A stretch of 64,000 nucleotides of DNA from Tangfeifania diversioriginum (GTDB lineage: Bacteria; Bacteroidota; Bacteroidia; Bacteroidales; Prolixibacteraceae). Of this stretch, positions 1 to 64,000 are shown piece after piece (position 1 is the first letter of the stretch; each line of letters opens with the position of its first letter). The stretch is from contig CAMCBW010000009.1 of NCBI GenBank assembly GCA_945873105.1, positions 1 to 64,000 on the forward strand, given 5' to 3'. The notes below the pieces were generated by a model, which was not told where the DNA came from, searched no databases, and was given only the letters and a program-made list of their open reading frames with translations. The position numbers and the translations under genes were made by a program.

Positions 1-258
1 GGCCGGATCTGTCCGCAGACCGCCATTGTATTCCCCAAATACCTCTATGGAGGTGCCATTGGGGGATCGGAAATCCTGGATGAAGTGGCAGAACAACAGC
101 GGCACTCGGCCGATGTAAAAACTATATTGGCCGGGGATATTTATGCGGCACTCGCGCAGAGAAAGCAGCGGCGTCAATCCATCATCCGCAACGAGGCGAT
201 GAAAAAAGCCATGGAGGAGCGGGACAAGGCGTTGAATGTTTATAAGCTCAATCAATAA
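1..258 (+). CDS. 4Fe-4S ferredoxin-like protein, C-terminal part (cut by window start)
   Basis: The reading frame is open from base 1 and ends in TAA at 256-258, giving 85 residues with no start in view. Near the beginning it reads ICPQTAIVFPKY, which resembles the final CP-x-x-A-I-x-x-P part of a bacterial 4Fe-4S ferredoxin binding motif. The rest is a charged helical tail rich in Arg, Lys and Glu. The upstream cysteines lie outside the window, so the number of clusters cannot be told. It precedes the radical SAM gene on the same strand, separated by a repeat element, and could donate electrons to it; that partnership is inference. Confidence 0.6.
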   Translation, partial: GRICPQTAIVFPKYLYGGAIGGSEILDEVAEQQRHSADVKTILAGDIYAALAQRKQRRQSIIRNEAMKKAMEERDKALNVYKLNQ

Positions 259-270
259 TCTCAGAAGCTG

Positions 271-509
271 TTTAAAAATATTACACAGAGTATTTATGAC
301 TCCTTGATGAAACTTATTATAGCTTTAAAATTGTTGCTTTGTGAAAAATTTTCAAGAGAAAAAATGAGGTCACAGAGAGAAAATCGCTTGCGATTTTCCA
401 ACTCTGTGATCTCCGGGGTTTCTCTAATGAAAATTCAAAATAGCAGAAATTTCTATTTGCGCTTTGTTCTCGATAAATAGTTAGATATTCTCTGTGTTAT
501 AAATTTAAA
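271..509. repeat. Non-coding element with terminal inverted repeats, copy A
   Basis: The ends of this 239-bp segment are imperfect inverted repeats of about 20 bp containing ACACAGAG (left, 271-293) and CTCTGTGT (right, 485-509). Inside, 366-413 forms a nested hairpin: a CACAGAG/CTCTGTG stem enclosing an inner stem around TCGCTTGCGA. No plausible gene lies in it. It fills almost all the space between the ferredoxin stop and the radical SAM start. A related copy lies at 4168-4481. The layout is that of a miniature inverted-repeat element, but no target-site duplication was established. Confidence 0.6.
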
Positions 510-544
510 CAGTCTATCAATTTTAAACTTCGAAATATAGATTT

Positions 545-1723
545 ATGTCGCTGCTCTCGAATTTTATGCATGCCGACCGCAAGGTCAAACGCAAATTCCT
601 CTGGAACATGGTTTGGAAGGGTTTCCTGGGTTTCCGGAAATTCAAACAACGGAAAGAGCGGGGTGAGCTTTTTCCGGCATTCCAGTTCATCTCGGTGACC
701 AACGATTGCAACCTGCGGTGCCAGGGATGCTGGGTAGCTGCCAGTGGGAAAAAGGAACATCTGGAGGTAGCGAAAATCCACCAGATCATCGAAGAGAGCA
801 AGAAACAGGGTTCCTACTTTTTTGGAATACTGGGCGGAGAGCCTTTGATATACAAGCAGTTGTTCGAGATTTTTGAAAAACATCCCGACTGCTATTTTCA
901 ACTCTTTACCAATGGCACCCTCTTCAACCAGGAGGTCGGACAAAGACTCCGGAAGGTGGCCAATGTAACCCCTTTGTTCAGCTTCGAGGGGGATGAGCAG
1001 GTGGCAGATATTCGACGTGGCGGACACAATATCTATTCCAAAACGATCAGGGCCATTGATAACTCCGTTGAAAACAAACTGATCACAGGGGTAGCCATCA
1101 GTGTCTGCAAATCGAACCTCGAAATGGCGCTATCCGAATCGTTTGTTCAAATGCTTCACGACAAAGGGGTGGTCTACCTCTGGTATTACATTTACCGGCC
1201 TGTCGGGGAGCACCCAAACTATGAACTGGCGCTGAGCCAGGAAGAGATCGCCAGACTCAGACAATTTTTGGTGGATGGCCGGACCAAATATCCGATGGTG
1301 CTGATCGACTCATACTGGCGGGAAGATGGGGAACCCTTCTGTCCGGCGGCAGAAGGATTGAGCCACCACATCAATGCATCGGGAAACATCGAACCCTGTC
1401 CGGTGATTCAGCTGGCCGGCGAAAATATAGCGGATGGAAACCTGAGGGAGGTCTACGAAAACTCTGAATTCCTGGGCGATTTCAGAAAGAGCATCCTTCA
1501 GAAAACCAAAGGGTGCGTGCTGATGGAAGATCCGGTCTGGTTGAAGGATTTTTCCGAAAAGCACCAGGCCTTGAATACCTCCCAGCGGATGAACATGCTG
1601 AAGGATTTTGAACTCGCTCCCATTGTTCCAAGCCATGGTTCATGCACTAATATTCCGGAAAAAAGCTGGATCTACCGCATGGCCAAGCGAATGGCATTTT
1701 TTGGAATGGGAGCCTATGGATGA
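545..1723 (+). CDS. Radical SAM protein with C-terminal SPASM-like cysteines
   Basis: This 392-residue protein carries the radical SAM signature CNLRCQGC (Cys55, Cys59, Cys62), which binds the 4Fe-4S cluster that cleaves S-adenosylmethionine. It is followed by GILGGEPL, the GGE motif that contacts SAM. Four further cysteines (266, 285, 324, 367) lie in a C-terminal region resembling a SPASM or twitch extension and may hold an auxiliary cluster. The ATG at 545 is the first in frame and lies 36 bp past the repeat element. The next gene, a prenyl synthase fusion, starts 16 bp downstream, so the two are probably one operon. By analogy with HpnH, which uses radical SAM chemistry on hopene, it may modify a terpenoid; the substrate is unknown. 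Confidence 0.8.
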   Translation: MSLLSNFMHADRKVKRKFLWNMVWKGFLGFRKFKQRKERGELFPAFQFISVTNDCNLRCQGCWVAASGKKEHLEVAKIHQIIEESKKQGSYFFGILGGEPLIYKQLFEIFEKHPDCYFQLFTNGTLFNQEVGQRLRKVANVTPLFSFEGDEQVADIRRGGHNIYSKTIRAIDNSVENKLITGVAISVCKSNLEMALSESFVQMLHDKGVVYLWYYIYRPVGEHPNYELALSQEEIARLRQFLVDGRTKYPMVLIDSYWREDGEPFCPAAEGLSHHINASGNIEPCPVIQLAGENIADGNLREVYENSEFLGDFRKSILQKTKGCVLMEDPVWLKDFSEKHQALNTSQRMNMLKDFELAPIVPSHGSCTNIPEKSWIYRMAKRMAFFGMGAYG

Positions 1724-1739
1724 CCAATAAAAATATTTT

Positions 1740-3323
1740 ATGACCAATACAGAATTATCATTGGAGGTGCCGGTTCACAAGGCGACCAGGGATGGTATCC
1801 GAAAAGAGGTGGAAGCCTGGTTTTCTGCAAAGAATATCATTCCCCCCGTTTCCTACGAGGCCATATCAGCTTTTGCCGATCAACTGTTGGCCGAAAAGGG
1901 GTGGAGCAGTAACCTGAAAGCCTTTGTGATGGTTTGCTGCGGCAATGCCATCTGGCGCGCCGTGGTTGGGGTGGTTCCCTACGACCGGAGAATTTTGTTG
2001 CTTCCGCACTGTCTGAAGAACAGCCGGTTGTGCCGGGGGCAGATGGATGAAATGGGTTTGTTGTGCGGGGAGTGCGGCAACTGCAATATTTCGGGTTTCC
2101 TGCGCGAAGCGGAGAACCTGGGTTATGTGGCCATCGTGACGGAAGGTACTGCCATCGCTGCCCGGTTGATCGAAAGCGGCAAGGTCGATGCGGTGGTGGG
2201 GGTAGGTTGCATGGAGGTGCTGCAGAAGATGTTTGCCTCCACCAGCAAATTCTCCATCCCCGGTATCGGGATACCGTTGCTCTCCTGCGGATGTGCTGAC
2301 ACCTCCGTCGACAACGAGTGGTTCAAGGAGGAGTTGTACAGCCTTACGGAAAATCCGGCCTTTCGTATTCTCAATTTGAACTACCTCCGGAACAAGACTG
2401 CCTCCATTTTCGGGGAGGAACAGCTGAAAAGGATCCTGGAACCTTCCGGAGATATGACAGAGCAATTGCTCTTTGAATCCATCCTCGCAGGGGGGAAACG
2501 GTTGCGTCCGCTTTTGACGCTGCTGGCCTATGAGGCTTTTTGTGAGCAGGTTGAAACTACCGTGCTAAACCGGCTGGCCCTCTCGATCGAATGTTTCCAC
2601 AAGGCCTCCCTGATCCACGACGACATCGAAGATGAGGACGAGATGCGCTATGGCAAGGAGACCCTGCATGCCCGTTACGGTATTCCGGTAGCCATCAACA
2701 TCGGGGATCTGCTGATAGGTGAAGGATACAGGCTGATCGCCGAAACCAATTTGCCGGCGACCACCATTCTTGAGTGCATCAAGGTGGTAGCCAATGGACA
2801 CCGGAAATTGTCTGTCGGTCAGGGGATCGAACTGATGGCATTGAAGAACAGAGAGATCCTCTCTTTGCAGGAGACCTTGAAAGTATTTGAATACAAGACC
2901 TCTACCGCCTTCAAAGTGTCGCTTTTGCTGGGTGCCACCGCCGGAGGCGCAGATCAGGAAACGCTTGCACTGCTGGATGAGTACAGCAGTGCCATTGGCA
3001 TTGCCTACCAGATCAGCGATGACCTCGATGATTTCAGCCATCCGGAGGGAGAATTTGAGCTGCTAAAACCCTCGGTTTTGGTATCCATGCTCTACGAAAA
3101 ATTGCCGGAGGCCGACAGGATCCTCTTTCAGCAGGAGCAATCCGGGGTTCAGTCCGAAACTTTGCATCAACTGATCGACCAATTTGAGATCCGTCAGATT
3201 GCCGAAGCATTGCTGAAAAGTTACATTCAGGAAGCCAAAGATTGTCTTGGCACATTTCAGAATATTGGTTTAAAAATGGCCTTGCATGAGATTCTGGGAA
3301 ACACTTTCAAAGCCTATTTATAG
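1740..3323 (+). CDS. DUF116 - trans-polyprenyl diphosphate synthase fusion
   Basis: This 527-residue protein has two parts. Residues 1 to about 215 resemble DUF116 and are cysteine-rich (Cys66, 67, 91, 98, then 109, 112 and 115 in CGECGNC), suggesting a metal or Fe-S site. Residues from about 235 to the end are a trans-isoprenyl diphosphate synthase with GGKRLRP, the first Asp-rich motif DDIED (294-298) and the second motif DDLDD (427-431). These bind the magnesium-diphosphate of allylic substrate and IPP. The residues four and five before DDIED are Ser and Ala rather than aromatic, which in characterised enzymes goes with products of C20 or longer; this is inference. Its 3' end overlaps the next gene by 38 bp. 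Confidence 0.85.
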   Translation: MTNTELSLEVPVHKATRDGIRKEVEAWFSAKNIIPPVSYEAISAFADQLLAEKGWSSNLKAFVMVCCGNAIWRAVVGVVPYDRRILLLPHCLKNSRLCRGQMDEMGLLCGECGNCNISGFLREAENLGYVAIVTEGTAIAARLIESGKVDAVVGVGCMEVLQKMFASTSKFSIPGIGIPLLSCGCADTSVDNEWFKEELYSLTENPAFRILNLNYLRNKTASIFGEEQLKRILEPSGDMTEQLLFESILAGGKRLRPLLTLLAYEAFCEQVETTVLNRLALSIECFHKASLIHDDIEDEDEMRYGKETLHARYGIPVAINIGDLLIGEGYRLIAETNLPATTILECIKVVANGHRKLSVGQGIELMALKNREILSLQETLKVFEYKTSTAFKVSLLLGATAGGADQETLALLDEYSSAIGIAYQISDDLDDFSHPEGEFELLKPSVLVSMLYEKLPEADRILFQQEQSGVQSETLHQLIDQFEIRQIAEALLKSYIQEAKDCLGTFQNIGLKMALHEILGNTFKAYL

Positions 3324-4164
3324 GTTCGCCGGAGCGAAACAGCTGGATATATTCCGGGAGAACTCACTGGAGACTGTACTGGGTAACTCTGTCAGGATGC
3401 TTGACCCTGAGACGCTGGAGGAGATGAAGGCTTACGTACGAGGTCAGCAAACTGCTTGCGGGGGATTTGCCGACAGGGGAGGAAAGTGCGATCTCTACTA
3501 TTCCCTGTTTGGACTTTTTGTATCGGAGGCACTTGGAATGCACGAAGTTTTACCTTCCCTGAAACGATACATCCGGGAGGTCTCCCAGACCGGTCAACTG
3601 GAGGGCATTCATTGGCATTGCGCAGTCATATTGTACGCGAAGCTCTTTGGCGTCGGGGCGCTTCCGCCAACTTTGCGCCAAAGGCCAAAAGCAATTGGCG
3701 ACTCCGATTGGAGCAGGCGATCCTCCTATTCGCTCTTTATCAACCTGCTGACCTTCTATTATACGGAGGACTATTACCGGCTCTACCAAACGCAGCGGGA
3801 GTTGAGGAAAATCAAGCCGGAGGCAGAAATGCCCTGTCCGGTAACGGCAGCCAACCTGGTGCTTCAGCACAGCTTTGGGATAAAAACCAATATGCTTGCC
3901 GACAAGCTGATCTCCTTTTACCGGAACGATGGCAGTTTTTCAGCTGTAAAGAATGCACCAATAGGAGACTTGTTATCCACCGGTGTGGCTCTCTATGCAA
4001 TGAAATTCATCCGCCATGATCTGCGCATCCTAAAACCGGATTGCCTGGAGTTTGTGGATTCGCTCTATTCGGAGGGGGGATTTTGTGCAACCATTCTGGA
4101 TCCCGGGACGGATGTGGAATACACCTTTTATGGACTGCTGGCGCTGGGGGCACTCGCGGAATAG
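3286..4164 (+). CDS. Single-barrel prenyltransferase/squalene-oxidase-repeat protein
   Basis: This 292-residue protein shows at least three repeats of the alpha/alpha-barrel kind found in protein prenyltransferase beta subunits and terpene cyclases: CGGFADRGGKCDLYYSLFGL near residue 60, GSFSAVKNAPIGDLLSTG near 225, and GGFCATILDPGTDVEYTFYG near 265. No signal peptide is seen. No DXDD motif is seen, so it is unlikely to be a class II cyclase alone. It overlaps the prenyl synthase gene by 38 bp, implying translational coupling. It may be a partner subunit of the cyclase or a prenyl-binding enzyme; its activity is not known. The start at 3286 is the first ATG in frame. Confidence 0.65.
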   Translation: MRFWETLSKPIYRFAGAKQLDIFRENSLETVLGNSVRMLDPETLEEMKAYVRGQQTACGGFADRGGKCDLYYSLFGLFVSEALGMHEVLPSLKRYIREVSQTGQLEGIHWHCAVILYAKLFGVGALPPTLRQRPKAIGDSDWSRRSSYSLFINLLTFYYTEDYYRLYQTQRELRKIKPEAEMPCPVTAANLVLQHSFGIKTNMLADKLISFYRNDGSFSAVKNAPIGDLLSTGVALYAMKFIRHDLRILKPDCLEFVDSLYSEGGFCATILDPGTDVEYTFYGLLALGALAE

Positions 4165-4167
4165 AAG

Positions 4168-4481
4168 AAAAAATATAACACAGAGTATAGATACATATTA
4201 TCGTGATCTTCGTTGTGATTATCATTAGCGTAGGAGAGGAAAAGGTATAGAGGAAAAAGGAGGTACACAGAGTCAATAAGTCGCAAGCGATTTATTTCAC
4301 ATTGGGCATGGTTTTTCTCTATTTTTTTTGGCAGTGAACTCTTTGAATCTGGGGGAATAATTCAATGATTAACACTACAATAATAAAGTTGTATTTTTTC
4401 TTTGCGTTCTTGGCGTCTCTGCGCGAGACTATTGACAAATTAAGATACGGAGATGCATTATTCTCTGTGTAATTTTTTATA
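4168..4481. repeat. Non-coding element with terminal inverted repeats, copy B
   Basis: This 314-bp element is related to 271-509. Its left end (4168-4188, containing ACACAGAG) is an inverted repeat of its right end (4458-4481, containing CTCTGTGT). It holds an inner hairpin around TCGCAAGCGA near 4280 preceded by CACAGAG, as in copy A. The segment 4391-4428 (TTTCTTTGCG...GCGCGAGAC) also recurs at 53384-53424. It begins 3 bp after the stop of the barrel protein and ends 4 bp before the ATG at 4486. No coding sequence is seen. Confidence 0.6.
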
Positions 4482-4485
4482 CTGT

Positions 4486-6291
4486 ATGGACCAGAAAATA
4501 TTGCATAATAGATACAAGGAATTGACTGCCATTTTGCTGCAAAAGCAAAACGCGCAAGGGTTCTGGGAGGGAAGGCTCTCCTCCAGTGCCCTTTCTACTG
4601 CCATTGGCATCGTTACCCTGAAAATCGGGGGAAGGAGTGTGGAGGATGCACAAATTCAGTTGGGTTACCAATGGCTTTCAGAAAATATCAACAACGATGG
4701 CGGTTTCGGGGATACTTCAGCAAGTAAGAGCAACGTCAGTACCAGCCTGATCTGCTATGCGGCCATCTATTATTGCCAGCTTCCCGGTAGGGGAGAGGAG
4801 TTGTTGAGGGCCATTGAAACTTACCTGAGAGCAAAAAAAATTACCCTGTCTGCAGAACAAATAACCTCGACCATCCTGGATTTCTATGGGAAAGATTACA
4901 CTTTTTCCGTCCCAATCCTCTCCTTGCTGATTATTTGCGGGGTACTGCCAACAGAAGCGATCAGCCATGTTCCACAGCTTCCGTTCGAACTCTCGCTCTT
5001 GCCCCAGACCCTCTACCGTTTCTTCAACCTGCAGGTGGTGAGTTACGCCATTCCGGCATTGATCGGGGTGGGAATTTTTATCCATACGAGAAAGAAACCA
5101 AAAATTGGTGCTGCAAAATTTTTGAGGAATAGATTTGTCGATCCTGCCATAGTTAGGTTAAACTCGTTGATGCCGGAAAGCGGAGGCTTTTTGGAGGCCA
5201 TTCCACTCACCGGCTTCGTTGCGATGTGTTTGATTGCAAGCGGAAAAGCAGAAAATGTGGTGGTAAATAAAGGGATCCGGTTTCTTGAAAACCAGCAGCG
5301 GGAGGATGGCTCCTGGCCAATCGATACCAACCTGTCGACCTGGGTGACCACCCTCAGCGTGAAGGCGCTTGGACCGCAATTGACTTCGGTCATCCCGGAA
5401 GGAAAGCTAACCCAATTAAAAAAGCACCTTCTCTCCATCCAGTACAAGGAGCAGCATCCCTTCAACGGGGCAAAACCCGGGGGGTGGGGATGGACCAGCT
5501 TTTCAGGATCGGTGCCGGATGCCGATGATACGCCGGGAGCGATCCTGGCACTGCTGGAAATGTACGATGGGAGCAAAGAGCTGAATGACGCGGTGATCGC
5601 CGGCTGCAGTTGGCTGATTGATATACAAAATTCTGATGGTGGATTTCCTACTTTCTGCAAGGGATGGGGAAAATTGCCCTTCGACAGCAGTTGTGCAGAT
5701 TTAACCGGTCATGCCTTGCTGGCTTTTATAAGTACCCTGGATAAGCTAAATGGCAAATTACCAGACCACTTGCGCAGCAGAATCCTGAAAAGTACCGATC
5801 AGGCAATTGCCTATTTGCAGAAACACCAGTCGCCGGATGGTCACTGGCTTCCGCTGTGGTTCGGCAATCAGCAGACAGATGGGTACAAAAATCCGGTCTA
5901 CGGAACCGCGAGGGTCTCTGTCTATCTATCAGATTGCCTTACCAGGAAACCTGTAAAGGGGGAGTTGGAAGAAAAACTAATTGCCATGAAAACGCTGGCC
6001 CAGGAATTCCTGCTGTTGCAGCAAAATGAGGATGGCAGCTGGGGTGGAACCAAGAACATCCCGGGCACTGCAGAGGAGACCTCCCTGGCAATTTCTGCCT
6101 TGATTGGCAGGGATAAAAAGGTATGCGAAAAGGCTTTTTCCTGGCTGGAAAAAAATGCCGACATCCAATGTTTGCCTTCCAGTCCGATAGGCCTTTATTT
6201 TGCAGCCCTTTGGTACGACGAGCAAATGTATCCTTTGGTCTTTTATGCAGAAGCACTCAGGAGATGCCTTACTTTGAAGCCTGCATTTTGA
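4486..6291 (+). CDS. Class II terpene cyclase, squalene-hopene cyclase family
   Basis: This 601-residue protein matches the two-barrel architecture and length of squalene-hopene cyclases. It has the catalytic DXDDT motif as DADDT (345-349), whose middle Asp protonates a terminal double bond. Several QW-type repeats are visible: QNAQGFW (21-27), QREDGSW, QNSDGGF, QSPDGHW and QNEDGSW. The family is usually membrane-associated, and a hydrophobic stretch follows about residue 160. An in-frame ATG exists at 4453, but those first codons fall inside the right end of the repeat element, so 4486 is preferred. No squalene synthase is in the window, so the substrate (squalene or a linear polyprenyl diphosphate from the neighbouring synthase) is open. 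The 3' end overlaps the convergent peroxiredoxin gene by 23 bp. Confidence 0.85.
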   Translation: MDQKILHNRYKELTAILLQKQNAQGFWEGRLSSSALSTAIGIVTLKIGGRSVEDAQIQLGYQWLSENINNDGGFGDTSASKSNVSTSLICYAAIYYCQLPGRGEELLRAIETYLRAKKITLSAEQITSTILDFYGKDYTFSVPILSLLIICGVLPTEAISHVPQLPFELSLLPQTLYRFFNLQVVSYAIPALIGVGIFIHTRKKPKIGAAKFLRNRFVDPAIVRLNSLMPESGGFLEAIPLTGFVAMCLIASGKAENVVVNKGIRFLENQQREDGSWPIDTNLSTWVTTLSVKALGPQLTSVIPEGKLTQLKKHLLSIQYKEQHPFNGAKPGGWGWTSFSGSVPDADDTPGAILALLEMYDGSKELNDAVIAGCSWLIDIQNSDGGFPTFCKGWGKLPFDSSCADLTGHALLAFISTLDKLNGKLPDHLRSRILKSTDQAIAYLQKHQSPDGHWLPLWFGNQQTDGYKNPVYGTARVSVYLSDCLTRKPVKGELEEKLIAMKTLAQEFLLLQQNEDGSWGGTKNIPGTAEETSLAISALIGRDKKVCEKAFSWLEKNADIQCLPSSPIGLYFAALWYDEQMYPLVFYAEALRRCLTLKPAF

Positions 6292-6844
6292 TAAAATTCA
6301 GCACCTCTTCTGCATCTTTTTCCGCATTGACTGACTCATTTTTGTAGATGATTTTCTTGTCCTTCCCAACTACAAAGGTCCACCGTTTTGCTGAAACTCC
6401 GCGTACCAGTTCATGTTCAGTACCCCCAACGGTGCGCTTGATAGCACCTCCGGCACCGGCCGGAACTCCAAACGCTTTGGCGATTTCGCCCTTTTCATCG
6501 GAAAGAAGCGTGAAGTTTAGGTTTTCGGCCTGTTTGAAAAGCTTGAGGTTTTCAACTTTGTCGCCACTTACACCCACCACCACCACTCCGGCTGATTGAA
6601 GGGTTTCTCTGCTGTCGCGGTAGGCACAGGCTTGTTTGGTGCATCCACCGGTCATTGCAGCAGGATAAAAGTAAACAACGATATAATCCTTGCCAAGATA
6701 TTTGCTCATCTTCCATGTCGAACCATCGTCGGCAGTGGCTTTAAAGTCTGGTGCCTTTTCCCCGACTGAAACTCCTTGCTGACCAACAGCCGAAAATGAA
6801 ACGTACAATGAGAGAACCAAGGCGCTTAAGAGTAATTTTTTCAT
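6269..6844 (-). CDS. Exported peroxiredoxin, BCP/AhpC-TSA type
   Basis: This 191-residue protein has an N-terminal signal peptide (MKKLLLSALVLSLYVSFSA, cleavage near residue 21) followed by a thioredoxin-fold peroxiredoxin. The active-site region YFYPAAMTGGCTKQAC places the peroxidatic Cys at 68 and a second Cys at 73, the spacing of atypical 2-Cys BCP-type enzymes. It would reduce peroxides in the periplasm using a thiol donor. Most BCP proteins are cytoplasmic, so export is notable. Its stop lies inside the 3' end of the terpene cyclase gene on the other strand. Confidence 0.88.
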   Translation of the reverse strand: MKKLLLSALVLSLYVSFSAVGQQGVSVGEKAPDFKATADDGSTWKMSKYLGKDYIVVYFYPAAMTGGCTKQACAYRDSRETLQSAGVVVVGVSGDKVENLKLFKQAENLNFTLLSDEKGEIAKAFGVPAGAGGAIKRTVGGTEHELVRGVSAKRWTFVVGKDKKIIYKNESVNAEKDAEEVLNFIKMQASK

Positions 6845-6938
6845 GGGTTAAATATTGTATTGATCTGTAAACGATAATGTTCACGCATTGGGTATACGTT
6901 ATTGTTACCCATCAGTTTCAATCTTCGAGACTTAATGA

Positions 6939-7274
6939 CTAATTGATAGATCTCAAGTTGGTTAACGCATCCGGGACAAACTGTAGAATATTCCCAATCG
7001 TAGCACACTGTTCCAGTTCGCTGCAATCGCCGCAGGTATTGAATCCTTTGGATCTGGCACATTTCCGAATTTCACATTCGGAACAATGGCTGAATTTTAC
7101 CCCCTCTTCCCGGCAACCGGTGCAGTTGATCATATCGGGCATGATCTCCGCACTGAACTGAATACTCCAGCTTTCGGCTGTTTTGACCCGCAACTCCTGA
7201 TCATTGGCGATGGTCGCTTTTCTGGCATCACAAGTGGCGCAGTCGATTCCGCAACAGGCTACATATTTTTCCAT
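6939..7274 (-). CDS. DUF3795 domain protein, cysteine-rich
   Basis: This 111-residue cytoplasmic protein begins MEKYVACCGIDCATCDARKAT, the usual opening of DUF3795, and contains eleven or more cysteines in CxxC-like groups (INCTGC, HCSECEIRKC, CGDCSELEQC). Small proteins of this family are thought to bind zinc, but no function is established. It is followed on the same strand by the peroxiredoxin, 94 bp away. No regulatory site stood out. Confidence 0.8.
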   Translation of the reverse strand: MEKYVACCGIDCATCDARKATIANDQELRVKTAESWSIQFSAEIMPDMINCTGCREEGVKFSHCSECEIRKCARSKGFNTCGDCSELEQCATIGNILQFVPDALTNLRSIN

Positions 7275-7340
7275 AATTGTGTAATTTTAGTAATTAAAAA
7301 TACGAAGCATATACCTATTATGCAAAACAAATTCTAACAG

Positions 7341-7997
7341 ATGAGAAAGATCATTTTTACACTATTTTTTGCTTTGGCTTTGATGGCAACGCAGGCACAG
7401 ACGGAAGTGGTTCCTCCCAAGGTATCCACGGAGCCTGAAAAGATCCAGACACTTTTTAGTTCGCCTGTAAAGGTGGGTTGGTGGCTATCGCCGGATTTCG
7501 GATGGACGAGACTGGATGGCAGGGATGCTTGCATAAGTGGCATGAGCGGCGGCGTCATTCTAAATCATAACGTATCTATTGGACTGGCCTTTTACGGGGT
7601 CATGAATACGCAAAACTTTGGTTATACAGGAATCAGTGACCTGGAAGATCTTTATCTCTATGCGGGTTATGGTGGTTTGAAGCTGGAATACCGGTTGCAA
7701 CCCTTGAAAAAGATCCATATAGCTTTTCCGCTACTGGTAGGTGGGGGAGGAGTCTCCTACAGTAGCTGGAGTAGCGAGTGGAGCAGCAGTGATTACCATC
7801 ATGGTTCTAGTTACGCTGAAGACACTTTCTTTGCTTTCGAACCCGGAGTTAATGTTGGTTTTAACCTGTTCAGATTCATGCGTTTTGATACCGGGGTAAG
7901 TTACCGGTTTGCCTCGGCTATTGAGTTGCCTCAGACCAGCAGCAACCTGATGAATGGGTTTAATTTGAATTTCTCGTTGAAATTTGGGAAGTTCTGA
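7341..7997 (+). CDS. Secreted protein of unknown function, probable outer-membrane beta-barrel
   Basis: This 218-residue protein has a clear signal peptide (MRKIIFTLFFALALMATQAQ). The mature part alternates aromatic and polar residues in amphipathic strands and ends in FNLNFSLKFGKF, a terminal Phe pattern typical of outer-membrane barrels. A serine- and glycine-rich loop lies near residue 150 (SYSSWSSEWSSSDYHHGSS). I do not recognise a named family. It is divergent from the DUF3795 gene and stands alone. Confidence 0.6.
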   Translation: MRKIIFTLFFALALMATQAQTEVVPPKVSTEPEKIQTLFSSPVKVGWWLSPDFGWTRLDGRDACISGMSGGVILNHNVSIGLAFYGVMNTQNFGYTGISDLEDLYLYAGYGGLKLEYRLQPLKKIHIAFPLLVGGGGVSYSSWSSEWSSSDYHHGSSYAEDTFFAFEPGVNVGFNLFRFMRFDTGVSYRFASAIELPQTSSNLMNGFNLNFSLKFGKF

Positions 7998-8017
7998 TAT
8001 AGATGGTGTCAATTGTG

Positions 8018-8049
8018 TCGCGCAAAGCACGCAAAGTTACGCAAGGAAA
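8018..8049. repeat. CGCAAAG-word array, single arm
   Basis: Three copies of a CGCAAAG-like word spaced about 10 bp (GCGCAAAGCACGCAAAG, then ACGCAAGG) lie between the barrel gene and the FISUMP lipoprotein gene. The right arm near 8058-8076 is degenerate. The word is the same as in the fuller array at 55585-55669. Confidence 0.45.
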
Positions 8050-8094
8050 TCTGTTGTTCCTTTGGTAACTTGGTGAGAAACTACTGGATTACCG

Positions 8095-9666
8095 TTAGTC
8101 TTTTATGCAGCGAACTGAAAACCCTCCGGTATTAAGTTCGCCACTTCTTCGAATTGCACTTTCTCCATAATACATTATCCAAACAGAAAAACCATCAACA
8201 GAAATATAGGTTGAGGATGCCCAATTTCCTGTTAGACTTATATTTGCATATACTCCAATATTGTAACGATAACCACCAGGAAGTGCAGTAAATCCTGTTT
8301 CATTTGTTGCACCTGAATTGGGAATTGACCAATGACTAGTGCCTGATTCCTTTAATTTACCTCCTCCTAGATTTGTACCACCCAAAAAGCTTGTTAAAAT
8401 GGTCCAATCAGAATCACTTGGCACATGCCATCCTACAGGACAAACTTTTCTTGTATCTATTGCATACCAATTATATAGGGCACCGTAGATATTATAATTG
8501 GTAATACTATTATCATACCAACAAATACCTGGCGTTTTCAAATTTGTCCAAACAGAGTTATTAGTAACCAAAGGAATAACAGTGCCATCATTGAGTTTTG
8601 TGGTTTTCAGATTCTCTTTCATCCAGGTTTGGGCCCCAATAGTAACTGTGGGATAGGTATTCCCATCCAAATCAGTTACAGTTATACTTGTAATTGCTGT
8701 TGTTGTCAATGAAATTTCGTTTCCGTAAGCTGTCCCGGCACTGTTGGTTGCATAAGCTCTTACATAGTATTTGATTCCTGGATTTAGTCCTGAGATGAGA
8801 CTTGTAAAATTCCCGGTACCTCCGCCATCTGTAGTTTTATTGTTCGAAATAGTTGGATTAATAGCAGTACTCCAGCATATTCCCCTGCTGGTAATTGAAG
8901 CTCCCCCATCCATTGAAATATTACCACCCGAAGATGCAGAAGTGGTGGTTATAGCTGTGATAGGATTCGTGGTTACATAGGGAAGATTTGCCAAAGCAGC
9001 GAAGGAGATCTCATTTCCATAGGCTGTACCTGCACTGTTAGTGGCATATGCCTTAATGTAATAGGTTTTTCCGGGTTGGAGTCCAGTTAGTGAGCTGACA
9101 AAACTTCCCTTTCCGGTACCATCACTGGTTTTGCTGTTGGAGATTGTTGGGTTGGTGGTAGTACTCCAGCAGACACCCCTTGCGGAAATAGTACCTCCAC
9201 CATCCAATGTGATGTTTCCGCCGGAAGTGGCAGATGTGGATGTGGTGGCAGTAATTTGAGTTGTTGTTATCGTTGAGAGGATAGCGGCAGTGGTGAAAGT
9301 TACTTCACTTCCGTAAGCAGTCCCGGCACTGTTGGTTGCATAGGCTCTCGCAAAATAGATAGCTCCCGGCACAAGTCCGGTTAATGAGCTGTTAAAACTA
9401 CCCACTCCAGCACCTTCGGAACTCTTGTTGTTGGCAATGGTAGGGAGGGGGGAAATATTCCAGCATATTCCCCTTACAGTCACATCGGAGCCACCATCTT
9501 CGGCAACATGTCCACCTACGACCGCGGAAGTTGAGGTAATTGATACAACTGTTGTTGTAGTCAATGTAGGTAATTCAGGCCCGGGAAGTGGACAACCAAA
9601 CAGCAATAGGGAGGCAGAACTTAATAGGATCAAAGGTTTCAGCCAAATAGAATTCTTGCTTTTCAT
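8095..9666 (-). CDS. Lipoprotein with three Fn3-like repeats and C-terminal FISUMP domain
   Basis: This 523-residue protein starts with a lipoprotein signal (SSASLLLFGC, lipobox Cys at about residue 25). Residues from about 35 to 320 are three near-identical repeats of about 95 residues. Each has GGxIxxDGGxxxxxRGICW, GxFxSxLxGLxPGxxYxxxAYATNSAGTAYG and a Thr-rich junction, an Fn3-like pattern. Residues from about 335 to the end match the Fibrobacter succinogenes major paralogous domain (IGAQTWMKENLKT, CPVGWHVPSDSDW, GFSVRCIKD). Such proteins are surface-exposed and possibly adhesive, but the function is not known. The repeats are also visible as about 285-bp DNA repeats between 8700 and 9560. 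Confidence 0.85.
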   Translation of the reverse strand: MKSKNSIWLKPLILLSSASLLLFGCPLPGPELPTLTTTTVVSITSTSAVVGGHVAEDGGSDVTVRGICWNISPLPTIANNKSSEGAGVGSFNSSLTGLVPGAIYFARAYATNSAGTAYGSEVTFTTAAILSTITTTQITATTSTSATSGGNITLDGGGTISARGVCWSTTTNPTISNSKTSDGTGKGSFVSSLTGLQPGKTYYIKAYATNSAGTAYGNEISFAALANLPYVTTNPITAITTTSASSGGNISMDGGASITSRGICWSTAINPTISNNKTTDGGGTGNFTSLISGLNPGIKYYVRAYATNSAGTAYGNEISLTTTAITSITVTDLDGNTYPTVTIGAQTWMKENLKTTKLNDGTVIPLVTNNSVWTNLKTPGICWYDNSITNYNIYGALYNWYAIDTRKVCPVGWHVPSDSDWTILTSFLGGTNLGGGKLKESGTSHWSIPNSGATNETGFTALPGGYRYNIGVYANISLTGNWASSTYISVDGFSVWIMYYGESAIRRSGELNTGGFSVRCIKD

Positions 9667-9773
9667 GATGTGGGATTATTGATGAAAACTACTCTAAGTT
9701 AAATAGTTGTATCAAAACATCAAAATAATTCCACAAGTATTTTACATGATTTGTTGACTTTAACGCAAAATAG

Positions 9774-10790
9774 CTACGCCCACTGCCCGTCACTGTATCC
9801 CTCCTGCATCCAGGGCAGGTTTTCGTGGCGGTAGAAAGGAGTCAGTTGTTGTGCCAGCTCCTGCATGCGGGTATCGTCCAGGGGCTTGAAATTTCGGAGA
9901 AGTTCGAGGTTCGATTTTACCACTTCCAGGCTGTCCATGCCGACTATGATGCCGTCGGGCCCTTTCAGGGAGAGTCCGAAACGAAGTAAATCGGTTGTTT
10001 TGAGTGCCTTGACGGTCTCCCTTGGACGGACGACTTTCATCAGCATGACCCCCATCCCTTTGGCTTTGGCCGCCGGAATCACCAACTCAGTGCGTTTTTG
10101 TGGATTGGTGGCCATGTTGTAGTGGTTCATCGCGAACAACATCGAGTCGAATTTACCACGTTCGGTCATCAATTTTAGGGCTTCAGCATCCGTGTGTCCG
10201 GTGAAACCAATGAAACGGCAGATCTTCTGCTCTTTCAGCTTCTGGAGCAGCTCTATCAGGTTCCCCTTTTCACTCAGTTTGTCGACATCGGCAACGGTAG
10301 TTACACTGTGTATTTTCAGAATATCAAGGTGGTCGGTGTTCAGACGTTTGAGGCTCGATTCAATCTGGCGCATCGCTTCGTCCGGGTTGCGGCTGGTTAC
10401 TTTGGTCGAAAGGAAAATCTCGTTTCTTCTTGTTTTTACCACCTCCCCAAGCCTTACCTCACTGACAACTCCCAACTCCTTGTTTTCGTATGCCCAGGCG
10501 GTATCCCAATAATAGAGTCCGTTGTCAAGGGCATATTGAAGCAGTTGCAGTGCCTCATCGGTACTTTTGATGGTGCAGAAACGGCTACCCAGTCCAATGG
10601 CCATGCGTGGAATAGGCACTCCGGTGCTGCCAAGCAGGACTGTTGGAAGACCTTTGGCATCATATTTTGCCGCTGAACCACTCATTCGGAAGAGCGAACC
10701 TGAAGCAAGCATGCCGGAGCCTGCTACCATTAAGCCCGTACCAACGGTGCTTTTGATAAATATCCGGCGTGAATAGTTGGAGGATTTCAT
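9774..10790 (-). CDS. Aldo/keto reductase with Tat-like signal
   Basis: This 338-residue protein opens with SRRIFIKSTVGTGLMVAGSG, a twin-arginine-type export signal. An aldo/keto reductase barrel follows, with the catalytic tetrad visible as Asp and Tyr in WDTAWAYENKE, Lys in FLSTKV and His in LKIHSV. It would reduce a sugar-derived or other carbonyl with NAD(P)H. Export with an NADPH-dependent fold is unusual but common among Bacteroidota AKRs beside PULs. It is divergent from the phosphotriesterase-like gene, with 97 bp between the starts. Substrate unknown. Confidence 0.85.
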   Translation of the reverse strand: MKSSNYSRRIFIKSTVGTGLMVAGSGMLASGSLFRMSGSAAKYDAKGLPTVLLGSTGVPIPRMAIGLGSRFCTIKSTDEALQLLQYALDNGLYYWDTAWAYENKELGVVSEVRLGEVVKTRRNEIFLSTKVTSRNPDEAMRQIESSLKRLNTDHLDILKIHSVTTVADVDKLSEKGNLIELLQKLKEQKICRFIGFTGHTDAEALKLMTERGKFDSMLFAMNHYNMATNPQKRTELVIPAAKAKGMGVMLMKVVRPRETVKALKTTDLLRFGLSLKGPDGIIVGMDSLEVVKSNLELLRNFKPLDDTRMQELAQQLTPFYRHENLPWMQEGYSDGQWA

Positions 10791-10887
10791 AGCTTATGCG
10801 TTTAATTGTTTTGTTGCGGAAGTTCTATCCAAAATTACAATTATTTGTAAGTCAAATAATTTAATTTTACAAAAACGATTGTTCCTA

Positions 10888-11898
10888 ATGAAGGATCTTA
10901 AGTTATTCTTTTTACTGTTTTTGTTGCTATTTGGTTTCGAAACTCCTGACACCTTAGCGCAACCTGTAATTCAGCATGTTAATGGCATCCAAAAGGCCGA
11001 TGCTCAACAGGTTTGGCTGTCGCATGAGCATATCATGGTTGATTTTATTGGTGCCGACTCTATTCAACCCAATCGATGGAACCATGAACTTGTCATAAAG
11101 GAGATGCTTCCCTATTTGGAGGAGCTTAAAGAATTCGATGTGAGCTTCTTTGTGGACGCCACACCCAATTTTCTGGGCAGGGATGTACGGCTTCTTCAAA
11201 AAGTTGCGGATAAGACAGGGCTGCGGATAATTACCAACACCGGGCTGTACGGTGTTCGTAACAATAAATTTGTTCCGGCATATGCCCAGCGTATGACCGC
11301 ACAAAGTCTTTCCGCGATTTGGACAAAGGAGTTTGAGGAGGGGATTGATGGGACTACAATTAAACCTGGTTTTATCAAAATTGGTATTGACAATGCGGAT
11401 CCATTGAGCGAAATGCACCAAAAACTGGTGAAGGCTGCAGCCCTGACTCATCTGAAAACAGGGTTGACCATTGCTTCCCATACCGGGAAAGCCGAAGGAT
11501 TATGGCCGCAACTGGTCATTCTTCGGGAAGCAGGCGTTTCACCCGAAGCATTTATCTGGGTTCATGCCCAAAACGAACAGAACCATGAGAATTACCTGAA
11601 AGCTGCCCAAATGGGCTGTTGGATAAGCCTGGATGGAATGGGTTGGGAGCTGGATAAGCATGTCGCGAAAATAGTATTTGCCAAAGAAAATGGCATACTG
11701 GATAACATATTGATCTCTCATGATGCTGGGTGGTATGATCCTGGTAAGGAAAAACAGAACATCAAAGCTTTCACCAATATTTTCAGGAAGCTATCCCCTG
11801 AACTCAAGTCCAGGGGATTTACAGAGGAGGAGTTCAATAGGTTGATTTCGGTGAACCCAGCCAACGCTTATGGTATCAGCATAAGAAGCATCAGATGA
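10888..11898 (+). CDS. Phosphotriesterase-family metal-dependent hydrolase, exported
   Basis: The 336-residue product begins at the ATG at 10888, which directly gives a signal peptide (LKLFFLLFLLLFGFETPDTLAQ). The longer frame from 10777 overlaps the divergent gene and is not used. The amidohydrolase HxH metal motif is HEH at 46-48. Later putative ligands are Lys in GFIKIGID (bridging carboxylated Lys), His in ASHTGK and WVHAQNE, and Asp in LISHDAGW. Members hydrolyse phosphotriesters, lactones or other esters; in a PUL setting a sugar lactone is plausible but unproven. The sialidase-like gene follows 16 bp later. Confidence 0.8.
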   Translation: MKDLKLFFLLFLLLFGFETPDTLAQPVIQHVNGIQKADAQQVWLSHEHIMVDFIGADSIQPNRWNHELVIKEMLPYLEELKEFDVSFFVDATPNFLGRDVRLLQKVADKTGLRIITNTGLYGVRNNKFVPAYAQRMTAQSLSAIWTKEFEEGIDGTTIKPGFIKIGIDNADPLSEMHQKLVKAAALTHLKTGLTIASHTGKAEGLWPQLVILREAGVSPEAFIWVHAQNEQNHENYLKAAQMGCWISLDGMGWELDKHVAKIVFAKENGILDNILISHDAGWYDPGKEKQNIKAFTNIFRKLSPELKSRGFTEEEFNRLISVNPANAYGISIRSIR

Positions 11899-11914
11899 TA
11901 ATATTGGAATAACA

Positions 11915-13090
11915 ATGATAAAGATGAAAGGATTGCTATTCGCTTTAATTTCAATGGTTTTGCTGCAGACCGCCTATGCACAGCAAAAATTCATCCCTGT
12001 TTTCGAATCGGGCAAGGAAGGGTACAAAAGTTTTAGGATTCCTGCGATTATTGGCCTCAACAATGGCGATTTGCTGGCTTTTTGTGAAGGCAGGGTCAAT
12101 GGAGCCGGTGATTTTGGAGACATTGACCTGGTGATGAAGCGAAGTACAGACGGTGGAAGTACATGGTCACCGCTCCAAATCGTCGCAGAATTTGGCAACC
12201 TTCAGCTGAGTAACCCGGCACCAGTGCTGGACCTGACAGATCCCAAATATCCCAAAGGGAGAATTTTCCTCTTTTACAATACAGGCAACGTCAGTGAGGG
12301 TGAAATCATCAAGGGGAACGGTATCAAGCGTTGTGTGTATAAAACATCAGCGGACGGCGGAAAGAGCTGGTCAGAACCAGTAGATATTACCCTTCAGGTC
12401 CATCGTCTCAACAAGCCTGAAATCGATCCGCGATTTGATTTCAAGGAGGATTGGCGGTATCATGCCAACACGCCGGGCCATGCCATACAGTTTCAATCAG
12501 GGAAATTCAGGGGCAGGATTTTTGTAGCCGCCAACCATAGTGCCGGCGAACCGCAAAAGGCAGGAGGCCATTATTTGGCACATGGCTATTATTCAGATGA
12601 TCATGGCAAGAACTTTAGCCTTAGTAGTAGTTTAAACTTACCAGGAAGCAACGAATCCATGGCTGTTGAGCTTTCCGGTAGCAGATTAATGATGAACAGC
12701 CGCAACCAGCGGGGAGACATCAGGGCCAGAATTGTATCCGTCAGCAGCGATGGTGGTGCCAGCTGGGATTCCACCTGGTTTGACAGCAATCTGCCTGATC
12801 CGGTGTGCCAGGGAAGTATTGTGAATGTCGGGAAAAAGCGTGGAAAGAATATTTTGGCTTTTTGCAATGCGGCTGATACTAAAGAACGCAACAACCTGAC
12901 CCTGCGAATTAGTTTCGATGAAGGGGTCACCTGGAAGAAAAGTATTCCTGTGTATGCTGGATCCAAGGGAAAAACCAAAAACGCCGCTGCCTATTCCGAT
13001 CTGGTAAAATTGGCTAAAAATCAGGTTGGCGTGCTGTTTGAGCAGGATGATTATACAAAGGTTGTTTTTACAAAAGTAGGGTGGAGGTAA
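11915..13090 (+). CDS. Sialidase-fold glycosidase (BNR/Asp-box repeats)
   Basis: This 391-residue exported protein (signal ending ...QTAYAQ) has the sialidase FRIP motif at 40-43 and four Asp boxes: STDGGSTW, SADGGKSW, SSDGGASW and SFDEGVTW. The fold is a six-bladed propeller, as in GH33 exo-sialidases, with Arg41 expected to contact the substrate carboxylate. No sialic acid catabolic genes are in the window, and the gene lies next to a pectin-type PUL, so a different acidic sugar is possible. A second start at 11924 is equally plausible. It is probably cotranscribed with the preceding hydrolase. Confidence 0.8.
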   Translation: MIKMKGLLFALISMVLLQTAYAQQKFIPVFESGKEGYKSFRIPAIIGLNNGDLLAFCEGRVNGAGDFGDIDLVMKRSTDGGSTWSPLQIVAEFGNLQLSNPAPVLDLTDPKYPKGRIFLFYNTGNVSEGEIIKGNGIKRCVYKTSADGGKSWSEPVDITLQVHRLNKPEIDPRFDFKEDWRYHANTPGHAIQFQSGKFRGRIFVAANHSAGEPQKAGGHYLAHGYYSDDHGKNFSLSSSLNLPGSNESMAVELSGSRLMMNSRNQRGDIRARIVSVSSDGGASWDSTWFDSNLPDPVCQGSIVNVGKKRGKNILAFCNAADTKERNNLTLRISFDEGVTWKKSIPVYAGSKGKTKNAAAYSDLVKLAKNQVGVLFEQDDYTKVVFTKVGWR

Positions 13091-13182
13091 GGCTGGCTGA
13101 CAAATATGTTCAACTTCTAAAATTGAATTAGGTCAATCAATGGTCATGTTTTTTACTACATTTGAACATCCATTTCGACTTC

Positions 13183-13758
13183 ATGACTTTATTAACGATT
13201 GATAAACTGGACGACGATCCTGATAGTCTCAAAATTCTTTTTAAGAAATATTTTCAACCCCTTTGCCATTTGAGTGTGCATTACCTGGAGGATCCGGATG
13301 AAGCAAAGGGAGTTGTACAGGAGGCTTATGTCAAGCTCTGGGAAATAAGGCATGAGTTAAATTGTGACTCCAATCTTCGCAATTTTTTGTTCACCCTGGT
13401 TAAAAACAACTGTCTGAATCTTTTGAGAAGGAAGCAAATCTTGTTGATGCACCACGAGAAGATCAGATGGCTGGAGATGCATTACCAGTATGAAAGTTTG
13501 GCAAGGATGGGGGATGATTATCTGGAATTCAATGAGTTAAAAGAAAAGATAGATTTGGCTGTTCACCATTTGCCCGAGCACTGTCGACACGTATTTGAAA
13601 TGAGCAGGTACGACGAACTTAAAAACAGGGAGATTGCCGAAAAGCTTGGAATCTCGCAGAAAACAGTTGAAGCGCATCTCACCAAGGCGCTGAAAATACT
13701 TCGCAACGACTTGAAAGATTATCTGCCGGCGATTGCAACATTCACCAGTATTCTTTAA
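13183..13758 (+). CDS. ECF sigma-70 factor of PUL 1
   Basis: Starting from the ATG at 13183 the product has 191 residues; an upstream TTG at 13162 would add seven. Region 2 is visible as DEAKGVVQEAYVKLWE and region 4 as LPEHCRHVFEMSRYDELKNREIAEKLGISQKTVEAHL, a helix-turn-helix for the -35 element. It matches the FecI/RpoE-like sigma factors that Bacteroidota pair with a FecR anti-sigma factor and a SusC transporter bearing an STN domain, all three of which follow. A TAnnTTTG-like box (TACATTTG, 13157-13164) lies just upstream without a clear -33 partner. Confidence 0.9.
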   Translation: MTLLTIDKLDDDPDSLKILFKKYFQPLCHLSVHYLEDPDEAKGVVQEAYVKLWEIRHELNCDSNLRNFLFTLVKNNCLNLLRRKQILLMHHEKIRWLEMHYQYESLARMGDDYLEFNELKEKIDLAVHHLPEHCRHVFEMSRYDELKNREIAEKLGISQKTVEAHLTKALKILRNDLKDYLPAIATFTSIL

Positions 13759-13845
13759 TTTAAAATTGCTAACCAAAGTACTGATCAGCAAGCAATGCAA
13801 AGAGTTCATCTCCTGTTTTCTAAAAAATTATTGGTTTTCGACATA

Positions 13846-13856
13846 GGGTATTTGTC
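13846..13856 (+). promoter_or_regulatory. Conserved GGGTATTTGTC motif before fecR of PUL 1
   Basis: The 11-mer GGGTATTTGTC lies 33 bp before the FecR start, in the sigma-FecR spacer. The identical 11-mer occurs 28 bp before the FecR gene of PUL 2 (32512-32522). It could be a promoter or operator; the role is inference. Confidence 0.5.
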
Positions 13857-13889
13857 CATTCAATTGTTCATTTAAAAAGAACTGGAAGG

Positions 13890-14936
13890 ATGGAGAACAA
13901 TTTGTTGTCAAGGATAATTACTGGTGAAGCGAATGAGGAAGAAAAGAAAGAATTTTATCTTTCGCTTTCAGAGAATAAGGAGGAAGAGGAGTTGTTCTTC
14001 AAAGTAAAGAGTTTGTGGATAAGGGCATCCATGCAAAATACCAAAATGGACGTGGATGTCGAATACTGCAACCTGAGAGAGAAAATCTCAGGATCCCGGG
14101 AGAAAAGAAGTTTTAGGTTTTGGAACAGTTTGATGAAATATGCTGCTCTTGCGCTTTTCATACTTGGTATTGGGGGATTATTGGGCTACCAAATCTCCAA
14201 AGGTAGTTTTGCAAAGGATCAATTACTGACTGATAATAAAGAAAATACTACTATTAGCCAGGAGATCTCAACCAATTTTGGGGCACGTATGAAGTTTCAG
14301 CTCTCAGACGGAACTACTGTACATCTGAATTCGGGCAGTAAGCTTGTCTTTCCAAGTAAGTTTCTTGGTCACACCAGAAAAGTTGAGTTAATAGGCGAAG
14401 CTTTCTTTGAGGTGGCACCCAATCCCAGTAACCCTTTCATTGTCAAAACACGGGCATTTAATGTGAAGGTTCTTGGTACTTCATTTAATCTCAAGGCTTT
14501 TCCCGAGTTAAATGAGATCAGTACGACACTAGTTAGTGGTAGCGTTATTTTAGAAACTGAAGAGGCAGGTGTTTCGAGTCAAATTGCATCTTTAATGCCA
14601 TCTGATAGAGCTGTCTATAATTCTAAGAGCAAAAGAATTCAAATTTCAAAACAGTTGGATTTGGATAAATTTATTGCATGGAAAGAGGGTAAACTTGTTT
14701 TCTCCAACGACCCTATTGATGAGTTGGCAGAAAAACTTGGAACCTGGTACAATGTAACCGTTAAAATTGGCAATCCGGCACTGGGGAAACACAGGTTTAC
14801 TGCCACTTTTACAGATGAACCAATTGAGCAGGTGCTGGATTTGTTAAGTAAATCTGCACCGTTAAAATATAAAATTGTAAGCGCATCCAAACTTAAAGAT
14901 GATTCTTATTCGAAGCGCCAGATTGTTCTAAACTAA
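13890..14936 (+). CDS. FecR-type anti-sigma factor of PUL 1
   Basis: This 348-residue inner-membrane protein has an N-terminal cytoplasmic part that should hold the sigma factor, one membrane helix (YAALALFILGIGGLLGYQI, about residues 88-106) and a periplasmic FecR domain (SDGTTVHLNSGSKLVFP, GEAFFEVAPN, VKVLGTSFNLKAFP). A DUF4974-like C-terminal end follows. It would receive the signal from the SusC STN domain and release the sigma factor. It lies 131 bp after the sigma gene and before susC. Confidence 0.9.
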   Translation: MENNLLSRIITGEANEEEKKEFYLSLSENKEEEELFFKVKSLWIRASMQNTKMDVDVEYCNLREKISGSREKRSFRFWNSLMKYAALALFILGIGGLLGYQISKGSFAKDQLLTDNKENTTISQEISTNFGARMKFQLSDGTTVHLNSGSKLVFPSKFLGHTRKVELIGEAFFEVAPNPSNPFIVKTRAFNVKVLGTSFNLKAFPELNEISTTLVSGSVILETEEAGVSSQIASLMPSDRAVYNSKSKRIQISKQLDLDKFIAWKEGKLVFSNDPIDELAEKLGTWYNVTVKIGNPALGKHRFTATFTDEPIEQVLDLLSKSAPLKYKIVSASKLKDDSYSKRQIVLN

Positions 14937-14988
14937 CTATTAACTCACTAAATAATTGCCTATGAAGTAACTACTGGGTACAAAAGCA

Positions 14989-15016
14989 ACGGGAAGGTGT
15001 TGGACCACCCTCCCGT
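14989..15016 (+). promoter_or_regulatory. Hairpin in the leader of susC, PUL 1
   Basis: An inverted repeat with arms 14989-14999 and 15006-15016 pairs at 10 of 11 positions around a six-base loop. It is followed by CGTCAGAAATTAA. It lies about 60 bp before susC. A hairpin of similar size and with a similar CGTCAGAA sequence lies before the other susC (33651-33682). Attenuation or transcript-end formation is possible. Confidence 0.5.
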
Positions 15017-15076
15017 CAGAAATTAAATGTCATCCCTTTCTCTCAAAAATTAACGAACACTTAACAAAACAAAATT

Positions 15077-18000
15077 ATGAAAAAAATCGGATTAAATACT
15101 CCGAACGGTCATAGGTATGCCGTATTAAAAAGAGGACTATTTATCATGAAAATCACACTACTACTTTTCCTGACAACTACCTTCAATCTTTTTGCCACAG
15201 GGATCTATTCCCAGACGGCAAGGGTAACAGTAAACTTGAATCAAGCCTCCATTAAGCAAGTGCTGAAGGAAATTGAGAAATCAAGTGAGTTCTACTTTCT
15301 ATACAATGATAACCTTATCGATGTAGACCGGAAAGTGGATATTCATGTTGAGGACGAACAGATTAATGCAATTCTTAACCTTTTATTTGACAGTGATAAG
15401 GTTAAATTTGAGGTTTATGACCGGCAAATAGTGATTTCTCCTTCAAATAGTCCACTTCCTCAGCAAGAATTGCGAAAGGCGGCGGGCAAAGTGACAGACA
15501 AGGATGGGCTTTCTTTGCCTGGTGTTTCTGTCGTTGTAAAAGGTACCACCAATGGTACTGTGACCGACAATGAAGGCAAGTTTTCATTAACGCTAACACC
15601 TGATGACAAAATAGTTGTCTTTTCATTTATTGGAATGAAAACACAGGAACTGACAGTTACAGGTAGCTCGCTTCTGACCGTTAAACTGTTGGAAGATGCA
15701 ATTGGCATTGAGGAGGTGGTTGCAATAGGGTATGGTACCATGAAAAAGAAAGACCTTACAGGATCTGTTTCCAGTTTGAACTCTGCAGATGTTCAGAAAA
15801 GAGGAACAACCAGTGTTTTGGAAGCCATGCAAGGACAAATAGCAGGTGTTAATATCAGCAACAAATCCGGTAGGGCTGGTTCAGGTTTTAATATTCAGAT
15901 CCGGGGTTTAAATACCCTGTCAGGTAGCTCAGAGCCCCTTTATGTGGTGGATGGTGTCGTCACAGGGATCAATTTTCTAAATCCTTCTGATATTGCCAGA
16001 ATTGATGTCCTCAAGGATGCATCTTCCACTGCCATATATGGTTCAAGAGGATCCAATGGTGTCGTAATTATTACAACAAAAACGAGTTCTGAAGTTAAAA
16101 AGGATGTACTTCAGGTAGCTTATGATGGATATTACGGGGTTCGCTCGACAGCCCGTGTGCCTGAATTTATGGGTGGTGATGAGTGGCTTCACTGGAGAAC
16201 AGACGCCTGGATGGTATTTAACGGTACGGATGCGAATAATGTTCCCATCTATAACTACGGATCTTTTGGACAGGACCCAACACCAAATGTTTTTTGCCAA
16301 AGTCCGTTGCTGCTCGAGAGGTATAAAAACAAAGATTATACTGATTGGTTTGACGAAACGACCAAAGATGGTTCACAGCAAAACCATTATATTAACATTG
16401 AAGGAATTTCAAAAACTTTGAAGTATTCATTGGGTCTTGGATATCAGGATGAAAAAGGAATTGTGCCCAATGATGATTACAGGAGGTATAACCTAAAGGT
16501 GAGTTTAGAAAATCAAATATCCAAAAGAGTGAAAGCCGGTGCCAACATGAGCTTTGCTATCTCAGAAAGAAATTTGGGGAGTAGCGCCGCCATGTCTTCG
16601 CTGTTTTCACCTTTAACCAGTCCCTATGATCAAAATGGGAACCTTCAACCGCAACCTGGATCCATTGCCGGAATTGGTTCAACAACGAATTTGAGTTTTA
16701 CAAACAACTTTAATCCAGTGATTGATCAGCAAAATGTAACCAACAATGATGATTCCAAGTTTTTGCTGGCCAACCTTTTTGTGAATGTCGAAATAGTCGA
16801 TGGACTGACTTTTAACTCAACGCTCTCGCCAAATTACTATGATTCAAGAAAGGGTATCTATCAGGCTGTTATGAGTAGTTCACAATACACAAAAAACATC
16901 GATTTTGCCTCTTTGGCCACCTCCAGGGGTATGAGCTATACCTGGGATAACATCGTGAACTTCAAGAAGGAGTACGGACTTCATCGACTGGATTTGATGG
17001 GTATGCAGAACCTGTACCAGGGAAGCAGCGAAACTAGTTTTGAATCAGCTGAAGATTTTCCCTATAATTCATCCTTTTACAACATGAACAATGCTAAAAA
17101 GATGATTTCAATGGGAAGTAGTTACTCCAAACAATCGCTGCTTTCTTTTGCGAGTCGTGCGAATTATGTCTATAATAATAAATACTATGCAACTGCCACC
17201 ATTAGATGGGATGGAAGTTCCAAGTTGGCCGAAAAATGGGCAAGTTTTCCTTCATTTGCCGTCGCCTGGAAATTGTCAGAAGAGGAGTTCATTAAATTTG
17301 ATGCCCTCTCAAACCTGAAGTTGAGATTAAGTTATGGGTATACAGGGAACAACAATATTAGCCCTTATGGAACCAGTGCACTCGCCAATACCAAAACATA
17401 TTATGATTATGGCGGTACTATTGCCAATGGATTTGCACCCAATGGCGTAGTAAACCAAAGTCTGACATGGGAAAGAACCAAGGAAATTGACATTGCTGTG
17501 GACTACGGTTTTTTCAAAAACAGAATCAACGGATCTATCGATGTATACAATAAAACATCCAAGGGATTGCTGATGAACAGAAAATTGCCGGTGGAGACAG
17601 GGTGGATTAGTATGACCGACAATATTGGTTCAGTGAATAACAAGGGAATTGAAATAGCCTTGAATACAATCAATTTAAGTACGAATAATCTTAGGTGGGA
17701 AACCTCCTTTACTTTTGCTAAAAACATCAACAAAATTGTTGAATTATACGGAGGTACTGCTGATGATGTTCAAAACAGGTGGTTTATTGGTGAGCCGGTA
17801 AATGTCGTGTATGGTTATGTCTATGACGGAGTCTGGACAAGAGAAGAAAAAGATCTTGCAGCGAAATATGGACAAAGAGAAGGTATGGCCAAGGTGAAAG
17901 ATTTCGATGCATCCGACACAAAACACTCCATCGATTTGTCTGACAGAAGAATTTTGGGCTCACCCATGCCCTCCTGGACTGGAGGATTCACCTCTAATTT

Positions 18001-18523
18001 GTCCTATAGGAGTTTTGATTTTACATTTAGTCTCAATACAAGACAAGGTGTCTATGTCTATAGTCCGTCCATTTCAAAATATATGGACTATTCCGATAGG
18101 GGTGGGCAAAAATTGTCAGTAGATTTTTACAGACCTGCGGGCACACCGATGCTCCAACCTGATGCTACCTTTTTACCTGGCAAGGGCAATCCTTCCCAAG
18201 AGGCACCGATGGCTTATACCAACAATGCCGGAACCTGGTGGCATACCAGTAAGAATGACCCTAATAATGAAAAACCGGGTGCATTTGGGGATGCTTCATT
18301 TACAAAGGTTCAAAACATCACCTTGGGCTATACGCTTAAAAGAGAGTGGGTTGAAAGGATGAAGATGAAGTCTTTGAGAATTTATCTGAATGTGCGTGAT
18401 CCTTTCGTTTTTACAGATTACAAGGGATTTGATCCTGAATGGGCTGAAGCAAGCATTACGGGAGAGGATGCCGGAAGCTATGGAACAGTAACATGGCAGA
18501 TCGGAGCTAACGTTAAATTTTGA
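15077..18523 (+). CDS. SusC/RagA TonB-dependent transporter with STN domain, PUL 1
   Basis: This 1148-residue outer-membrane transporter has a signal region, then an STN domain (VTVNLNQASIKQVLKEIE) that signals to FecR. A carboxypeptidase-regulatory-like domain follows (GKVTDKDGLSLPGVSVVVKG), then the TonB-plug segment (GYGTMKKKDLTGSVSSL, LEAMQGQIAGV, IQIRGLNTLSG, DVLKDASSTAIYGSRGSNGV) and a 22-strand-type barrel. It imports oligosaccharides captured with the SusD partner, which begins 37 bp downstream. Presence of the STN domain fits regulation by the adjacent sigma/FecR pair. An alternative start at 15146 would give a more ordinary signal peptide. Confidence 0.95.
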   Translation: MKKIGLNTPNGHRYAVLKRGLFIMKITLLLFLTTTFNLFATGIYSQTARVTVNLNQASIKQVLKEIEKSSEFYFLYNDNLIDVDRKVDIHVEDEQINAILNLLFDSDKVKFEVYDRQIVISPSNSPLPQQELRKAAGKVTDKDGLSLPGVSVVVKGTTNGTVTDNEGKFSLTLTPDDKIVVFSFIGMKTQELTVTGSSLLTVKLLEDAIGIEEVVAIGYGTMKKKDLTGSVSSLNSADVQKRGTTSVLEAMQGQIAGVNISNKSGRAGSGFNIQIRGLNTLSGSSEPLYVVDGVVTGINFLNPSDIARIDVLKDASSTAIYGSRGSNGVVIITTKTSSEVKKDVLQVAYDGYYGVRSTARVPEFMGGDEWLHWRTDAWMVFNGTDANNVPIYNYGSFGQDPTPNVFCQSPLLLERYKNKDYTDWFDETTKDGSQQNHYINIEGISKTLKYSLGLGYQDEKGIVPNDDYRRYNLKVSLENQISKRVKAGANMSFAISERNLGSSAAMSSLFSPLTSPYDQNGNLQPQPGSIAGIGSTTNLSFTNNFNPVIDQQNVTNNDDSKFLLANLFVNVEIVDGLTFNSTLSPNYYDSRKGIYQAVMSSSQYTKNIDFASLATSRGMSYTWDNIVNFKKEYGLHRLDLMGMQNLYQGSSETSFESAEDFPYNSSFYNMNNAKKMISMGSSYSKQSLLSFASRANYVYNNKYYATATIRWDGSSKLAEKWASFPSFAVAWKLSEEEFIKFDALSNLKLRLSYGYTGNNNISPYGTSALANTKTYYDYGGTIANGFAPNGVVNQSLTWERTKEIDIAVDYGFFKNRINGSIDVYNKTSKGLLMNRKLPVETGWISMTDNIGSVNNKGIEIALNTINLSTNNLRWETSFTFAKNINKIVELYGGTADDVQNRWFIGEPVNVVYGYVYDGVWTREEKDLAAKYGQREGMAKVKDFDASDTKHSIDLSDRRILGSPMPSWTGGFTSNLSYRSFDFTFSLNTRQGVYVYSPSISKYMDYSDRGGQKLSVDFYRPAGTPMLQPDATFLPGKGNPSQEAPMAYTNNAGTWWHTSKNDPNNEKPGAFGDASFTKVQNITLGYTLKREWVERMKMKSLRIYLNVRDPFVFTDYKGFDPEWAEASITGEDAGSYGTVTWQIGANVKF

Positions 18524-18560
18524 TAATTGGATTGGTTGTTAAATCTCAAAAAACATTTTA

Positions 18561-20213
18561 ATGAAAAAAATATTTTCTATTGCAATCCTTGCAATCATAA
18601 TCTATGGCTGTTCAGACTTTTTAAAAGAGGAAAACAAGTCTAACGGTGCAGCCTCCACGGATATTTTTTATTCAACAGCTTCTGGTTATAAATCACTGGT
18701 TAATGTCTGTTACGCCTCCTTAAGAGCGGTTTGGGGAAATGAACCCTATTTATTCAGTGCAGGAACGGATCTGTTTGAACGTGGTAAAAATCCGGCGCCA
18801 TCCGGAATAAGCACCTACCTTACACTTGGTAGTACAGAAGCATCTGTTAGTGATTTTTATACAAGATGTTATGCAGGAATTCAAAAATGCAATATTGCCA
18901 TCTATTATTCTGACAAAACTGAACAGAATGCGGAGCTTCCTAAATTAAAAGCAGAAGCAATTTTTATCCGTGCGCTTTATTATTTTAATCTTGTTCAGCA
19001 ATTTGGCGGAGTTCCAATTGTAGAAGAGATGATATCAACTCCTGTAACATCCTTTGAGCGCAAATCTGCTGCAGAAGTATACTCTTTCATTATTTCTCAA
19101 ATGGAGGGATTGTTGACGGTTGCACTTCCGGATAAAAGTACAGGAGCAAACTACGGAAGAGTGGACAAACGAACATTGAACCATTTCTTGTCGAAAGTAT
19201 ATTTGTGCAGGGGCTGGGAGGCAGGAATCGGATCTCCTGCTGATTTTGACAAGGCTATCTCCTACGGGAAAGCAGCTATTGGTGCCGATCGATTAACCCT
19301 TTCTTTTGCGGATGTCTTCAAGGTCGGAAATGAAAAAAATGCTGAAGTTATCTTTTCAGTGCAGTGGGATGTTGTTTCAATGGTCAGTACAACCACGGAT
19401 GGGAATATGCAGGGAGGAATGTTTGGAACACAGTTTGATCCACCACTCATCAATAAAAATCCCTATATCACAGGGACACTCGTTCCCGGAAGACGTCTGT
19501 ACGAACTTTTTCAGAACGGGGATGAAAGGTATCAGGTATCCTTCCTGACCTCCATCTATACTTACGCATTGGACTATTATTTTATGACTGCTGCTCAGTT
19601 GGCTGCAACAAACATAACGCACTACTATCCACCTTATTGGGCAACATCAGATGCCGATATTGCCGCATGGAGGGCCATTGATCCTGCTCACCGGGCCGCA
19701 ACAAAAGTGCATAAATTTGACAATGTCATGTTCACCGACGTAAACAACTATGCCAGGCCGATTTTGAAGAAATGTCTTGATCCGACGGCACAAATAGCAG
19801 CCAAAGCAAGTACCCGGGATGTTTTCCTGGCCAGACTGGCTGAAACATACCTGAATGTGGCGGAGGCTTACTACAAGAAAGAGGGTAATGGTTCAAATGC
19901 CTTAAGCTATGTAAACGAAGTTAGAGGAAGGGCCAAGGCCACGCTTGCAACTGCCGGTGATATTACCATCGATTTTATTTTGGATGAAAGAGCACGTGAA
20001 ACTGCCGGTGAATATTGCCGATGGACTGATTTGAAAAGGACGGGCAAATTGAAGGAATACGCTTCCAAATACAATGCGGATATAAAAAGCCTTATAGGTT
20101 TGGGAACTGATCCTTTCAAGGGACCGGATGGGAAGGATAAAATACTTCGTCCGCTTCCAAGTTCAGCGCTCGATGCCAATAAAGCCGATATGCCGCAAAA
20201 TCCAGGGTATTGA
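18561..20213 (+). CDS. SusD/RagB surface glycan-binding lipoprotein, PUL 1
   Basis: This 550-residue lipoprotein (AIIIYGC, Cys at residue 17) matches SusD/RagB: early helices with TPR-like pattern, LKAEAIFIRALYYFNLVQQFGGVPIV, and the C-terminal block LDERARETAGEYCRWTDLKRTGKL. It would sit on the cell surface as the lid of the SusC channel. It ends in MPQNPGY, a usual SusD ending. A strong hairpin (20234-20276) follows before the enzyme genes. Confidence 0.95.
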   Translation: MKKIFSIAILAIIIYGCSDFLKEENKSNGAASTDIFYSTASGYKSLVNVCYASLRAVWGNEPYLFSAGTDLFERGKNPAPSGISTYLTLGSTEASVSDFYTRCYAGIQKCNIAIYYSDKTEQNAELPKLKAEAIFIRALYYFNLVQQFGGVPIVEEMISTPVTSFERKSAAEVYSFIISQMEGLLTVALPDKSTGANYGRVDKRTLNHFLSKVYLCRGWEAGIGSPADFDKAISYGKAAIGADRLTLSFADVFKVGNEKNAEVIFSVQWDVVSMVSTTTDGNMQGGMFGTQFDPPLINKNPYITGTLVPGRRLYELFQNGDERYQVSFLTSIYTYALDYYFMTAAQLAATNITHYYPPYWATSDADIAAWRAIDPAHRAATKVHKFDNVMFTDVNNYARPILKKCLDPTAQIAAKASTRDVFLARLAETYLNVAEAYYKKEGNGSNALSYVNEVRGRAKATLATAGDITIDFILDERARETAGEYCRWTDLKRTGKLKEYASKYNADIKSLIGLGTDPFKGPDGKDKILRPLPSSALDANKADMPQNPGY

Positions 20214-20233
20214 TCTTTTTTACTATTATTTCT

Positions 20234-20276
20234 AACAAACCTTGTCATTGTTAAATTGACAATGACAAGGTTTGTT
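20234..20276. promoter_or_regulatory. Strong hairpin after susD, PUL 1
   Basis: Arms 20234-20251 and 20259-20276 form an 18-bp perfect stem with a 7-nt loop. No long T-tract follows on the plus strand, so it is not a canonical intrinsic terminator. It separates susCD from the enzyme genes and could stabilise the susCD transcript end or attenuate readthrough. Confidence 0.6.
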
Positions 20277-20297
20277 GCTGTTTAACTCTGCCGGAGC

Positions 20298-22388
20298 ATG
20301 ACACAAAAAAATTACGCTTGGTTCGTCACCATGGTAGTATTTCTAACTATTACTTTAGGTGGTTGCAAATCGGAAAGGTCAGATCAGATACTTCTTGACG
20401 AAGATTTTTCTGTACTATCAATAGGTCCCATATCTCCAAAAGTCGGGCCGGAGACTGAACATCATTTCTACAAAAGTTTAATACCTCAGGGAAACTGGAC
20501 CTTAACTTGCTTTCAGAATAGGGAGTCTGATGATATTTGGCGGGTTTTAGCGGTAGATGGCAGAAAAACAATGGTTCAGACCTATCGAAGTAAAGTCAAT
20601 TATACTCACCCAATGATAGATGCCGGCGATACGATTTGGCGCGATTATGAGGTTCGTGTGGAAATGACACCATTGGAAGTGAAAGGCAGGACAGGCATCG
20701 CCTTTCGCCTCAACAATGACAGGTGCTACTATTTCTTTGGCATGAACGATAATAAGGCAGTCGTATTGAAAATGCAGCATGGAAAAGGATTTCGCAAAGA
20801 GAATGTGACTTTTTTGGCATCCCAACCTTTTGAATGGAAAGCGAATCAAAAGTATGCTTTGAAGGTGATAGTTCAGGGTGAGAATTTTACGGCAAGTATC
20901 GATGAAAAAGCCCTGTTTACCTTGAGCGACGCGCTATTTTCAAATGGTAAAATTGCCTTACAAGCTGACAATCCAGCCCAATTTCATTCTGTTAAGGTGG
21001 TCACTACGGCCAGAGAGTATGAGCGTATTGTCCGCACAAGAGCCTCAATCGAAGAGGAATCAGCCCTCTTGCAAAGCAAAAATCCTAAATTGGTAGTTTG
21101 GAAAAAGATTGCAACAAAAGGATTTGGCATAGGGAGGAGTATTCGATTTGGAGATTTGGATGGAGACAATAAAATGGACATGCTTCTTGGCCAACTGAAG
21201 GATCACTCTTATCCCTGGAATAGATTTAGCGAGCTTGGATGCTTGACAGCTATTACCATGGAAGGAAAGATCCTTTGGCAGACCGGAACACCTGATTTGC
21301 AAAGTGCCAATCAAAGCAACGATGTGGCATTTCAAATCTTTGATATTGATGGTGATGGGAAAAATGAGGTGATTTACACGAAAGACTGCATGCTGAATAT
21401 AGCAGAAGGTGCCACGGGAAAAATCAAGAGGAGTATCAAAACGCCAGAGAAGCGGCAGGAACAAAAAGCAATGGACTATTCCCTTGTTCCCGGGGAGGTG
21501 ATCAAAGTCTGGGATAGAATATTGGGTGACTGTCTGTTTTTTTGCGACTTAAGAGGAGTTGGCCAGCCCAGGGATATTATTATCAAAGATATGTATCAGA
21601 CTTTCTGGGTACTGGATGAAAAGCTCAATATCCGTTGGTCAGCCAATTGCACTACCGGACACTATCCCTATGCTCGTGACATTGACAAGGATGGAAATGA
21701 GGAACTTTTTATTGGCTATTCGATGTTTAAGGATGGTCCCCAACCTGTCTGGAGTTGGGATGGTACTGTAAAAGACCATTGCGACGGGGTGGCTGTGGTG
21801 AATCTGCACGGAAGTCAAGATGCTGACTTTACTGTGATAAATGCAGCAAGCGATGAAGGTATCCTTTTTGCAAATACCAAAGGAGAGATACAAAAGCATC
21901 TTTATCTAGGTCATGTTCAAAATCCAGTTACTGCAAATTTTAGGGATGATCTGCCGGGTCTTGAAACCATTACAGTTAACTTCTGGGGAAATCAGGGTAT
22001 TTTCCATTTTTTTGATGCCAATGGCAAGATTTACAAAGATTTGGAACCAATTCATTATGGCAGCATGTGTCTGCCTGTAAACTGGACGGGAAAGAGTGAA
22101 GAATTTTTTCTTATAACCCCCAATGTCACCCAGGGAGGTATGTTTGATGGGTGGGGAAGAAAAGTGGTAGCCTTTCCGGATGATGGTCATCCTGACAGGT
22201 GCAATGCTGTACTTGATGTAACCGGTGATGCCCGTGATGAAATATTCGTTTGGGATCAGGATGAAATTTGGATCTACACCCAGCAAGACAATCCATTGAA
22301 GGGAGCAATTTATAAACCACTGCGCAATAAATTGTTCAACTATTCAAACTATTTGTCAAGTGTTTCAGAACCCGGTTGGACCGAATAA
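20298..22388 (+). CDS. FG-GAP-type calcium-binding propeller lipoprotein, lyase-like (paralogue 1)
   Basis: This 696-residue protein has a lipoprotein signal (FLTITLGGC, Cys at about 25). Residues to about 240 look like a concanavalin/laminin-type jelly roll (GRTGIAFRLNNDRCYYFFGM). The rest is a propeller with calcium-loop motifs: FGDLDGDNKMD, IFDIDGDGKNEVIY, ARDIDKDGNEELFIGY and LDVTGDARDEIFVWD. Rhamnogalacturonan lyases of PL11 share such DxDGD blades, but a family assignment is not certain. It is closely related to the next gene. It would act on the surface or periplasmic face of the outer membrane. Confidence 0.65.
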   Translation: MTQKNYAWFVTMVVFLTITLGGCKSERSDQILLDEDFSVLSIGPISPKVGPETEHHFYKSLIPQGNWTLTCFQNRESDDIWRVLAVDGRKTMVQTYRSKVNYTHPMIDAGDTIWRDYEVRVEMTPLEVKGRTGIAFRLNNDRCYYFFGMNDNKAVVLKMQHGKGFRKENVTFLASQPFEWKANQKYALKVIVQGENFTASIDEKALFTLSDALFSNGKIALQADNPAQFHSVKVVTTAREYERIVRTRASIEEESALLQSKNPKLVVWKKIATKGFGIGRSIRFGDLDGDNKMDMLLGQLKDHSYPWNRFSELGCLTAITMEGKILWQTGTPDLQSANQSNDVAFQIFDIDGDGKNEVIYTKDCMLNIAEGATGKIKRSIKTPEKRQEQKAMDYSLVPGEVIKVWDRILGDCLFFCDLRGVGQPRDIIIKDMYQTFWVLDEKLNIRWSANCTTGHYPYARDIDKDGNEELFIGYSMFKDGPQPVWSWDGTVKDHCDGVAVVNLHGSQDADFTVINAASDEGILFANTKGEIQKHLYLGHVQNPVTANFRDDLPGLETITVNFWGNQGIFHFFDANGKIYKDLEPIHYGSMCLPVNWTGKSEEFFLITPNVTQGGMFDGWGRKVVAFPDDGHPDRCNAVLDVTGDARDEIFVWDQDEIWIYTQQDNPLKGAIYKPLRNKLFNYSNYLSSVSEPGWTE

Positions 22389-22411
22389 TAATTAATGCTT
22401 ATAAATTATAA

Positions 22412-24490
22412 ATGATGAAAAAATTAATATTTTCTTTTGTACTAGTTTTTAGCATTGTGTTGCTAACTAGCAAAACGACAAGCGCTTTCGACAAAGTGCT
22501 GCTATATGACAATTTTTCCAAACTGGATACCGGTTTATTAACACCTCCGGGAATTGGTCCGCATGCTGAGTACCATTTTCTGAAGTCTTTGATGCCAAAA
22601 GGAAACTGGACCGTAAGTTGCTTCCAAAGCAGGGAGTCGGACCATGCCTGGAGGGTTAAAGATATCAATGGAGCCAGGGTTGTGGAGCAAACTTTTAACA
22701 GTCCCGTTGACTTTACCCATCCAATGATAGATGCTGGCAGTGAATTTTGGGGAGACTATAAAATCGAAGTAGTCATGAGTCCTCTCGTTCTTGAAGGTAG
22801 AACAGGATTGCTGTTTCGGGTTCACAACGACAGATGCTATTATTTCTATGGAATGCACCATAAAAAACTTGTGCTGTTGAAGCTTAATCATGGAACTGCT
22901 TATCGGATAGAAAAAAGAGAGGTGTTGGCTGAAAAGGATTTTACCTGGGAACGCAATAAAAAGTACACCCTATCGGTGGAAGTTGTTGGCAATAAATTCA
23001 CCTCTGGCATTGACGGAGAAAAAACTTTTTCTGTGACAGATGATCTCTTTGCCAAAGGGAAAGTTGGTCTCTCGTCTGATAAAGCCGCCAGATTCTATAG
23101 CGTAAAAGTCACTACAAGTAATGCTGAAATTGAAAGAATAGCTAGTGAAAGCAATGCTCAAAACAGGGAATGGAAGGATTTGCAGAACAAAAATCCGAAA
23201 CTGGTGGTATGGAAAAAGATGAGTACTAAGGGTTTTGGTACCTGGCGAAATGTCCGTTTCGGAGATCTTAACGGAGATGGTCAAACGGATGTTTTGATTG
23301 GACAGGTTGAAGATCATAGCTATCCTTATAACTCCTTCAGCGAATTGAGCTGCTTGACTGCTATGACATTTGATGGAAAAATATTGTGGCAAACGGGTAC
23401 TCCCAAAAAAATTCCGCACGACCTGGCAAATGATGTGGCTTTTCAGATTTATGACCTTGACGGAGATGGGAAAAATGAGGTGATTTATACCATGGGGTGT
23501 AAAATGATTATTGCGGAAGGTGCTACAGGAAAAGTAAAAAAGAGTATTGATACACCTGAGAAAAGGCAGGTACAAACAGAGCGGGCAAACCCAAAGAAAG
23601 TTATAAAAATTTGGGATCGTGTTTTAGGTGACTGCCTGTTCTTTTGTGACCTAAGGGGAACAGGGAAAGCCAGAGATATTGTACTCAAGGATCGCTATGA
23701 GCAGTTTTGGGTATACGACGAGCATTTAAACATGAGATGGACGGGTAAATGCACTACCGGACACTACCCATATGCACGCGACATTGACGGGGATGGCAAA
23801 GAAGAACTGTTCATGGGATATTCTATGTTCAAAGACAATCCAAATCCAGTATACTCATGGGATTCAAGAGTTAAGGATCATAACGATGGAGTTGCAGCAG
23901 TTAATTTCAGGGCAGTTCCGGACAAGGGAATTGAAGTATTTTCTGCAGCAAGTGATGAGGGAATGATCGTTGGCAATACCAAGGGAGATATTCTTAAACA
24001 TTACTATGTCGGTCATGTGCAAAATCCTGCCATTGCCAATTTCAGGGATGATTTGCCTGGACTGGAGACTGTAACGGTTAATTTCTGGAGCAACCAGGGC
24101 ATCTTCCATTTTTTGGATTCAAACCACAATATCTATAAGGACATGGAACCGATTAATTATGGAAGTATGTGTTTGCCAATCAACTGGACAGGAAAAAGTG
24201 AAGAATTATTTGTAATGTCTGCGAATGTGGTACAAGGCGGAATGTATGATGGCTGGGGACGTAAGGTGGTCGTTTTTCCCGACGATGGCCATCCTGATCT
24301 GTGCAATGCCGTGCTGGATATTACCGGAGATGTAAGGGATGAAGTAGTCGTTTGGAATGAAACCGACCTTTGGGTTTATACGCAGGCGGATAATCCAAGA
24401 AAAGGAAAACTCTATAGTCCGGTTCGTAACCAGTTGTTTAATTATTCGAATTATCAGTTGAGTGTTTCAGAACCTGGATGGAGTAAATGA
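22412..24490 (+). CDS. FG-GAP-type calcium-binding propeller protein, lyase-like (paralogue 2)
   Basis: This 692-residue protein is a full-length paralogue of its neighbour, sharing stretches such as NFRDDLPGLETVTVNFW, GSMCLPINWTGKSEE and DDGHPD. Unlike it, the N-terminus is an ordinary signal peptide without a lipobox Cys (KLIFSFVLVFSIVLLTSKTTSA), so the mature protein should be soluble in the periplasm. Calcium-type loops are FGDLNGDGQTD, IYDLDGDGKNEVIY and ARDIDGDGKEELFMGY. It probably acts on the same linkage as paralogue 1 in another compartment. It is followed by a terminator-like hairpin. Confidence 0.65.
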   Translation: MMKKLIFSFVLVFSIVLLTSKTTSAFDKVLLYDNFSKLDTGLLTPPGIGPHAEYHFLKSLMPKGNWTVSCFQSRESDHAWRVKDINGARVVEQTFNSPVDFTHPMIDAGSEFWGDYKIEVVMSPLVLEGRTGLLFRVHNDRCYYFYGMHHKKLVLLKLNHGTAYRIEKREVLAEKDFTWERNKKYTLSVEVVGNKFTSGIDGEKTFSVTDDLFAKGKVGLSSDKAARFYSVKVTTSNAEIERIASESNAQNREWKDLQNKNPKLVVWKKMSTKGFGTWRNVRFGDLNGDGQTDVLIGQVEDHSYPYNSFSELSCLTAMTFDGKILWQTGTPKKIPHDLANDVAFQIYDLDGDGKNEVIYTMGCKMIIAEGATGKVKKSIDTPEKRQVQTERANPKKVIKIWDRVLGDCLFFCDLRGTGKARDIVLKDRYEQFWVYDEHLNMRWTGKCTTGHYPYARDIDGDGKEELFMGYSMFKDNPNPVYSWDSRVKDHNDGVAAVNFRAVPDKGIEVFSAASDEGMIVGNTKGDILKHYYVGHVQNPAIANFRDDLPGLETVTVNFWSNQGIFHFLDSNHNIYKDMEPINYGSMCLPINWTGKSEELFVMSANVVQGGMYDGWGRKVVVFPDDGHPDLCNAVLDITGDVRDEVVVWNETDLWVYTQADNPRKGKLYSPVRNQLFNYSNYQLSVSEPGWSK

Positions 24491-24507
24491 TCCCATGTAA
24501 ATAAATT

Positions 24508-24572
24508 AGTAGCGCCTCTCCGGAACTTTTCAGCATAGTTTAAAGGTTCCGGGGAAGGGGCCTACTTTATTT
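24508..24572 (+). terminator. Terminator-like hairpin after the second propeller gene
   Basis: Arms 24508-24530 and 24542-24566 pair over about 20 positions with a few mismatches around a CTCCGGAAC/GGTTCCGGGG core. They are followed by TTATTTAA. It lies in the 180-bp gap before the SGNH-like gene. Confidence 0.55.
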
Positions 24573-24670
24573 AATAGGGCAGATATAGCAAAGAAAGATT
24601 GTTGTGATGTGCTTGAACCTAAATGTGAATGATAATAGGATTCTAACGCTGACAGCTAAAATGTCTCTTT

Positions 24671-25927
24671 ATGGAAAGAAGAAATTTTATCACTGGTGCC
24701 ACGTTGGCTGCCACCGGATTTGGATGGCTTAGCGCCGAAAGCCTTGGTGCAGTCATCTCTCCAATCGATTCAGACCAAATCAGGGAATATCTCAGCAGAA
24801 TACTCTATACCAAAGAGGAAATTGACGGCTGGTTGGCAGGTAAGGCCTTCCCATTCTCGAAATATCACAGTGAGTTTGGATGGCTGTTGAACAACAATAC
24901 TTTTCAGGATGGGTTGAATAACTCCTGGTCGGTCTATACCTATGAAGGGGATGATGGACCCCGGATCTTGGGTAACTACCGGGAGAAACCATGCAGGATA
25001 AATAGCTATGGAAACAGTTTTACCCAATGTCATCAGGTAAGCGACCATGAAACCTGGCAGGAGGTACTCTCAGGTCATCTGCAGGAACCAGTCAGAAATT
25101 TTGGTATAGGAGGGTGGTCTGTCTACCAGGCCTATCTGAGAATGTTGAAGGAGGAGAAAAGGACACCCGCTGAATATTTGATATTCAATATCTACGGGGA
25201 TGACCATCTTCGAAATCTTGACTCCTGGCGGAATATAAGGGCAAAAAAGCATCCGCAACACATCGAATCAACCTTGCCTTTCTTAAAGATTGATATCGAA
25301 AAACAACAAATCACAGAATGCAATAACCCTTGTCCAACCCCGGAGTCCTTTTATAAATTGTGTGATTTGGAGCAGGCCTATCTCCTCTTCAAAGATGATT
25401 TTGTTCTCAAAATTATGGTGGCCCATGAGCTGTCAAAACAAGCAAATCCTTCCAAAAATTATGAGCGTCTGATGCAACTTTCAAAGACACATGGTATAGA
25501 AACCCGAATTGATTCCAACGACACCCTCTCGGAAATAGCGGATAAAATACACAAGGAGGCCGGACTGTTTTCCACCAAAAAGATTGTTGAAAAAATTGAA
25601 GCCTATGCCAGGTTGAATCACAAGAAAGTATTGTATGTCTTGTCCTATCCTTCCTCTTACATAGGAAAATTTATTACTGAAGGAGTCAGGTGGGACCAAT
25701 CCTTTGTGGATTATCTCAAGATGAACAATCTGTCATATGTTGATCTGGCACAGGCACATGTCGAAGATTACAAGGCATTTAAACTTGGTTTGAAAGAGTA
25801 TCTTGGGAGATATTTTATTGGGCATTACAATCCATTGGGCAATTTTTTTTGTGCCCATTCCTTGCGGGATAAGGTTGTACCCATGCTTGATCCCCGGCCT
25901 CTGCCTTATGGAAATAGACCAGCTTGA
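24671..25927 (+). CDS. SGNH/GDSL-like hydrolase, exported
   Basis: This 418-residue protein has a Tat-like or hydrophobic export signal (MERRNFITGATLAATGFGWL). It shows SGNH hydrolase blocks: the nucleophile region INSYGNSFTQC, the Gly block VRNFGIGGWSVYQAY, and a late His in GHYNPLGNFFCAHSL. Such enzymes remove acetyl or other ester groups from polysaccharides, which fits a pectin-type PUL. About 120 residues between the blocks (275-390) do not match a family I recognise. The assignment rests on these motifs only. Confidence 0.55.
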   Translation: MERRNFITGATLAATGFGWLSAESLGAVISPIDSDQIREYLSRILYTKEEIDGWLAGKAFPFSKYHSEFGWLLNNNTFQDGLNNSWSVYTYEGDDGPRILGNYREKPCRINSYGNSFTQCHQVSDHETWQEVLSGHLQEPVRNFGIGGWSVYQAYLRMLKEEKRTPAEYLIFNIYGDDHLRNLDSWRNIRAKKHPQHIESTLPFLKIDIEKQQITECNNPCPTPESFYKLCDLEQAYLLFKDDFVLKIMVAHELSKQANPSKNYERLMQLSKTHGIETRIDSNDTLSEIADKIHKEAGLFSTKKIVEKIEAYARLNHKKVLYVLSYPSSYIGKFITEGVRWDQSFVDYLKMNNLSYVDLAQAHVEDYKAFKLGLKEYLGRYFIGHYNPLGNFFCAHSLRDKVVPMLDPRPLPYGNRPA

Positions 25928-25958
25928 ATTTTTGACTTTAAATTAAATTGGGCAAAAC

Positions 25959-27542
25959 ATGGATATCATTTACAAGCGTATAGCAGAAGCAAGATTATCC
26001 GACAGATACCTTACCAGGATGATACTTGTGGTACTTATCGTTGCGACCGCGGTCAAAGTGGTCTATTCGCAAAGCAAGGTGCCTGATAGTGTGTATGATC
26101 ATGTTCCGTTTAAAATGGCTAAAGTAAATCCACCGGTCTTTCCAGCCAATGTTTGCAATCTGAGGGATTATGGTGCTGTATCAGACGGCGTAACGCTAAA
26201 TACAGTACATTTTACCAAGGCAATACTGGATCTGGCAGCTAAGGGAGGAGGAAAATTAGTGGTGCCTTCAGGTGTTTGGTTAACGGGGCCAATTGTTTTT
26301 CAGAGCAACATTAATCTGCATCTCGAGACTGGTGCAATAATTGTCTTTAGTGAAAATTTTGATTTGTATCCGTTGATAGAAACATCCTATGGAGGACTGT
26401 CGATGCAGCACTGCCTTTCGCCAATTTATGGAAAGAATTTGCAGAACATTGCTATTACAGGCAAAGGCATTATCGATGGTTCAGGCGATGCGTGGCGGTT
26501 TCTGAAGAAAGGGAAATTGACGGAACAGCAATGGAAAGAGCTTATTGCCTCAGGAGGTGTACTTGACGATAAAAAAACTACCTGGTATCCAACGGAAAGT
26601 GCGCTTTTAGGTAGCAAAATGGAGATAGACCAGGGTTTTACTTCCGCTAAAACACCTGAGGAGCATCAGGCGATAAAAGACTTCCTAAGGCCGGTGATGA
26701 TTTCATTTACCAGCTGTAAAAATGTTTGGTTGGAAGGAGTAACGTTTCAGAACTCTCCGGCATGGAATATTCACCTCTGGTTGTGTGAAAATATTTTTGC
26801 AGACAATATCATTGTCCGGAATCCATGGTATGCTCAAAACGGAGATGGTATAGATATTGAGAGCTGCAAAAACATGGTATTGTACAACAGCAGTTTCGAT
26901 GTAGGGGATGATGCCATCTGCATCAAATCCGGTAAAAATGAGGAAGGTAGAAAACGGGGCATTCCGACTGAAAACATAATAGTAAAGAATTGTACGGTAT
27001 ACCATGGACATGGTGGGTTTACTATAGGTAGTGAAATGAGCGGAGGGGTAAAAAATATTCAGGTATCCGAATGCACTTTCATTGGCACGGATGTGGGACT
27101 TCGTTTCAAAAGCACTCGTGGCAGAGGTGGTATTGTTGAGAAGATATGGATTTCCAACATTGATATGCTTAATATTCCCAACGAAGCGCTCTTGTTTGAT
27201 CTTTTCTATGGCGGAAAATCACCTCTTGAAACTAACGCTGAAGTCGATAACCCAGCTAAAAATGTACCTAAAGCAGACGAAACGACTCCTCTTTTCCGCC
27301 AAATTGAGATTCGGAATATTACCTGCAAGGGAGCCGGAAAAGCCTTTTTGTTTAATGGTTTACCGGAGATGAATATCAGGGATATCTTCATGAAGGATAT
27401 TTTCATCACCTGCACAAAAGGTGGTGAAATAGTTGAATCGGATGGAGTGACAATGACCAACGTCAAGATCACGCCCAAAAACGGAAAGCCACTTGTTACA
27501 TTGCGCGCCAAAAATATAGTACTGAATGGGAAATCTTATTAA
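25959..27542 (+). CDS. Glycoside hydrolase family 28 (polygalacturonase/rhamnogalacturonan hydrolase type)
   Basis: This 527-residue exported protein is a right-handed beta-helix with the GH28 motifs: VCNLRDYGAVSDG at the start of the domain, NGDGIDIESCKN, VGDDAICIKSG (catalytic Asp pair), GHGGFTIGSE (His) and GLRFKSTRGRGG (RxK). It hydrolyses alpha-linked galacturonic acid or galacturonic acid-rhamnose bonds. The signal anchor is reached from ATG 25959 or from ATG 26019 (MILVVLIVATAVKVVYSQS); the latter gives a more typical signal peptide. The stop overlaps the next start by 17 bp. Confidence 0.88.
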   Translation: MDIIYKRIAEARLSDRYLTRMILVVLIVATAVKVVYSQSKVPDSVYDHVPFKMAKVNPPVFPANVCNLRDYGAVSDGVTLNTVHFTKAILDLAAKGGGKLVVPSGVWLTGPIVFQSNINLHLETGAIIVFSENFDLYPLIETSYGGLSMQHCLSPIYGKNLQNIAITGKGIIDGSGDAWRFLKKGKLTEQQWKELIASGGVLDDKKTTWYPTESALLGSKMEIDQGFTSAKTPEEHQAIKDFLRPVMISFTSCKNVWLEGVTFQNSPAWNIHLWLCENIFADNIIVRNPWYAQNGDGIDIESCKNMVLYNSSFDVGDDAICIKSGKNEEGRKRGIPTENIIVKNCTVYHGHGGFTIGSEMSGGVKNIQVSECTFIGTDVGLRFKSTRGRGGIVEKIWISNIDMLNIPNEALLFDLFYGGKSPLETNAEVDNPAKNVPKADETTPLFRQIEIRNITCKGAGKAFLFNGLPEMNIRDIFMKDIFITCTKGGEIVESDGVTMTNVKITPKNGKPLVTLRAKNIVLNGKSY

Positions 27543-28791
27543 TTTACTTTTTTCTTTTTTACTCCTCTTTACTCCCTTTGCCATAAATAGGGTAGCAGCC
27601 ATTTCTCCTGCAGTTAAAGTGAAAGCAGTAAAAATGGTGACTTCCGGCGAAAAAAATCATTTTTTTGGATACTATGGGATAAATGTCTGGAACAAGAATA
27701 AGACCCACCTGCTATCCCTTGAAACAGATTTTAACGATCATCTTCCCGGGGCAGGAGAGAAGGCAACCATTGGATTGGTGAATCTTAAAGCACTTCATTT
27801 TAAGGCACTCACGCAAACCAGTGCATGGAATATGCAACAGGGATGTATGATGTTCTGGAATCCAGTTAAACCGAATGAGGAGTTTTATTTTAATGATGTG
27901 GTGGATGGGAAGTTGGTATCCGTACTTTTTAATCTAAAAACCAATTCAAGGACCGTTTTGCCATTTCCTGTCAGTGGTCTTTCACACAACGGAAGATTCG
28001 CTATCTCCTTGAATTATGGTAGAATAAGCAGGTTGAGGAAAGTGGTTAGTTATCCTGGAACCACTGATCCCAATCCCACAGTGGCACATCCTGAAAATGA
28101 TGGACTCTTCGTCATAGATCTTCAGACTATGGAGAAGAAACTTATCGTCTCCTTTGCCCAAATGGCAGCAGTCATCAAGTTGTCTCGTCCGGATATTGCC
28201 GACAAGCACTTGTGGACTGAGCACGCGGAGTTTAGCCGCAATGATGAAAAGATTCTGTTTCTCCCAAGAACAATTCAACCAGATGGTAGAAGTCTTGAGA
28301 CAGGATTATTCACCGTAAATGCGGATGGCAGCCAAATGAAAGAGATTCTTCCTTATGGATCAAGCGTATCCCATTTTGGATGGAGAAATGACGAAGAGAT
28401 GGTAATTACTTACAACTACAATGGAAAATCCAGAAGTCATGTTATCGTGAATTGTTCACAAAATCCGTTCATGGCAGTGAGTGGATTTGCACATGATGGT
28501 CATTGTTCATTTGATAAATCCGGAGAATGGATACTTACGGATGGGCCAAAGGATATGAAGAAAGTGGAGAATTCAGTACAATTGTTTCATCTGCCGACAC
28601 AGCGCTATTTTTTGATTCATGCTTTTGAAATGGTGCTTCCGCGTTTCCTTGGTGCAGGTACCAGCAGCGATACACGTTGTGATTTACATCCGAGAATGAG
28701 CGACGATAACACCATGATTTGTGTAGATGCTATCGATCCGGCAACAGCCAAACGGCAGATTTATATCATCGAGATTTCAATTGGATACTAA
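27526..28791 (+). CDS. Exported PD40-type beta-propeller protein, oligogalacturonate-lyase-like
   Basis: This 421-residue protein has a signal peptide (MGNLINLLFSFLLLFTPFAINRVAA) and repeated propeller blades such as GLSHNGRFAISLN, HAEFSRNDEKILFLP, HCSFDKSGEWILTDG and LHPRMSDDNTMICVD. Histidines in the blades (HPR, HCSF) recall oligogalacturonide lyases of PL22. The similarity is weak and a non-catalytic role is possible. Its start overlaps the GH28 gene, so the two are translationally coupled and likely serve the same substrate. It is the last gene of PUL 1. Confidence 0.55.
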   Translation: MGNLINLLFSFLLLFTPFAINRVAAISPAVKVKAVKMVTSGEKNHFFGYYGINVWNKNKTHLLSLETDFNDHLPGAGEKATIGLVNLKALHFKALTQTSAWNMQQGCMMFWNPVKPNEEFYFNDVVDGKLVSVLFNLKTNSRTVLPFPVSGLSHNGRFAISLNYGRISRLRKVVSYPGTTDPNPTVAHPENDGLFVIDLQTMEKKLIVSFAQMAAVIKLSRPDIADKHLWTEHAEFSRNDEKILFLPRTIQPDGRSLETGLFTVNADGSQMKEILPYGSSVSHFGWRNDEEMVITYNYNGKSRSHVIVNCSQNPFMAVSGFAHDGHCSFDKSGEWILTDGPKDMKKVENSVQLFHLPTQRYFLIHAFEMVLPRFLGAGTSSDTRCDLHPRMSDDNTMICVDAIDPATAKRQIYIIEISIGY

Positions 28792-28932
28792 TTATGAAGG
28801 GTCCTTCCTAATTGTTTTGGCAAATTTGAGTAGGTTGGGATCCAATTAGTGAGCTGGTCCTGCCTGAAACTACCAGATCTTTTTGCACATTTGTAGCTGA
28901 CTTCAGATTGTTTATTGTATTCATTTCAGCCT

Positions 28933-29649
28933 ATGAACAAAACCCAACAACTCGCCCGGATGATCGACCACTCCATCCTCCACCCAACCATGACGGATGA
29001 GGATTTGAGACGGGAGTGTGAGGTGGCCCGGAAATACAGGGTGGCCTCGGTGTGCGTGAAGCCTTATGCGGTAAAGCAGGCGGTGGAATTGCTTCGCAAC
29101 AGTGAGGTGCAGGTCGGTTGTGTGATCGGTTTTCCTGCCGGGAATTCGGCCATTGCCGTCAAGGTATTTGAAGCCGAAAATGCCTGCAAGGAGGGCGCAG
29201 TAGAGATTGACATGGTGATCAACATCGGTAAAGCTTTGCAGGGGGACTGGGATTACATCCGGGAAGAGATCAGATCAGTAACCGATGCCTGTCATGGATT
29301 GGGTGCTGTCGTGAAGGTGATCTTTGAAACAGACTACATCTCCAGGGAATCTGATATCATCCGGCTTTGTGAGATTTGTACCGAAGTTGGTGCCGACTAT
29401 GTGAAAACCTCCTCAGGTTTTGGTTTTGTCAAACAATCCAATGGCGATTATAACTATCTTGGTGCCACCATTCCGGTTCTGGAATTGATGAAAAGAACGG
29501 TGGGTCCCCAGGTGAAGGTCAAGGCTGCAGGTGGCGTTCGTAACCTCGATCAGCTGCTTCAGGTTCAGGAGGTTGGTTGTACCAGATGTGGTGCAACGGC
29601 AACTGGTGCCATTCTGGAAGAGGCCATGCTGCGATTTGGAAAATATTAA
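28933..29649 (+). CDS. deoC: Deoxyribose-phosphate aldolase
   Basis: The ATG at 28933 gives a 238-residue protein; a TTG at 28915 is less likely. It matches class I DeoC: MIDHSILHPTMT at the start, VCVKPYAV, VIGFPAGN, EIDMVINIG, DYVKTSSGFG with the Schiff-base Lys, and VKAAGGVRNLDQ. It cleaves 2-deoxyribose 5-phosphate to acetaldehyde and glyceraldehyde 3-phosphate in nucleoside salvage. It is 26 bp from a sulfatase gene on the same strand and separated from PUL 1 by about 140 bp. Confidence 0.93.
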   Translation: MNKTQQLARMIDHSILHPTMTDEDLRRECEVARKYRVASVCVKPYAVKQAVELLRNSEVQVGCVIGFPAGNSAIAVKVFEAENACKEGAVEIDMVINIGKALQGDWDYIREEIRSVTDACHGLGAVVKVIFETDYISRESDIIRLCEICTEVGADYVKTSSGFGFVKQSNGDYNYLGATIPVLELMKRTVGPQVKVKAAGGVRNLDQLLQVQEVGCTRCGATATGAILEEAMLRFGKY

Positions 29650-29675
29650 ACTGGTCACATAAATTTGTCAAGAAA

Positions 29676-31136
29676 ATGATAGATCACCACAATCACCCTG
29701 AATTGCTGGCAGCAGGTATGATGCTGGTCACCCTGCTTCATCCCTCCGCTGTTGAGGCTGCACAACCACAGAAAGGTAACCTGCTCCCACCGAAACCCAA
29801 TATCATCTTTATCCTGGCCGATGACCTGGGCTATGGTGACCTAAGCTGTTATGGACAGAAGCATTTTCAAACGCCGAACATCGACCGGTTGGCCAAAGAG
29901 GGGATGTTGTTTACGCAACATTATTCAGGCTGCCCGGTTTGTGCGCCTTCGAGGTCTTCCCTCATGACAGGTCAGAACACGGGTCATACCCCCATCCGCG
30001 GCAACAAGGAGTGGGTGCCGGAAGGGCAGTGGCCGTTGCCTGCAGGGAGTGTAACCATCCCGGAGATGCTGAAAACCGTAGGCTATACAACAGGTTGCTT
30101 TGGCAAATGGGGACTGGGTTTTGTAGGCACCGAAGGAGATCCAAACAACCAGGGTATCGATCAGTTTTACGGCTACAATTGCCAACGGCTGGCGCACAAC
30201 TACTACCCCGGACATTTGTGGGACAACCAGCAAAAAATTGTATTGGCTGGAAATGCCGGGGATCAGTTTGGAGAATACGCGCCAGATTTAATACAGCAAC
30301 ATGCCCTGCAATTCATGGAGAAAAACAAAGACAACCCTTTTTTCCTCTATTACGCCAACACCATTCCCCATGCAGAGTTGTTGCTGCCGCAGAAAAATAT
30401 GGAACCATTCCGTGGCAAGCTGTTGCCGGAGAAGAGTTTCAAGGGAACCAATCCGGGAGACAAGGGGTTCAGGGAAGGTCCTTATGGCACACAGCCCGAG
30501 GCGCATGCTGCCTTCGCTGCGATGGTGACCCTGCTGGACAAACAGGTGGGTGAGGTCATGGACAAATTGAAGGAGCTTGGTCTGGATAAAAACACCCTTA
30601 TCTTCTTTAGCTCAGACAATGGACCCCATCTGGAGGGCGGAGCCGATCCCGATTTTTTTGACAGCAACGGTCCGTTGAGGGGGTACAAGCGTGATTTGTA
30701 TGAGGGGGGGATGCGTGAACCGATGCTCGCCTGGTGGCCTGGAAAGATCAAGGCGGGCACAAAATCTGACCATATCTCGGCATTCTGGGATGTGATGCCC
30801 ACCCTGGCAGCCCTCACCGGGGCCAAAACACCAGGGAATATCGATGGAATATCCTTCCTCCCAACATTGCTGTCACAAAAGGGACAACCACAACATGACT
30901 ACCTCTACTGGGAATTTCACGAGCAGAAAGGGCGTCAGGCAGTACGGAAAGGCAATTGGAAGTTGGTTTGCTACCAGGTGCAGGACCCGTCAAAGGCAAC
31001 CACCGAGTTGTACGACCTGGGAAAAGATATCGGAGAGCAGCAAAATGTGGCCGGCCAAAATCCTGAAATCGTTAAGGAACTTTTAGCATTGATGAAGGGG
31101 GCGAGGATTCCGTCGGAGGTGTTTAAATATCAGTAA
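29676..31136 (+). CDS. Sulfatase (S1 type), exported
   Basis: The ATG at 29676 gives 486 residues with a hydrophobic N-terminus (LLAAGMMLVTLLHPSAVEA). The sulfatase signature CAPSR at 89-93 provides the Cys that is converted to formylglycine. Other conserved pieces are ILADDLGYGDLSCYG (metal-binding Asp pair), TIPEMLKTVGYTTGCFGKWGLG and SSDNGPHLEGG. It would remove sulfate from a glycan in the periplasm. It resembles the sulfatase at 40769 more than the one at 39270. The anaerobic maturase is not in the window. Confidence 0.9.
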   Translation: MIDHHNHPELLAAGMMLVTLLHPSAVEAAQPQKGNLLPPKPNIIFILADDLGYGDLSCYGQKHFQTPNIDRLAKEGMLFTQHYSGCPVCAPSRSSLMTGQNTGHTPIRGNKEWVPEGQWPLPAGSVTIPEMLKTVGYTTGCFGKWGLGFVGTEGDPNNQGIDQFYGYNCQRLAHNYYPGHLWDNQQKIVLAGNAGDQFGEYAPDLIQQHALQFMEKNKDNPFFLYYANTIPHAELLLPQKNMEPFRGKLLPEKSFKGTNPGDKGFREGPYGTQPEAHAAFAAMVTLLDKQVGEVMDKLKELGLDKNTLIFFSSDNGPHLEGGADPDFFDSNGPLRGYKRDLYEGGMREPMLAWWPGKIKAGTKSDHISAFWDVMPTLAALTGAKTPGNIDGISFLPTLLSQKGQPQHDYLYWEFHEQKGRQAVRKGNWKLVCYQVQDPSKATTELYDLGKDIGEQQNVAGQNPEIVKELLALMKGARIPSEVFKYQ

Positions 31137-31140
31137 TGCA

Positions 31141-31467
31141 TCACCGAATTATTTCTGAAAGGATATTTTTAAATTCAAGTAACTCATTGTTTGATAATTT
31201 GCCCAGTTCGGCAATTTTATCCTCTCTCTTTAAAGTAACAATTCGATCTACTTTAATAACTGAAGTTGATCTAAGATTATTGATTCTGTCAGGTCTTATT
31301 ATTATCTCACGATGAGAAATGGAGGAAGGTACAACTGAACTTATTGCCGAAACAACAAGATCTCTATATTTATCATCAGTTTCAGTTATGACTACAGCAG
31401 GTCGTACTTTCCGATTTGTTAATTCTGCAAACGGGAATGGGATCAGTATTATGTCACCAATCTTCAT
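31141..31467 (-). CDS. MazF/PemK-family toxin
   Basis: This 108-residue protein starts MKIGDIILIPFPFAELTNRKVRPAVVI, the usual opening of PemK/MazF ribosome-independent mRNA endonucleases, with RPAVVI near the active Arg. The later SVIKVDRIVTLKR matches the conserved Lys-containing strand. It begins 4 bp after the stop of the small gene at 31472, its probable antitoxin. Its stop lies 4 bp from the stop of the convergent sulfatase gene. Confidence 0.82.
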   Translation of the reverse strand: MKIGDIILIPFPFAELTNRKVRPAVVITETDDKYRDLVVSAISSVVPSSISHREIIIRPDRINNLRSTSVIKVDRIVTLKREDKIAELGKLSNNELLEFKNILSEIIR

Positions 31468-31471
31468 CTCC

Positions 31472-31687
31472 TTATACTTTTGATTTTAGATAATCCTGAT
31501 AAAGATCTTCCCTTGGATCCTCTAAAAAACCGAGACCTTCAGTTTGGGCCGAAAACTCACGTAATTCATGATCTGTTGGTAGCAATTCCTCAATGAAGGT
31601 TACAACGACTTTGTATCGCTTCTTCTCGGATATTTCATCCGTGATCTTCACAACTTTTCCATCATATATTCCATTTACTGCAAACAT
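31472..31687 (-). CDS. Probable antitoxin of the MazF-type pair
   Basis: The ATG at 31687 gives a 71-residue protein; an upstream start would add ten residues. It begins MFAVNGIYDGKVVKITDEI, followed by a charged acidic C-terminal half (LEDPREDLYQDYLKSK) expected to wrap the toxin. It does not look like the AbrB-type MazE. Position, size and 4-bp spacing to the toxin support the antitoxin role, which is inference. Confidence 0.7.
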   Translation of the reverse strand: MFAVNGIYDGKVVKITDEISEKKRYKVVVTFIEELLPTDHELREFSAQTEGLGFLEDPREDLYQDYLKSKV

Positions 31688-31716
31688 GATAATTGTTTTT
31701 ACAAATATACAATTCA

Positions 31717-31745
31717 TTGGTCGACTTAATAATTTTATACTTTTG
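31717..31745 (+). promoter_or_regulatory. Candidate Bacteroidota promoter for the PUL 2 sigma gene
   Basis: TTG at 31717-31719 and TACTTTTG at 31738-31745 are 18 bp apart and match the Bacteroidota -33 (TTTG) and -7 (TAnnTTTG) elements. They would leave a leader of roughly 75 nt before the sigma factor start. The site lies in the intergenic region between the toxin-antitoxin pair and the sigma gene. Confidence 0.45.
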
Positions 31746-31826
31746 AAAATTGAATTCTGTCACATTTTTTTTAAAAATTATTTTCAACCTTTAAAATCCC
31801 GTTTGTTAAGGATCAAATGATCTCCA

Positions 31827-32459
31827 ATGCACCAGTGTATGCCGGAATTTGACATAAATAGAACCAAAAGCAACCCACAGCATCTTTTTGATCTCGTCAA
31901 AAGTGATGATCAGAAAGCCTTTGAGCAGCTGTTTGCCATCTTCTTTGCCCGGTTGAATGATTTTGCCAGGAAGGTTGTGGGAGATGATGTGGTATCCCAG
32001 GATATGGTTCAGGAGGTCTTTGTGAAATTGTGGGAAGGCCGGGATCGGATAGAAAGCATCAACCTGGAGGCCTTTCTGTTCCGTTCGGTGAGAAACCGCT
32101 GCCTGGATTACCTCAAACACCAGAAAGTGGAGCTCAGCAGGATGCAGGGAATTACCGTAGCTTCCAGGTATGAGGAGTTGTACCGGATCGATTTCATTGG
32201 CAATGAACCATATGTCCTGATCGAGAAAGAACTTGAGCAGGAAATTGAGAAGACCATACAGGGTCTGCCCGATCGTTGCCGTGAAGTTTTTATTTTAAGC
32301 CGGAAGCATGGATTAAAGAACAAGGAGATTGCCGAGGCACTTCAGATCAGTATCAAGAATGTGGAACGCCACCTCCACCGTGCCCTGCAATCGTTTCGCA
32401 GGAATTTTTCAGGAGTGCTTCCAATACCGATCATTTCCTTGATATTGAAGAGTCTGTAA
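31827..32459 (+). CDS. ECF sigma-70 factor of PUL 2
   Basis: This 210-residue protein has region 2 (DVVSQDMVQEVFVKLWEGRD, NLEAFLFRSVRNRCLDYLK) and region 4 (LPDRCREVFILSRKHGLKNKEIAEALQISIKNVERHLHRAL). It is of the same FecI-like group as the PUL 1 sigma. The next gene encodes its FecR anti-sigma partner. ATG 31839 is an alternative start four codons in. Confidence 0.9.
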   Translation: MHQCMPEFDINRTKSNPQHLFDLVKSDDQKAFEQLFAIFFARLNDFARKVVGDDVVSQDMVQEVFVKLWEGRDRIESINLEAFLFRSVRNRCLDYLKHQKVELSRMQGITVASRYEELYRIDFIGNEPYVLIEKELEQEIEKTIQGLPDRCREVFILSRKHGLKNKEIAEALQISIKNVERHLHRALQSFRRNFSGVLPIPIISLILKSL

Positions 32460-32511
32460 ACCGTTAAAATCCATAATAAAAAATATTTGGTTGCGGAGGA
32501 TGGGTAAAGCC

Positions 32512-32522
32512 GGGTATTTGTC
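32512..32522 (+). promoter_or_regulatory. Conserved GGGTATTTGTC motif before fecR of PUL 2
   Basis: The 11-mer is identical to that at 13846-13856 and lies 28 bp before the FecR ATG. The surrounding bases differ between the two loci, so the match is not due to general similarity of the spacer. Confidence 0.5.
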
Positions 32523-32550
32523 GTTTTAATGTCAAAGACAAAATCTACCC

Positions 32551-33528
32551 ATGGTCAATCAGGAATTCAAGGCCATCACTTTCCGCTATTTTCGCGGTGA
32601 ACTGGCCGAAGATGAATATGAAATATTAACAGGATACCTCCAGCACAAAGAAAATGCTGACTACTTCAGCAGTGCCAAAGCGGAGTGGGAACAGCAACCC
32701 CAGCTGGATGAAACGGGAGCCAGGAACCTCAAACGACTCTCGTATCAGCTCAACAACGTAAAAGCGACACCCGCCCGGCCCATGATACTCAGGTTATGGT
32801 TTCAGGTGGCAGCTGTTGCCGCGATTCTGGCAACAGGACTCTTTCTTGGTGCAATTGTCGGCAATCAAAATTCTGCCTCCCAACCATTTTCAGAGCAGTT
32901 GGTATTTGAAACACCCCGTGGACAGAAGTCGCTGGTGAAACTGCCAGATGGTTCAGAGGTTTGGTTGAATGCCAAATCAAAGCTGGTGTACAAAACCTTT
33001 TCTGCCAGCCACCGGCAGGTCGAATTGAACGGGGAGGCTTTCTTTAAAATTTCAAGGAATGAACAAGCCCCCTTCGTCGTAAAAACGGACCTGTGCGAAG
33101 TGGAAGTCCTGGGTACTTCCTTCAACGTGATGGCTTACAATGAGTTTGGACGCCAGGAAATCACCCTGCTCAGTGGGAAAGTGGTGGTGCATGCCGATGA
33201 ATTGGACCAGGAGATCAAGCCTGGTCAGGCTGTGGTCCTGAAAAATCATCAAATGAAGGTGGTGGAGGTTAATTCTACGGATGCTTCGGGATGGGTCGAA
33301 AGCAAGTTCAACTTCCGGAACATCCCATTGTCAGAACTGATGACCAGGTTGGAGAACTGGTACGATGTCGATATTACACTGGTCAACAGGACGGGCAGGG
33401 AGGTCAGTTTTACCGGGACCTTTAAGAATGAAGAGACCATCTGGCAGGTGCTGGATGCCATACAGGTCTATACTCCAATCAGGTACAAAAAAACAGATTT
33501 AAGGCAGATCAGGATCACTGTTGAATAG
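32551..33528 (+). CDS. FecR-type anti-sigma factor of PUL 2
   Basis: This 325-residue protein has a cytoplasmic N-terminus, one membrane helix (FQVAAVAAILATGLFLGAIVG, about residues 88-108), and a periplasmic FecR domain (PDGSEVWLNAKSKLVY, ELNGEAFFKIS, VEVLGTSFNVMAY, SGKVVVH) ending in a DUF4974-like region (FTGTFKNEETIWQVLDAI). It should couple the STN domain of the following SusC protein to release of the upstream sigma factor. Confidence 0.9.
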   Translation: MVNQEFKAITFRYFRGELAEDEYEILTGYLQHKENADYFSSAKAEWEQQPQLDETGARNLKRLSYQLNNVKATPARPMILRLWFQVAAVAAILATGLFLGAIVGNQNSASQPFSEQLVFETPRGQKSLVKLPDGSEVWLNAKSKLVYKTFSASHRQVELNGEAFFKISRNEQAPFVVKTDLCEVEVLGTSFNVMAYNEFGRQEITLLSGKVVVHADELDQEIKPGQAVVLKNHQMKVVEVNSTDASGWVESKFNFRNIPLSELMTRLENWYDVDITLVNRTGREVSFTGTFKNEETIWQVLDAIQVYTPIRYKKTDLRQIRITVE

Positions 33529-33650
33529 TTTTCCTGGTAAGGGCTATGATTAAAAATAATTACTTAAGTCAGATTTATCGATAGAAGGGAGGAACAATCG
33601 AAGCAGCACAAGCGGGCAAAAAAAGAAGAATCCAACTTAATATATAAAAA

Positions 33651-33682
33651 GACGCCAGAAAAGCGGCAACTCTTCTGACGTC
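33651..33682 (+). promoter_or_regulatory. Hairpin in the leader of susC, PUL 2
   Basis: Arms 33651-33660 and 33673-33682 pair at 9 of 10 positions around a 12-nt loop. The right arm runs into CGTCAGAATTCTAGAATTAA, which resembles the sequence after the hairpin of PUL 1. It lies about 40 bp before susC. Confidence 0.5.
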
Positions 33683-33723
33683 AGAATTCTAGAATTAATA
33701 TTCATTAAAACCAATGTAAAACT

Positions 33724-36700
33724 ATGAAAAAAAACGCCTCGAAGCTAAGGCACCCACTGTGGCCTCAGCTAAGAAAAATGTTCATCGTTATGAAACTAAC
33801 CACACTGTTAATTTTTTTCGCACTTTTTCAGGTTTCTGCGAGCTCCTATTCCCAAATTACCAGGTTAAATCTGAAGTTTGAGAATGAAACCCTTGAGAGT
33901 GTCTTCAACAAGATTGAAGCCAATTCCGAATTCTCCATCTTTTACAAGAATGAGTTGATAAAGAACTCAAAAGAGGTAAGCGGAGAGTACAAGGATGCCC
34001 TGGTGTTTGCCATTTTGGATGAGGTACTCAAGAACGAGGAGCTGACCTACACCATCAAGGACAAGCTGATCATGATTGTGCCAAAGGATTATGTCCCGGC
34101 AGCAAACAATGCCCAGCAGGACCGAAGGATCTCGGGGAAGGTGACAGATCAGGCAGGATTACCCATTCCGGGGGTTTCGGTTTTGGTAAAGGGAACCACG
34201 GTAGGGATCACGACTGCCAATGATGGAAGTTTTGCGTTGCAAATTCCTGCGGATGCGCAGACCATCTCCTTCCTGTTTGTGGGAATGAAAACCCAGGAGA
34301 TCGCTGCTGCCGGCAAGAATGTATTCAACGTGGTACTGGAAGAGGAGACCATTGGGGTGGATGAAGTGGTGATTGTAGGTTATGGATCCCAAAAGAAGAT
34401 CAATACCACCGGAGCCGTTTCGCAGGTGAAAATGAAGGAGGTATTGGGCGACAGGCCGGTTATCAGTACTGCATCGGCACTACAGGGAACCATTCCCGGT
34501 CTGGTCGTAGCCGGTGGATCTTCGCCCGGTCAGGCAAAATCTTTCAACATTCGTGGAACAACCTCTGTGAATGGTGGTAGTCCGTTGGTTTTGATCGACA
34601 ACGTACCCGGAAACCTCGAAATGATCAATCCCGAAGACATTGAATCAGTTTCTGTCCTGAAGGATGCTGCCTCTTCTGCCATCTATGGCGCCCGTGCAGC
34701 CTATGGGGTTATCCTGGTAAGTACGAAGAAGGGAGAGAAGAACCAGCGTTTTCAATTGAACTACAGCAACAATTTTGGATTCGAGGAGTCCATCAACCGA
34801 CCGGAACAGGCCTCTGCCCTTGATTTCCTGAAAGGTTACAAAAATACAGGCTTCCTTTCGGGAAACTATTTTGCCGGACAGAACATCGACAAGTGGATCC
34901 AGTATTTAACAGATTATCAAAAGGACCCAAGCAAGTTTGATATCGTGGGGGACGGCATTTATATCCCTACTGACAACAATCCTACCAAGACACGTTACTA
35001 TTTGAATGAGAAGGATCTTTATGCAAATATGCTGGAAGATTATGGCTTTCTGCAGTCACACAACATTTCAGTAAGCGGGGGAACTGCCAATCTTTCCTAC
35101 CGTATATCCCTGGGATACAATGACGAACAAGGCCCCTTGCTGACAGACAATGACAACTTTTCCCGTATCACCACCAATGCCTACATTTCGGCGGATATTA
35201 CTCCGTGGTTGACAGAATCTGTCGATGTTAGATATGCCAACAGCACTAAGTCATTACCTTACGAGGTTTCAGGCGGTCTATATGGAATGCGAATCTGTAT
35301 GTTGACACCGGAAGGAGAGATGACCTCCAATAGCGGCAAACTGCTGCCAATGAACACTCCGAGAAACATGTTGCTCTATTCAGCTCCCGCCATTACGAAA
35401 ACAGCCAATCCCAGGATTTTATCCAGGACGACGCTCAAACCATTCAAGGGGATGGAGGCCATTCTTGAGTATACCTTTAACAACCAGACTGCCGATTTTA
35501 AGCAGTTCAATGCGCCGTATGAGTTTACCTCCATCCAGTTGGGGGAGGCTTTTACTGCCAACAATGTGTCCCAATACTGGAACACCAAATCCTCGACCGA
35601 TTACAAGGCGCTCAATGCCTATGCCACCTATACCCTGGATCTGGAGAAAATTCACCACATCAAGGCGATGGCCGGTTACAACCAGGAGAGCAGCAGCTAT
35701 GAAGAGCTGAATGCCGACCGCAAATACATGATCAACAACGACCTGCCCTCCTTCAGTAGTGCTACAGGAGAGACGAAAGTAACCGATCAATATTCTGAAT
35801 ACTCGGTCAGAGGCGGTTTCTTCAGGTTGAATTATGATTACAAGGGCAAGTACCTTTTTGAGGCCAACGGTCGCTATGACGGATCTTCCAAATTTCCTAC
35901 AGACACTCGTTTCGGATTTTTCCCATCGGTTTCATTGGGTTGGAACATGGCCAACGAAAACTTCATGAAGTGGTCGTCAAAATGGTTGAATCAATTCAAA
36001 TTAAGGGGTTCCTGGGGACAAATCGGCAACCAGGCCATCTCTCCCTATGCCTACATGCCCTCCATGTCCTCCTTCCTGGGCGCCTGGATTCAAAATGGGA
36101 CGCAACCCACTACGCTTAATTCCCCCGGATTGGTGAGCAGTACTTTTACCTGGGAAACAGTTCAGACGCTGGACTTTGGATTGGACATGAGCCTATTCAA
36201 TTCCCGCCTGCAAACTACCTTCGACTGGTACCAGCGTGAAACAAAGGATATGCTGGCACCCGGGATGGAATTGCCGGCAGTAGTTGGAGCCTCTGCTCCA
36301 CTGCAGAATGTGGCCAATCTTGAGACCAAGGGTTGGGAGGCCAATGTTGCCTGGCACGATAAAATAGGAGAGGTCGCCTACAATGTTGGTTTTAATCTAT
36401 ATGATTCAAGGTCTCACATCACCAAATACAACAACGTTTCAGGCCTGCTAAACAGCTTTTACGAAGGACAGGAGATCGGCGAAATCTGGGGCTATGTTAC
36501 CGATGGATTCTATTCGGTCGATGATTTCAGTAGTACTACCACCTGGAAATTGAAAGATGGTGTTCCTACCATCCAGGGGTACAATGTGAAACCGGGGGAC
36601 GTGAAGTTCAAGAATCTGAATGACGGGACAAACAGCAAGAATCAAATTGATCCGGGAGCCAGTACCTTGTCAGATCCGGGTGACCGCAAAATCATTGGCA

Positions 36701-37215
36701 ACAGTGCCTCAAGATTTCAGTTTGGTATCAACGGTGGTGTGACCTATGCCGGCTTCAGCCTGAATATTTTCCTGCAGGGGGTTGGCAAGCGCGATTTCTG
36801 GACCAGCGATGACCGCAGATGGCCATTCAACTCTGCTGAATTTGGTACCATCTTCGCCGATCAGCTCGATTACTGGATGCCGGTCAATGCGGCTGCTGGT
36901 GATTATACTGCAGTAAATCCGAATGCAGAATATTTTCGCCTTTACAACCAGATGGAAAATGCCGGATCCAACAAACGTATACAATCCAAATATCTGTTGG
37001 ATGCCTCCTATGTCAGGTTGAAGAACATCAGCCTAAGCTATGTGATCCCGATGAAGTACGTCAAGAAAATTGGCCTTGCCGGAGTTAAAGTCTTTACAAG
37101 TATCGAGAATCCCTACACCTGGACCAAATTGCCCAACGGATATGATCCTGAGCGTTTGTCGTGGGGATATCCCTTCTACCGTACCTCTTCATTCGGTGTT
37201 AACATTACCCTCTAA
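33724..37215 (+). CDS. SusC/RagA TonB-dependent transporter with STN domain, PUL 2
   Basis: This 1163-residue protein has a signal anchor (KLTTLLIFFALFQVSASSYSQ), an STN domain (LNLKFENETLESVFNKIE), a carboxypeptidase-regulatory-like domain (GKVTDQAGLPIPGVSVLVKG), the plug (GYGSQKKINTTGAVSQV, SVSVLKDAASSAIYGARAAYGV) and a long barrel ending in GVNITL. It is the transporter for the PUL 2 glycan and the input to the FecR/sigma relay. susD begins 17 bp downstream. Confidence 0.95.
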   Translation: MKKNASKLRHPLWPQLRKMFIVMKLTTLLIFFALFQVSASSYSQITRLNLKFENETLESVFNKIEANSEFSIFYKNELIKNSKEVSGEYKDALVFAILDEVLKNEELTYTIKDKLIMIVPKDYVPAANNAQQDRRISGKVTDQAGLPIPGVSVLVKGTTVGITTANDGSFALQIPADAQTISFLFVGMKTQEIAAAGKNVFNVVLEEETIGVDEVVIVGYGSQKKINTTGAVSQVKMKEVLGDRPVISTASALQGTIPGLVVAGGSSPGQAKSFNIRGTTSVNGGSPLVLIDNVPGNLEMINPEDIESVSVLKDAASSAIYGARAAYGVILVSTKKGEKNQRFQLNYSNNFGFEESINRPEQASALDFLKGYKNTGFLSGNYFAGQNIDKWIQYLTDYQKDPSKFDIVGDGIYIPTDNNPTKTRYYLNEKDLYANMLEDYGFLQSHNISVSGGTANLSYRISLGYNDEQGPLLTDNDNFSRITTNAYISADITPWLTESVDVRYANSTKSLPYEVSGGLYGMRICMLTPEGEMTSNSGKLLPMNTPRNMLLYSAPAITKTANPRILSRTTLKPFKGMEAILEYTFNNQTADFKQFNAPYEFTSIQLGEAFTANNVSQYWNTKSSTDYKALNAYATYTLDLEKIHHIKAMAGYNQESSSYEELNADRKYMINNDLPSFSSATGETKVTDQYSEYSVRGGFFRLNYDYKGKYLFEANGRYDGSSKFPTDTRFGFFPSVSLGWNMANENFMKWSSKWLNQFKLRGSWGQIGNQAISPYAYMPSMSSFLGAWIQNGTQPTTLNSPGLVSSTFTWETVQTLDFGLDMSLFNSRLQTTFDWYQRETKDMLAPGMELPAVVGASAPLQNVANLETKGWEANVAWHDKIGEVAYNVGFNLYDSRSHITKYNNVSGLLNSFYEGQEIGEIWGYVTDGFYSVDDFSSTTTWKLKDGVPTIQGYNVKPGDVKFKNLNDGTNSKNQIDPGASTLSDPGDRKIIGNSASRFQFGINGGVTYAGFSLNIFLQGVGKRDFWTSDDRRWPFNSAEFGTIFADQLDYWMPVNAAAGDYTAVNPNAEYFRLYNQMENAGSNKRIQSKYLLDASYVRLKNISLSYVIPMKYVKKIGLAGVKVFTSIENPYTWTKLPNGYDPERLSWGYPFYRTSSFGVNITL

Positions 37216-37232
37216 CTCTAAAAACTAGTACA

Positions 37233-39083
37233 ATGAGAAAATATATTTTAATACTAATTTTTGCAGTTTCCACCCTGGTTGCCTGTAACAACGATTATCT
37301 GGAGAAATTGCCTGTTGAAACACTGACCGAAGCTACTGCATTTGGAACCTACTCCAACTTCCAAACCTATGCATGGTCACTCTACGGAGTATTTGACAAT
37401 GCCAACATCTTACGCCGACTCGCTAATTATGGTGATGCAGGTTTGAATGTGGGTGATGTTTATGCCGGGTATCTTGACTTTAAGGGTACCAGCCAGTACA
37501 ATCCTTACGCCTTCCAGACCATAGCCAGTGCCTCTTCAGGCAATGGCTGGAATTTCACCTATGTTCGTTCCGTAAACATCATGCTGGCAAATATTGACAA
37601 GGCCAACCTGACAGCGGCTGAAAAGGCGCACTGGCGTTCAGTAGGTTACTTCTTTCGCAGTTATTACTACGCTGAACTGATCGCCCGTTTCGGGGATGTA
37701 CCCTGGGTCAACAAAGTGCTTTCAGATACCGATGAGGAGATTTATGGTCCCCGCACCCCAAGAAAAGAGGTAGCTGACAGTGTATTGGCCAATTTGCAAT
37801 ATGCTGAACTCAACATCAAGGCTGCTGGTGACGGGAAAAACACCATCAACCAGAACTGTGTTCGGGCGCTGATTTCCCGTTTTACCTTGTTTGAAGGAAC
37901 CTGGAGAAAGTACCACGGATTGGGTGATTACGCCAAATACCTGAATGAATGTGTGAGGGCTTCTGAGTTGCTGATGACCTCTTATCCAACTGTGAATTCG
38001 GATTACGGCACCATGTTTACCAGTCCGGATTTGGGAGTGGTACCAGGCGTGATATTGTACAAGGAGTATGTGGCCAATGTGATCATGAGCCAGCATTCAC
38101 ACTATGAACGCACCTCTTCCGGTATTTCGGAAATGCCCCAGCATATGGTAGATCTTTATCTTTGTCAGGATGGTAAGACGGTATCCAATAGTCCACTCTA
38201 TGCAGGGGATAAAACACCCTACACCACCTTCAGGAAACGGGACCACAGGATGCTTTTGACCATTGCTCCACCTTACAAATTGTCAAAAACCAGTACAACC
38301 GCCAGTTGGGACTATCCGGAAGATCCGGCGGACCGTGAATACCTCGACCTGATGGGAGTTACAAAAGTGATTGCAAATCCAGGTGAAGCGGGCAAGCACA
38401 AGGTATTTCCATTGATGAACTGGTCGGCTGCTGTCCTTTTGGCCATGCCCAACCTTACAACGAAATCTAGCCAGCAATACCTCGCCTGCCGGGGTGGTTA
38501 CTATTTTTACAAGAATTACAATGTGTGGGATCTGAACTCCAACATTGGACTTACCAATACTGCTGATAAGCCGTTATTTAAGATTGAAGAAGTCTTGCTC
38601 AACGAAGCCGAAGCCAAATTTGAACTGGACCAGTTTACCCAGGTGATTGCCGACAAGACCATCAACAAGCTGAGACCTAGGGCAAGAGTTGCCAACATGG
38701 TGGTGGCAGATATTGGTGCAAGTTTTGATCCGAAGCGGGATCCGACTGTCAATCCGGTATTGTGGGAGATCCGCCGCGAAAGGATTGTCGAGCTGTTGGG
38801 CGAAGGATTCGGATTTTACGATATCAGAAGGTGGAAGGTAGCTCCCTGGTTTATCAACAAACAGCCATTTGGTATGTGGGCAACCAAGACGCAGGTAGGT
38901 TCCGGAACATTGTTGAACCAAAATACCGGTCTTTCAGATCCTACCATGACAGTGGGTTACATCTATCTCTTCAACGATCCTGTGAAGGATGGTAAGGGAT
39001 GGCTGGACAAATATTACCTCTACCAGGTTCCAACCAATGCCATTGCGTTGAATCCGAAAATCACCCAGAACCCTGGATGGTAA
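37233..39083 (+). CDS. SusD/RagB surface glycan-binding lipoprotein, PUL 2
   Basis: This 616-residue lipoprotein (FAVSTLVAC, Cys at residue 18, then NNDYLEKLPVETLTEATAF) shows the SusD pattern: WRSVGYFFRSYYYAELIARFGDVPWVNKVL, FKIEEVLLNEAEAKFEL and IRRERIVELLGEGFGFYDIRRWK. It ends in ITQNPGW. It pairs with the preceding SusC. A long hairpin (39145-39188) follows before the sulfatase genes. Confidence 0.95.
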   Translation: MRKYILILIFAVSTLVACNNDYLEKLPVETLTEATAFGTYSNFQTYAWSLYGVFDNANILRRLANYGDAGLNVGDVYAGYLDFKGTSQYNPYAFQTIASASSGNGWNFTYVRSVNIMLANIDKANLTAAEKAHWRSVGYFFRSYYYAELIARFGDVPWVNKVLSDTDEEIYGPRTPRKEVADSVLANLQYAELNIKAAGDGKNTINQNCVRALISRFTLFEGTWRKYHGLGDYAKYLNECVRASELLMTSYPTVNSDYGTMFTSPDLGVVPGVILYKEYVANVIMSQHSHYERTSSGISEMPQHMVDLYLCQDGKTVSNSPLYAGDKTPYTTFRKRDHRMLLTIAPPYKLSKTSTTASWDYPEDPADREYLDLMGVTKVIANPGEAGKHKVFPLMNWSAAVLLAMPNLTTKSSQQYLACRGGYYFYKNYNVWDLNSNIGLTNTADKPLFKIEEVLLNEAEAKFELDQFTQVIADKTINKLRPRARVANMVVADIGASFDPKRDPTVNPVLWEIRRERIVELLGEGFGFYDIRRWKVAPWFINKQPFGMWATKTQVGSGTLLNQNTGLSDPTMTVGYIYLFNDPVKDGKGWLDKYYLYQVPTNAIALNPKITQNPGW

Positions 39084-39144
39084 GAATGGTTGGTGTTAAA
39101 GCAACGCAATTCTTTTTTTAGAAGAAGACAATGCCAGTACTATG

Positions 39145-39188
39145 AATAAGCGGTTTGGAGTTAATTGTTTAACTTTAAACCGCTTATT
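39145..39188. promoter_or_regulatory. Strong hairpin after susD, PUL 2
   Basis: Arms 39145-39156 and 39177-39188 (AATAAGCGGTTT and its complement) pair perfectly, and inside them AGTTAA and TTAACT can pair again. It occupies the same place as the hairpin at 20234-20276 in PUL 1, between susD and the first enzyme gene. Confidence 0.55.
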
Positions 39189-39269
39189 TGCTCAAATTGG
39201 CGCTCAATAGGTGCAGTTGAACTGTCATCCGGCCTCCAATGGTACCCAGGAAAAACTAACAATAATGGA

Positions 39270-40679
39270 ATGACTAAAACTTTTCTGAGAAGGACTATCC
39301 CTGCTATAACGCTCACTGTGGTCGCCTGCCTTTCCGGCAATAGCCGGCCGGCAGTAGACAAGCGTCCCAATATTCTGCTGGTCAACATTGATGATATGGG
39401 TTGGCGCGATGTCGGTTTCATGGGATCCAGGTATTATGAAACCCCCAACATCGACCATCTTGCTGCCAGGGGAATGGTTTTTACCAATGCCTATGCAGCC
39501 GCAGCCAACTGCGCACCAAGCAGGGCTTGCATGATGAGCGGGCAGTGGACTCCCCGGCACGGAATTTACACCGTGGCAAATTCGGACAGGGGGAAACCTT
39601 CTGACCGGAAGCTAATACCCACCACCAACAATGAAACGCTCTCCGATCTGAACAGGATCATTGCCGAAGTGCTGAAGGATGCAGGCTACGCCACTTGTGT
39701 GGCCGGGAAGTGGCACTTGACGGATGACCCTACCCAAAGAGGCTTTGACCTGAACATTGGCGGTTCACATGCCGGAAGCCCCGGAAGTTATACTCCACCC
39801 TACAAGAACATTCCACTCGAACCTCCTACCGGGGATTATGATCTGACCCGCCTGATAACGGATAAGTCCATCGATTTTCTGAAGTCTGTCAGGGATAGGC
39901 CATTTTTCCTTTACTATGCACCCTATGCCGTGCATACCCCTTTGCAGCCTGTCAAAGAGCTGTTGCCAAAATATGCTGGAAAGGCAGCCTGGAACGGCCA
40001 AAACAATCCGGTATACGCATCCATGGTAGAAAATCTGGATACCCAGTTAGGGCGGGTAATCGCTTTTCTGACGGAGCATAACTTGCTTCAAAATACCTTT
40101 ATTCTCCTGACCTCAGACAATGGTGGTGTCTACAACATCACCAAGCAGTGGCCGCTTCGTGCCGGAAAAGGATCCTTCTACGAAGGTGGAATCCGTGAGC
40201 CGATGGTGGTTTGCTGGCCGGGTAAGGTGAGGGCAGGAGCCAGTTCTGAGGTCCCCGTCACCAATATTGACTTCTACCCGACACTGCTGGAAGTGGCAGG
40301 TATGGTGAAGGATCCTGACAAAGTCCTGGATGGGGAAAGTTTGGTGCCAATTCTTACGGGGAAAGGAGTCATCGCCGAGCGGCCACTCTTTTGGCACTTC
40401 CCTATCTACCTGGAGGGGGGGAACACTGAAACCCAGGACACTATTTTCAGGACGCGGCCAGGCTCATCGGTCCGGCTAGGAGACTGGAAACTGATACAAT
40501 ATTTTGAAAACAACGACCTGGAGTTGTACAATCTAAGAGAGGATATTGGAGAGAAGGTCAACCGCGTCAGGTCAGATCCTGCGAAAACCACGGAGCTGCT
40601 GTCCATTCTCGAAAAGTGGAGGAGGGAGACCAACGCTCCGGTTCCGGTAACGTTAAATCCATCTTTTGGAAAACCTTAA
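39270..40679 (+). CDS. Sulfatase (S1 type), probable lipoprotein
   Basis: The ATG at 39270 gives 469 residues. The N-terminus TIPAITLTVVAC looks like a lipobox with Cys20. The formylglycine motif is CAPSR (81-85). Others are LLVNIDDMGWRDVGFMG, GYATCVAGKWHL and LTSDNGGVYN. It would desulfate an oligosaccharide at the outer-membrane or periplasmic face. It diverges from the two other sulfatases here (NIDDMGW rather than LADDLGYGD), so it likely has another regiospecificity. Confidence 0.9.
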   Translation: MTKTFLRRTIPAITLTVVACLSGNSRPAVDKRPNILLVNIDDMGWRDVGFMGSRYYETPNIDHLAARGMVFTNAYAAAANCAPSRACMMSGQWTPRHGIYTVANSDRGKPSDRKLIPTTNNETLSDLNRIIAEVLKDAGYATCVAGKWHLTDDPTQRGFDLNIGGSHAGSPGSYTPPYKNIPLEPPTGDYDLTRLITDKSIDFLKSVRDRPFFLYYAPYAVHTPLQPVKELLPKYAGKAAWNGQNNPVYASMVENLDTQLGRVIAFLTEHNLLQNTFILLTSDNGGVYNITKQWPLRAGKGSFYEGGIREPMVVCWPGKVRAGASSEVPVTNIDFYPTLLEVAGMVKDPDKVLDGESLVPILTGKGVIAERPLFWHFPIYLEGGNTETQDTIFRTRPGSSVRLGDWKLIQYFENNDLELYNLREDIGEKVNRVRSDPAKTTELLSILEKWRRETNAPVPVTLNPSFGKP

Positions 40680-40768
40680 TTTGCATAAACTATCCGGGTT
40701 AGGTTATGGTTTTTCAAAATACCTTTTGGTTCTTGAATTAATAAAAATGATCATCAAATCTTTGTAAC

Positions 40769-42322
40769 ATGTTATTTGCAAAAGCTCTCCTCCCGACGCT
40801 GTTATTTTCGGGATCATTTGTTGCCTGCTTTGGTGTAGACAAGCAACAGGGCAAGGCAGTCTCTTCTGCTCAGAAGCCCAACATCATCTACATCCTGGCG
40901 GATGATCTCGGTTACGGTGACCTCGGCTGTTATGGTCAGCAAAGAATTGAAACTCCCAACATAGACAAACTAGCAACCAGTGGGATGCGGTTTACCCAGC
41001 ATTACTCCGGGGCTCCGGTCTGCGCTCCTTCGCGCTGTGTTCTGCTCACCGGCAAGCACATGGGACATTCCTACATTCGTGGAAACGACGAATGGGCCGA
41101 GCGCGGCAAGGTATGGGATTACAGGGCCATGCTGGCCGATTCGGTACTGGAAGGACAACGTCCGCTGCCGGCAGACCTGGTGACTTTTCCGCAACTGCTT
41201 CAAAAAGTGGGTTACACTACCGGTATTGTAGGGAAGTGGGGTCTAGGTGCCCCCAATACCAACAGCACCCCACTCGACAAGGGCTTCGACTTTTTCTTCG
41301 GATACAACTGTCAGCGGCAGGCACATACCTATTATCCGGTTCACCTTTACAAAAACAGGAGCAGGGTCTACCTTGCCAACGATACAGTGGCTCCCGGTAC
41401 CAAGCTGGAGCCGGGTGCAGATCCATTGGATTCCAGAAGTTACGCAAAATTCACCCTGAAGCAGTATGCAGGTGACCTGATGTTCAGTGAACTTTCCTCT
41501 TTTGTAAATCGAAGCCAAGCCAAACCTTTCTTTGTATTCTGGGCAACCCCGATTCCCCATGCAGCCCTCCAGGCACCGCAGCGATGGGTCGATTATTATG
41601 TGAAGAAATTCGGGGATGAAAAGCCATACCTTGGCGACAAGGGCTATTTTCCTCACCGTTATCCCCATGCCGCCTATGCAGCAATGATCTCCTACCTGGA
41701 TGAGCAGGTAGGTTTGCTCGTCCGGCAGCTAAAGGATCTTGGTTTGTATGATAACACACTGATCATCTTTACTTCAGACAATGGGCCAACCTACAATGGC
41801 GGTACCGATTCCCCCTGGTTCAACAGTGCCGGGCCCTTCAAATCAGAGTTTGGATGGGGCAAGGGCTTTACCCACGAGGGCGGTTTCAGGGTGCCCATGA
41901 TCGCCAGTTGGCCGGGAAAGATCAGGGCGGGATCCACCAGCGAACATGTTTCAGCCTTCTGGGATGTGCTGCCGACACTCTGTGAGGTGTCAGGGTCCAA
42001 GGTTCCGGGAGATACAGACGGTATCAGCTTTTTGCCGGAATTGACCGGAAGAAGGCAAAAGGCGCATCCCTATCTTTACTGGGAATTCCCTGAAACAGGG
42101 GGGCAGCAGGCGGTAAGGATGGGTAAATGGAAGGGAATCCGGCAAGAGATCAAAAAGGGAAACCTGAAGATAGCACTCTACAATTTGGAAACCGATTTGC
42201 AGGAGTTACAGGATGTTTCAGCAAAATACCCTGAAATTGTAAGGCAGATGGAGCAGATCATGGTCAAGGAGCATGTTCCGGCTACGCAGGAGATATTCAG
42301 GATGAAAGCGATTGGGGATTAG
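40769..42322 (+). CDS. Sulfatase (S1 type), exported
   Basis: This 517-residue protein has a signal with a possible lipobox (LLFSGSFVAC, Cys20), the metal-binding ILADDLGYGDLGCYG and the formylglycine motif CAPSR (85-89). TTGIVGKWGLG and FTSDNGPTYNGG follow. The region FGYNCQRQAHTYYPVHLYKN is shared with the sulfatase at 29676, so these two are probably of one subfamily. It is the last enzyme gene of PUL 2 in view. Confidence 0.9.
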   Translation: MLFAKALLPTLLFSGSFVACFGVDKQQGKAVSSAQKPNIIYILADDLGYGDLGCYGQQRIETPNIDKLATSGMRFTQHYSGAPVCAPSRCVLLTGKHMGHSYIRGNDEWAERGKVWDYRAMLADSVLEGQRPLPADLVTFPQLLQKVGYTTGIVGKWGLGAPNTNSTPLDKGFDFFFGYNCQRQAHTYYPVHLYKNRSRVYLANDTVAPGTKLEPGADPLDSRSYAKFTLKQYAGDLMFSELSSFVNRSQAKPFFVFWATPIPHAALQAPQRWVDYYVKKFGDEKPYLGDKGYFPHRYPHAAYAAMISYLDEQVGLLVRQLKDLGLYDNTLIIFTSDNGPTYNGGTDSPWFNSAGPFKSEFGWGKGFTHEGGFRVPMIASWPGKIRAGSTSEHVSAFWDVLPTLCEVSGSKVPGDTDGISFLPELTGRRQKAHPYLYWEFPETGGQQAVRMGKWKGIRQEIKKGNLKIALYNLETDLQELQDVSAKYPEIVRQMEQIMVKEHVPATQEIFRMKAIGD

Positions 42323-42422
42323 TAGTCATTGTTGTTTTAGAGAAAAAGGGTAAGTTTGCACCGCAGAAGAATGCTTCTGAACAATTTTTCATTCCATCAA
42401 TTTCATCGAATTAACCAAATAA

Positions 42423-43217
42423 ATGACAAAGCCCCGCATCATCTGGATAACAGGAGCATCTTCCGGTATAGGGGAAGCCCTGGCACTGAGATGGTCTGCA
42501 GCTGATACACTTTTAATCTTATCCGACCGTAACCTCACGCAGGTTGAGCTGGTGGCTGATCAATGCAGGAACAAAGGAGCCGAAGTTTTGGTGGTGCCAT
42601 TTGACCTGACCCGGGCAGATGAAATTGCGATGGCTGTCGAAAAGGTACGATCGGTTACCACCCACCTCTCGATTCTTGCCAACGTAGGGGGTATCAGCCA
42701 GCGCTCTTTGATACTGGATACACCTTCAGAGGTTGCCCGCAAAATTATGGAGACCGATTTCTGGGGTCATGCTGATCTTACACGATTGATCTTACCTCAC
42801 ATGATAAAGAATGGAGGAGGAAGTATCGTTGTGTTAAGCAGTTTCTCAGGATTGTTCGGATTTCCGCAACGATCCTATTATTGTGCCGCCAAGCATGCCT
42901 TGCATGGTTTCTTCGAGACGTTGATGCTGGAGCATCACCGCGACAAGATTCGTGTTACGATGGTTTGTCCTGGTAGGGTGAAAACCAACATTTCCTACCA
43001 TGCCCTTACGTCAACCGGAAAGGAATATGGGAAAATGGACATCGGTCAGGAGAATGGGGTCTCAGCTTCCTACTGTGCCGCTAAGATTGACAAGGCAGTA
43101 AAAAGGCACAGGAAACTGGTGATTATTGGCAAAAAAGAGGTAATTATGCCTTTCCTGAAGAGATTCGCCCCCAGGTTATTCTTCCTGATAGCAACCCGGA
43201 TTGACCCGAATGCTTGA
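42423..43217 (+). CDS. Short-chain dehydrogenase/reductase
   Basis: This 264-residue Rossmann-fold protein has GASSGIG (11-17) for the dinucleotide, NVGG, a serine in VVLSSFSG and the catalytic YCAAK motif. It most resembles the classical SDRs related to DHRS7 (QRSYYCAAKHALHGFFETL, VCPGRVKTNIS). It is NAD(P)H-dependent and its substrate is unknown. It is not clearly tied to PUL 2, being about 100 bp downstream, and precedes the VOC gene by 51 bp. Confidence 0.85.
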   Translation: MTKPRIIWITGASSGIGEALALRWSAADTLLILSDRNLTQVELVADQCRNKGAEVLVVPFDLTRADEIAMAVEKVRSVTTHLSILANVGGISQRSLILDTPSEVARKIMETDFWGHADLTRLILPHMIKNGGGSIVVLSSFSGLFGFPQRSYYCAAKHALHGFFETLMLEHHRDKIRVTMVCPGRVKTNISYHALTSTGKEYGKMDIGQENGVSASYCAAKIDKAVKRHRKLVIIGKKEVIMPFLKRFAPRLFFLIATRIDPNA

Positions 43218-43268
43218 TCGGGGGAGTCGAATCAGAATTTACATTGCAGTTTTTTTAGATATAAGATT

Positions 43269-44342
43269 ATGAAGGGAATTGTAGTTAGCGGGATCCAGCA
43301 ACTCGGCATCGGTGTCAAGGATGTAGCCGAAGCATGGAAATGGTATCGCAAATACTTTGGTATGGATATCAAGGTAGTGGATGATTGTGCAACTGCCAAG
43401 CTGATGTTGCCTTATACCGGTGGTTTGCCACAGGAACGCCGTGCTGCGCTAGCACTGAACATGAATGGTGGTGGTGGTTTTGAGATCTGGCAATATACCA
43501 AGCGTACTCCTCAGCCACCTTTATTCGAACCACAATTGGGCGATCTTGGAATATTTGCTGCAAAGATCAAAACCCGCGATGCGAGCAAAACCCATGCATG
43601 GTTCCTCAAGGAGAATTTAAATGTTAGTGCCATTGCCACAGATCCGGCAGGCAGGAATTTCTTCTTCGTCACTGATCCATACAACAATATATTTCAGGTT
43701 ATTGACTCACGGAACTGGTTCGGGAACCTCAAAGAGCAGACGGGTTCAGTCTATGGGGTCATCCTTGGGGTGACGAACATCGAGAATTCCAAAAAAGTAT
43801 ATTCCGATATTTTGGGTTACGATCAGGTCATCATTGACCAGACAGGTGTTTTCCCTGATTTCTCCCATCTGAATGGTGGATCTTCCTCTTTCAGACGGGT
43901 ATTGTTGAAACACAGTATCCCACGTGCCGGCGCTTTCGGCAGGTTATTGGGAGAGAGTGAAATCGAACTGGTGCAGGTAACGGACCGTGAACCACGAAAG
44001 ATTTATGAAGGCAGATTTTGGGGTGACCTTGGATTTATACACCTCTGCTACGATATCAATGGCATGGAAAAACTGAATGTTGCCTGTGCCGGTCGGGGAT
44101 TTCCCTTTACCGTTGACAGCTTTGCCCACCACGAAGGCAATAGTTTCGACATGGGTGAAGCAGCTGGCCATTTTGCCTACATCGAAGATCCGGATGGTAC
44201 TTTGATTGAATTTGTAGAGACCCACAAACTTCCCATTATCAAGAAGCTTGGACTCTATCTAAACCTGCGTAAAAGAAATCCCAACAAGCATCTTCCGAAC
44301 TGGATTTTAAAATCATTGAAACTCAGCAGGGTAAAAGACTGA
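43269..44342 (+). CDS. Two-module VOC (glyoxalase-like) protein
   Basis: This 357-residue protein contains two vicinal-oxygen-chelate modules, residues about 5-145 (IQQLGIGVKDVAEAWKWYRK ... FFVTDPYNNIFQV) and 165-325 (VYGVILGVTNIENSKKVYSD ... AYIEDPDGTLIEFVETH). Members include dioxygenases, isomerases and glyoxalases. The His and Glu metal ligands (LGIGV differs from the usual His) are incomplete in the first module, so only one module may be catalytic. Function unknown. Confidence 0.75.
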   Translation: MKGIVVSGIQQLGIGVKDVAEAWKWYRKYFGMDIKVVDDCATAKLMLPYTGGLPQERRAALALNMNGGGGFEIWQYTKRTPQPPLFEPQLGDLGIFAAKIKTRDASKTHAWFLKENLNVSAIATDPAGRNFFFVTDPYNNIFQVIDSRNWFGNLKEQTGSVYGVILGVTNIENSKKVYSDILGYDQVIIDQTGVFPDFSHLNGGSSSFRRVLLKHSIPRAGAFGRLLGESEIELVQVTDREPRKIYEGRFWGDLGFIHLCYDINGMEKLNVACAGRGFPFTVDSFAHHEGNSFDMGEAAGHFAYIEDPDGTLIEFVETHKLPIIKKLGLYLNLRKRNPNKHLPNWILKSLKLSRVKD

Positions 44343-44346
44343 GAGG

Positions 44347-44494
44347 AATGTGAAAATGTGAAAATTGGAAAATGTGGAAATGAAAAGACATTTGTTCATG
44401 AAATATGGAATTTGTTGATGATCATTGTGCAAAAGGTATACATCTGCTCGAATCCCAATTTTCACATTTTCACATTTTCCAATTTCCACATTTG
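44347..44494. repeat. Inverted array of GTGAAAAT-type words, copy 1
   Basis: The left arm (44347-44385) repeats words such as GTGAAAAT and GTGGAAAT, the right arm (44457-44494) carries their complements, and a core of about 70 bp lies between. The element separates the 3' ends of the convergent VOC and alpha/beta-hydrolase genes. A near-copy lies at 45318-45466, sharing a core segment of about 60 bp without change. Confidence 0.65.
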
Positions 44495-44497
44495 TTT

Positions 44498-45301
44498 CTA
44501 CGCTTTCTCAAGGATGCTAGATATCAGTTTGGACGGTTTCTCCGCATGCAGCCAGTGTCCTGCCCCTTCGAAATCAACTAGTTTGGCCTCCGGATAGATC
44601 TTTCGGATCATCTGCCAGTCGTCGTTGCTCACATATTCTGAGTTCAAGCCCCTGGCAAATGTGACGGGATAGGCAGTAATCGGAATGCGTTCCTCAAACC
44701 ATGCAAAGTCAGTCTCACTGACAATGGATTTGAAAGAATCCCTCAGGACTGGTGCATTGATCTTCCACGTAAAAACTCCTTCGTGGCTTCGGTGAATGTT
44801 TTTCAAGAGGAACAGTCGGACTGTCTCCTCCTTGATCCTGCTGGTGAAGTAGTCATCAAGCTCCTTGCGGGAATGAAATTTGGAAAGGTCCGGATTTTCA
44901 AGCAACTCCAGTATCATCTCATGTTGCCGGATGTGTTTGAAGCTTTCTGAACCGGCGAGGTAATTCTTGGGCGCTATGTCTACCACCATCAGCCGGTTTA
45001 CCTTGTCGGGATGTTCTGCAGCGAACCGCATCGCCACCTTTCCGCCCATGCTGTGCCCAATCAGATAAGCATCTTTGGTGTTGGTCTCTTCATAGAATTG
45101 CTCCAAATCACCTGCCATATCCTGGTAAGTATGGGTGGCAGTATGCAACGAAGCCCCGTGGTTGCGAAGATCTGGAAGCAAAACAGTAAAATGCTCCTGC
45201 AGCTGTTTGGCAATGGTGATCCAATTGTCGGACGAACCGTACAACCCGTGCAGGATGATCAAAGGTGGCCCGGATCCATATTTTCGGTAGAATAAATTCA
45301 C
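44498..45301 (-). CDS. Alpha/beta hydrolase, YbfF-like esterase
   Basis: This 267-residue cytoplasmic protein starts at a GTG (45301 on the minus strand). It has HGLYGSSDNW (oxyanion region), GHSMGGKVA with the nucleophile Ser, and GAGHWLHAEKP with the catalytic His. It resembles the YbfF/abhydrolase-11 acyl esterases. Its gene is bracketed by two near-identical repeat elements. The substrate is unknown. Confidence 0.85.
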   Translation of the reverse strand: MNLFYRKYGSGPPLIILHGLYGSSDNWITIAKQLQEHFTVLLPDLRNHGASLHTATHTYQDMAGDLEQFYEETNTKDAYLIGHSMGGKVAMRFAAEHPDKVNRLMVVDIAPKNYLAGSESFKHIRQHEMILELLENPDLSKFHSRKELDDYFTSRIKEETVRLFLLKNIHRSHEGVFTWKINAPVLRDSFKSIVSETDFAWFEERIPITAYPVTFARGLNSEYVSNDDWQMIRKIYPEAKLVDFEGAGHWLHAEKPSKLISSILEKA

Positions 45302-45317
45302 GTTACAACTAATTTAT

Positions 45318-45466
45318 AATGTGGAAATTGGGAAATGTGAAAATGTGGAAATGGAAAGACATTTGTGCATAAAATTAGGGAATTTGTTGATGATCATTGT
45401 GCAAAAGGTATACATCTGCTCGAATCCCAATTTTCACATTTCCACATTTTCCAATTTTCACATTTT
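45318..45466. repeat. Inverted array of GTGAAAAT-type words, copy 2
   Basis: It has the same layout as 44347-44494: left arm 45318-45353, right arm 45428-45466, and a core with an identical run (GGAATTTGTTGATGATCATT and on). It lies between the start of the hydrolase gene and the end of pdxJ, and its right arm contains the pdxJ stop codon (45458-45460). Confidence 0.65.
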
Positions 45467-46177
45467 CTTCAGGCATTCCCTGTACCGCCTGATCGTCTCT
45501 TCCAATCCCAGGTAGAGGGCATCGGCTATCAGCGCATGGCCAATGGATACTTCCAGCAGGTTTGGAATGTGCTGGTCAAAATAGCGCAGGTTTTCCAGGC
45601 TGAGGTCGTGGCCTGCATTGAGACCCAAACCGCACTGCTCCGCGATTTTTGCCGCTGCTACAAATGGCTGGATGGCCTTTTCTGGATTCACCGGAAACTC
45701 TGTGGCATAGGGCTCTGTATAGAGTTCCACCCTGTCGGCACCTACCTTTGCTGCTCCTTCGATCATTTTTGGATCAGTACCGACAAACAGGGAAACCCGG
45801 ATGCCCGACTGTTGAAACCGTTTCACCACCTCCTTTAAAAAATCATGGTGCCGAATGGTATCCCAACCAGCATTGGAGGTTATGGCAGATGGAGAATCCG
45901 GAACCAGCGTAACCTGATGGGGACGAACTTCCAACACCAGGTCGATGAACTTTGGATCCGGATAACCTTCCATGTTAAATTCCGTGGTTACCAAAGGTTT
46001 CAACTCCCTGGCGTCTGCATAGCGGATGTGTCGCTCGTCCGGACGCGGGTGGATGGTGATGCCTTCTGCGCCAAATTTCTCGCATTGCAGGGCTGCATAG
46101 GTGACGCTGGGTACTGCACCACCACGACTGTTTCGCAGTGTTGCAATTTTATTTATATTTACACTTAATCGTGCCAT
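45458..46177 (-). CDS. pdxJ: Pyridoxine 5'-phosphate synthase
   Basis: From the ATG at 46177 the product is 239 residues, the usual PdxJ length; an upstream start would add four. It matches Pdx[52 protein letters not shown] and [12 protein letters not shown]. It condenses 1-deoxyxylulose 5-phosphate with 3-amino-1-hydroxyacetone phosphate to pyridoxine 5'-phosphate. The last codons and stop lie in a repeat array. It is divergent from the CBS gene. Confidence 0.95.
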
Positions 46178-46248
46178 TTTTGCATGCATTTAATTAGGTT
46201 TGCAATTTACGAAATGATTCTCATTCAAAAACCACTTTCTTTCAGGTC

Positions 46249-46920
46249 ATGATAGCAGAACGTTTAATTTCTGATTCAATTCCAACTGTAACACTCTCCG
46301 ACAGTGGGTCCAAAGTACTTTCACTGATGGACGTTTTCAGGGTGTCACACCTTCCTGTTGTGGTTGATCTTGAGTATCTTGGAGTCATTTCGGACAAGGA
46401 GATATTTGATGCCCGGGATTTTGATGCGCCGTTGTCCTCTTTTGTTACGGATCAACTGCTGAAGCCACACATTCACCCGCACCAGCACATCTTTGAAGTG
46501 GCAGCAGTAGCATCAGGATTGGGCGTCACGATTGTACCGGTACTTTCGGAAGAGCACAATTACCTTGGCTCCATCTCTCGGTACGATTTGTGCAATCAGC
46601 TCACTGGACTCTTTTCCCCCAACGAACCGGGCGGAATAGTTGAATTGCAGATGTGTGAAAAGGACTATTCCCTGTCACAAATAACCCAGATTATTGAAGG
46701 GAACGATGCCCGTATCCTTAGTCTTTATACCTGGAAACCGGGAGGTTCAACTACTGAAATTAATGTGACCATCAAGGTCAACCAGTTGGATTTGTCAGGG
46801 ATCATCCAGACACTTTCCCGTTACAATTACGACATTAAGGCCACGTTTATGGATCAGACTCCGCTGAAAAGTCTGATCGACGACCGCTTTGATCAATTTA
46901 TGCGGTACATTAATATTTAA
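46249..46920 (+). CDS. CBS-domain protein
   Basis: This 223-residue protein has two CBS motifs in its first 125 residues (MIAERLISDSIPTVTLSDSG, VSHLPVVVDLEYLGVISDKE, VTIVPVLSEEHNYLGSISRYDL). A C-terminal ACT-like fold may follow (SQITQIIEGNDARILSLYTW). CBS pairs bind adenosine nucleotides. It is 11 bp from nadK and is conserved with it in Bacteroidota, so a regulatory role tied to nucleotide status is possible but unproven. A TAnnTTTG-like box (TAGGTTTG) lies at 46195-46202. Confidence 0.8.
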   Translation: MIAERLISDSIPTVTLSDSGSKVLSLMDVFRVSHLPVVVDLEYLGVISDKEIFDARDFDAPLSSFVTDQLLKPHIHPHQHIFEVAAVASGLGVTIVPVLSEEHNYLGSISRYDLCNQLTGLFSPNEPGGIVELQMCEKDYSLSQITQIIEGNDARILSLYTWKPGGSTTEINVTIKVNQLDLSGIIQTLSRYNYDIKATFMDQTPLKSLIDDRFDQFMRYINI

Positions 46921-46931
46921 ATTTCTTTTGG

Positions 46932-47810
46932 ATGAGAATTGCCCTTTTTGGATGGAACATCGGACCTATTTTTCACGGTAGTATGAAACGCCTGCTGGAG
47001 ATTTTGCAGCTTCATGGGGCGGAGGTAATTGTCTATGCACCTTTCCTGGATTTCCTGAAAAAGGAGGCAGGCATTGACCCGGGGAATGTCAGTAGTTTTG
47101 GTACCGGAGCTGAATTAAAGGAGGTCGATTTTTTTCTGAGCATTGGGGGGGATGGAACCTTTCTTGAAGCCATCACCTTTGTGAAGGATGCCGGTATCCC
47201 GATGGTAGGCATCAATAGTGGGCGACTTGGATTTCTGGCCGATATTGCCCAGTCGGAACTTGAATTTTCGGTGGAACAGCTTTTTGCAGGGAAATACATC
47301 CTTCAGCCCCGTTCCTTGCTGAAACTGGAGAACGATTGTGGCCATTTCAGTGATTTTCCCTATGCATTGAACGAATTTACCGTCCACAAGCAGGACACTT
47401 CCCAAATGATCACCGTTCATGTGGAGGTGGGAGGCGATCTATTGAATACTTATTGGGCCGATGGATTGATCGTTTCTACCCCCACCGGAACCACTGCCTA
47501 CTCTTTGAGCGTTGGCGGGCCCATCATTACCCCCGGTTCCTCCAATTTTGTAATTGCGCCGATAGCCCCTCATAACCTTGCTGTCAGACCGGTTGTCCTC
47601 TCTGACCAGGAGGTAATTAAGCTCTGGGTGGAGGGAAGGGGAGGGAGATACATGGCCTCATTGGATTCAAGGTCGGTTCCTTTTGAAACCGACATGATCT
47701 GGAAAATTAGCAAGTCTGACTTCATTATCAATGTTTTGAAGTTCGAAAATCAATCATTCTATGAAACCTTGCGGAAAAAGTTGCACTGGGGTGCAGACAG
47801 AAGAAATTAA
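46932..47810 (+). CDS. nadK: NAD kinase
   Basis: This 292-residue protein has the NAD kinase signature GGDGTFLEA, VGINSGRLGFLADI and the later GTTAYSLSVGGPI. It phosphorylates NAD to NADP with ATP or polyphosphate. It is preceded by the CBS gene and followed by the DUF6089, uppS and bamA genes, a common Bacteroidota order. The start ATG at 46932 is the first in frame. Confidence 0.95.
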   Translation: MRIALFGWNIGPIFHGSMKRLLEILQLHGAEVIVYAPFLDFLKKEAGIDPGNVSSFGTGAELKEVDFFLSIGGDGTFLEAITFVKDAGIPMVGINSGRLGFLADIAQSELEFSVEQLFAGKYILQPRSLLKLENDCGHFSDFPYALNEFTVHKQDTSQMITVHVEVGGDLLNTYWADGLIVSTPTGTTAYSLSVGGPIITPGSSNFVIAPIAPHNLAVRPVVLSDQEVIKLWVEGRGGRYMASLDSRSVPFETDMIWKISKSDFIINVLKFENQSFYETLRKKLHWGADRRN

Positions 47811-47890
47811 ATGCCCCCTCTAACTTTTTTTAATTGTTTGGAATACCTCAAAACAAAATCTCGGCAGTTTCTGTTACTTTTGTAATCACT

Positions 47891-48781
47891 ATGAAGAGAT
47901 ATCTGCTCACAATATCCTTGTTGTACTGCTTTTTTCTGGCTTATCCGCAGAAATCAGCAGATGTCGGTATCCGGATCGGAGCAGCTGTCTATTGGGGTGA
48001 CCTGGAGAATGTAGACTATGCAAAAGAGATAACGCCACTGTATGGATTGCTGGGTCGTTGGAATTTCAACAAAAGAATGTCTGTCAGGGGACAACTGATC
48101 TCAGGTAACCTGAAATCTTCCGGCACCTTCCCCGGGGTCAATCTGGCCGAGCCGGCATTTCACCTCAATTACAACGATATCAACAATATACCCTACGAGT
48201 TGTACCTGAGAAAGAGCGATGATAGTTACAGTTTCTTCCGGTCGGTACAAACTTTTGAAGCCATATTTGAATTCAATTTCATGGACTACAAAATGGGAAG
48301 TACGACGAAGGACCGTTTTACCCCCTTCCTCTCATTGGGCATCGGCGGTTTTTTCTCCCGCTCTCCAAGGCAAGGAACGTTGGTGCTGATTCCACAGGTC
48401 GAGAGTGTATTACTTCCCTACCATAACCTTTACAGGCCCTATCTCAACAACAATCTGAACAAGACCAATGACACCGATGCCCTTGCGCCCATTGTGCCCA
48501 TGGGCTTTGGCATCAAATACAATCTTACCAAGCGATTGGGAGCCTGTGTTGAGTTGTGTGTCCGAAAAACTTTTACCGATAACATTGATAACCTGAAAGA
48601 TCCCAAGCGTTACCAAAATGTAGATTTGATCAACGGAAGCTATCCTGACGAGTTTACCTCCAGTTTTTTGGTGAACAACGATTGGTATGCTTCCCTGCAC
48701 CTCTCCCTTCACTGGCAGGTTTGGCAAGACAGGGGGATCTGCAAAGTAAACGACAAAAAAGTAAAGAAAAGTGCATTCTAA
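47891..48781 (+). CDS. DUF6089-family outer-membrane protein
   Basis: The ATG at 47891 gives a 296-residue protein with signal peptide MKRYLLTISLLYCFFLAYPQ; a longer frame from 47834 starts with TTG and is unlikely. The mature part (VGIRIGAAVYWGDLENVDY ... GLLGRWNFNKRMSVRGQLISG) is a typical DUF6089 barrel of unknown function found before uppS-bamA in Bacteroidota. It overlaps uppS by 11 bp. Confidence 0.8.
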   Translation: MKRYLLTISLLYCFFLAYPQKSADVGIRIGAAVYWGDLENVDYAKEITPLYGLLGRWNFNKRMSVRGQLISGNLKSSGTFPGVNLAEPAFHLNYNDINNIPYELYLRKSDDSYSFFRSVQTFEAIFEFNFMDYKMGSTTKDRFTPFLSLGIGGFFSRSPRQGTLVLIPQVESVLLPYHNLYRPYLNNNLNKTNDTDALAPIVPMGFGIKYNLTKRLGACVELCVRKTFTDNIDNLKDPKRYQNVDLINGSYPDEFTSSFLVNNDWYASLHLSLHWQVWQDRGICKVNDKKVKKSAF

Positions 48782-49511
48782 AGAGCTGAAGCAGGATAAG
48801 ATCCCAAAGCATGTGGCCATCATCATGGATGGCAACGGTCGATGGGCAGAGCAACATGGACTTGATCGTATATTTGGTCACCGGGAAGGAGTTGAGGCAG
48901 TACGTTCAGTCGTGGAAGGTGCTGGAGAGATGGGAATTGATTACCTTACCCTTTATGCCTTCTCAACTGAAAACTGGAACCGTCCGAAAGAGGAGGTGAA
49001 TGCATTGATGGGACTGTTGGTGCATGCCATCGTCGCCGAGACCGAAAATTTGCATAAAAACAATGTATCGCTGCGAACCATTGGCGATATAGCCTCTCTA
49101 CCCCAGGAGGTACAGCTGAAATTGGCGGGTGCAATTTCAATGACTGCCCAAAATACTGGTCTCAAACTGGTGTTGGCATTGAGCTATTCTGGTCGCTGGG
49201 AAATGGTTGAAGCGGTAAAAATAATGGCCAATGAGTTAAAAAATTACAAAATTGACAAAAGTGACATTAATGAAGAGCTGATTGGGAAATATCTTCCTAC
49301 ATTTGGCCTGCCTGATCCTGAGCTGTTGATTCGTACCGGCGGTGAATTCAGGGTGAGTAATTTTCTTCTTTGGCAGATTGCCTATACCGAGTTGTTTTTT
49401 ACACCAAAGTTGTGGCCAGACTATCGAAAAGAGGATCTATTTGAGGCAGTTAACGATTTCCAAAGGAGAGAGAGACGATTTGGAAAAACTAGTGAACAAA
49501 TCAGAATCTGA
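48771..49511 (+). CDS. uppS: Isoprenyl (undecaprenyl) diphosphate synthase
   Basis: This 246-residue cis-prenyltransferase starts at a GTG inside the previous gene. It has IIMDGNGRWA with catalytic Asp20, GHREGVEAVR, LYAFSTENWNRP and LLIRTGGEFRVSNFLLWQ. It makes the C55 carrier for peptidoglycan and polysaccharides. It is distinct from the trans-type synthase of the terpenoid locus. bamA follows after one base. Confidence 0.93.
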   Translation: MHSKELKQDKIPKHVAIIMDGNGRWAEQHGLDRIFGHREGVEAVRSVVEGAGEMGIDYLTLYAFSTENWNRPKEEVNALMGLLVHAIVAETENLHKNNVSLRTIGDIASLPQEVQLKLAGAISMTAQNTGLKLVLALSYSGRWEMVEAVKIMANELKNYKIDKSDINEELIGKYLPTFGLPDPELLIRTGGEFRVSNFLLWQIAYTELFFTPKLWPDYRKEDLFEAVNDFQRRERRFGKTSEQIRI

Positions 49512-49512
49512 C

Positions 49513-52116
49513 ATGGTCAAAAGAGTTTTTTTTATATTTCTGGCTTTATTTTTGAATGTGCATTTGTATTCACAAACGGTAGCTGACAGTACAAATTTCT
49601 CCGTTTTTTACGATAGTCCAAAGCATTACACATTGGCCGGACTCGAAATTAGCGGTATCAGATTTCTGGATACGGAGGTTTTAAAGGGCCTTTCTGGTTT
49701 AATCATAGGGGAGGACATTACCATTCCGGGCGACCAGGTTACCTCCGCCCTGCGGAAATATTGGAAACAGGGACTATTTTCGGATGTGAAAATCTCTGCG
49801 ACAAAAATTGTAGGCGATAAAATCTGGCTGAATGTCTTCTTGCAGGAGCGACCACGACTGGCAGCCAAGAATTACCACGGCGTTACCAAAAGCGAAAAGG
49901 AGGACATCGAAAAACAGGTCATGATGCTGGTAGGCGGACAGGTGACCGACAACCTTGTCAATACCGCCCAAAGACAAATCGCCAGTTACTACCAGGGCAA
50001 GGGGTTCTACAATACTGAGGTAAACATTGTCCAAAAGGATGATACTTCCAAACAAAATCAGTTGATACTGGATATCAATGTCAACAAAAAGACCAAAGTA
50101 AAAATCAGCAGCATCGAGTTTGTTGGGGTTAAAGCTTTGTCTCCAATGGTTTTGGAGCGGTCTATGAAAAAGACAAAGGCGAAGAAAATTGTCAATTTCT
50201 TCTCTTCCAAGAAATTCCTGCAGGATAAATTTGAGGAGGACAAGATCAATCTTATCAAGAAGTACAACGAAAACGGTTACCGGGATGCCATTATTGTGGC
50301 AGATACCATTATCAAGGATACGACCAACAATTCAGTAAAGCTGAAATATTGGATAGAAGAGGGCAGGAGGTACTACATCCGGAACATCCGTTGGGTTGGG
50401 AATACGGTACTGACAGATGTCCAGCTTTCCAGGGTACTCAGTATCAAGAAGGGTGATGTTTTTGACCAAAAATTATTGGACAAGCGTCTGACCGAAGATG
50501 ATGATGCCGTTTCCAATGAGTACCTTAACAATGGCTACCTTTTCTTCAACCTCAATCCGGTGGAGGTAAAGGTGGAGAGTGATTCGATCGACTATGAAAT
50601 GCGGATCGTGGAGGGTACCCAGGCTACCATCAACTACATTGGGATCAAGGGAAATACCAAGACCAATGAACATGTCGCGCGCAGGGAGCTCTATACAAGG
50701 CCGGGACAGTTGTTTAGCAAGGAAAATATTATCCGTTCAGTTCGGGAACTTTCACAAATGGGACACTTCAACCCTGAAGCAATCTCCCCGGATGTGGTTC
50801 CTCATCCGGAAGATGGCACAGTCGACATCAATTATGTACTGGAGGAGCGTGCCAACGACCAGGTTGAACTCTCGGGCGGATGGGGAGCCGGAATGTTCGT
50901 CGGAACAGTCGGATTGAAGTTCTCCAACTTCTCCGTTCGGAATATTGGAAACAAAAAGGCCTGGAGACCGCTTCCTACCGGGGATGGCCAAACATTGACC
51001 CTGCGTGCCCAAACCAACGGATCCTACTACCAATCCTACTCGTTTTCTTTTACCGAGCCTTGGCTGGGTGGGAAGAAACCCAATTCATTCTCCTTCTCCA
51101 TCTATTATTCCAAACAGACCAGTGGAAACAGTGCCTATAATTATGGAGGATATGGCAGTGGTTACGGAGGTTATGGTGGATATGGTGGATATGGGGGTTA
51201 CGGAAGTAGTTATGGCAGTGGATATGACAGTGGTTACGGCAGTTACAATCCCTACAATTATGAGATTACGGAAAAGATGGGGGTATTGGGAGCTTCGGTC
51301 GGACTTGGTTACCGTTTGAAGAGGCCTGACAACTATTTCACCCTGTACCACGAACTATCCTACCAGCGATACATGCTCGATAACTGGAAATACTTCCTCT
51401 TTCAGAATGGTAATTCCAACACTTTGGCATTCAAAACGGTATTTGGCCGGAATTCTATTGACAACCCACTCTACTCCAGAAGAGGTTCCAACTTCTCTTT
51501 TTCGGTAGCGCTGACGCCACCCTTTTCCCTCTTTTCAAAAAAGGATTTCAGCGATCCGCTGATGACACCTGCCGAGCGGTACAAGTTGATCGAGTACCAC
51601 AAATGGTCCTTCAAGGCAGATGTATTTACCCCGCTGCAAGCCAGAAATGATGCCAAACTTATTCTGAGAACCAAATTCGAAACAGGACTTTTGGGTTATT
51701 ACAATACTTACCTGCGTTCTCCTTTTGAATCCTATAAACTGGGGGGAGATGGAATGTCAGGATATAGCTCCTACGGAAGCGAATACATTGGTCTGCGTGG
51801 TTATGAAAACAACTCGCTGACCCCTCCCCAGGGCGGTAACATTTACGAAAAGATTACGCTCGAATTGCGCTATCCGATTACGCTGTCCCAATCTGCCACC
51901 ATCTATGGGCTTGGATTCTTTGAGGCAGGTAATTCCTGGTACGACATTACGGATTACAATCCGTTCAGCGTCAAGCGGGCTGCCGGTATTGGCATCAGGA
52001 TCTTCCTGCCAATGTTTGGTCTGATGGGATTTGACTGGGGTTATGGTTTCGACGATGGTTACACCAAGGGAACCGGAGGCAGTCAGTTCCACTTCATCAT
52101 GGGACAGCAATTCTAA
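49513..52116 (+). CDS. bamA: BamA outer-membrane assembly factor
   Basis: The ATG at 49513, one base after the uppS stop, yields a signal peptide (MVKRVFFIFLALFLNVHLYSQ) and 867 residues. POTRA repeats span about 40-430 (LAGLEISGIRFLDTEVL, VKISSIEFVGVKALS, YYIRNIRWVGNTVLTDVQL, TINYIGIKGNTKTNEHV). A 16-strand barrel follows. An insert at about 542-583 is almost only Gly, Tyr and Ser (GGYGSGYGGYGGYGGYGGYG); a surface loop is likely. It inserts outer-membrane proteins. Confidence 0.93.
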   Translation: MVKRVFFIFLALFLNVHLYSQTVADSTNFSVFYDSPKHYTLAGLEISGIRFLDTEVLKGLSGLIIGEDITIPGDQVTSALRKYWKQGLFSDVKISATKIVGDKIWLNVFLQERPRLAAKNYHGVTKSEKEDIEKQVMMLVGGQVTDNLVNTAQRQIASYYQGKGFYNTEVNIVQKDDTSKQNQLILDINVNKKTKVKISSIEFVGVKALSPMVLERSMKKTKAKKIVNFFSSKKFLQDKFEEDKINLIKKYNENGYRDAIIVADTIIKDTTNNSVKLKYWIEEGRRYYIRNIRWVGNTVLTDVQLSRVLSIKKGDVFDQKLLDKRLTEDDDAVSNEYLNNGYLFFNLNPVEVKVESDSIDYEMRIVEGTQATINYIGIKGNTKTNEHVARRELYTRPGQLFSKENIIRSVRELSQMGHFNPEAISPDVVPHPEDGTVDINYVLEERANDQVELSGGWGAGMFVGTVGLKFSNFSVRNIGNKKAWRPLPTGDGQTLTLRAQTNGSYYQSYSFSFTEPWLGGKKPNSFSFSIYYSKQTSGNSAYNYGGYGSGYGGYGGYGGYGGYGSSYGSGYDSGYGSYNPYNYEITEKMGVLGASVGLGYRLKRPDNYFTLYHELSYQRYMLDNWKYFLFQNGNSNTLAFKTVFGRNSIDNPLYSRRGSNFSFSVALTPPFSLFSKKDFSDPLMTPAERYKLIEYHKWSFKADVFTPLQARNDAKLILRTKFETGLLGYYNTYLRSPFESYKLGGDGMSGYSSYGSEYIGLRGYENNSLTPPQGGNIYEKITLELRYPITLSQSATIYGLGFFEAGNSWYDITDYNPFSVKRAAGIGIRIFLPMFGLMGFDWGYGFDDGYTKGTGGSQFHFIMGQQF

Positions 52117-52163
52117 AAAGTTTGGCCTGAATTTTGTTACATTTCATGAAAAAACTGATGACA

Positions 52164-52679
52164 ATGAAAAAGACAATTGTAATAGGAATACTTTTCCTTT
52201 TTACCTTCACCGCTGGTTTTGCTCAGAAATATGCCTATGTTGATACAGATTTTATCTTGGGAAAGCTGCCTTCCTACATCGCAGCCCAGGAACAATTAGA
52301 CAAACTTTCCCAAAAATACCAGAAGGAGCTGGAGACGCTACATGCTGAACTTGACCAGATATTCAAGAACTTTCAGGCTGAAGTGGTGTTGCTTTCCCAG
52401 GATATGAAGAAAAAGCGGGAAGAACAGATCGTCAACAAGGAGAAAGAATACAAGAAATTGCAACGCCAATATTTTGGTCCGGAAGGCGACCTTGCCAAAA
52501 AACGGGAGGCATTGGTAAAACCCATTCAGGACGAAGTATTCAATGCCATACAGTCCATTGCTGAACAGGGTGCCTATTCTATTATTTTTGACAAATCAGG
52601 AGGCATGACCATGATCTATACCAATCCAAAGTTTGATCTGAGCGATCAGGTGTTGCAAAAACTTGGATATAAAAATTAA
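52164..52679 (+). CDS. OmpH/Skp-family periplasmic chaperone 1
   Basis: From the ATG at 52164 this is 171 residues with a signal peptide (MKKTIVIGILFLFTFTAGFAQ); ATGs at 52146 and 52158 are alternatives. The mature protein is mostly a charged coiled coil (LDKLSQKYQKELETLHAELDQ, KKKREEQIVNKEKEYKKLQ) as in Skp, which carries unfolded outer-membrane proteins to BAM. It follows bamA by about 50 bp. Confidence 0.88.
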   Translation: MKKTIVIGILFLFTFTAGFAQKYAYVDTDFILGKLPSYIAAQEQLDKLSQKYQKELETLHAELDQIFKNFQAEVVLLSQDMKKKREEQIVNKEKEYKKLQRQYFGPEGDLAKKREALVKPIQDEVFNAIQSIAEQGAYSIIFDKSGGMTMIYTNPKFDLSDQVLQKLGYKN

Positions 52680-52692
52680 TGTTATAAATTTG
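52663..52692 (+). promoter_or_regulatory. Candidate promoter for the second ompH gene
   Basis: TTG at 52663-52665, a 19-bp spacer and TAAATTTG at 52685-52692 match the Bacteroidota -33/-7 consensus and spacing. The site overlaps the end of the first ompH gene and would start transcription about 20 nt before the ATG at 52719. Confidence 0.5.
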
Positions 52693-52718
52693 CGACATAA
52701 AAATTAAAATCAGTGAAC

Positions 52719-53237
52719 ATGAGACATCTCTTTAGTGTAATAACTATTTCGCTTCTTCTATTTGTTGGAGCCTCCGCTTCAGCGCAAACCCTGAAATTCG
52801 GTCATATTGATTTTCAAGCCCTGATACAAGCAATGCCTGAGCGTGATGTTGCCCAGAAGGCCATGGCTAAAATGCAGACAGACCTTGAGTCACAACTGGC
52901 TGTTATGCAAAAAGAGTACCAAACCAAAGGTCAGGAGTATGTGGCATTGGTGAAGCAACCAAATGTAACCGATGCAATCAGGCAAGCCAAAGAGGCCGAC
53001 ATTCAGAGCCTGCAGGAGCGGATTACCACTTTCCAGCAGCAAGCCCAGGAAAACCTTCAGAAAGAGGAGAGCAAGCAGTTTCAGCCAATTGTCGAGAAAG
53101 CCCGTAAGGCCATCGGCGATGTTGCCAAGGAACAGGGAATGTTGTATGTTTTTGAGGTAAATAGTGTTTTGTATTTCAATACTGCCCAATCAACGGATAT
53201 GATGCCTTTGGTTAAGACCAAATTGGCGTTGAAATAG
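52719..53237 (+). CDS. OmpH/Skp-family periplasmic chaperone 2
   Basis: The ATG at 52719 (GTG 52713 also possible) gives 172 residues with signal peptide MRHLFSVITISLLLFVGASASAQ. It has the OmpH pattern: KFGHIDFQALIQAMPERDVAQKAM at the start, a long coiled coil, then VAKEQGMLYVFEVNSVLYFN. It is a second Skp-like chaperone next to bamA. A clear intrinsic terminator follows. Confidence 0.9.
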   Translation: MRHLFSVITISLLLFVGASASAQTLKFGHIDFQALIQAMPERDVAQKAMAKMQTDLESQLAVMQKEYQTKGQEYVALVKQPNVTDAIRQAKEADIQSLQERITTFQQQAQENLQKEESKQFQPIVEKARKAIGDVAKEQGMLYVFEVNSVLYFNTAQSTDMMPLVKTKLALK

Positions 53238-53259
53238 TCTGATTAAAATATTGTAGAAG

Positions 53260-53286
53260 AGGGTGCTGAAGAGTACCCTTTTTTTG
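53260..53286 (+). terminator. Intrinsic terminator after the ompH pair
   Basis: The stem AGGGTGCT/AGTACCCT (with one G-U pair) closes a four-base loop and runs into a tract of seven to eight T. It ends the nadK-ompH transcription block. Confidence 0.8.
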
Positions 53287-53383
53287 TGCCCCATCTTCAG
53301 GTGGTTTCGGGTGAATTTGTTGCAAATGGGAATAATTTTGTAGTTTCGAAGGTTAAATAAGAAATGGACAAATGATCATGTCG

Positions 53384-53424
53384 TATTTTTTCTTTGCGAA
53401 CCTGGCGGGCTTTGCGCGAGACCA
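53384..53424. repeat. Intergenic TTTCTTTGCG...GCGCGAGAC segment
   Basis: This segment in the 256-bp gap before murI closely matches 4391-4428 inside the second element of the terpenoid locus: both start TATTTTTTCTTTGCG and end TGCGCGAGAC with a similar spacing. The gap also has a short inverted repeat (GTAGTTTC near 53342, GAAACTAC near 53454). No gene is seen in 53238-53493. Confidence 0.5.
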
Positions 53425-53493
53425 AAGGCAAATAGCCGAAAGCTGGAGAATTTGAAACTACGACATTTAATATTTCTTCTAACTTAATTCTGT

Positions 53494-54330
53494 ATGGCTG
53501 AGAAATACCAACCCATCGGGGTTTTTGATTCCGGTTACGGCGGATTGACTATTTTCAAGGAATTGCTCCGGGAATTACCGGATTATGATTACATCTACCT
53601 GGGCGACAATGCCAGGAATCCCTATGGTACACGATCTTTTGAAGTGGTCTACGAATATACCTGGGAGGCGGTCAGGTACCTTTTCGAACAGGGTTGCCAA
53701 CTGGTAGTGCTGGCTTGCAATACTGCCTCCGCCAAGGCCCTGAGAAATATCCAGCAGCTGGATCTGCCCGTCCACTATCCCAACCGCAGGGTACTGGGGG
53801 TCATCCGGCCGAGTGTGGAGATGATTCCCGAAATGACCAAAACCGGTCATGTGGGGGTGCTTGGAACCACCGGCACGGTGCTTTCAGACTCCTATCCGAT
53901 GGAAATTGCCAAGATGTCCGCTGTCAGGCCTGTCACAGTCGTACAGGAGGCTTGTCCGATGTGGGTGCCCATTGTGGAGAATAACCTGATAGAGAGCCCC
54001 GGAGCGGCGCTTTTCGTGGAGCAGAATTTGGCATCCATTTTTAAGAAGGATCCCCAGATCGATACCCTGATCCTGGGTTGTACCCACTATCCACTTCTTT
54101 CGGAGGTCATTCACCGTTTTCTGCCGGAAGGGGTGAGGCTGCTCAACCAGGGACCCATCGTTGCGGAAAGGCTGCTGGATTACCTGCATCGACACCCCGA
54201 AATTGAAAACCAGTGTTCGAAATCGGGACGCAGGGAGTACTTTACCACGGAATCGGCACAAAATTTCGACCAGCTGGCCAATCTTTTCCTGGGCAGCGAG
54301 GTCAAATCAAAACACATCAAATTGGGGTAA
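53494..54330 (+). CDS. murI: Glutamate racemase
   Basis: This 278-residue protein has PIGVFDSGYGGLT, YLGDNARNPYG, VLACNTASA with the first catalytic Cys and LILGCTHYPLL with the second. It makes D-glutamate for peptidoglycan. It is the last gene of the plus-strand housekeeping block and is convergent with the sugar kinase, with a palindrome between them. Confidence 0.95.
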   Translation: MAEKYQPIGVFDSGYGGLTIFKELLRELPDYDYIYLGDNARNPYGTRSFEVVYEYTWEAVRYLFEQGCQLVVLACNTASAKALRNIQQLDLPVHYPNRRVLGVIRPSVEMIPEMTKTGHVGVLGTTGTVLSDSYPMEIAKMSAVRPVTVVQEACPMWVPIVENNLIESPGAALFVEQNLASIFKKDPQIDTLILGCTHYPLLSEVIHRFLPEGVRLLNQGPIVAERLLDYLHRHPEIENQCSKSGRREYFTTESAQNFDQLANLFLGSEVKSKHIKLG

Positions 54331-54346
54331 AATTCGATGGATGGGT

Positions 54347-54376
54347 TGTAGAGACGTTGCATGCAACATCTCTACA
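54347..54376. repeat. 30-bp palindrome between murI and the sugar kinase
   Basis: The 30 bases are a near-perfect inverted repeat with no loop, centred on GCATGC, with outer arms TGTAGAGA and TCTCTACA and one mismatch. It contains the stop codon of the minus-strand kinase (54372-54374). It may act as a bidirectional terminator or be a dispersed palindromic repeat. Confidence 0.6.
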
Positions 54377-55469
54377 GGTTATCCGCAATACATTTTTCCA
54401 TGACCCCCGCATTTTCCTCCAAAACCTCCAGGTAGCACAACTGCGACAGGGTCCTGACATGGTTATGCTCAGGATAGGAAATTTTGTAGTAGGTATCCCC
54501 GTTCAGGTAGTCGGTAAGAAAACGCATGGCTTGTTCCCAAACCATGTAGCGACAGGAATATACCAGGTTCCCTGTTTCAATGGGAGTCAGGAAACTCCTG
54601 CTTTCAGAGAGGTAGCCCCGGGTATAGGCTTCAAAATAATCCAGTTGAAACGCGATCTTGTCCAAATCTGCTTCGTCTTCAGGAGCACTGTTGCACAATG
54701 TCCGTATGGCATCACCGAAATCGAATAGTGTGGAGCCGGGCATGACGGTATCCAGGTCAATGATGCAGAGAATCTCCCCCTGATGGTCGTACAAGATATT
54801 GTTGATCTTGGTGTCGTTGTGGGTGATCCTCAGCGGAAGCTCTCCGGTGTTCAGCCAGTTTTGCAGCTTCAGCATCTCCGCCGCCCTTCCCTGCAATTGA
54901 GCTATTTCAGCTTGCATCTTCCCGCATCTCCCGGCCGAATCGAGGGTAATGGCCTCCGAGAATTGCCGGTGCCTAAAAATGCCGTTGTGGAAATTGGGGA
55001 TGGTCTCAATCAGTTGGGTGCTGTCAAGGTCTGCAAGTTGCTCCTGAAACCTGCCAAAAGCCTTTCCGGCACTCACGGCCTGGTCGGCACTGGTAACCTC
55101 CTCTATGCCATGGGAATCCCTGATGAAGAGGAACAGTGTCCAGAAATTGCCGGCCTCATCTTGTACATAGCTTTTGCCATTTGCGGCAGTACAATAGTTC
55201 ATCACTTTGCGGTCGGGTTCAACTTCCCCGGCTGCCACCAGTTTTTTTCGGATGTGGTCCGTAACCAGGAGGATGTTGTTCAACATTCCGGGTACGTCCT
55301 TGAAGACATAATGGTTCTTGCGCTGCAGAATGTAATCGGGATTTTCCGCTCCAAGGGTCCTTATCAGGAACGTATCGTTGATGTGCCCATGGCCGAAAGG
55401 CTTCCATTCAGCCACCTGCTCCTGACGGGCAAAGGAGGTTAAAAATTGTTGGATCTGCAGATCGTTCAT
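54372..55469 (-). CDS. Aminoglycoside-phosphotransferase-fold sugar kinase, NahK-like
   Basis: This 365-residue kinase has PFGHGHINDTFLI (nucleotide loop), the Brenner motif ITHNDTKINNILYD and the Mg-binding IDLDTVMPG. The family includes N-acetylhexosamine 1-kinase (NahK), and the order kinase, nucleotidyltransferase, permease supports sugar 1-phosphate formation in salvage. The exact sugar is inference. Its last codon and stop lie in the palindrome. Confidence 0.75.
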   Translation of the reverse strand: MNDLQIQQFLTSFARQEQVAEWKPFGHGHINDTFLIRTLGAENPDYILQRKNHYVFKDVPGMLNNILLVTDHIRKKLVAAGEVEPDRKVMNYCTAANGKSYVQDEAGNFWTLFLFIRDSHGIEEVTSADQAVSAGKAFGRFQEQLADLDSTQLIETIPNFHNGIFRHRQFSEAITLDSAGRCGKMQAEIAQLQGRAAEMLKLQNWLNTGELPLRITHNDTKINNILYDHQGEILCIIDLDTVMPGSTLFDFGDAIRTLCNSAPEDEADLDKIAFQLDYFEAYTRGYLSESRSFLTPIETGNLVYSCRYMVWEQAMRFLTDYLNGDTYYKISYPEHNHVRTLSQLCYLEVLEENAGVMEKCIADNL

Positions 55470-55478
55470 TCTTCAACA

Positions 55479-55514
55479 ATGTGAAAATTGGGAAATGTGA
55501 AAATGTGAAAATTG
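55479..55514. repeat. GTGAAAAT-word array, single arm
   Basis: Four copies of the GTGAAAATTG/GAAATGTG word as in the arrays at 44347 and 45318, without a right arm. A lone AACTCATAACTT-type word follows at 55545-55559. Both lie in the 250-bp space between the kinase start and the nucleotidyltransferase stop. Confidence 0.5.
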
Positions 55515-55584
55515 AAGAACGCACTTGTCATGATTTAAGCATATTATAACTCATAACTTCTTCTCCTATGTGGCTACAATATTT

Positions 55585-55669
55585 CACGCAAAGGTCGCAA
55601 AGTAAAATCGCAAAGTACAGCAAAGGTCATTTCGAAATTCTTTGCGTCTTTCTTTGCGCGTTTTGCGTG
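55585..55669. repeat. Inverted array of CGCAAAG words
   Basis: The left arm (55585-55626) holds four CGCAAAG or GCAAAGG words about 10 bp apart. The right arm (55640-55669) holds their complements (CTTTGCG, TTTGCGCG, TTTGCGTG). A short core with ATTTCGAAAT separates them. It lies between the kinase and nucleotidyltransferase genes; no gene is seen here. Confidence 0.6.
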
Positions 55670-55719
55670 AATCATTTGTGTTATTCATAAACGGATTTTA
55701 TTGATTCAAAACTGAGGGA

Positions 55720-56616
55720 CTACCAAAGTTGCTTTGGATAGACTCCATCCGCTACCAGCTGATCAATCTTCCCTTTCACAATGGGTTTGTCCTCGATGTA
55801 GGTGACTCCGAACCAGGGCGAATCACACTCGATGACCTTGGTTTTGATGTTGCCATTGACAATGTTGTCGTTGACCAGCAGTGGTATGTAATACTCTGAT
55901 TTCAATTCGTTGCCATGCTCGGTCAAGAATTGGGCAAAACCCTCCTTCAAATAGCCGAAGACGTTGGGTTTGAGTCCCCAGAAATTCATGGATACCGGGC
56001 TTTTGGGATTCAACGGATGCTTTCCATCCTCCTCGTAAAAGTAGATGCCATCGGTCTCCCCAATAATTTTTGTCCGTTCCACCACGGTAGTAAGGTAACC
56101 ATCGGCATCTGTTTCACAAACACCTCTCGATACGGTACCGTGATCTGAGAGGGTATTTTCCACATTGTATCCGATCATGGAATACTCCGCCGGATCCACC
56201 GAGGAGTTGAGAAAACCGGCCATGGCCTGGTAGGCCTTGTTTCCGTAAAAATCATCAGCATTGATCACGGCAAAAGGCTCGTTGGCAACGCCATCAGCCA
56301 TCAGCAAGGCATGAGCGGTCCCCCAGGGTTTCTGCCGTTCGGCCGGAAGTGTAAAACCTTCCGGGAGTTTGTCGAGTGCCTGATATACGTACTCAACGGC
56401 TATTCTGCCTTTTAGTTTTGGATCAAAACGTTCCTTGAAGGCAGCTTCAAAATCCCGGCGTATGACAAATATTACCTTCCCAAAACCTGCGCGGATGGCA
56501 TCGTAAAGGGAGTAATCGATGATGGCTTCCCCATTCGGACCAACCTCATCCAGCTGTTTCAAACCACCGTAACGGCTGCCCATACCGGCAGCAAGAATAA
56601 TCAATGTAGGCTTCAT
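55720..56616 (-). CDS. Sugar-phosphate nucleotidyltransferase
   Basis: This 298-residue protein opens with LIILAAGMGSRYGGLKQLDEVGPNG, the nucleotide-binding loop of NTP transferases, and later has VINADDFYG, the metal-binding Asp pair. It would activate a sugar 1-phosphate with UTP or GTP. Its neighbours are the kinase and the MFS permease of the same strand, so a monosaccharide salvage route is plausible. The specificity is not evident. Confidence 0.85.
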   Translation of the reverse strand: MKPTLIILAAGMGSRYGGLKQLDEVGPNGEAIIDYSLYDAIRAGFGKVIFVIRRDFEAAFKERFDPKLKGRIAVEYVYQALDKLPEGFTLPAERQKPWGTAHALLMADGVANEPFAVINADDFYGNKAYQAMAGFLNSSVDPAEYSMIGYNVENTLSDHGTVSRGVCETDADGYLTTVVERTKIIGETDGIYFYEEDGKHPLNPKSPVSMNFWGLKPNVFGYLKEGFAQFLTEHGNELKSEYYIPLLVNDNIVNGNIKTKVIECDSPWFGVTYIEDKPIVKGKIDQLVADGVYPKQLW

Positions 56617-56624
56617 ATTAAGAG

Positions 56625-56686
56625 AGTTATGAGTTATGAGTTATGAGTTATGAGTGCATATCACTCATAACTTATAACTCATAACT
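56625..56686. repeat. Inverted array of AGTTATGAG words, copy 1
   Basis: Four AGTTATG units (56625-56655), a 7-base loop and the complementary arm (56663-56686) form a stem of about 24 bp with two mismatches. It fills the space between the nucleotidyltransferase start and the MFS stop. Confidence 0.7.
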
Positions 56687-56693
56687 GTATATT

Positions 56694-57971
56694 TTACCAG
56701 TTCTTCTTCTTGTATCCCCAAATAGAATAGTAGATAAACAGCAGGTAACTGGGCAGAAGGACCAGGTAAGCCAATTGGGAACCATACAGGTCGGATAATT
56801 TGCCCCACAACAGCGGAAGCAATGCCCCGCCGAGGATCGCCATGATCAGCATAGCCGATCCGGTTTTGATGAAACGACCCAGGTTGTGGATGGCCAGTGG
56901 CCAGATGGCAGGCCATACCAGTGCGTTGGCAAATCCCATGATGGCAATAAAGAAGACGGAGGTAATACCAGTAGTAAGTACTGCTCCCATCAAAAATATA
57001 ATTCCCAGAATTCCTGACCATTGCAGTGCAAATCGCTGCGTAATCACCTTGGGGATAAGGATAATGCCTAAAATGTAGGCAACAGTCATAGAGATCAGTG
57101 TGTAGGAGGTAAATACTTTGGCTTTCGATATTTCAATGCCAAGTTCCATCCCATATCGAATGATGGTATCCCCTGTTATAACTTCGGCACCGACGTAAAA
57201 GAAGAGTGTAACTACCCCTAAAATCAGATGAGGAAACTGCCAGATGCTGGTTTTGGCACCCAGTCCGTTTGCTTCCATTTCGTCGTCACTTTCTGCCTCA
57301 ATCTCTGGCAGCGGAGAATAACGAACCCCGATACCAAGCAGGAAAAAGATGACAGTCATCACGGAATAGGGACCGATGACCCTGTTTGCCAGTTCGTCCA
57401 ATGCGACTTCCTGCGCGGCAGTGTCCATCTGTGCCAAACTTGCAACAAATGAATCACCGTCGTTGAGGATATAATAGGCCAGAATAAGCGGGGCAATGGC
57501 TCCTGCCATCTTGTTGCAGATGCCCATGATGCTGATTCGTTGTGCGGCACTCTCCCTTGGGCCCAGGATCGTCACATAGGGATTGACAGCCGTCTGAAGG
57601 ATGGTCAAACCGGTACCCAATACAAAGAGACCGGTGAGAAACATTCCATAAGTGCGTGTTGCTGCCGCAGGAATGAACAACAGCGTTCCCAGGGCCATCA
57701 CCCAAAGGCCAACCATCATGCCATTCTTAAAACCCGTTTTTTTTAATACCCAGGAGGAGGGGAGTCCCATCACAAAATAGGCAATGTAAAAGGCAAATGC
57801 GACAAACATCGCCTGGAAATTGGTTAGCTGACAGGCAATTTTGAGATACGGAATCAGAATTCCGTTGAGCCATGTGACGAAACCAAAGATGAAAAAAAGC
57901 ACCGCGATGATGACCATCGGTACAAGGTTGGAACCTGCTGTTTTTGTTCCGGTAGCAGTAGTTTTGGACAT
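56694..57971 (-). CDS. Sugar MFS transporter (FucP/GluP-like)
   Basis: This 425-residue protein shows about twelve membrane segments. Motifs of the fucose/glucose-galactose H+ symporter family appear: FFIFGFVTWLNGILIPYLKIACQLTNFQAMFV in the first two helices, MGLPSSWVLKKTGFKNGM in the first loop and QTAVNPYVTILGPRESAAQRISI in helix 4-5. It would bring a monosaccharide into the cell by proton symport. It lies upstream of the nucleotidyltransferase and kinase on the same strand, which supports one operon. Confidence 0.88.
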   Translation of the reverse strand: MSKTTATGTKTAGSNLVPMVIIAVLFFIFGFVTWLNGILIPYLKIACQLTNFQAMFVAFAFYIAYFVMGLPSSWVLKKTGFKNGMMVGLWVMALGTLLFIPAAATRTYGMFLTGLFVLGTGLTILQTAVNPYVTILGPRESAAQRISIMGICNKMAGAIAPLILAYYILNDGDSFVASLAQMDTAAQEVALDELANRVIGPYSVMTVIFFLLGIGVRYSPLPEIEAESDDEMEANGLGAKTSIWQFPHLILGVVTLFFYVGAEVITGDTIIRYGMELGIEISKAKVFTSYTLISMTVAYILGIILIPKVITQRFALQWSGILGIIFLMGAVLTTGITSVFFIAIMGFANALVWPAIWPLAIHNLGRFIKTGSAMLIMAILGGALLPLLWGKLSDLYGSQLAYLVLLPSYLLFIYYSIWGYKKKNW

Positions 57972-58012
57972 GTTTATTTGTATTTGTAGTTTGGGTGTAA
58001 AATAGTGATAAT

Positions 58013-58076
58013 AGTTATGAGTTATAAGTTATGAGTTATAAGAACAGTCATAACTCATAACTTATAACTCATAACT
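58013..58076. repeat. Inverted array of AGTTATGAG words, copy 2
   Basis: Left arm 58013-58042 and right arm 58049-58076 are complementary, with a six-base loop. It uses the same word as 56625-56686. The right arm contains the final two codons and the stop (58069-58071) of the gamma-carbonic anhydrase gene. It lies in the space before the MFS gene. Confidence 0.7.
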
Positions 58077-58587
58077 CCTTGTACCATGAAGAATAAGTGT
58101 GGTAATTGTTTGCAATGCGGTTGATCTCCCCTTCGATCAGCTCAACACTGATCTCCTTGATTTTTTTGGCAGGCGAACCACCAAAGACAGATCCTGATTC
58201 CACAACAGTACCCTTGGTAACCACGGCTCCGGCAGCCACAATGGAGTTGCTGTGAATGACAGCATCGTCCAGTACCACCGCATTCATCCCGATCAGCACA
58301 TTGTCGTGGATGGTACAGCCATGCACAATCGCTCCGTGGGCAATGGAGACATTGTTCCCGATGTTGGTGGCAGATTTTTCGAAGGTGCCATGGATGACGG
58401 CATTGTCCTGGATGTTTACACTGTTGCCTATTTTGATGTAGTTCACATCTCCCCGCAACACTGCCCCAAACCAGATACTGCAATGATCTCCCAGCACAAC
58501 ATCTCCAACTACCACGGCATTCTCAGCCAGAAAGCAATCTTCACCCATTACAGGTGTTTTACCCCGCAAAGATTTAATGATGGCCAT
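58069..58587 (-). CDS. Gamma-carbonic anhydrase-like hexapeptide protein
   Basis: This 172-residue left-handed beta-helix protein matches the gamma-CA/YrdA family: ENAVVVGDVVLGDHCSIWFGAVLRGDVNYIKIG, NIQDNAVIHG and GNNVSIAHGAIVHGC with the metal-binding His residues. It is well formed, but many members have no measured carbonic anhydrase activity. Divergent from korA; the spacer has a TAAATTTG box at 58602-58609 on the plus strand. Confidence 0.85.
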   Translation of the reverse strand: MAIIKSLRGKTPVMGEDCFLAENAVVVGDVVLGDHCSIWFGAVLRGDVNYIKIGNSVNIQDNAVIHGTFEKSATNIGNNVSIAHGAIVHGCTIHDNVLIGMNAVVLDDAVIHSNSIVAAGAVVTKGTVVESGSVFGGSPAKKIKEISVELIEGEINRIANNYHTYSSWYKEL

Positions 58588-58643
58588 TTTCTAAAAAAGT
58601 TTAAATTTGTGGTTCAAAAATAGCAAATAATTAATTGAACGAT

Positions 58644-60485
58644 ATGTCTATTGAAACAAAAGTGATTGAACTTGAAGAGGTGTCGATCCGGTTTTCAGGA
58701 GATTCGGGTGATGGAATGCAACTTACGGGAACACTCTTCTCCGATACATCCTCGCTCCTGGGCAATGATATTTCCACCTTCCCTGATTATCCTTCCGAGA
58801 TTCGTGCTCCGCAAGGCACAGTTGCGGGAGTTTCGGGGTTCCAAATACAGTTTGGCAACAAAAAGGTGAGTACCCCCGGTGATTTGGCCCATGTGCTGGT
58901 GGCCATGAATCCGGCAGCTGTAAAGGCCAATGCCAAATTCATGAATCCCGGAGGAACCATCTTCTACGATTCCGATAGTTTTAACCAAAAGAACTTTGAA
59001 AAGGCGAAATTCACCACCGACGACCCTTTCACGGAACTGAATCTCATCGATTTCAACAAAGTACCGGTACCGATTACCCAGTTGACCAGGGAGGCCCTGA
59101 AAGACCTGGAGATCGACAACAAGAGTATTCTCCGAAGCAAAAACATGTTTGCCCTGGGATTGATCTGCTGGGTTTTCAGCCGTCCGCTCGATTACATTGA
59201 AAACTATATCACCAAGAAATTTGGCAAGAAGGAGTTGGTGCTCGAATCCAACCTCCGGGTACTTCATGCAGGTTACAACTATGCATGGAACCTGCAGCAC
59301 ATGACCCCCAGGTATGTGGTACACCCGGCTCCCATTGAAAAGGGGCTCTACCGGAATATCAGCGGAAACGTTGCTACCGCATGGGGTTTGCTGGCTGCCG
59401 CCGAAAAAGCGGGATTGGAGCTTTTCATCGGTTCTTATCCCATCACACCCGCCACCGAAGTATTGCAGGCCCTTTCTGAACGCAAGGATCTGGGTGTAAA
59501 GAGCTTTCAGGCGGAAGATGAAATCGCAGGGATTTGTACCACCATCGGCGCTGCTTTTGCCGGTGACCTGGCCGTAACCTCTACCTCAGGCCCCGGATTT
59601 GCGCTGAAATCGGAAGCACTGGGACTGGGTGTGATCGCAGAGTTGCCGCTGGTTGTGGTCAATGTGCAACGTGGAGGACCATCCACCGGTTTGCCTACCA
59701 AGACGGAACAATCGGATTTGATGCAGACACTCTATGGCAGAAACGGTGAGAGTCCGGTTGTGGTGGTGGCAGCTTCCACCCCCTCCGATTGTTTCCATTA
59801 TGCCTACATGTCGGCCAAGATCGCACTCGAACGAATGGTGCCCGTTGTGCTGCTCACCGACGGATTCCTCGGCAATGGGACAGAACCCTGGAAAGTCACC
59901 TTACTGGCAGATTTGCCGCCTATTACACCCAGATTTGCCAAAGATGTTACCACCTACAAACCCTACAAACGTGATCCCAAAACCTTGGCACGTGAATGGG
60001 CTTTCCCGGGTATGGAAGGTTTTCAGCACCGCATTGGCGGATTGGAAAAGGATGCTGCCGGCAATGTAAGCCACGATCCTGCCAACCACCAGCTGATGTG
60101 CGAAATCCGCAGGGACAAGGTAGAGGCTGTGGCGGATATGTTACCGCTGCTCGAAGTCGTTGGAGAAACCAGTGGTGATCTGCTGGTTGTAGGCTGGGGT
60201 GGTACGCTTGGCCACCTGGATACGGCCGTGAGGGAGTTGCAGACGAAAGGCACGAAGGTGAGTCTGGCCCATTTCAATTACATCAAACCGCTTCCTGCAA
60301 ATACTGCTGAAGTATTCTCGAAATTTGACAAGATTGTCGTATGCGAGTTGAACCTCGGCCAGTTCGTTGGTTACCTCCGCGACAAAATGCCGGATTACAA
60401 ATACCATCAATTCAACAAGGTTCAGGGACTCCCATTTACCATCCATGAACTTTCCGCTCATTTTTTAAAACTTATAGCCGAATAA
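58644..60485 (+). CDS. korA: 2-oxoacid:acceptor oxidoreductase, fused gamma-alpha subunit
   Basis: The ATG at 58644 gives 613 residues. Residues 1 to about 200 are the gamma domain (IRFSGDSGDGMQLTGTLFSD), and the rest the alpha domain (GSYPITPATEVLQAL, FQAEDEIAGICTTIGAAFAGD, TSTSGPGFALKSEALGLG). The complex oxidatively decarboxylates 2-oxoglutarate or another 2-oxoacid with CoA and ferredoxin. It is 2 bp from korB. Confidence 0.92.
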   Translation: MSIETKVIELEEVSIRFSGDSGDGMQLTGTLFSDTSSLLGNDISTFPDYPSEIRAPQGTVAGVSGFQIQFGNKKVSTPGDLAHVLVAMNPAAVKANAKFMNPGGTIFYDSDSFNQKNFEKAKFTTDDPFTELNLIDFNKVPVPITQLTREALKDLEIDNKSILRSKNMFALGLICWVFSRPLDYIENYITKKFGKKELVLESNLRVLHAGYNYAWNLQHMTPRYVVHPAPIEKGLYRNISGNVATAWGLLAAAEKAGLELFIGSYPITPATEVLQALSERKDLGVKSFQAEDEIAGICTTIGAAFAGDLAVTSTSGPGFALKSEALGLGVIAELPLVVVNVQRGGPSTGLPTKTEQSDLMQTLYGRNGESPVVVVAASTPSDCFHYAYMSAKIALERMVPVVLLTDGFLGNGTEPWKVTLLADLPPITPRFAKDVTTYKPYKRDPKTLAREWAFPGMEGFQHRIGGLEKDAAGNVSHDPANHQLMCEIRRDKVEAVADMLPLLEVVGETSGDLLVVGWGGTLGHLDTAVRELQTKGTKVSLAHFNYIKPLPANTAEVFSKFDKIVVCELNLGQFVGYLRDKMPDYKYHQFNKVQGLPFTIHELSAHFLKLIAE

Positions 60486-60487
60486 CC

Positions 60488-61504
60488 ATGCAGGATACTT
60501 TAAACTATACACTCAAGGATTTCAAGAGCGAAAACGAAGTAAGATGGTGTCCGGGATGCGGTGACCATGCTGTCTTGAATGCCATCCAGAAGGCAATGGC
60601 CAACCTGGGGGTGCGCCACGAAGATTTCGCCGTTATCTCTGGAATCGGCTGTTCCTCCCGTTTCCCCTATTACATGAGTACCTACGGCTTTCATACCATC
60701 CACGGCAGGGCAGCAGCCATCGCCTCTGGTGTCAAATGTGCCAATCCAAAACTCATGGTTTGGGAGATCACCGGTGACGGGGATGCGCTGGCCATTGGCG
60801 GAAATCACTTTATCCATGCCATCCGCAGGAACATCGATTTCAACATCATCCTCTTCAACAACAAAATATATGGTCTGACCAAGGGGCAATATTCACCCAC
60901 CACCGACCGGGGTTTTGTGACCAAGACTTCGCCGATGGGTACCATTGAAGATCCTTTCGTACCCGGACAGTTGGTCCTTGGAGCTGGGGGAACTTTTTTT
61001 GCAAGGTGTGTCGACAACAACCTCAAACACTCCCAGGAGGTATTCGAAGAGGCAGCCAAATTTAAGGGAACCTCAGTGGTTGAGGTACTTCAGAACTGCG
61101 TCATCTTCAACGATGGTGTCCACGAGGCAATCTCCGACCCCAAAACCAGGGAGGAGCACCAGATCTTCCTGAAACATGGGGAACCCATGATCTTTGGAAA
61201 CAACAAGGACAAAGGCATCACCATGGAGAAGGGCAAACTCAAGGTGGTTCAAATAGGTGAAGGCGGTGCAAATCTTGAGGATATTCTGGTTCACGATGCC
61301 ACCGACCAGGATGGCTTCCTGCAGCATTCGCTCATCAACATGAAACTGCCGGACTTCCCCGTAGCCATGGGGGTGATTCGTGCGGTACCCTCCAAAGTAT
61401 ACAACGAGGCAATGGATGCCCAGATAGCGGAAGCCAAAGCGAAATCAAAGATTACCTCCATCGACCAGTTGCTTTCCAGCGGCAATACCTGGACGGTAGA
61501 ATAA
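60488..61504 (+). CDS. korB: 2-oxoacid:ferredoxin oxidoreductase, beta subunit
   Basis: This 338-residue TPP-binding subunit has WCPGCGDHAVLNAI, GIGCSSRFPYYMSTYGFHTIHGRA, ITGDGDALAIGGNH (TPP/Mg motif) and NNKIYGLTKGQYSPTT. It carries the active site together with KorA. The immediate spacing shows one operon. The gene ends at the edge of a palindromic array. Confidence 0.93.
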   Translation: MQDTLNYTLKDFKSENEVRWCPGCGDHAVLNAIQKAMANLGVRHEDFAVISGIGCSSRFPYYMSTYGFHTIHGRAAAIASGVKCANPKLMVWEITGDGDALAIGGNHFIHAIRRNIDFNIILFNNKIYGLTKGQYSPTTDRGFVTKTSPMGTIEDPFVPGQLVLGAGGTFFARCVDNNLKHSQEVFEEAAKFKGTSVVEVLQNCVIFNDGVHEAISDPKTREEHQIFLKHGEPMIFGNNKDKGITMEKGKLKVVQIGEGGANLEDILVHDATDQDGFLQHSLINMKLPDFPVAMGVIRAVPSKVYNEAMDAQIAEAKAKSKITSIDQLLSSGNTWTVE

Positions 61505-61613
61505 AAAGTGCCTAAAATGCCTAAAGTGCCTAGAGTAAAGGACTCCGAACAATTCTAAATTGTGGCGAAGTACTTTAGGCACTCTAGGCACTTTAGTTCA
61601 CTCTAGGCACTCT
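61505..61613. repeat. Inverted array of AAGTGCCTAA words
   Basis: The left arm (about 61505-61540) has four AGTGCCTA/ATGCCTAA words, and the right arm (61571-61613) has their complements (TTTAGGCACT, CTAGGCACT). A core of about 30 bp separates them. It sits exactly between the stops of korB and the Gfo/Idh/MocA gene and probably terminates both transcripts. Confidence 0.7.
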
Positions 61614-61614
61614 G

Positions 61615-62946
61615 CTATAGAAGGGAATATCCACTCCTATACTCGTAGTGCAACATCTTGGTGGCTGCTCCGTCGGTATCCTCTACGAATACCTGGTTTG
61701 CTGGATCCCATTTGACAGTGCGCTTCAGCTGGCAGGCAATATTTCCAAGTGTACAAACCGTACAGCTGCTGTGTCCAATTTCCACCGGGACGACAGGATC
61801 CTTGTGCGTACGAACGGCCTCCACGAAATTGACCTGGTGCGGAATCTTTGTTTCATACGGACCCGTGGACTCTTCCTTCTTGGCCGGCATCAGGGCTGGG
61901 TCGGAGGCATTGAAATAGCCGCGTGAAACTTCGATCCATCCTTTGGTTCCCCAAAACTTCACCCCTTTGGTCTTTTTCTCATCAAAAGGCTCTGAAGTCA
62001 TTACCACGCCATTGGCATATTTGAAGGTCATGTATTCGGTGCCATCCCCGATAGGAGAGGCTTCCACCGGACCATTCTTGTCCATGCCCAAACCCCATTG
62101 GGCGATGTCGAACATGTGAGCGCCCCAGTCGGTAGTAAAACCTCCACCCATCTCGGTATACCAACGCCAGGCACCCCAGATTTTTTCATCCTCGACTGGT
62201 TCCAGTTTGATAGGGGGATCCAGCTCGTGGTTGTAGTGAATGTTGGCAGTGAGTGAACCCAGCCAGAGATCCCAGTTCAGATCTTCAGGAACGGTTTCTA
62301 CCGGAAGGTCGTAAGGTTTTGGAGGAGCACCTACATAGGCATTCACCTTTTCGATGGTTCCGATGGCACCCGTTTGTACCAGGTTGATGGCATTCTGGAA
62401 GTTGGGATCAGACCTTTGCTGACTGCCAATTCCAAGGATGCGATTGTTCTCACGAACGCATTTGACAAGCTCCTGACCCTCCTTGATGGTAAAGGTCATG
62501 GGTTTCTCCAGGTAGACCTCCTTGCCCGCCTTCAAGGCAGCAATGGCGATCCTGGCGTGTGAATGGTCGGGTACGGCAATGACTACTGCATTGATGGAAG
62601 GGATCTTCAGCAGATCCTCGAACTTTTCGAAGGTCTCGATTTTAACCTTTTTGCCGCTCTTGGCATAGAAATCAGTCACGCGTTTCTCAAATCTTTTGCG
62701 TTTGATGCCATAAACATCGCATCCTGCAACGACTTCAACACCCGGTATCTGCATAAATCCGTTCAGCAGAAACATGGCCTGCCTGCCCATTCCGATAAAA
62801 CCCAGGCGAACATCTGCTGGTGGAGTTGAAGGTTTTGTTTCACAGCTTGTTACAAGGCCTGGCAAGATTGCCATTCCTGCTGCACCCATCACCGAAGTAC
62901 CAAAAAAGGAACGCCGGCTTAAATTTTTCTTTTGATTTTCTGACAT
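61615..62946 (-). CDS. Gfo/Idh/MocA-family oxidoreductase, Tat-exported
   Basis: This 443-residue protein opens with NLSRRSFFGTSVMGAAGMAIL, a twin-arginine signal, and a possible lipobox-like Cys follows (LVTSC). The Rossmann motif is GFIGMGRQAMFLL and the family block is YLEKPMTFTIKEG, with Lys of EKP. The C-terminal domain has GAWRWYTEMGGGFTTDWGAHMFD. Such exported members often act on sugars in glycan degradation. Substrate unknown; convergent with korB. Confidence 0.88.
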   Translation of the reverse strand: MSENQKKNLSRRSFFGTSVMGAAGMAILPGLVTSCETKPSTPPADVRLGFIGMGRQAMFLLNGFMQIPGVEVVAGCDVYGIKRKRFEKRVTDFYAKSGKKVKIETFEKFEDLLKIPSINAVVIAVPDHSHARIAIAALKAGKEVYLEKPMTFTIKEGQELVKCVRENNRILGIGSQQRSDPNFQNAINLVQTGAIGTIEKVNAYVGAPPKPYDLPVETVPEDLNWDLWLGSLTANIHYNHELDPPIKLEPVEDEKIWGAWRWYTEMGGGFTTDWGAHMFDIAQWGLGMDKNGPVEASPIGDGTEYMTFKYANGVVMTSEPFDEKKTKGVKFWGTKGWIEVSRGYFNASDPALMPAKKEESTGPYETKIPHQVNFVEAVRTHKDPVVPVEIGHSSCTVCTLGNIACQLKRTVKWDPANQVFVEDTDGAATKMLHYEYRSGYSLL

Positions 62947-63136
62947 TGTTTGAGAGATTGATTAGAATTTTTGTTTAAAAATAACCTTTTTTATGCAACT
63001 AAACTCCAAATAAACCGTTCAAACTAAAGATATCACATGATTTAGAAACATTTTACGAGCCGAAATAAACTGGTCATTTGTGTGTAAATAGATAGTAAAC
63101 ATGGCCAGTTTGCAAAAAATCAATTAAAAAACTACA

Positions 63137-64000
63137 ATGGGTATTAACGATTCATCCAACCAAGCGATTCCATTTGACATTTTTCTGGAAGATTTCCGAC
63201 TCAGGAGCAGGCATGCTTACCGGGTAAGGGCCGATATTGATCAGTTGAGCACCAACCGGGGCATGCCGCCTTTTGTGATGCGCGAGGTCATGTCGGGCAA
63301 TCCGTTGTCGGTAAATATTCCGGAAGAGTTTGGAGGGCGCGGAGGTAAAGTGGAAGAGATTCTGGCGCTGCTCTCCGCAGCATCCTACGAGTCTTTGGCA
63401 CTATCGCTCACCCTTGGGATTAATTCGGCGCTTTTTCTCCAGCCATTGGCCAAATATGGTACCGCCGAGACCAAGGCCATGGTGTTTGACCGGTTCATGA
63501 AGGCCCAAAATATGGGTGGATTGATGATTACCGAACCGGGTCATGGCAGTGATGCACTCAACATGCAGACCTCTTTTACCTCCTCCGGAGAATCCTACAA
63601 CATCCAGGGTACCAAACACTGGGCCGGATTGACGGGTTGGGCAGATTTCTGGCTGCTTACTGCCCGCGAACAGATGAAAAACGGAGATTTGAAACGGGAC
63701 ATCGATTTCTTCCTCTGCGATGTCAACCAGCAGGGCCAGCAAATTGTGGTCGAAGAGTTTTTCGACAACCTCGGCCTCTATCAAATCCCTTACGGCAGGA
63801 ACAAAATTGATGTGGAAGTACCATTGATGTACCGTTTGCAACCACACTCCACCGGGATTAAGCTGCTTTTGGATCTCCTGCACCGCAGCAGACTCCAGTT
63901 TCCGGGGATGGCACTTGGGTTTATTCAGCGCATGCTGGATGAAGCTTTGGCCCACACCAGGGACCGTTCGGTTTCCGGTAAGAATCTGGTCTCCTACGAC
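63137..64000 (+). CDS. Acyl-CoA dehydrogenase family protein, N-terminal part
   Basis: The frame from the ATG at 63137 stays open to the window end, giving 288 residues. The substrate/FAD-binding region GLMITEPGHGSDALNMQT followed by YNIQGTKHWAGLTGWADFWLLTAR matches the middle domain of acyl-CoA dehydrogenases. VNIPEEFGGRGGKVEEIL fits the N-terminal helical domain. It would oxidise an acyl-CoA and pass electrons to an electron-transfer flavoprotein. The catalytic Glu and C-terminal domain lie outside the window. Confidence 0.82.
   Translation, partial: MGINDSSNQAIPFDIFLEDFRLRSRHAYRVRADIDQLSTNRGMPPFVMREVMSGNPLSVNIPEEFGGRGGKVEEILALLSAASYESLALSLTLGINSALFLQPLAKYGTAETKAMVFDRFMKAQNMGGLMITEPGHGSDALNMQTSFTSSGESYNIQGTKHWAGLTGWADFWLLTAREQMKNGDLKRDIDFFLCDVNQQGQQIVVEEFFDNLGLYQIPYGRNKIDVEVPLMYRLQPHSTGIKLLLDLLHRSRLQFPGMALGFIQRMLDEALAHTRDRSVSGKNLVSYD

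Follow-up and report, generated by a model that had tools for sequence, protein, structure and literature searches.

What does an enzyme with the fold of a prenyl-diphosphate synthase do with a cysteine-rich domain built into the same chain? The question is raised by a locus at the start of a 64,000-nucleotide stretch of DNA from Tangfeifania diversioriginum (contig CAMCBW010000009.1, positions 1 to 64,000; hereafter, the window), where a DUF116 domain is fused to a polyprenyl synthetase domain. The fusion gene belongs to a set of five genes, whose features in the window are collected in Table 1. The reading we favour, and regard as evenly poised between right and wrong, is that these five genes specify a route to a cyclic terpenoid lipid that would require neither a squalene/phytoene synthase nor, judging from the genes, oxygen, with the fusion as its prenyl-diphosphate-handling enzyme.

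Table 1. Features of the five-gene set; positions are counted from the first nucleotide of the window.
Feature	Position	Strand	Basis
Ferredoxin-like (FeS) protein, last 85 codons and stop; first gene of the set	1..258	+	Open-ended frame; 5' part lies off the contig start
Radical SAM enzyme, twitch/SPASM-like C-terminus, 392 aa	545..1723	+	Pfam Radical_SAM, E 1.2e-14
Fusion protein, 527 aa	1740..3323	+	Single stop-free ORF and Pfam matches
DUF116 domain, residues 63-198, seven conserved cysteines	1926..2333	+	Pfam and conservation across fusions
Polyprenyl_synt domain match, residues 245-435	2472..3044	+	Pfam; fold match wider, residues 210-527
First Asp-rich motif, D294-D298	2619..2633	+	Kept in 73/73 fusions
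R303-Y304, Tyr replacing the second Arg of the usual RR pair	2646..2651	+	Tyr in 72/73 fusions, Arg in 30/30 separate synthases (best-scoring)
Second Asp-rich motif, D427-D431	3018..3032	+	Alignment of fusions
T292, small alpha-toroid protein	3286..4164	+	Start overlaps fusion gene end; Pfam Prenyltrans, E 9.8e-5, below cut-off
SHC-like class II terpene cyclase, 612 aa, D356-A-D358-D359-T	4453..6291	+	Pfam SQHop_cyclase_C, E 3.8e-28, and _N, E 1.9e-17

The fusion protein and its distribution

The original prediction was that of two domains in a single gene, and this architecture is borne out. One frame carries both Pfam domains far above their gathering cut-offs, namely DUF116 (PF01976) with 105.7 bits (E 2.1e-30; cut-off 25) and polyprenyl_synt (PF00348) with 147.1 bits (E 6.9e-43; cut-off 27). 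The DUF116 profile falls in the N-terminal part of the protein, as had been foreseen, and both Asp-rich motifs, D294-D295-x-x-D298 and D427-D428-x-x-D431 in an alignment of nine sequences, lie in the same uninterrupted frame. A frameshift or an assembly join of two separate genes is excluded, because the fusion recurs in many genomes as one frame. The sole exception seen is locus L035 (genome G443), where the frame is split into pieces of 437 and 186 residues and the set is otherwise complete; this reflects either a sequencing error or decay, and the broken row is counted among the 73 fusion rows considered below. We conclude that the fusion of DUF116 to a prenyl enzyme is real and old.

A scan of a genome collection with the window protein, limited to the patterns of close relatives, returned 8 loci (7 Bacteroidota and 1 Planctomycetota), each spanning both domains. 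A search of 100 relatives with the DUF116 half found matches in 34 at E 1e-5; in 31 of these, the window's own genome included, the match was no weaker than E 1.8e-42 and lay in a frame of at least 458 residues, with 29 among the 60 relatives from the same genus and family and 2 among the 40 from the order. Among 395 genomes sampled from the phylum, the only strong match was in the window's own genome, two others being weak and in short frames. Among 294 Planctomycetota genomes, 78 matched at E 1e-8 and 66 at E 4.2e-29 or better (63 of the latter in frames of at least 480 residues), these being counts that rest on the DUF116 half, as the prenyl half was checked in the fetched loci only. From these match counts, we conclude that the fusion is common across Planctomycetota and that in Bacteroidota it occurs patchily within a single family. 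Searched with a profile built on the entire fusion, the fetched loci gave 73 rows above 300 bits, 37 from Bacteroidota and 36 from Planctomycetota. The gene-set counts exclude two duplicates (L004 of L034, and L120 of L011), one locus with a fusion score of 278 against the limit of 300 (L125), and seven DUF116-only loci. These seven (L064-L067, L138-L140) come from genomes of both phyla in which DUF116 occurs without the prenyl domain. A stand-alone DUF116 copy also lies beside the fusion in two Planctomycetota (G529, G539), and G782 has two such copies.

An excerpt from PMC5898192 describes DUF116 as marked by at least six conserved cysteines with a CxxCxxC motif, and proposes for it electron transfer and a flavodoxin-like fold. 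The window protein has seven such cysteines (C91, C98, C109, C112, C115, C157 and C185), which include C109-x2-C112-x2-C115 and are invariant in the nine-sequence alignment; each is kept in 72 or 73 of the 73 fusion rows. Seven was also the number of cysteines that the original prediction had assigned to residues 1-215, a count that is too low for the translation, which has ten, and exact for the conserved positions. The AlphaFold2 model of the fusion, built from nine sequences, has a mean pLDDT of 82.0 and a pTM of 0.81. It is good in the prenyl half and weaker in the DUF116 half, where residues 84-200 form alternating strands and helices at pLDDT 46-80 and residues 92-113 fall below 50. The matches of a fold search with this model were filled by the prenyl half, covering residues 210-527. 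Judged by its sequence, DUF116 is probably an iron-sulfur domain.

Conserved and altered residues of the prenyl domain

The prenyl half (residues 210-527) aligns with 6kd7 at Z 32.2 and an rmsd of 2.4 over 307 residues (VIA-align). Human FPPS residue numbers were carried over to it using the distances to the GGK and DDxxD motifs together with pairwise alignments. The controls were the 30 best-scoring separate synthase loci from cassette-bearing genomes, 8 further non-fusion rows having been left out. According to an excerpt from PMC7815940, the IPP diphosphate is in direct contact with Lys57, Arg60 and Arg113 in human FPPS, and the diphosphate of the allylic substrate is bound by Arg112, Lys200 and Lys257.

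The first Asp-rich motif (D294, D295, D298) is present in all 73 fusions, and the Arg112 place and the Lys-Thr pair are also kept. The IPP-site trio Lys57/Arg60/Arg113, by contrast, is incomplete in the window. In an alignment to which the controls were added at fixed length, and which may thus favour the columns of the fusion, the Arg113 place is Tyr in 72 of the 73 fusions, including the window (Y304), and Arg in 30 of the 30 best-scoring controls. Single-pair alignments give the same register, with Y304 opposite Arg in both 5jfq and 7lbj. The Lys57 place is Lys in 49 of the 73 fusions, the window among them, and otherwise Gln (20), His (2), Gly (1) or Arg (1), versus Lys in all 30 controls. 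Residue 288 is Lys in every one of the 73 fusions and never in the controls, and residue 320 is Asn in the 72 fusions with letters at this position, versus Leu in 29 of the 30 controls. The second Asp-rich motif, which is Asp throughout in 30 of 30 controls, has Asn at its first place in 16 and Glu at its last place in 23 of the 72 fusion rows with letters; 39 of these 72 rows have the relaxed form NDxxD or DDxxE, and the window retains DDxxD. The Arg60 place is Arg, and the equivalent of H96 (His at -7) is kept, in 73 of 73. Because of these residue changes relative to the 30 best-scoring controls, the prenyl domain is, at the level of sequence, conserved in its allylic half and altered in its IPP half. 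The identification as a polyprenyl diphosphate synthase with which we began is consistent with profile, fold and Asp-rich motifs, and is made uncertain by the altered IPP pocket.

The protein might nonetheless be a polyprenyl diphosphate synthase of the ordinary kind, making long or medium chains, with DUF116 as a redox-sensing regulator and the cyclase of the set acting on its product. Both the whole prenyl fold and the intact first Asp-rich motif are consistent with this, as are the Ala at -5 and Ser at -4 that precede this motif in 73 of 73 fusions, as in the longer-chain synthases among the controls. The equivalents of R60 and H96 are invariant, K57 is kept in 49 of 73, and K288, present in all 73, might take over from the lost Arg; ordinary elongation with IPP may therefore still take place. 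An ordinary synthase is harder to reconcile with the replacement of an IPP-binding Arg by Tyr in 72 of 73 fusions, with the loss of an IPP-binding Lys in 23 of 73 (one of them Arg), or with Asn instead of Leu at residue 320 in 72 of 72. Nor would a sensor be expected to hold seven cysteines nearly invariant across two phyla. In addition, apart from the fusion, 16 of 18 carrier genomes contain exactly two other synthase places, so that their housekeeping chains are independent of it. On balance, we consider an ordinary synthase unlikely. Chain length could not be settled from the residues before the first Asp-rich motif, as Ala at -5 occurs in 16 of the 30 best-scoring controls too. It is also found in eukaryotic GGPP synthases.

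Loss of IPP-binding residues has a counterpart in insects, where, as stated in an excerpt from PMC12376265, it marks terpene synthases descended from prenyl synthases, with both Asp-rich motifs largely kept. By analogy, the fused domain would be a class I terpene synthase that ionises and cyclises its substrate without IPP. In the fusion, however, the loss is only partial, in that R60, H96 and the Lys-Thr pair are retained, and a class I enzyme would leave no role for the Fe-S domain. We thus regard this possibility as very unlikely.

A tree of the prenyl domain was obtained by a quick search from 102 of the 103 rows, leaving out the broken L035 and without unfused relatives from other phyla. 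Within this sampling, the 72 fusions lie on one side of a branch with SH-aLRT 100 and the 30 controls on the other, which fits a single origin of the fusions. A Planctomycetota subgroup of 16 rows (L121-L135 and others) also forms one branch (SH-aLRT 100); here the cyclase gene lies upstream of the fusion, and the second motif is N-D-x-x-D, which accounts for the 16 of 72 rows with Asn at its first place.

The five-gene set

Counted over loci from mutually related genomes, and hence not over independent events, the genes for the ferredoxin-like protein, the radical SAM/twitch enzyme, the fusion, T292 and the class II cyclase follow each other in this fixed order on one strand in 33 of 37 Bacteroidota loci. 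The window, L034, L054 and L060, which make up the rest, are interrupted by contig ends. All five genes are on one strand in 14 of 36 Planctomycetota loci, 10 of which have the Bacteroidota order; the cyclase gene is beside the fusion in 28 of the 36, and at least one gene is locally absent in 22.

The radical SAM enzyme had been named as a partner of the fusion, and the association is confirmed on a wider scale. Redox sensing by DUF116 and delivery of the chain to this enzyme, suggested at the same time, are putative roles; the ferredoxin-like protein, T292, the cyclase and the altered IPP pocket were not part of the original prediction. Of the 37 Bacteroidota loci, 35 (the window among them) have the radical SAM gene directly beside the fusion, and the other two reach contig ends first. 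Sixteen Planctomycetota genomes have no radical SAM gene on the fusion's strand at the locus, and 13 of them contain an orthologue (364-472 bits), which in two cases (G619 and G665) is at the locus on the opposite strand; in the other three (G585, G605 and G643), none was found at E 1e-40. As a control, 32 fusion-less genomes were searched, of which 9 matched at E 1e-15 and 3 at E 1e-40 (141-192 bits, partial cover); a full orthologue was not seen in these 32 genomes, the best match having 192 bits. Distant, longer relatives, in frames of about 478-505 residues (115-192 bits), occur in the fusion-less genomes G427, G438, G407, G426, G506 and G508, two of them side by side at G427:C1:60249-62996.

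With the two genes adjacent, DUF116 could be a tethered electron-transfer module for the neighbouring radical SAM enzyme, an explanation akin to the electron-transfer role that the excerpt from PMC5898192 put forward for this domain in 2015. It would, however, leave unexplained the remodelled IPP pocket that accompanies the fusion, and the tethering to a synthase in all 73 rows would be incidental. In our assessment, this explanation is very improbable.

Among the partners, the ferredoxin-like protein matches Fer4-type profiles at about residues 133-190, and its best NCBIfam rows, HgcB and PorD/KorD, are below cut-off. The truncated window frame agrees by eye with the C-terminal part of the alignment of this family at R-I-C-P, G-G-A-I-G-G-S and R-Q-S-I-I-R-x-E-A-M-K-K-A. 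In Planctomycetota (L106-L145), the protein is often encoded as two overlapping frames, N-terminal at about 1-108 and C-terminal at about 122-252 (for example, L109, L110, L112, L115 and L116), and at those loci it seems to be two genes. The radical SAM enzyme carries its CxxxCxxC motif (C55, C59, C62), as well as C266, C285 and C324, in 52 of 52 rows. Among solved structures, the profile comparison places it closest to SkfB (E 6.9e-12) and cytosylglucuronate decarboxylase, with the tetraether synthase 7tol following as a weaker match (E 1.7e-7).

T292 was modeled with AlphaFold2 at pLDDT 87.8. Its best fold match in VIA is RabGGTase beta (Z 19.6, rmsd 2.9, 244 aligned residues, 15% identity), followed by farnesyltransferases (about 18) and SHC (17.4); Foldseek ranks squalene-hopene cyclase first (E 5.4e-4), and the best PDB sequence match is RabGGTase beta (E 4.2e-5). 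Residues Y71, Y72, D228, D276, E278 and Y279 are invariant in the 58 rows with letters. Searched for elsewhere in Planctomycetota, T292 has matches at E 1e-6 in 11 of 13 genomes; in G605 and G643 the match is to the local gene, and the other matches are weak (31.8-46.9 bits) and perhaps represent any toroid protein. In the cyclase, the three Asp of the DxDD motif are found in 62 of 62 rows with letters, and they align with PDVDDT of the SHC 1gsz.

None of the proteins of the set reached an NCBIfam cut-off among the matches listed, which for the radical SAM enzyme comprise 25 of 56 rows, and we therefore rejected NCBIfam equivalogs for the fusion, the radical SAM enzyme and the cyclase. The best row listed for the fusion, the encapsulin cargo polyprenyl transferase NF041169, was likewise dismissed, with 128 bits against a cut-off of 450. 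On the 3' side of the set, the minus strand of the window encodes a peroxiredoxin (6269-6844; AhpC-TSA, E 2.7e-33, Pfam) and a DUF3795 protein (6939-7274; E 3.2e-17, Pfam). In many Bacteroidota relatives (L041-L063), the other strand at this place has recurring genes for proteins of about 365, 425-475 and 146-163 residues.

A cyclase of the SHC class raises the question of a hopanoid pathway. A protein of the SQS_PSY family (squalene/phytoene synthase) was not found in the window's own genome. Among 35 other carriers of the fusion, it is absent from 12 and present in 23, mostly at about 280 residues, and these proteins are possibly, by our guess, carotenoid enzymes. Because 23 of the 35 carriers have SQS_PSY, independence from it is supported in the remaining carriers only. 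Of 15 Bacteroidota carriers, 14 have all their SQHop_cyclase_C matches within a single frame, and none was found in G437; in G416 and G469, this frame is on a contig other than that of the fusion. Five Planctomycetota carriers possess a true SHC (326-489 bits) and HpnH (528-545 bits) elsewhere in the genome, and in four of the five the set's own cyclase scores 84.7-94.7 bits, versus 326-473 bits for the true SHC. HpnH above cut-off was not found in a sixth Planctomycetota genome tested (G681), nor in eight Bacteroidota. On the radical SAM genes of the set, the HpnH model (TIGR03470, cut-off 225) yields 32.4-44.9 bits, with 33.2 for the window gene, and the cyclase reaches 71.3 of the 431 bits of the hopene_cyclase equivalog TIGR01507. 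Thus, we reject membership in a hopanoid operon. The set is not a hopanoid pathway, though its cyclase is of the SHC class, because the true SHC and HpnH are located elsewhere and the HpnH and hopene_cyclase cut-offs are not reached; the lack of SQS_PSY in the window's own genome points the same way.

These results also bear on whether the fusion replaces a squalene synthase, by an Fe-S-dependent reductive head-to-head coupling of two allylic diphosphates whose product, a squalene-like C30 or another polyene, would go to the cyclase. The second molecule would occupy the altered IPP site, and DUF116 would give the electrons. The occurrence of an SHC-class cyclase in genomes without SQS_PSY, the altered pocket for the second substrate, and the predicted Fe-S domain with its ferredoxin-like partner could all be accounted for in this way. 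However, given SQS_PSY in 23 of 35 carriers, and a true SHC and HpnH in five Planctomycetota, some carriers would have two routes, and the cyclase of the set is far from true SHC in the four genomes where the two can be compared. A coupling enzyme therefore seems to us highly doubtful.

A proposed route and its relation to known systems

Our favoured reading of a terpenoid route draws on the gene order and co-occurrence, the conserved cysteines and DxDD motif, the pocket changes, the SQS_PSY absences and the separate hopanoid genes, all of which are observed. We propose the following order of steps, with putative clusters, substrates and product. First, an allylic diphosphate supplied by a housekeeping synthase would bind at the conserved first Asp-rich motif of the fusion. 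Second, because the IPP half of the pocket is remodelled, either the second substrate would be a different one, or IPP would be held otherwise than in ordinary elongation. Third, the seven cysteines of DUF116 would carry one or more Fe-S clusters that receive electrons from the ferredoxin-like protein; the domain might then act in a reaction at or near the prenyl end, or pass electrons on to the radical SAM enzyme. Fourth, the class II cyclase, with its DxDD motif as the acid, would cyclise the polyene, and T292, given its toroid fold, may be its partner or provide a second pocket. Last, the radical SAM enzyme would modify the product.

If this reading is true, there is a terpenoid lipid pathway common to two bacterial phyla that is unnamed in profile libraries. 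There is also an Fe-S domain built into a prenyl-diphosphate enzyme together with a matching change in the IPP pocket, which poses the question of the ligand of the second site. Even if the fusion is a plain synthase, the five-gene set is a defined target for knock-out and lipid analysis. A more specific version, which we rate as quite unlikely, is that the five genes are the enzymatic origin of regular, head-to-tail polyprenoids that anaerobic bacteria cyclise: the Fe-S fusion would process a prenyl diphosphate, and the non-squalene class II cyclase would convert it to tricyclic or polycyclic polyprenols such as tricyclohexaprenol. To our knowledge, tricyclohexaprenol has long been proposed as the precursor of petroleum tricyclic terpanes without known genes. 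A regular-polyprenoid product, if true, would be relevant to how the tricyclic terpanes of sediments arose; an excerpt from PMC10319793 suggests prokaryotic tricyclohexaprenol as their precursor. Within the library searched, no match was obtained for cheilanthane, polyprenol and cyclase together, or for tricyclic terpane with squalene-hopene cyclase.

Several known systems resemble parts of the set. RabGGTase beta, a protein prenyltransferase beta subunit, is the closest second-look fold of T292 and its best PDB sequence match. In a weak alignment, however, T292 has conserved C-terminal D-x-E-Y-T and D-x-Y-Y at places that would correspond to D-x-C and D-x-x-H, the zinc ligand positions of prenyltransferase beta. 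Trans-polyprenyl diphosphate synthases (GGPP, hexaprenyl and decaprenyl; 6kd7, 1wy0 and 3mzv) share with the fusion the fold (Z 30-32), the first Asp-rich motif, the Arg of the allylic site and the Lys-Thr pair; the fusion differs in having DUF116, Tyr in place of an IPP-site Arg, Gln often in place of Lys, an extra Lys at -6, and Asn320. The hopanoid operon (SHC, HpnC/D/E, HpnH) likewise has an SHC-like DxDD class II cyclase near a radical SAM gene, whereas here SQS_PSY is missing from the window's own genome, the radical SAM genes have 32-45 bits against the HpnH cut-off of 225, and true SHC and HpnH are separate in five Planctomycetota. The C35 pathway of Bacillus proceeds through heptaprenyl diphosphate, a tetraprenyl-beta-curcumene synthase and a cyclase. 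The five-gene set differs from it in having no gene for a class I curcumene synthase, and we know of no counterpart in that pathway to the Fe-S fusion, the radical SAM enzyme or T292. The two are alike in that reference titles in an excerpt from PMC4191879 describe the Bacillus C35 sesquarterpenes as a regular head-to-tail chain cyclised by an SHC-class enzyme.

Within the library searched, we found neither the gene set nor the pocket change described. The excerpt from PMC5898192 mentions a fusion of DUF116 and polyprenyl synthetase for Pirellula staleyi Psta_0175 in one sentence, with no gene set, pocket or pathway. Psta_0175 has the same two-domain architecture as the window fusion, and the Planctomycetota copies analysed here, which do not include Psta_0175 itself, share the window's clade. 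That is, the architecture is known, and its five-gene setting seems to be new within the literature searched.
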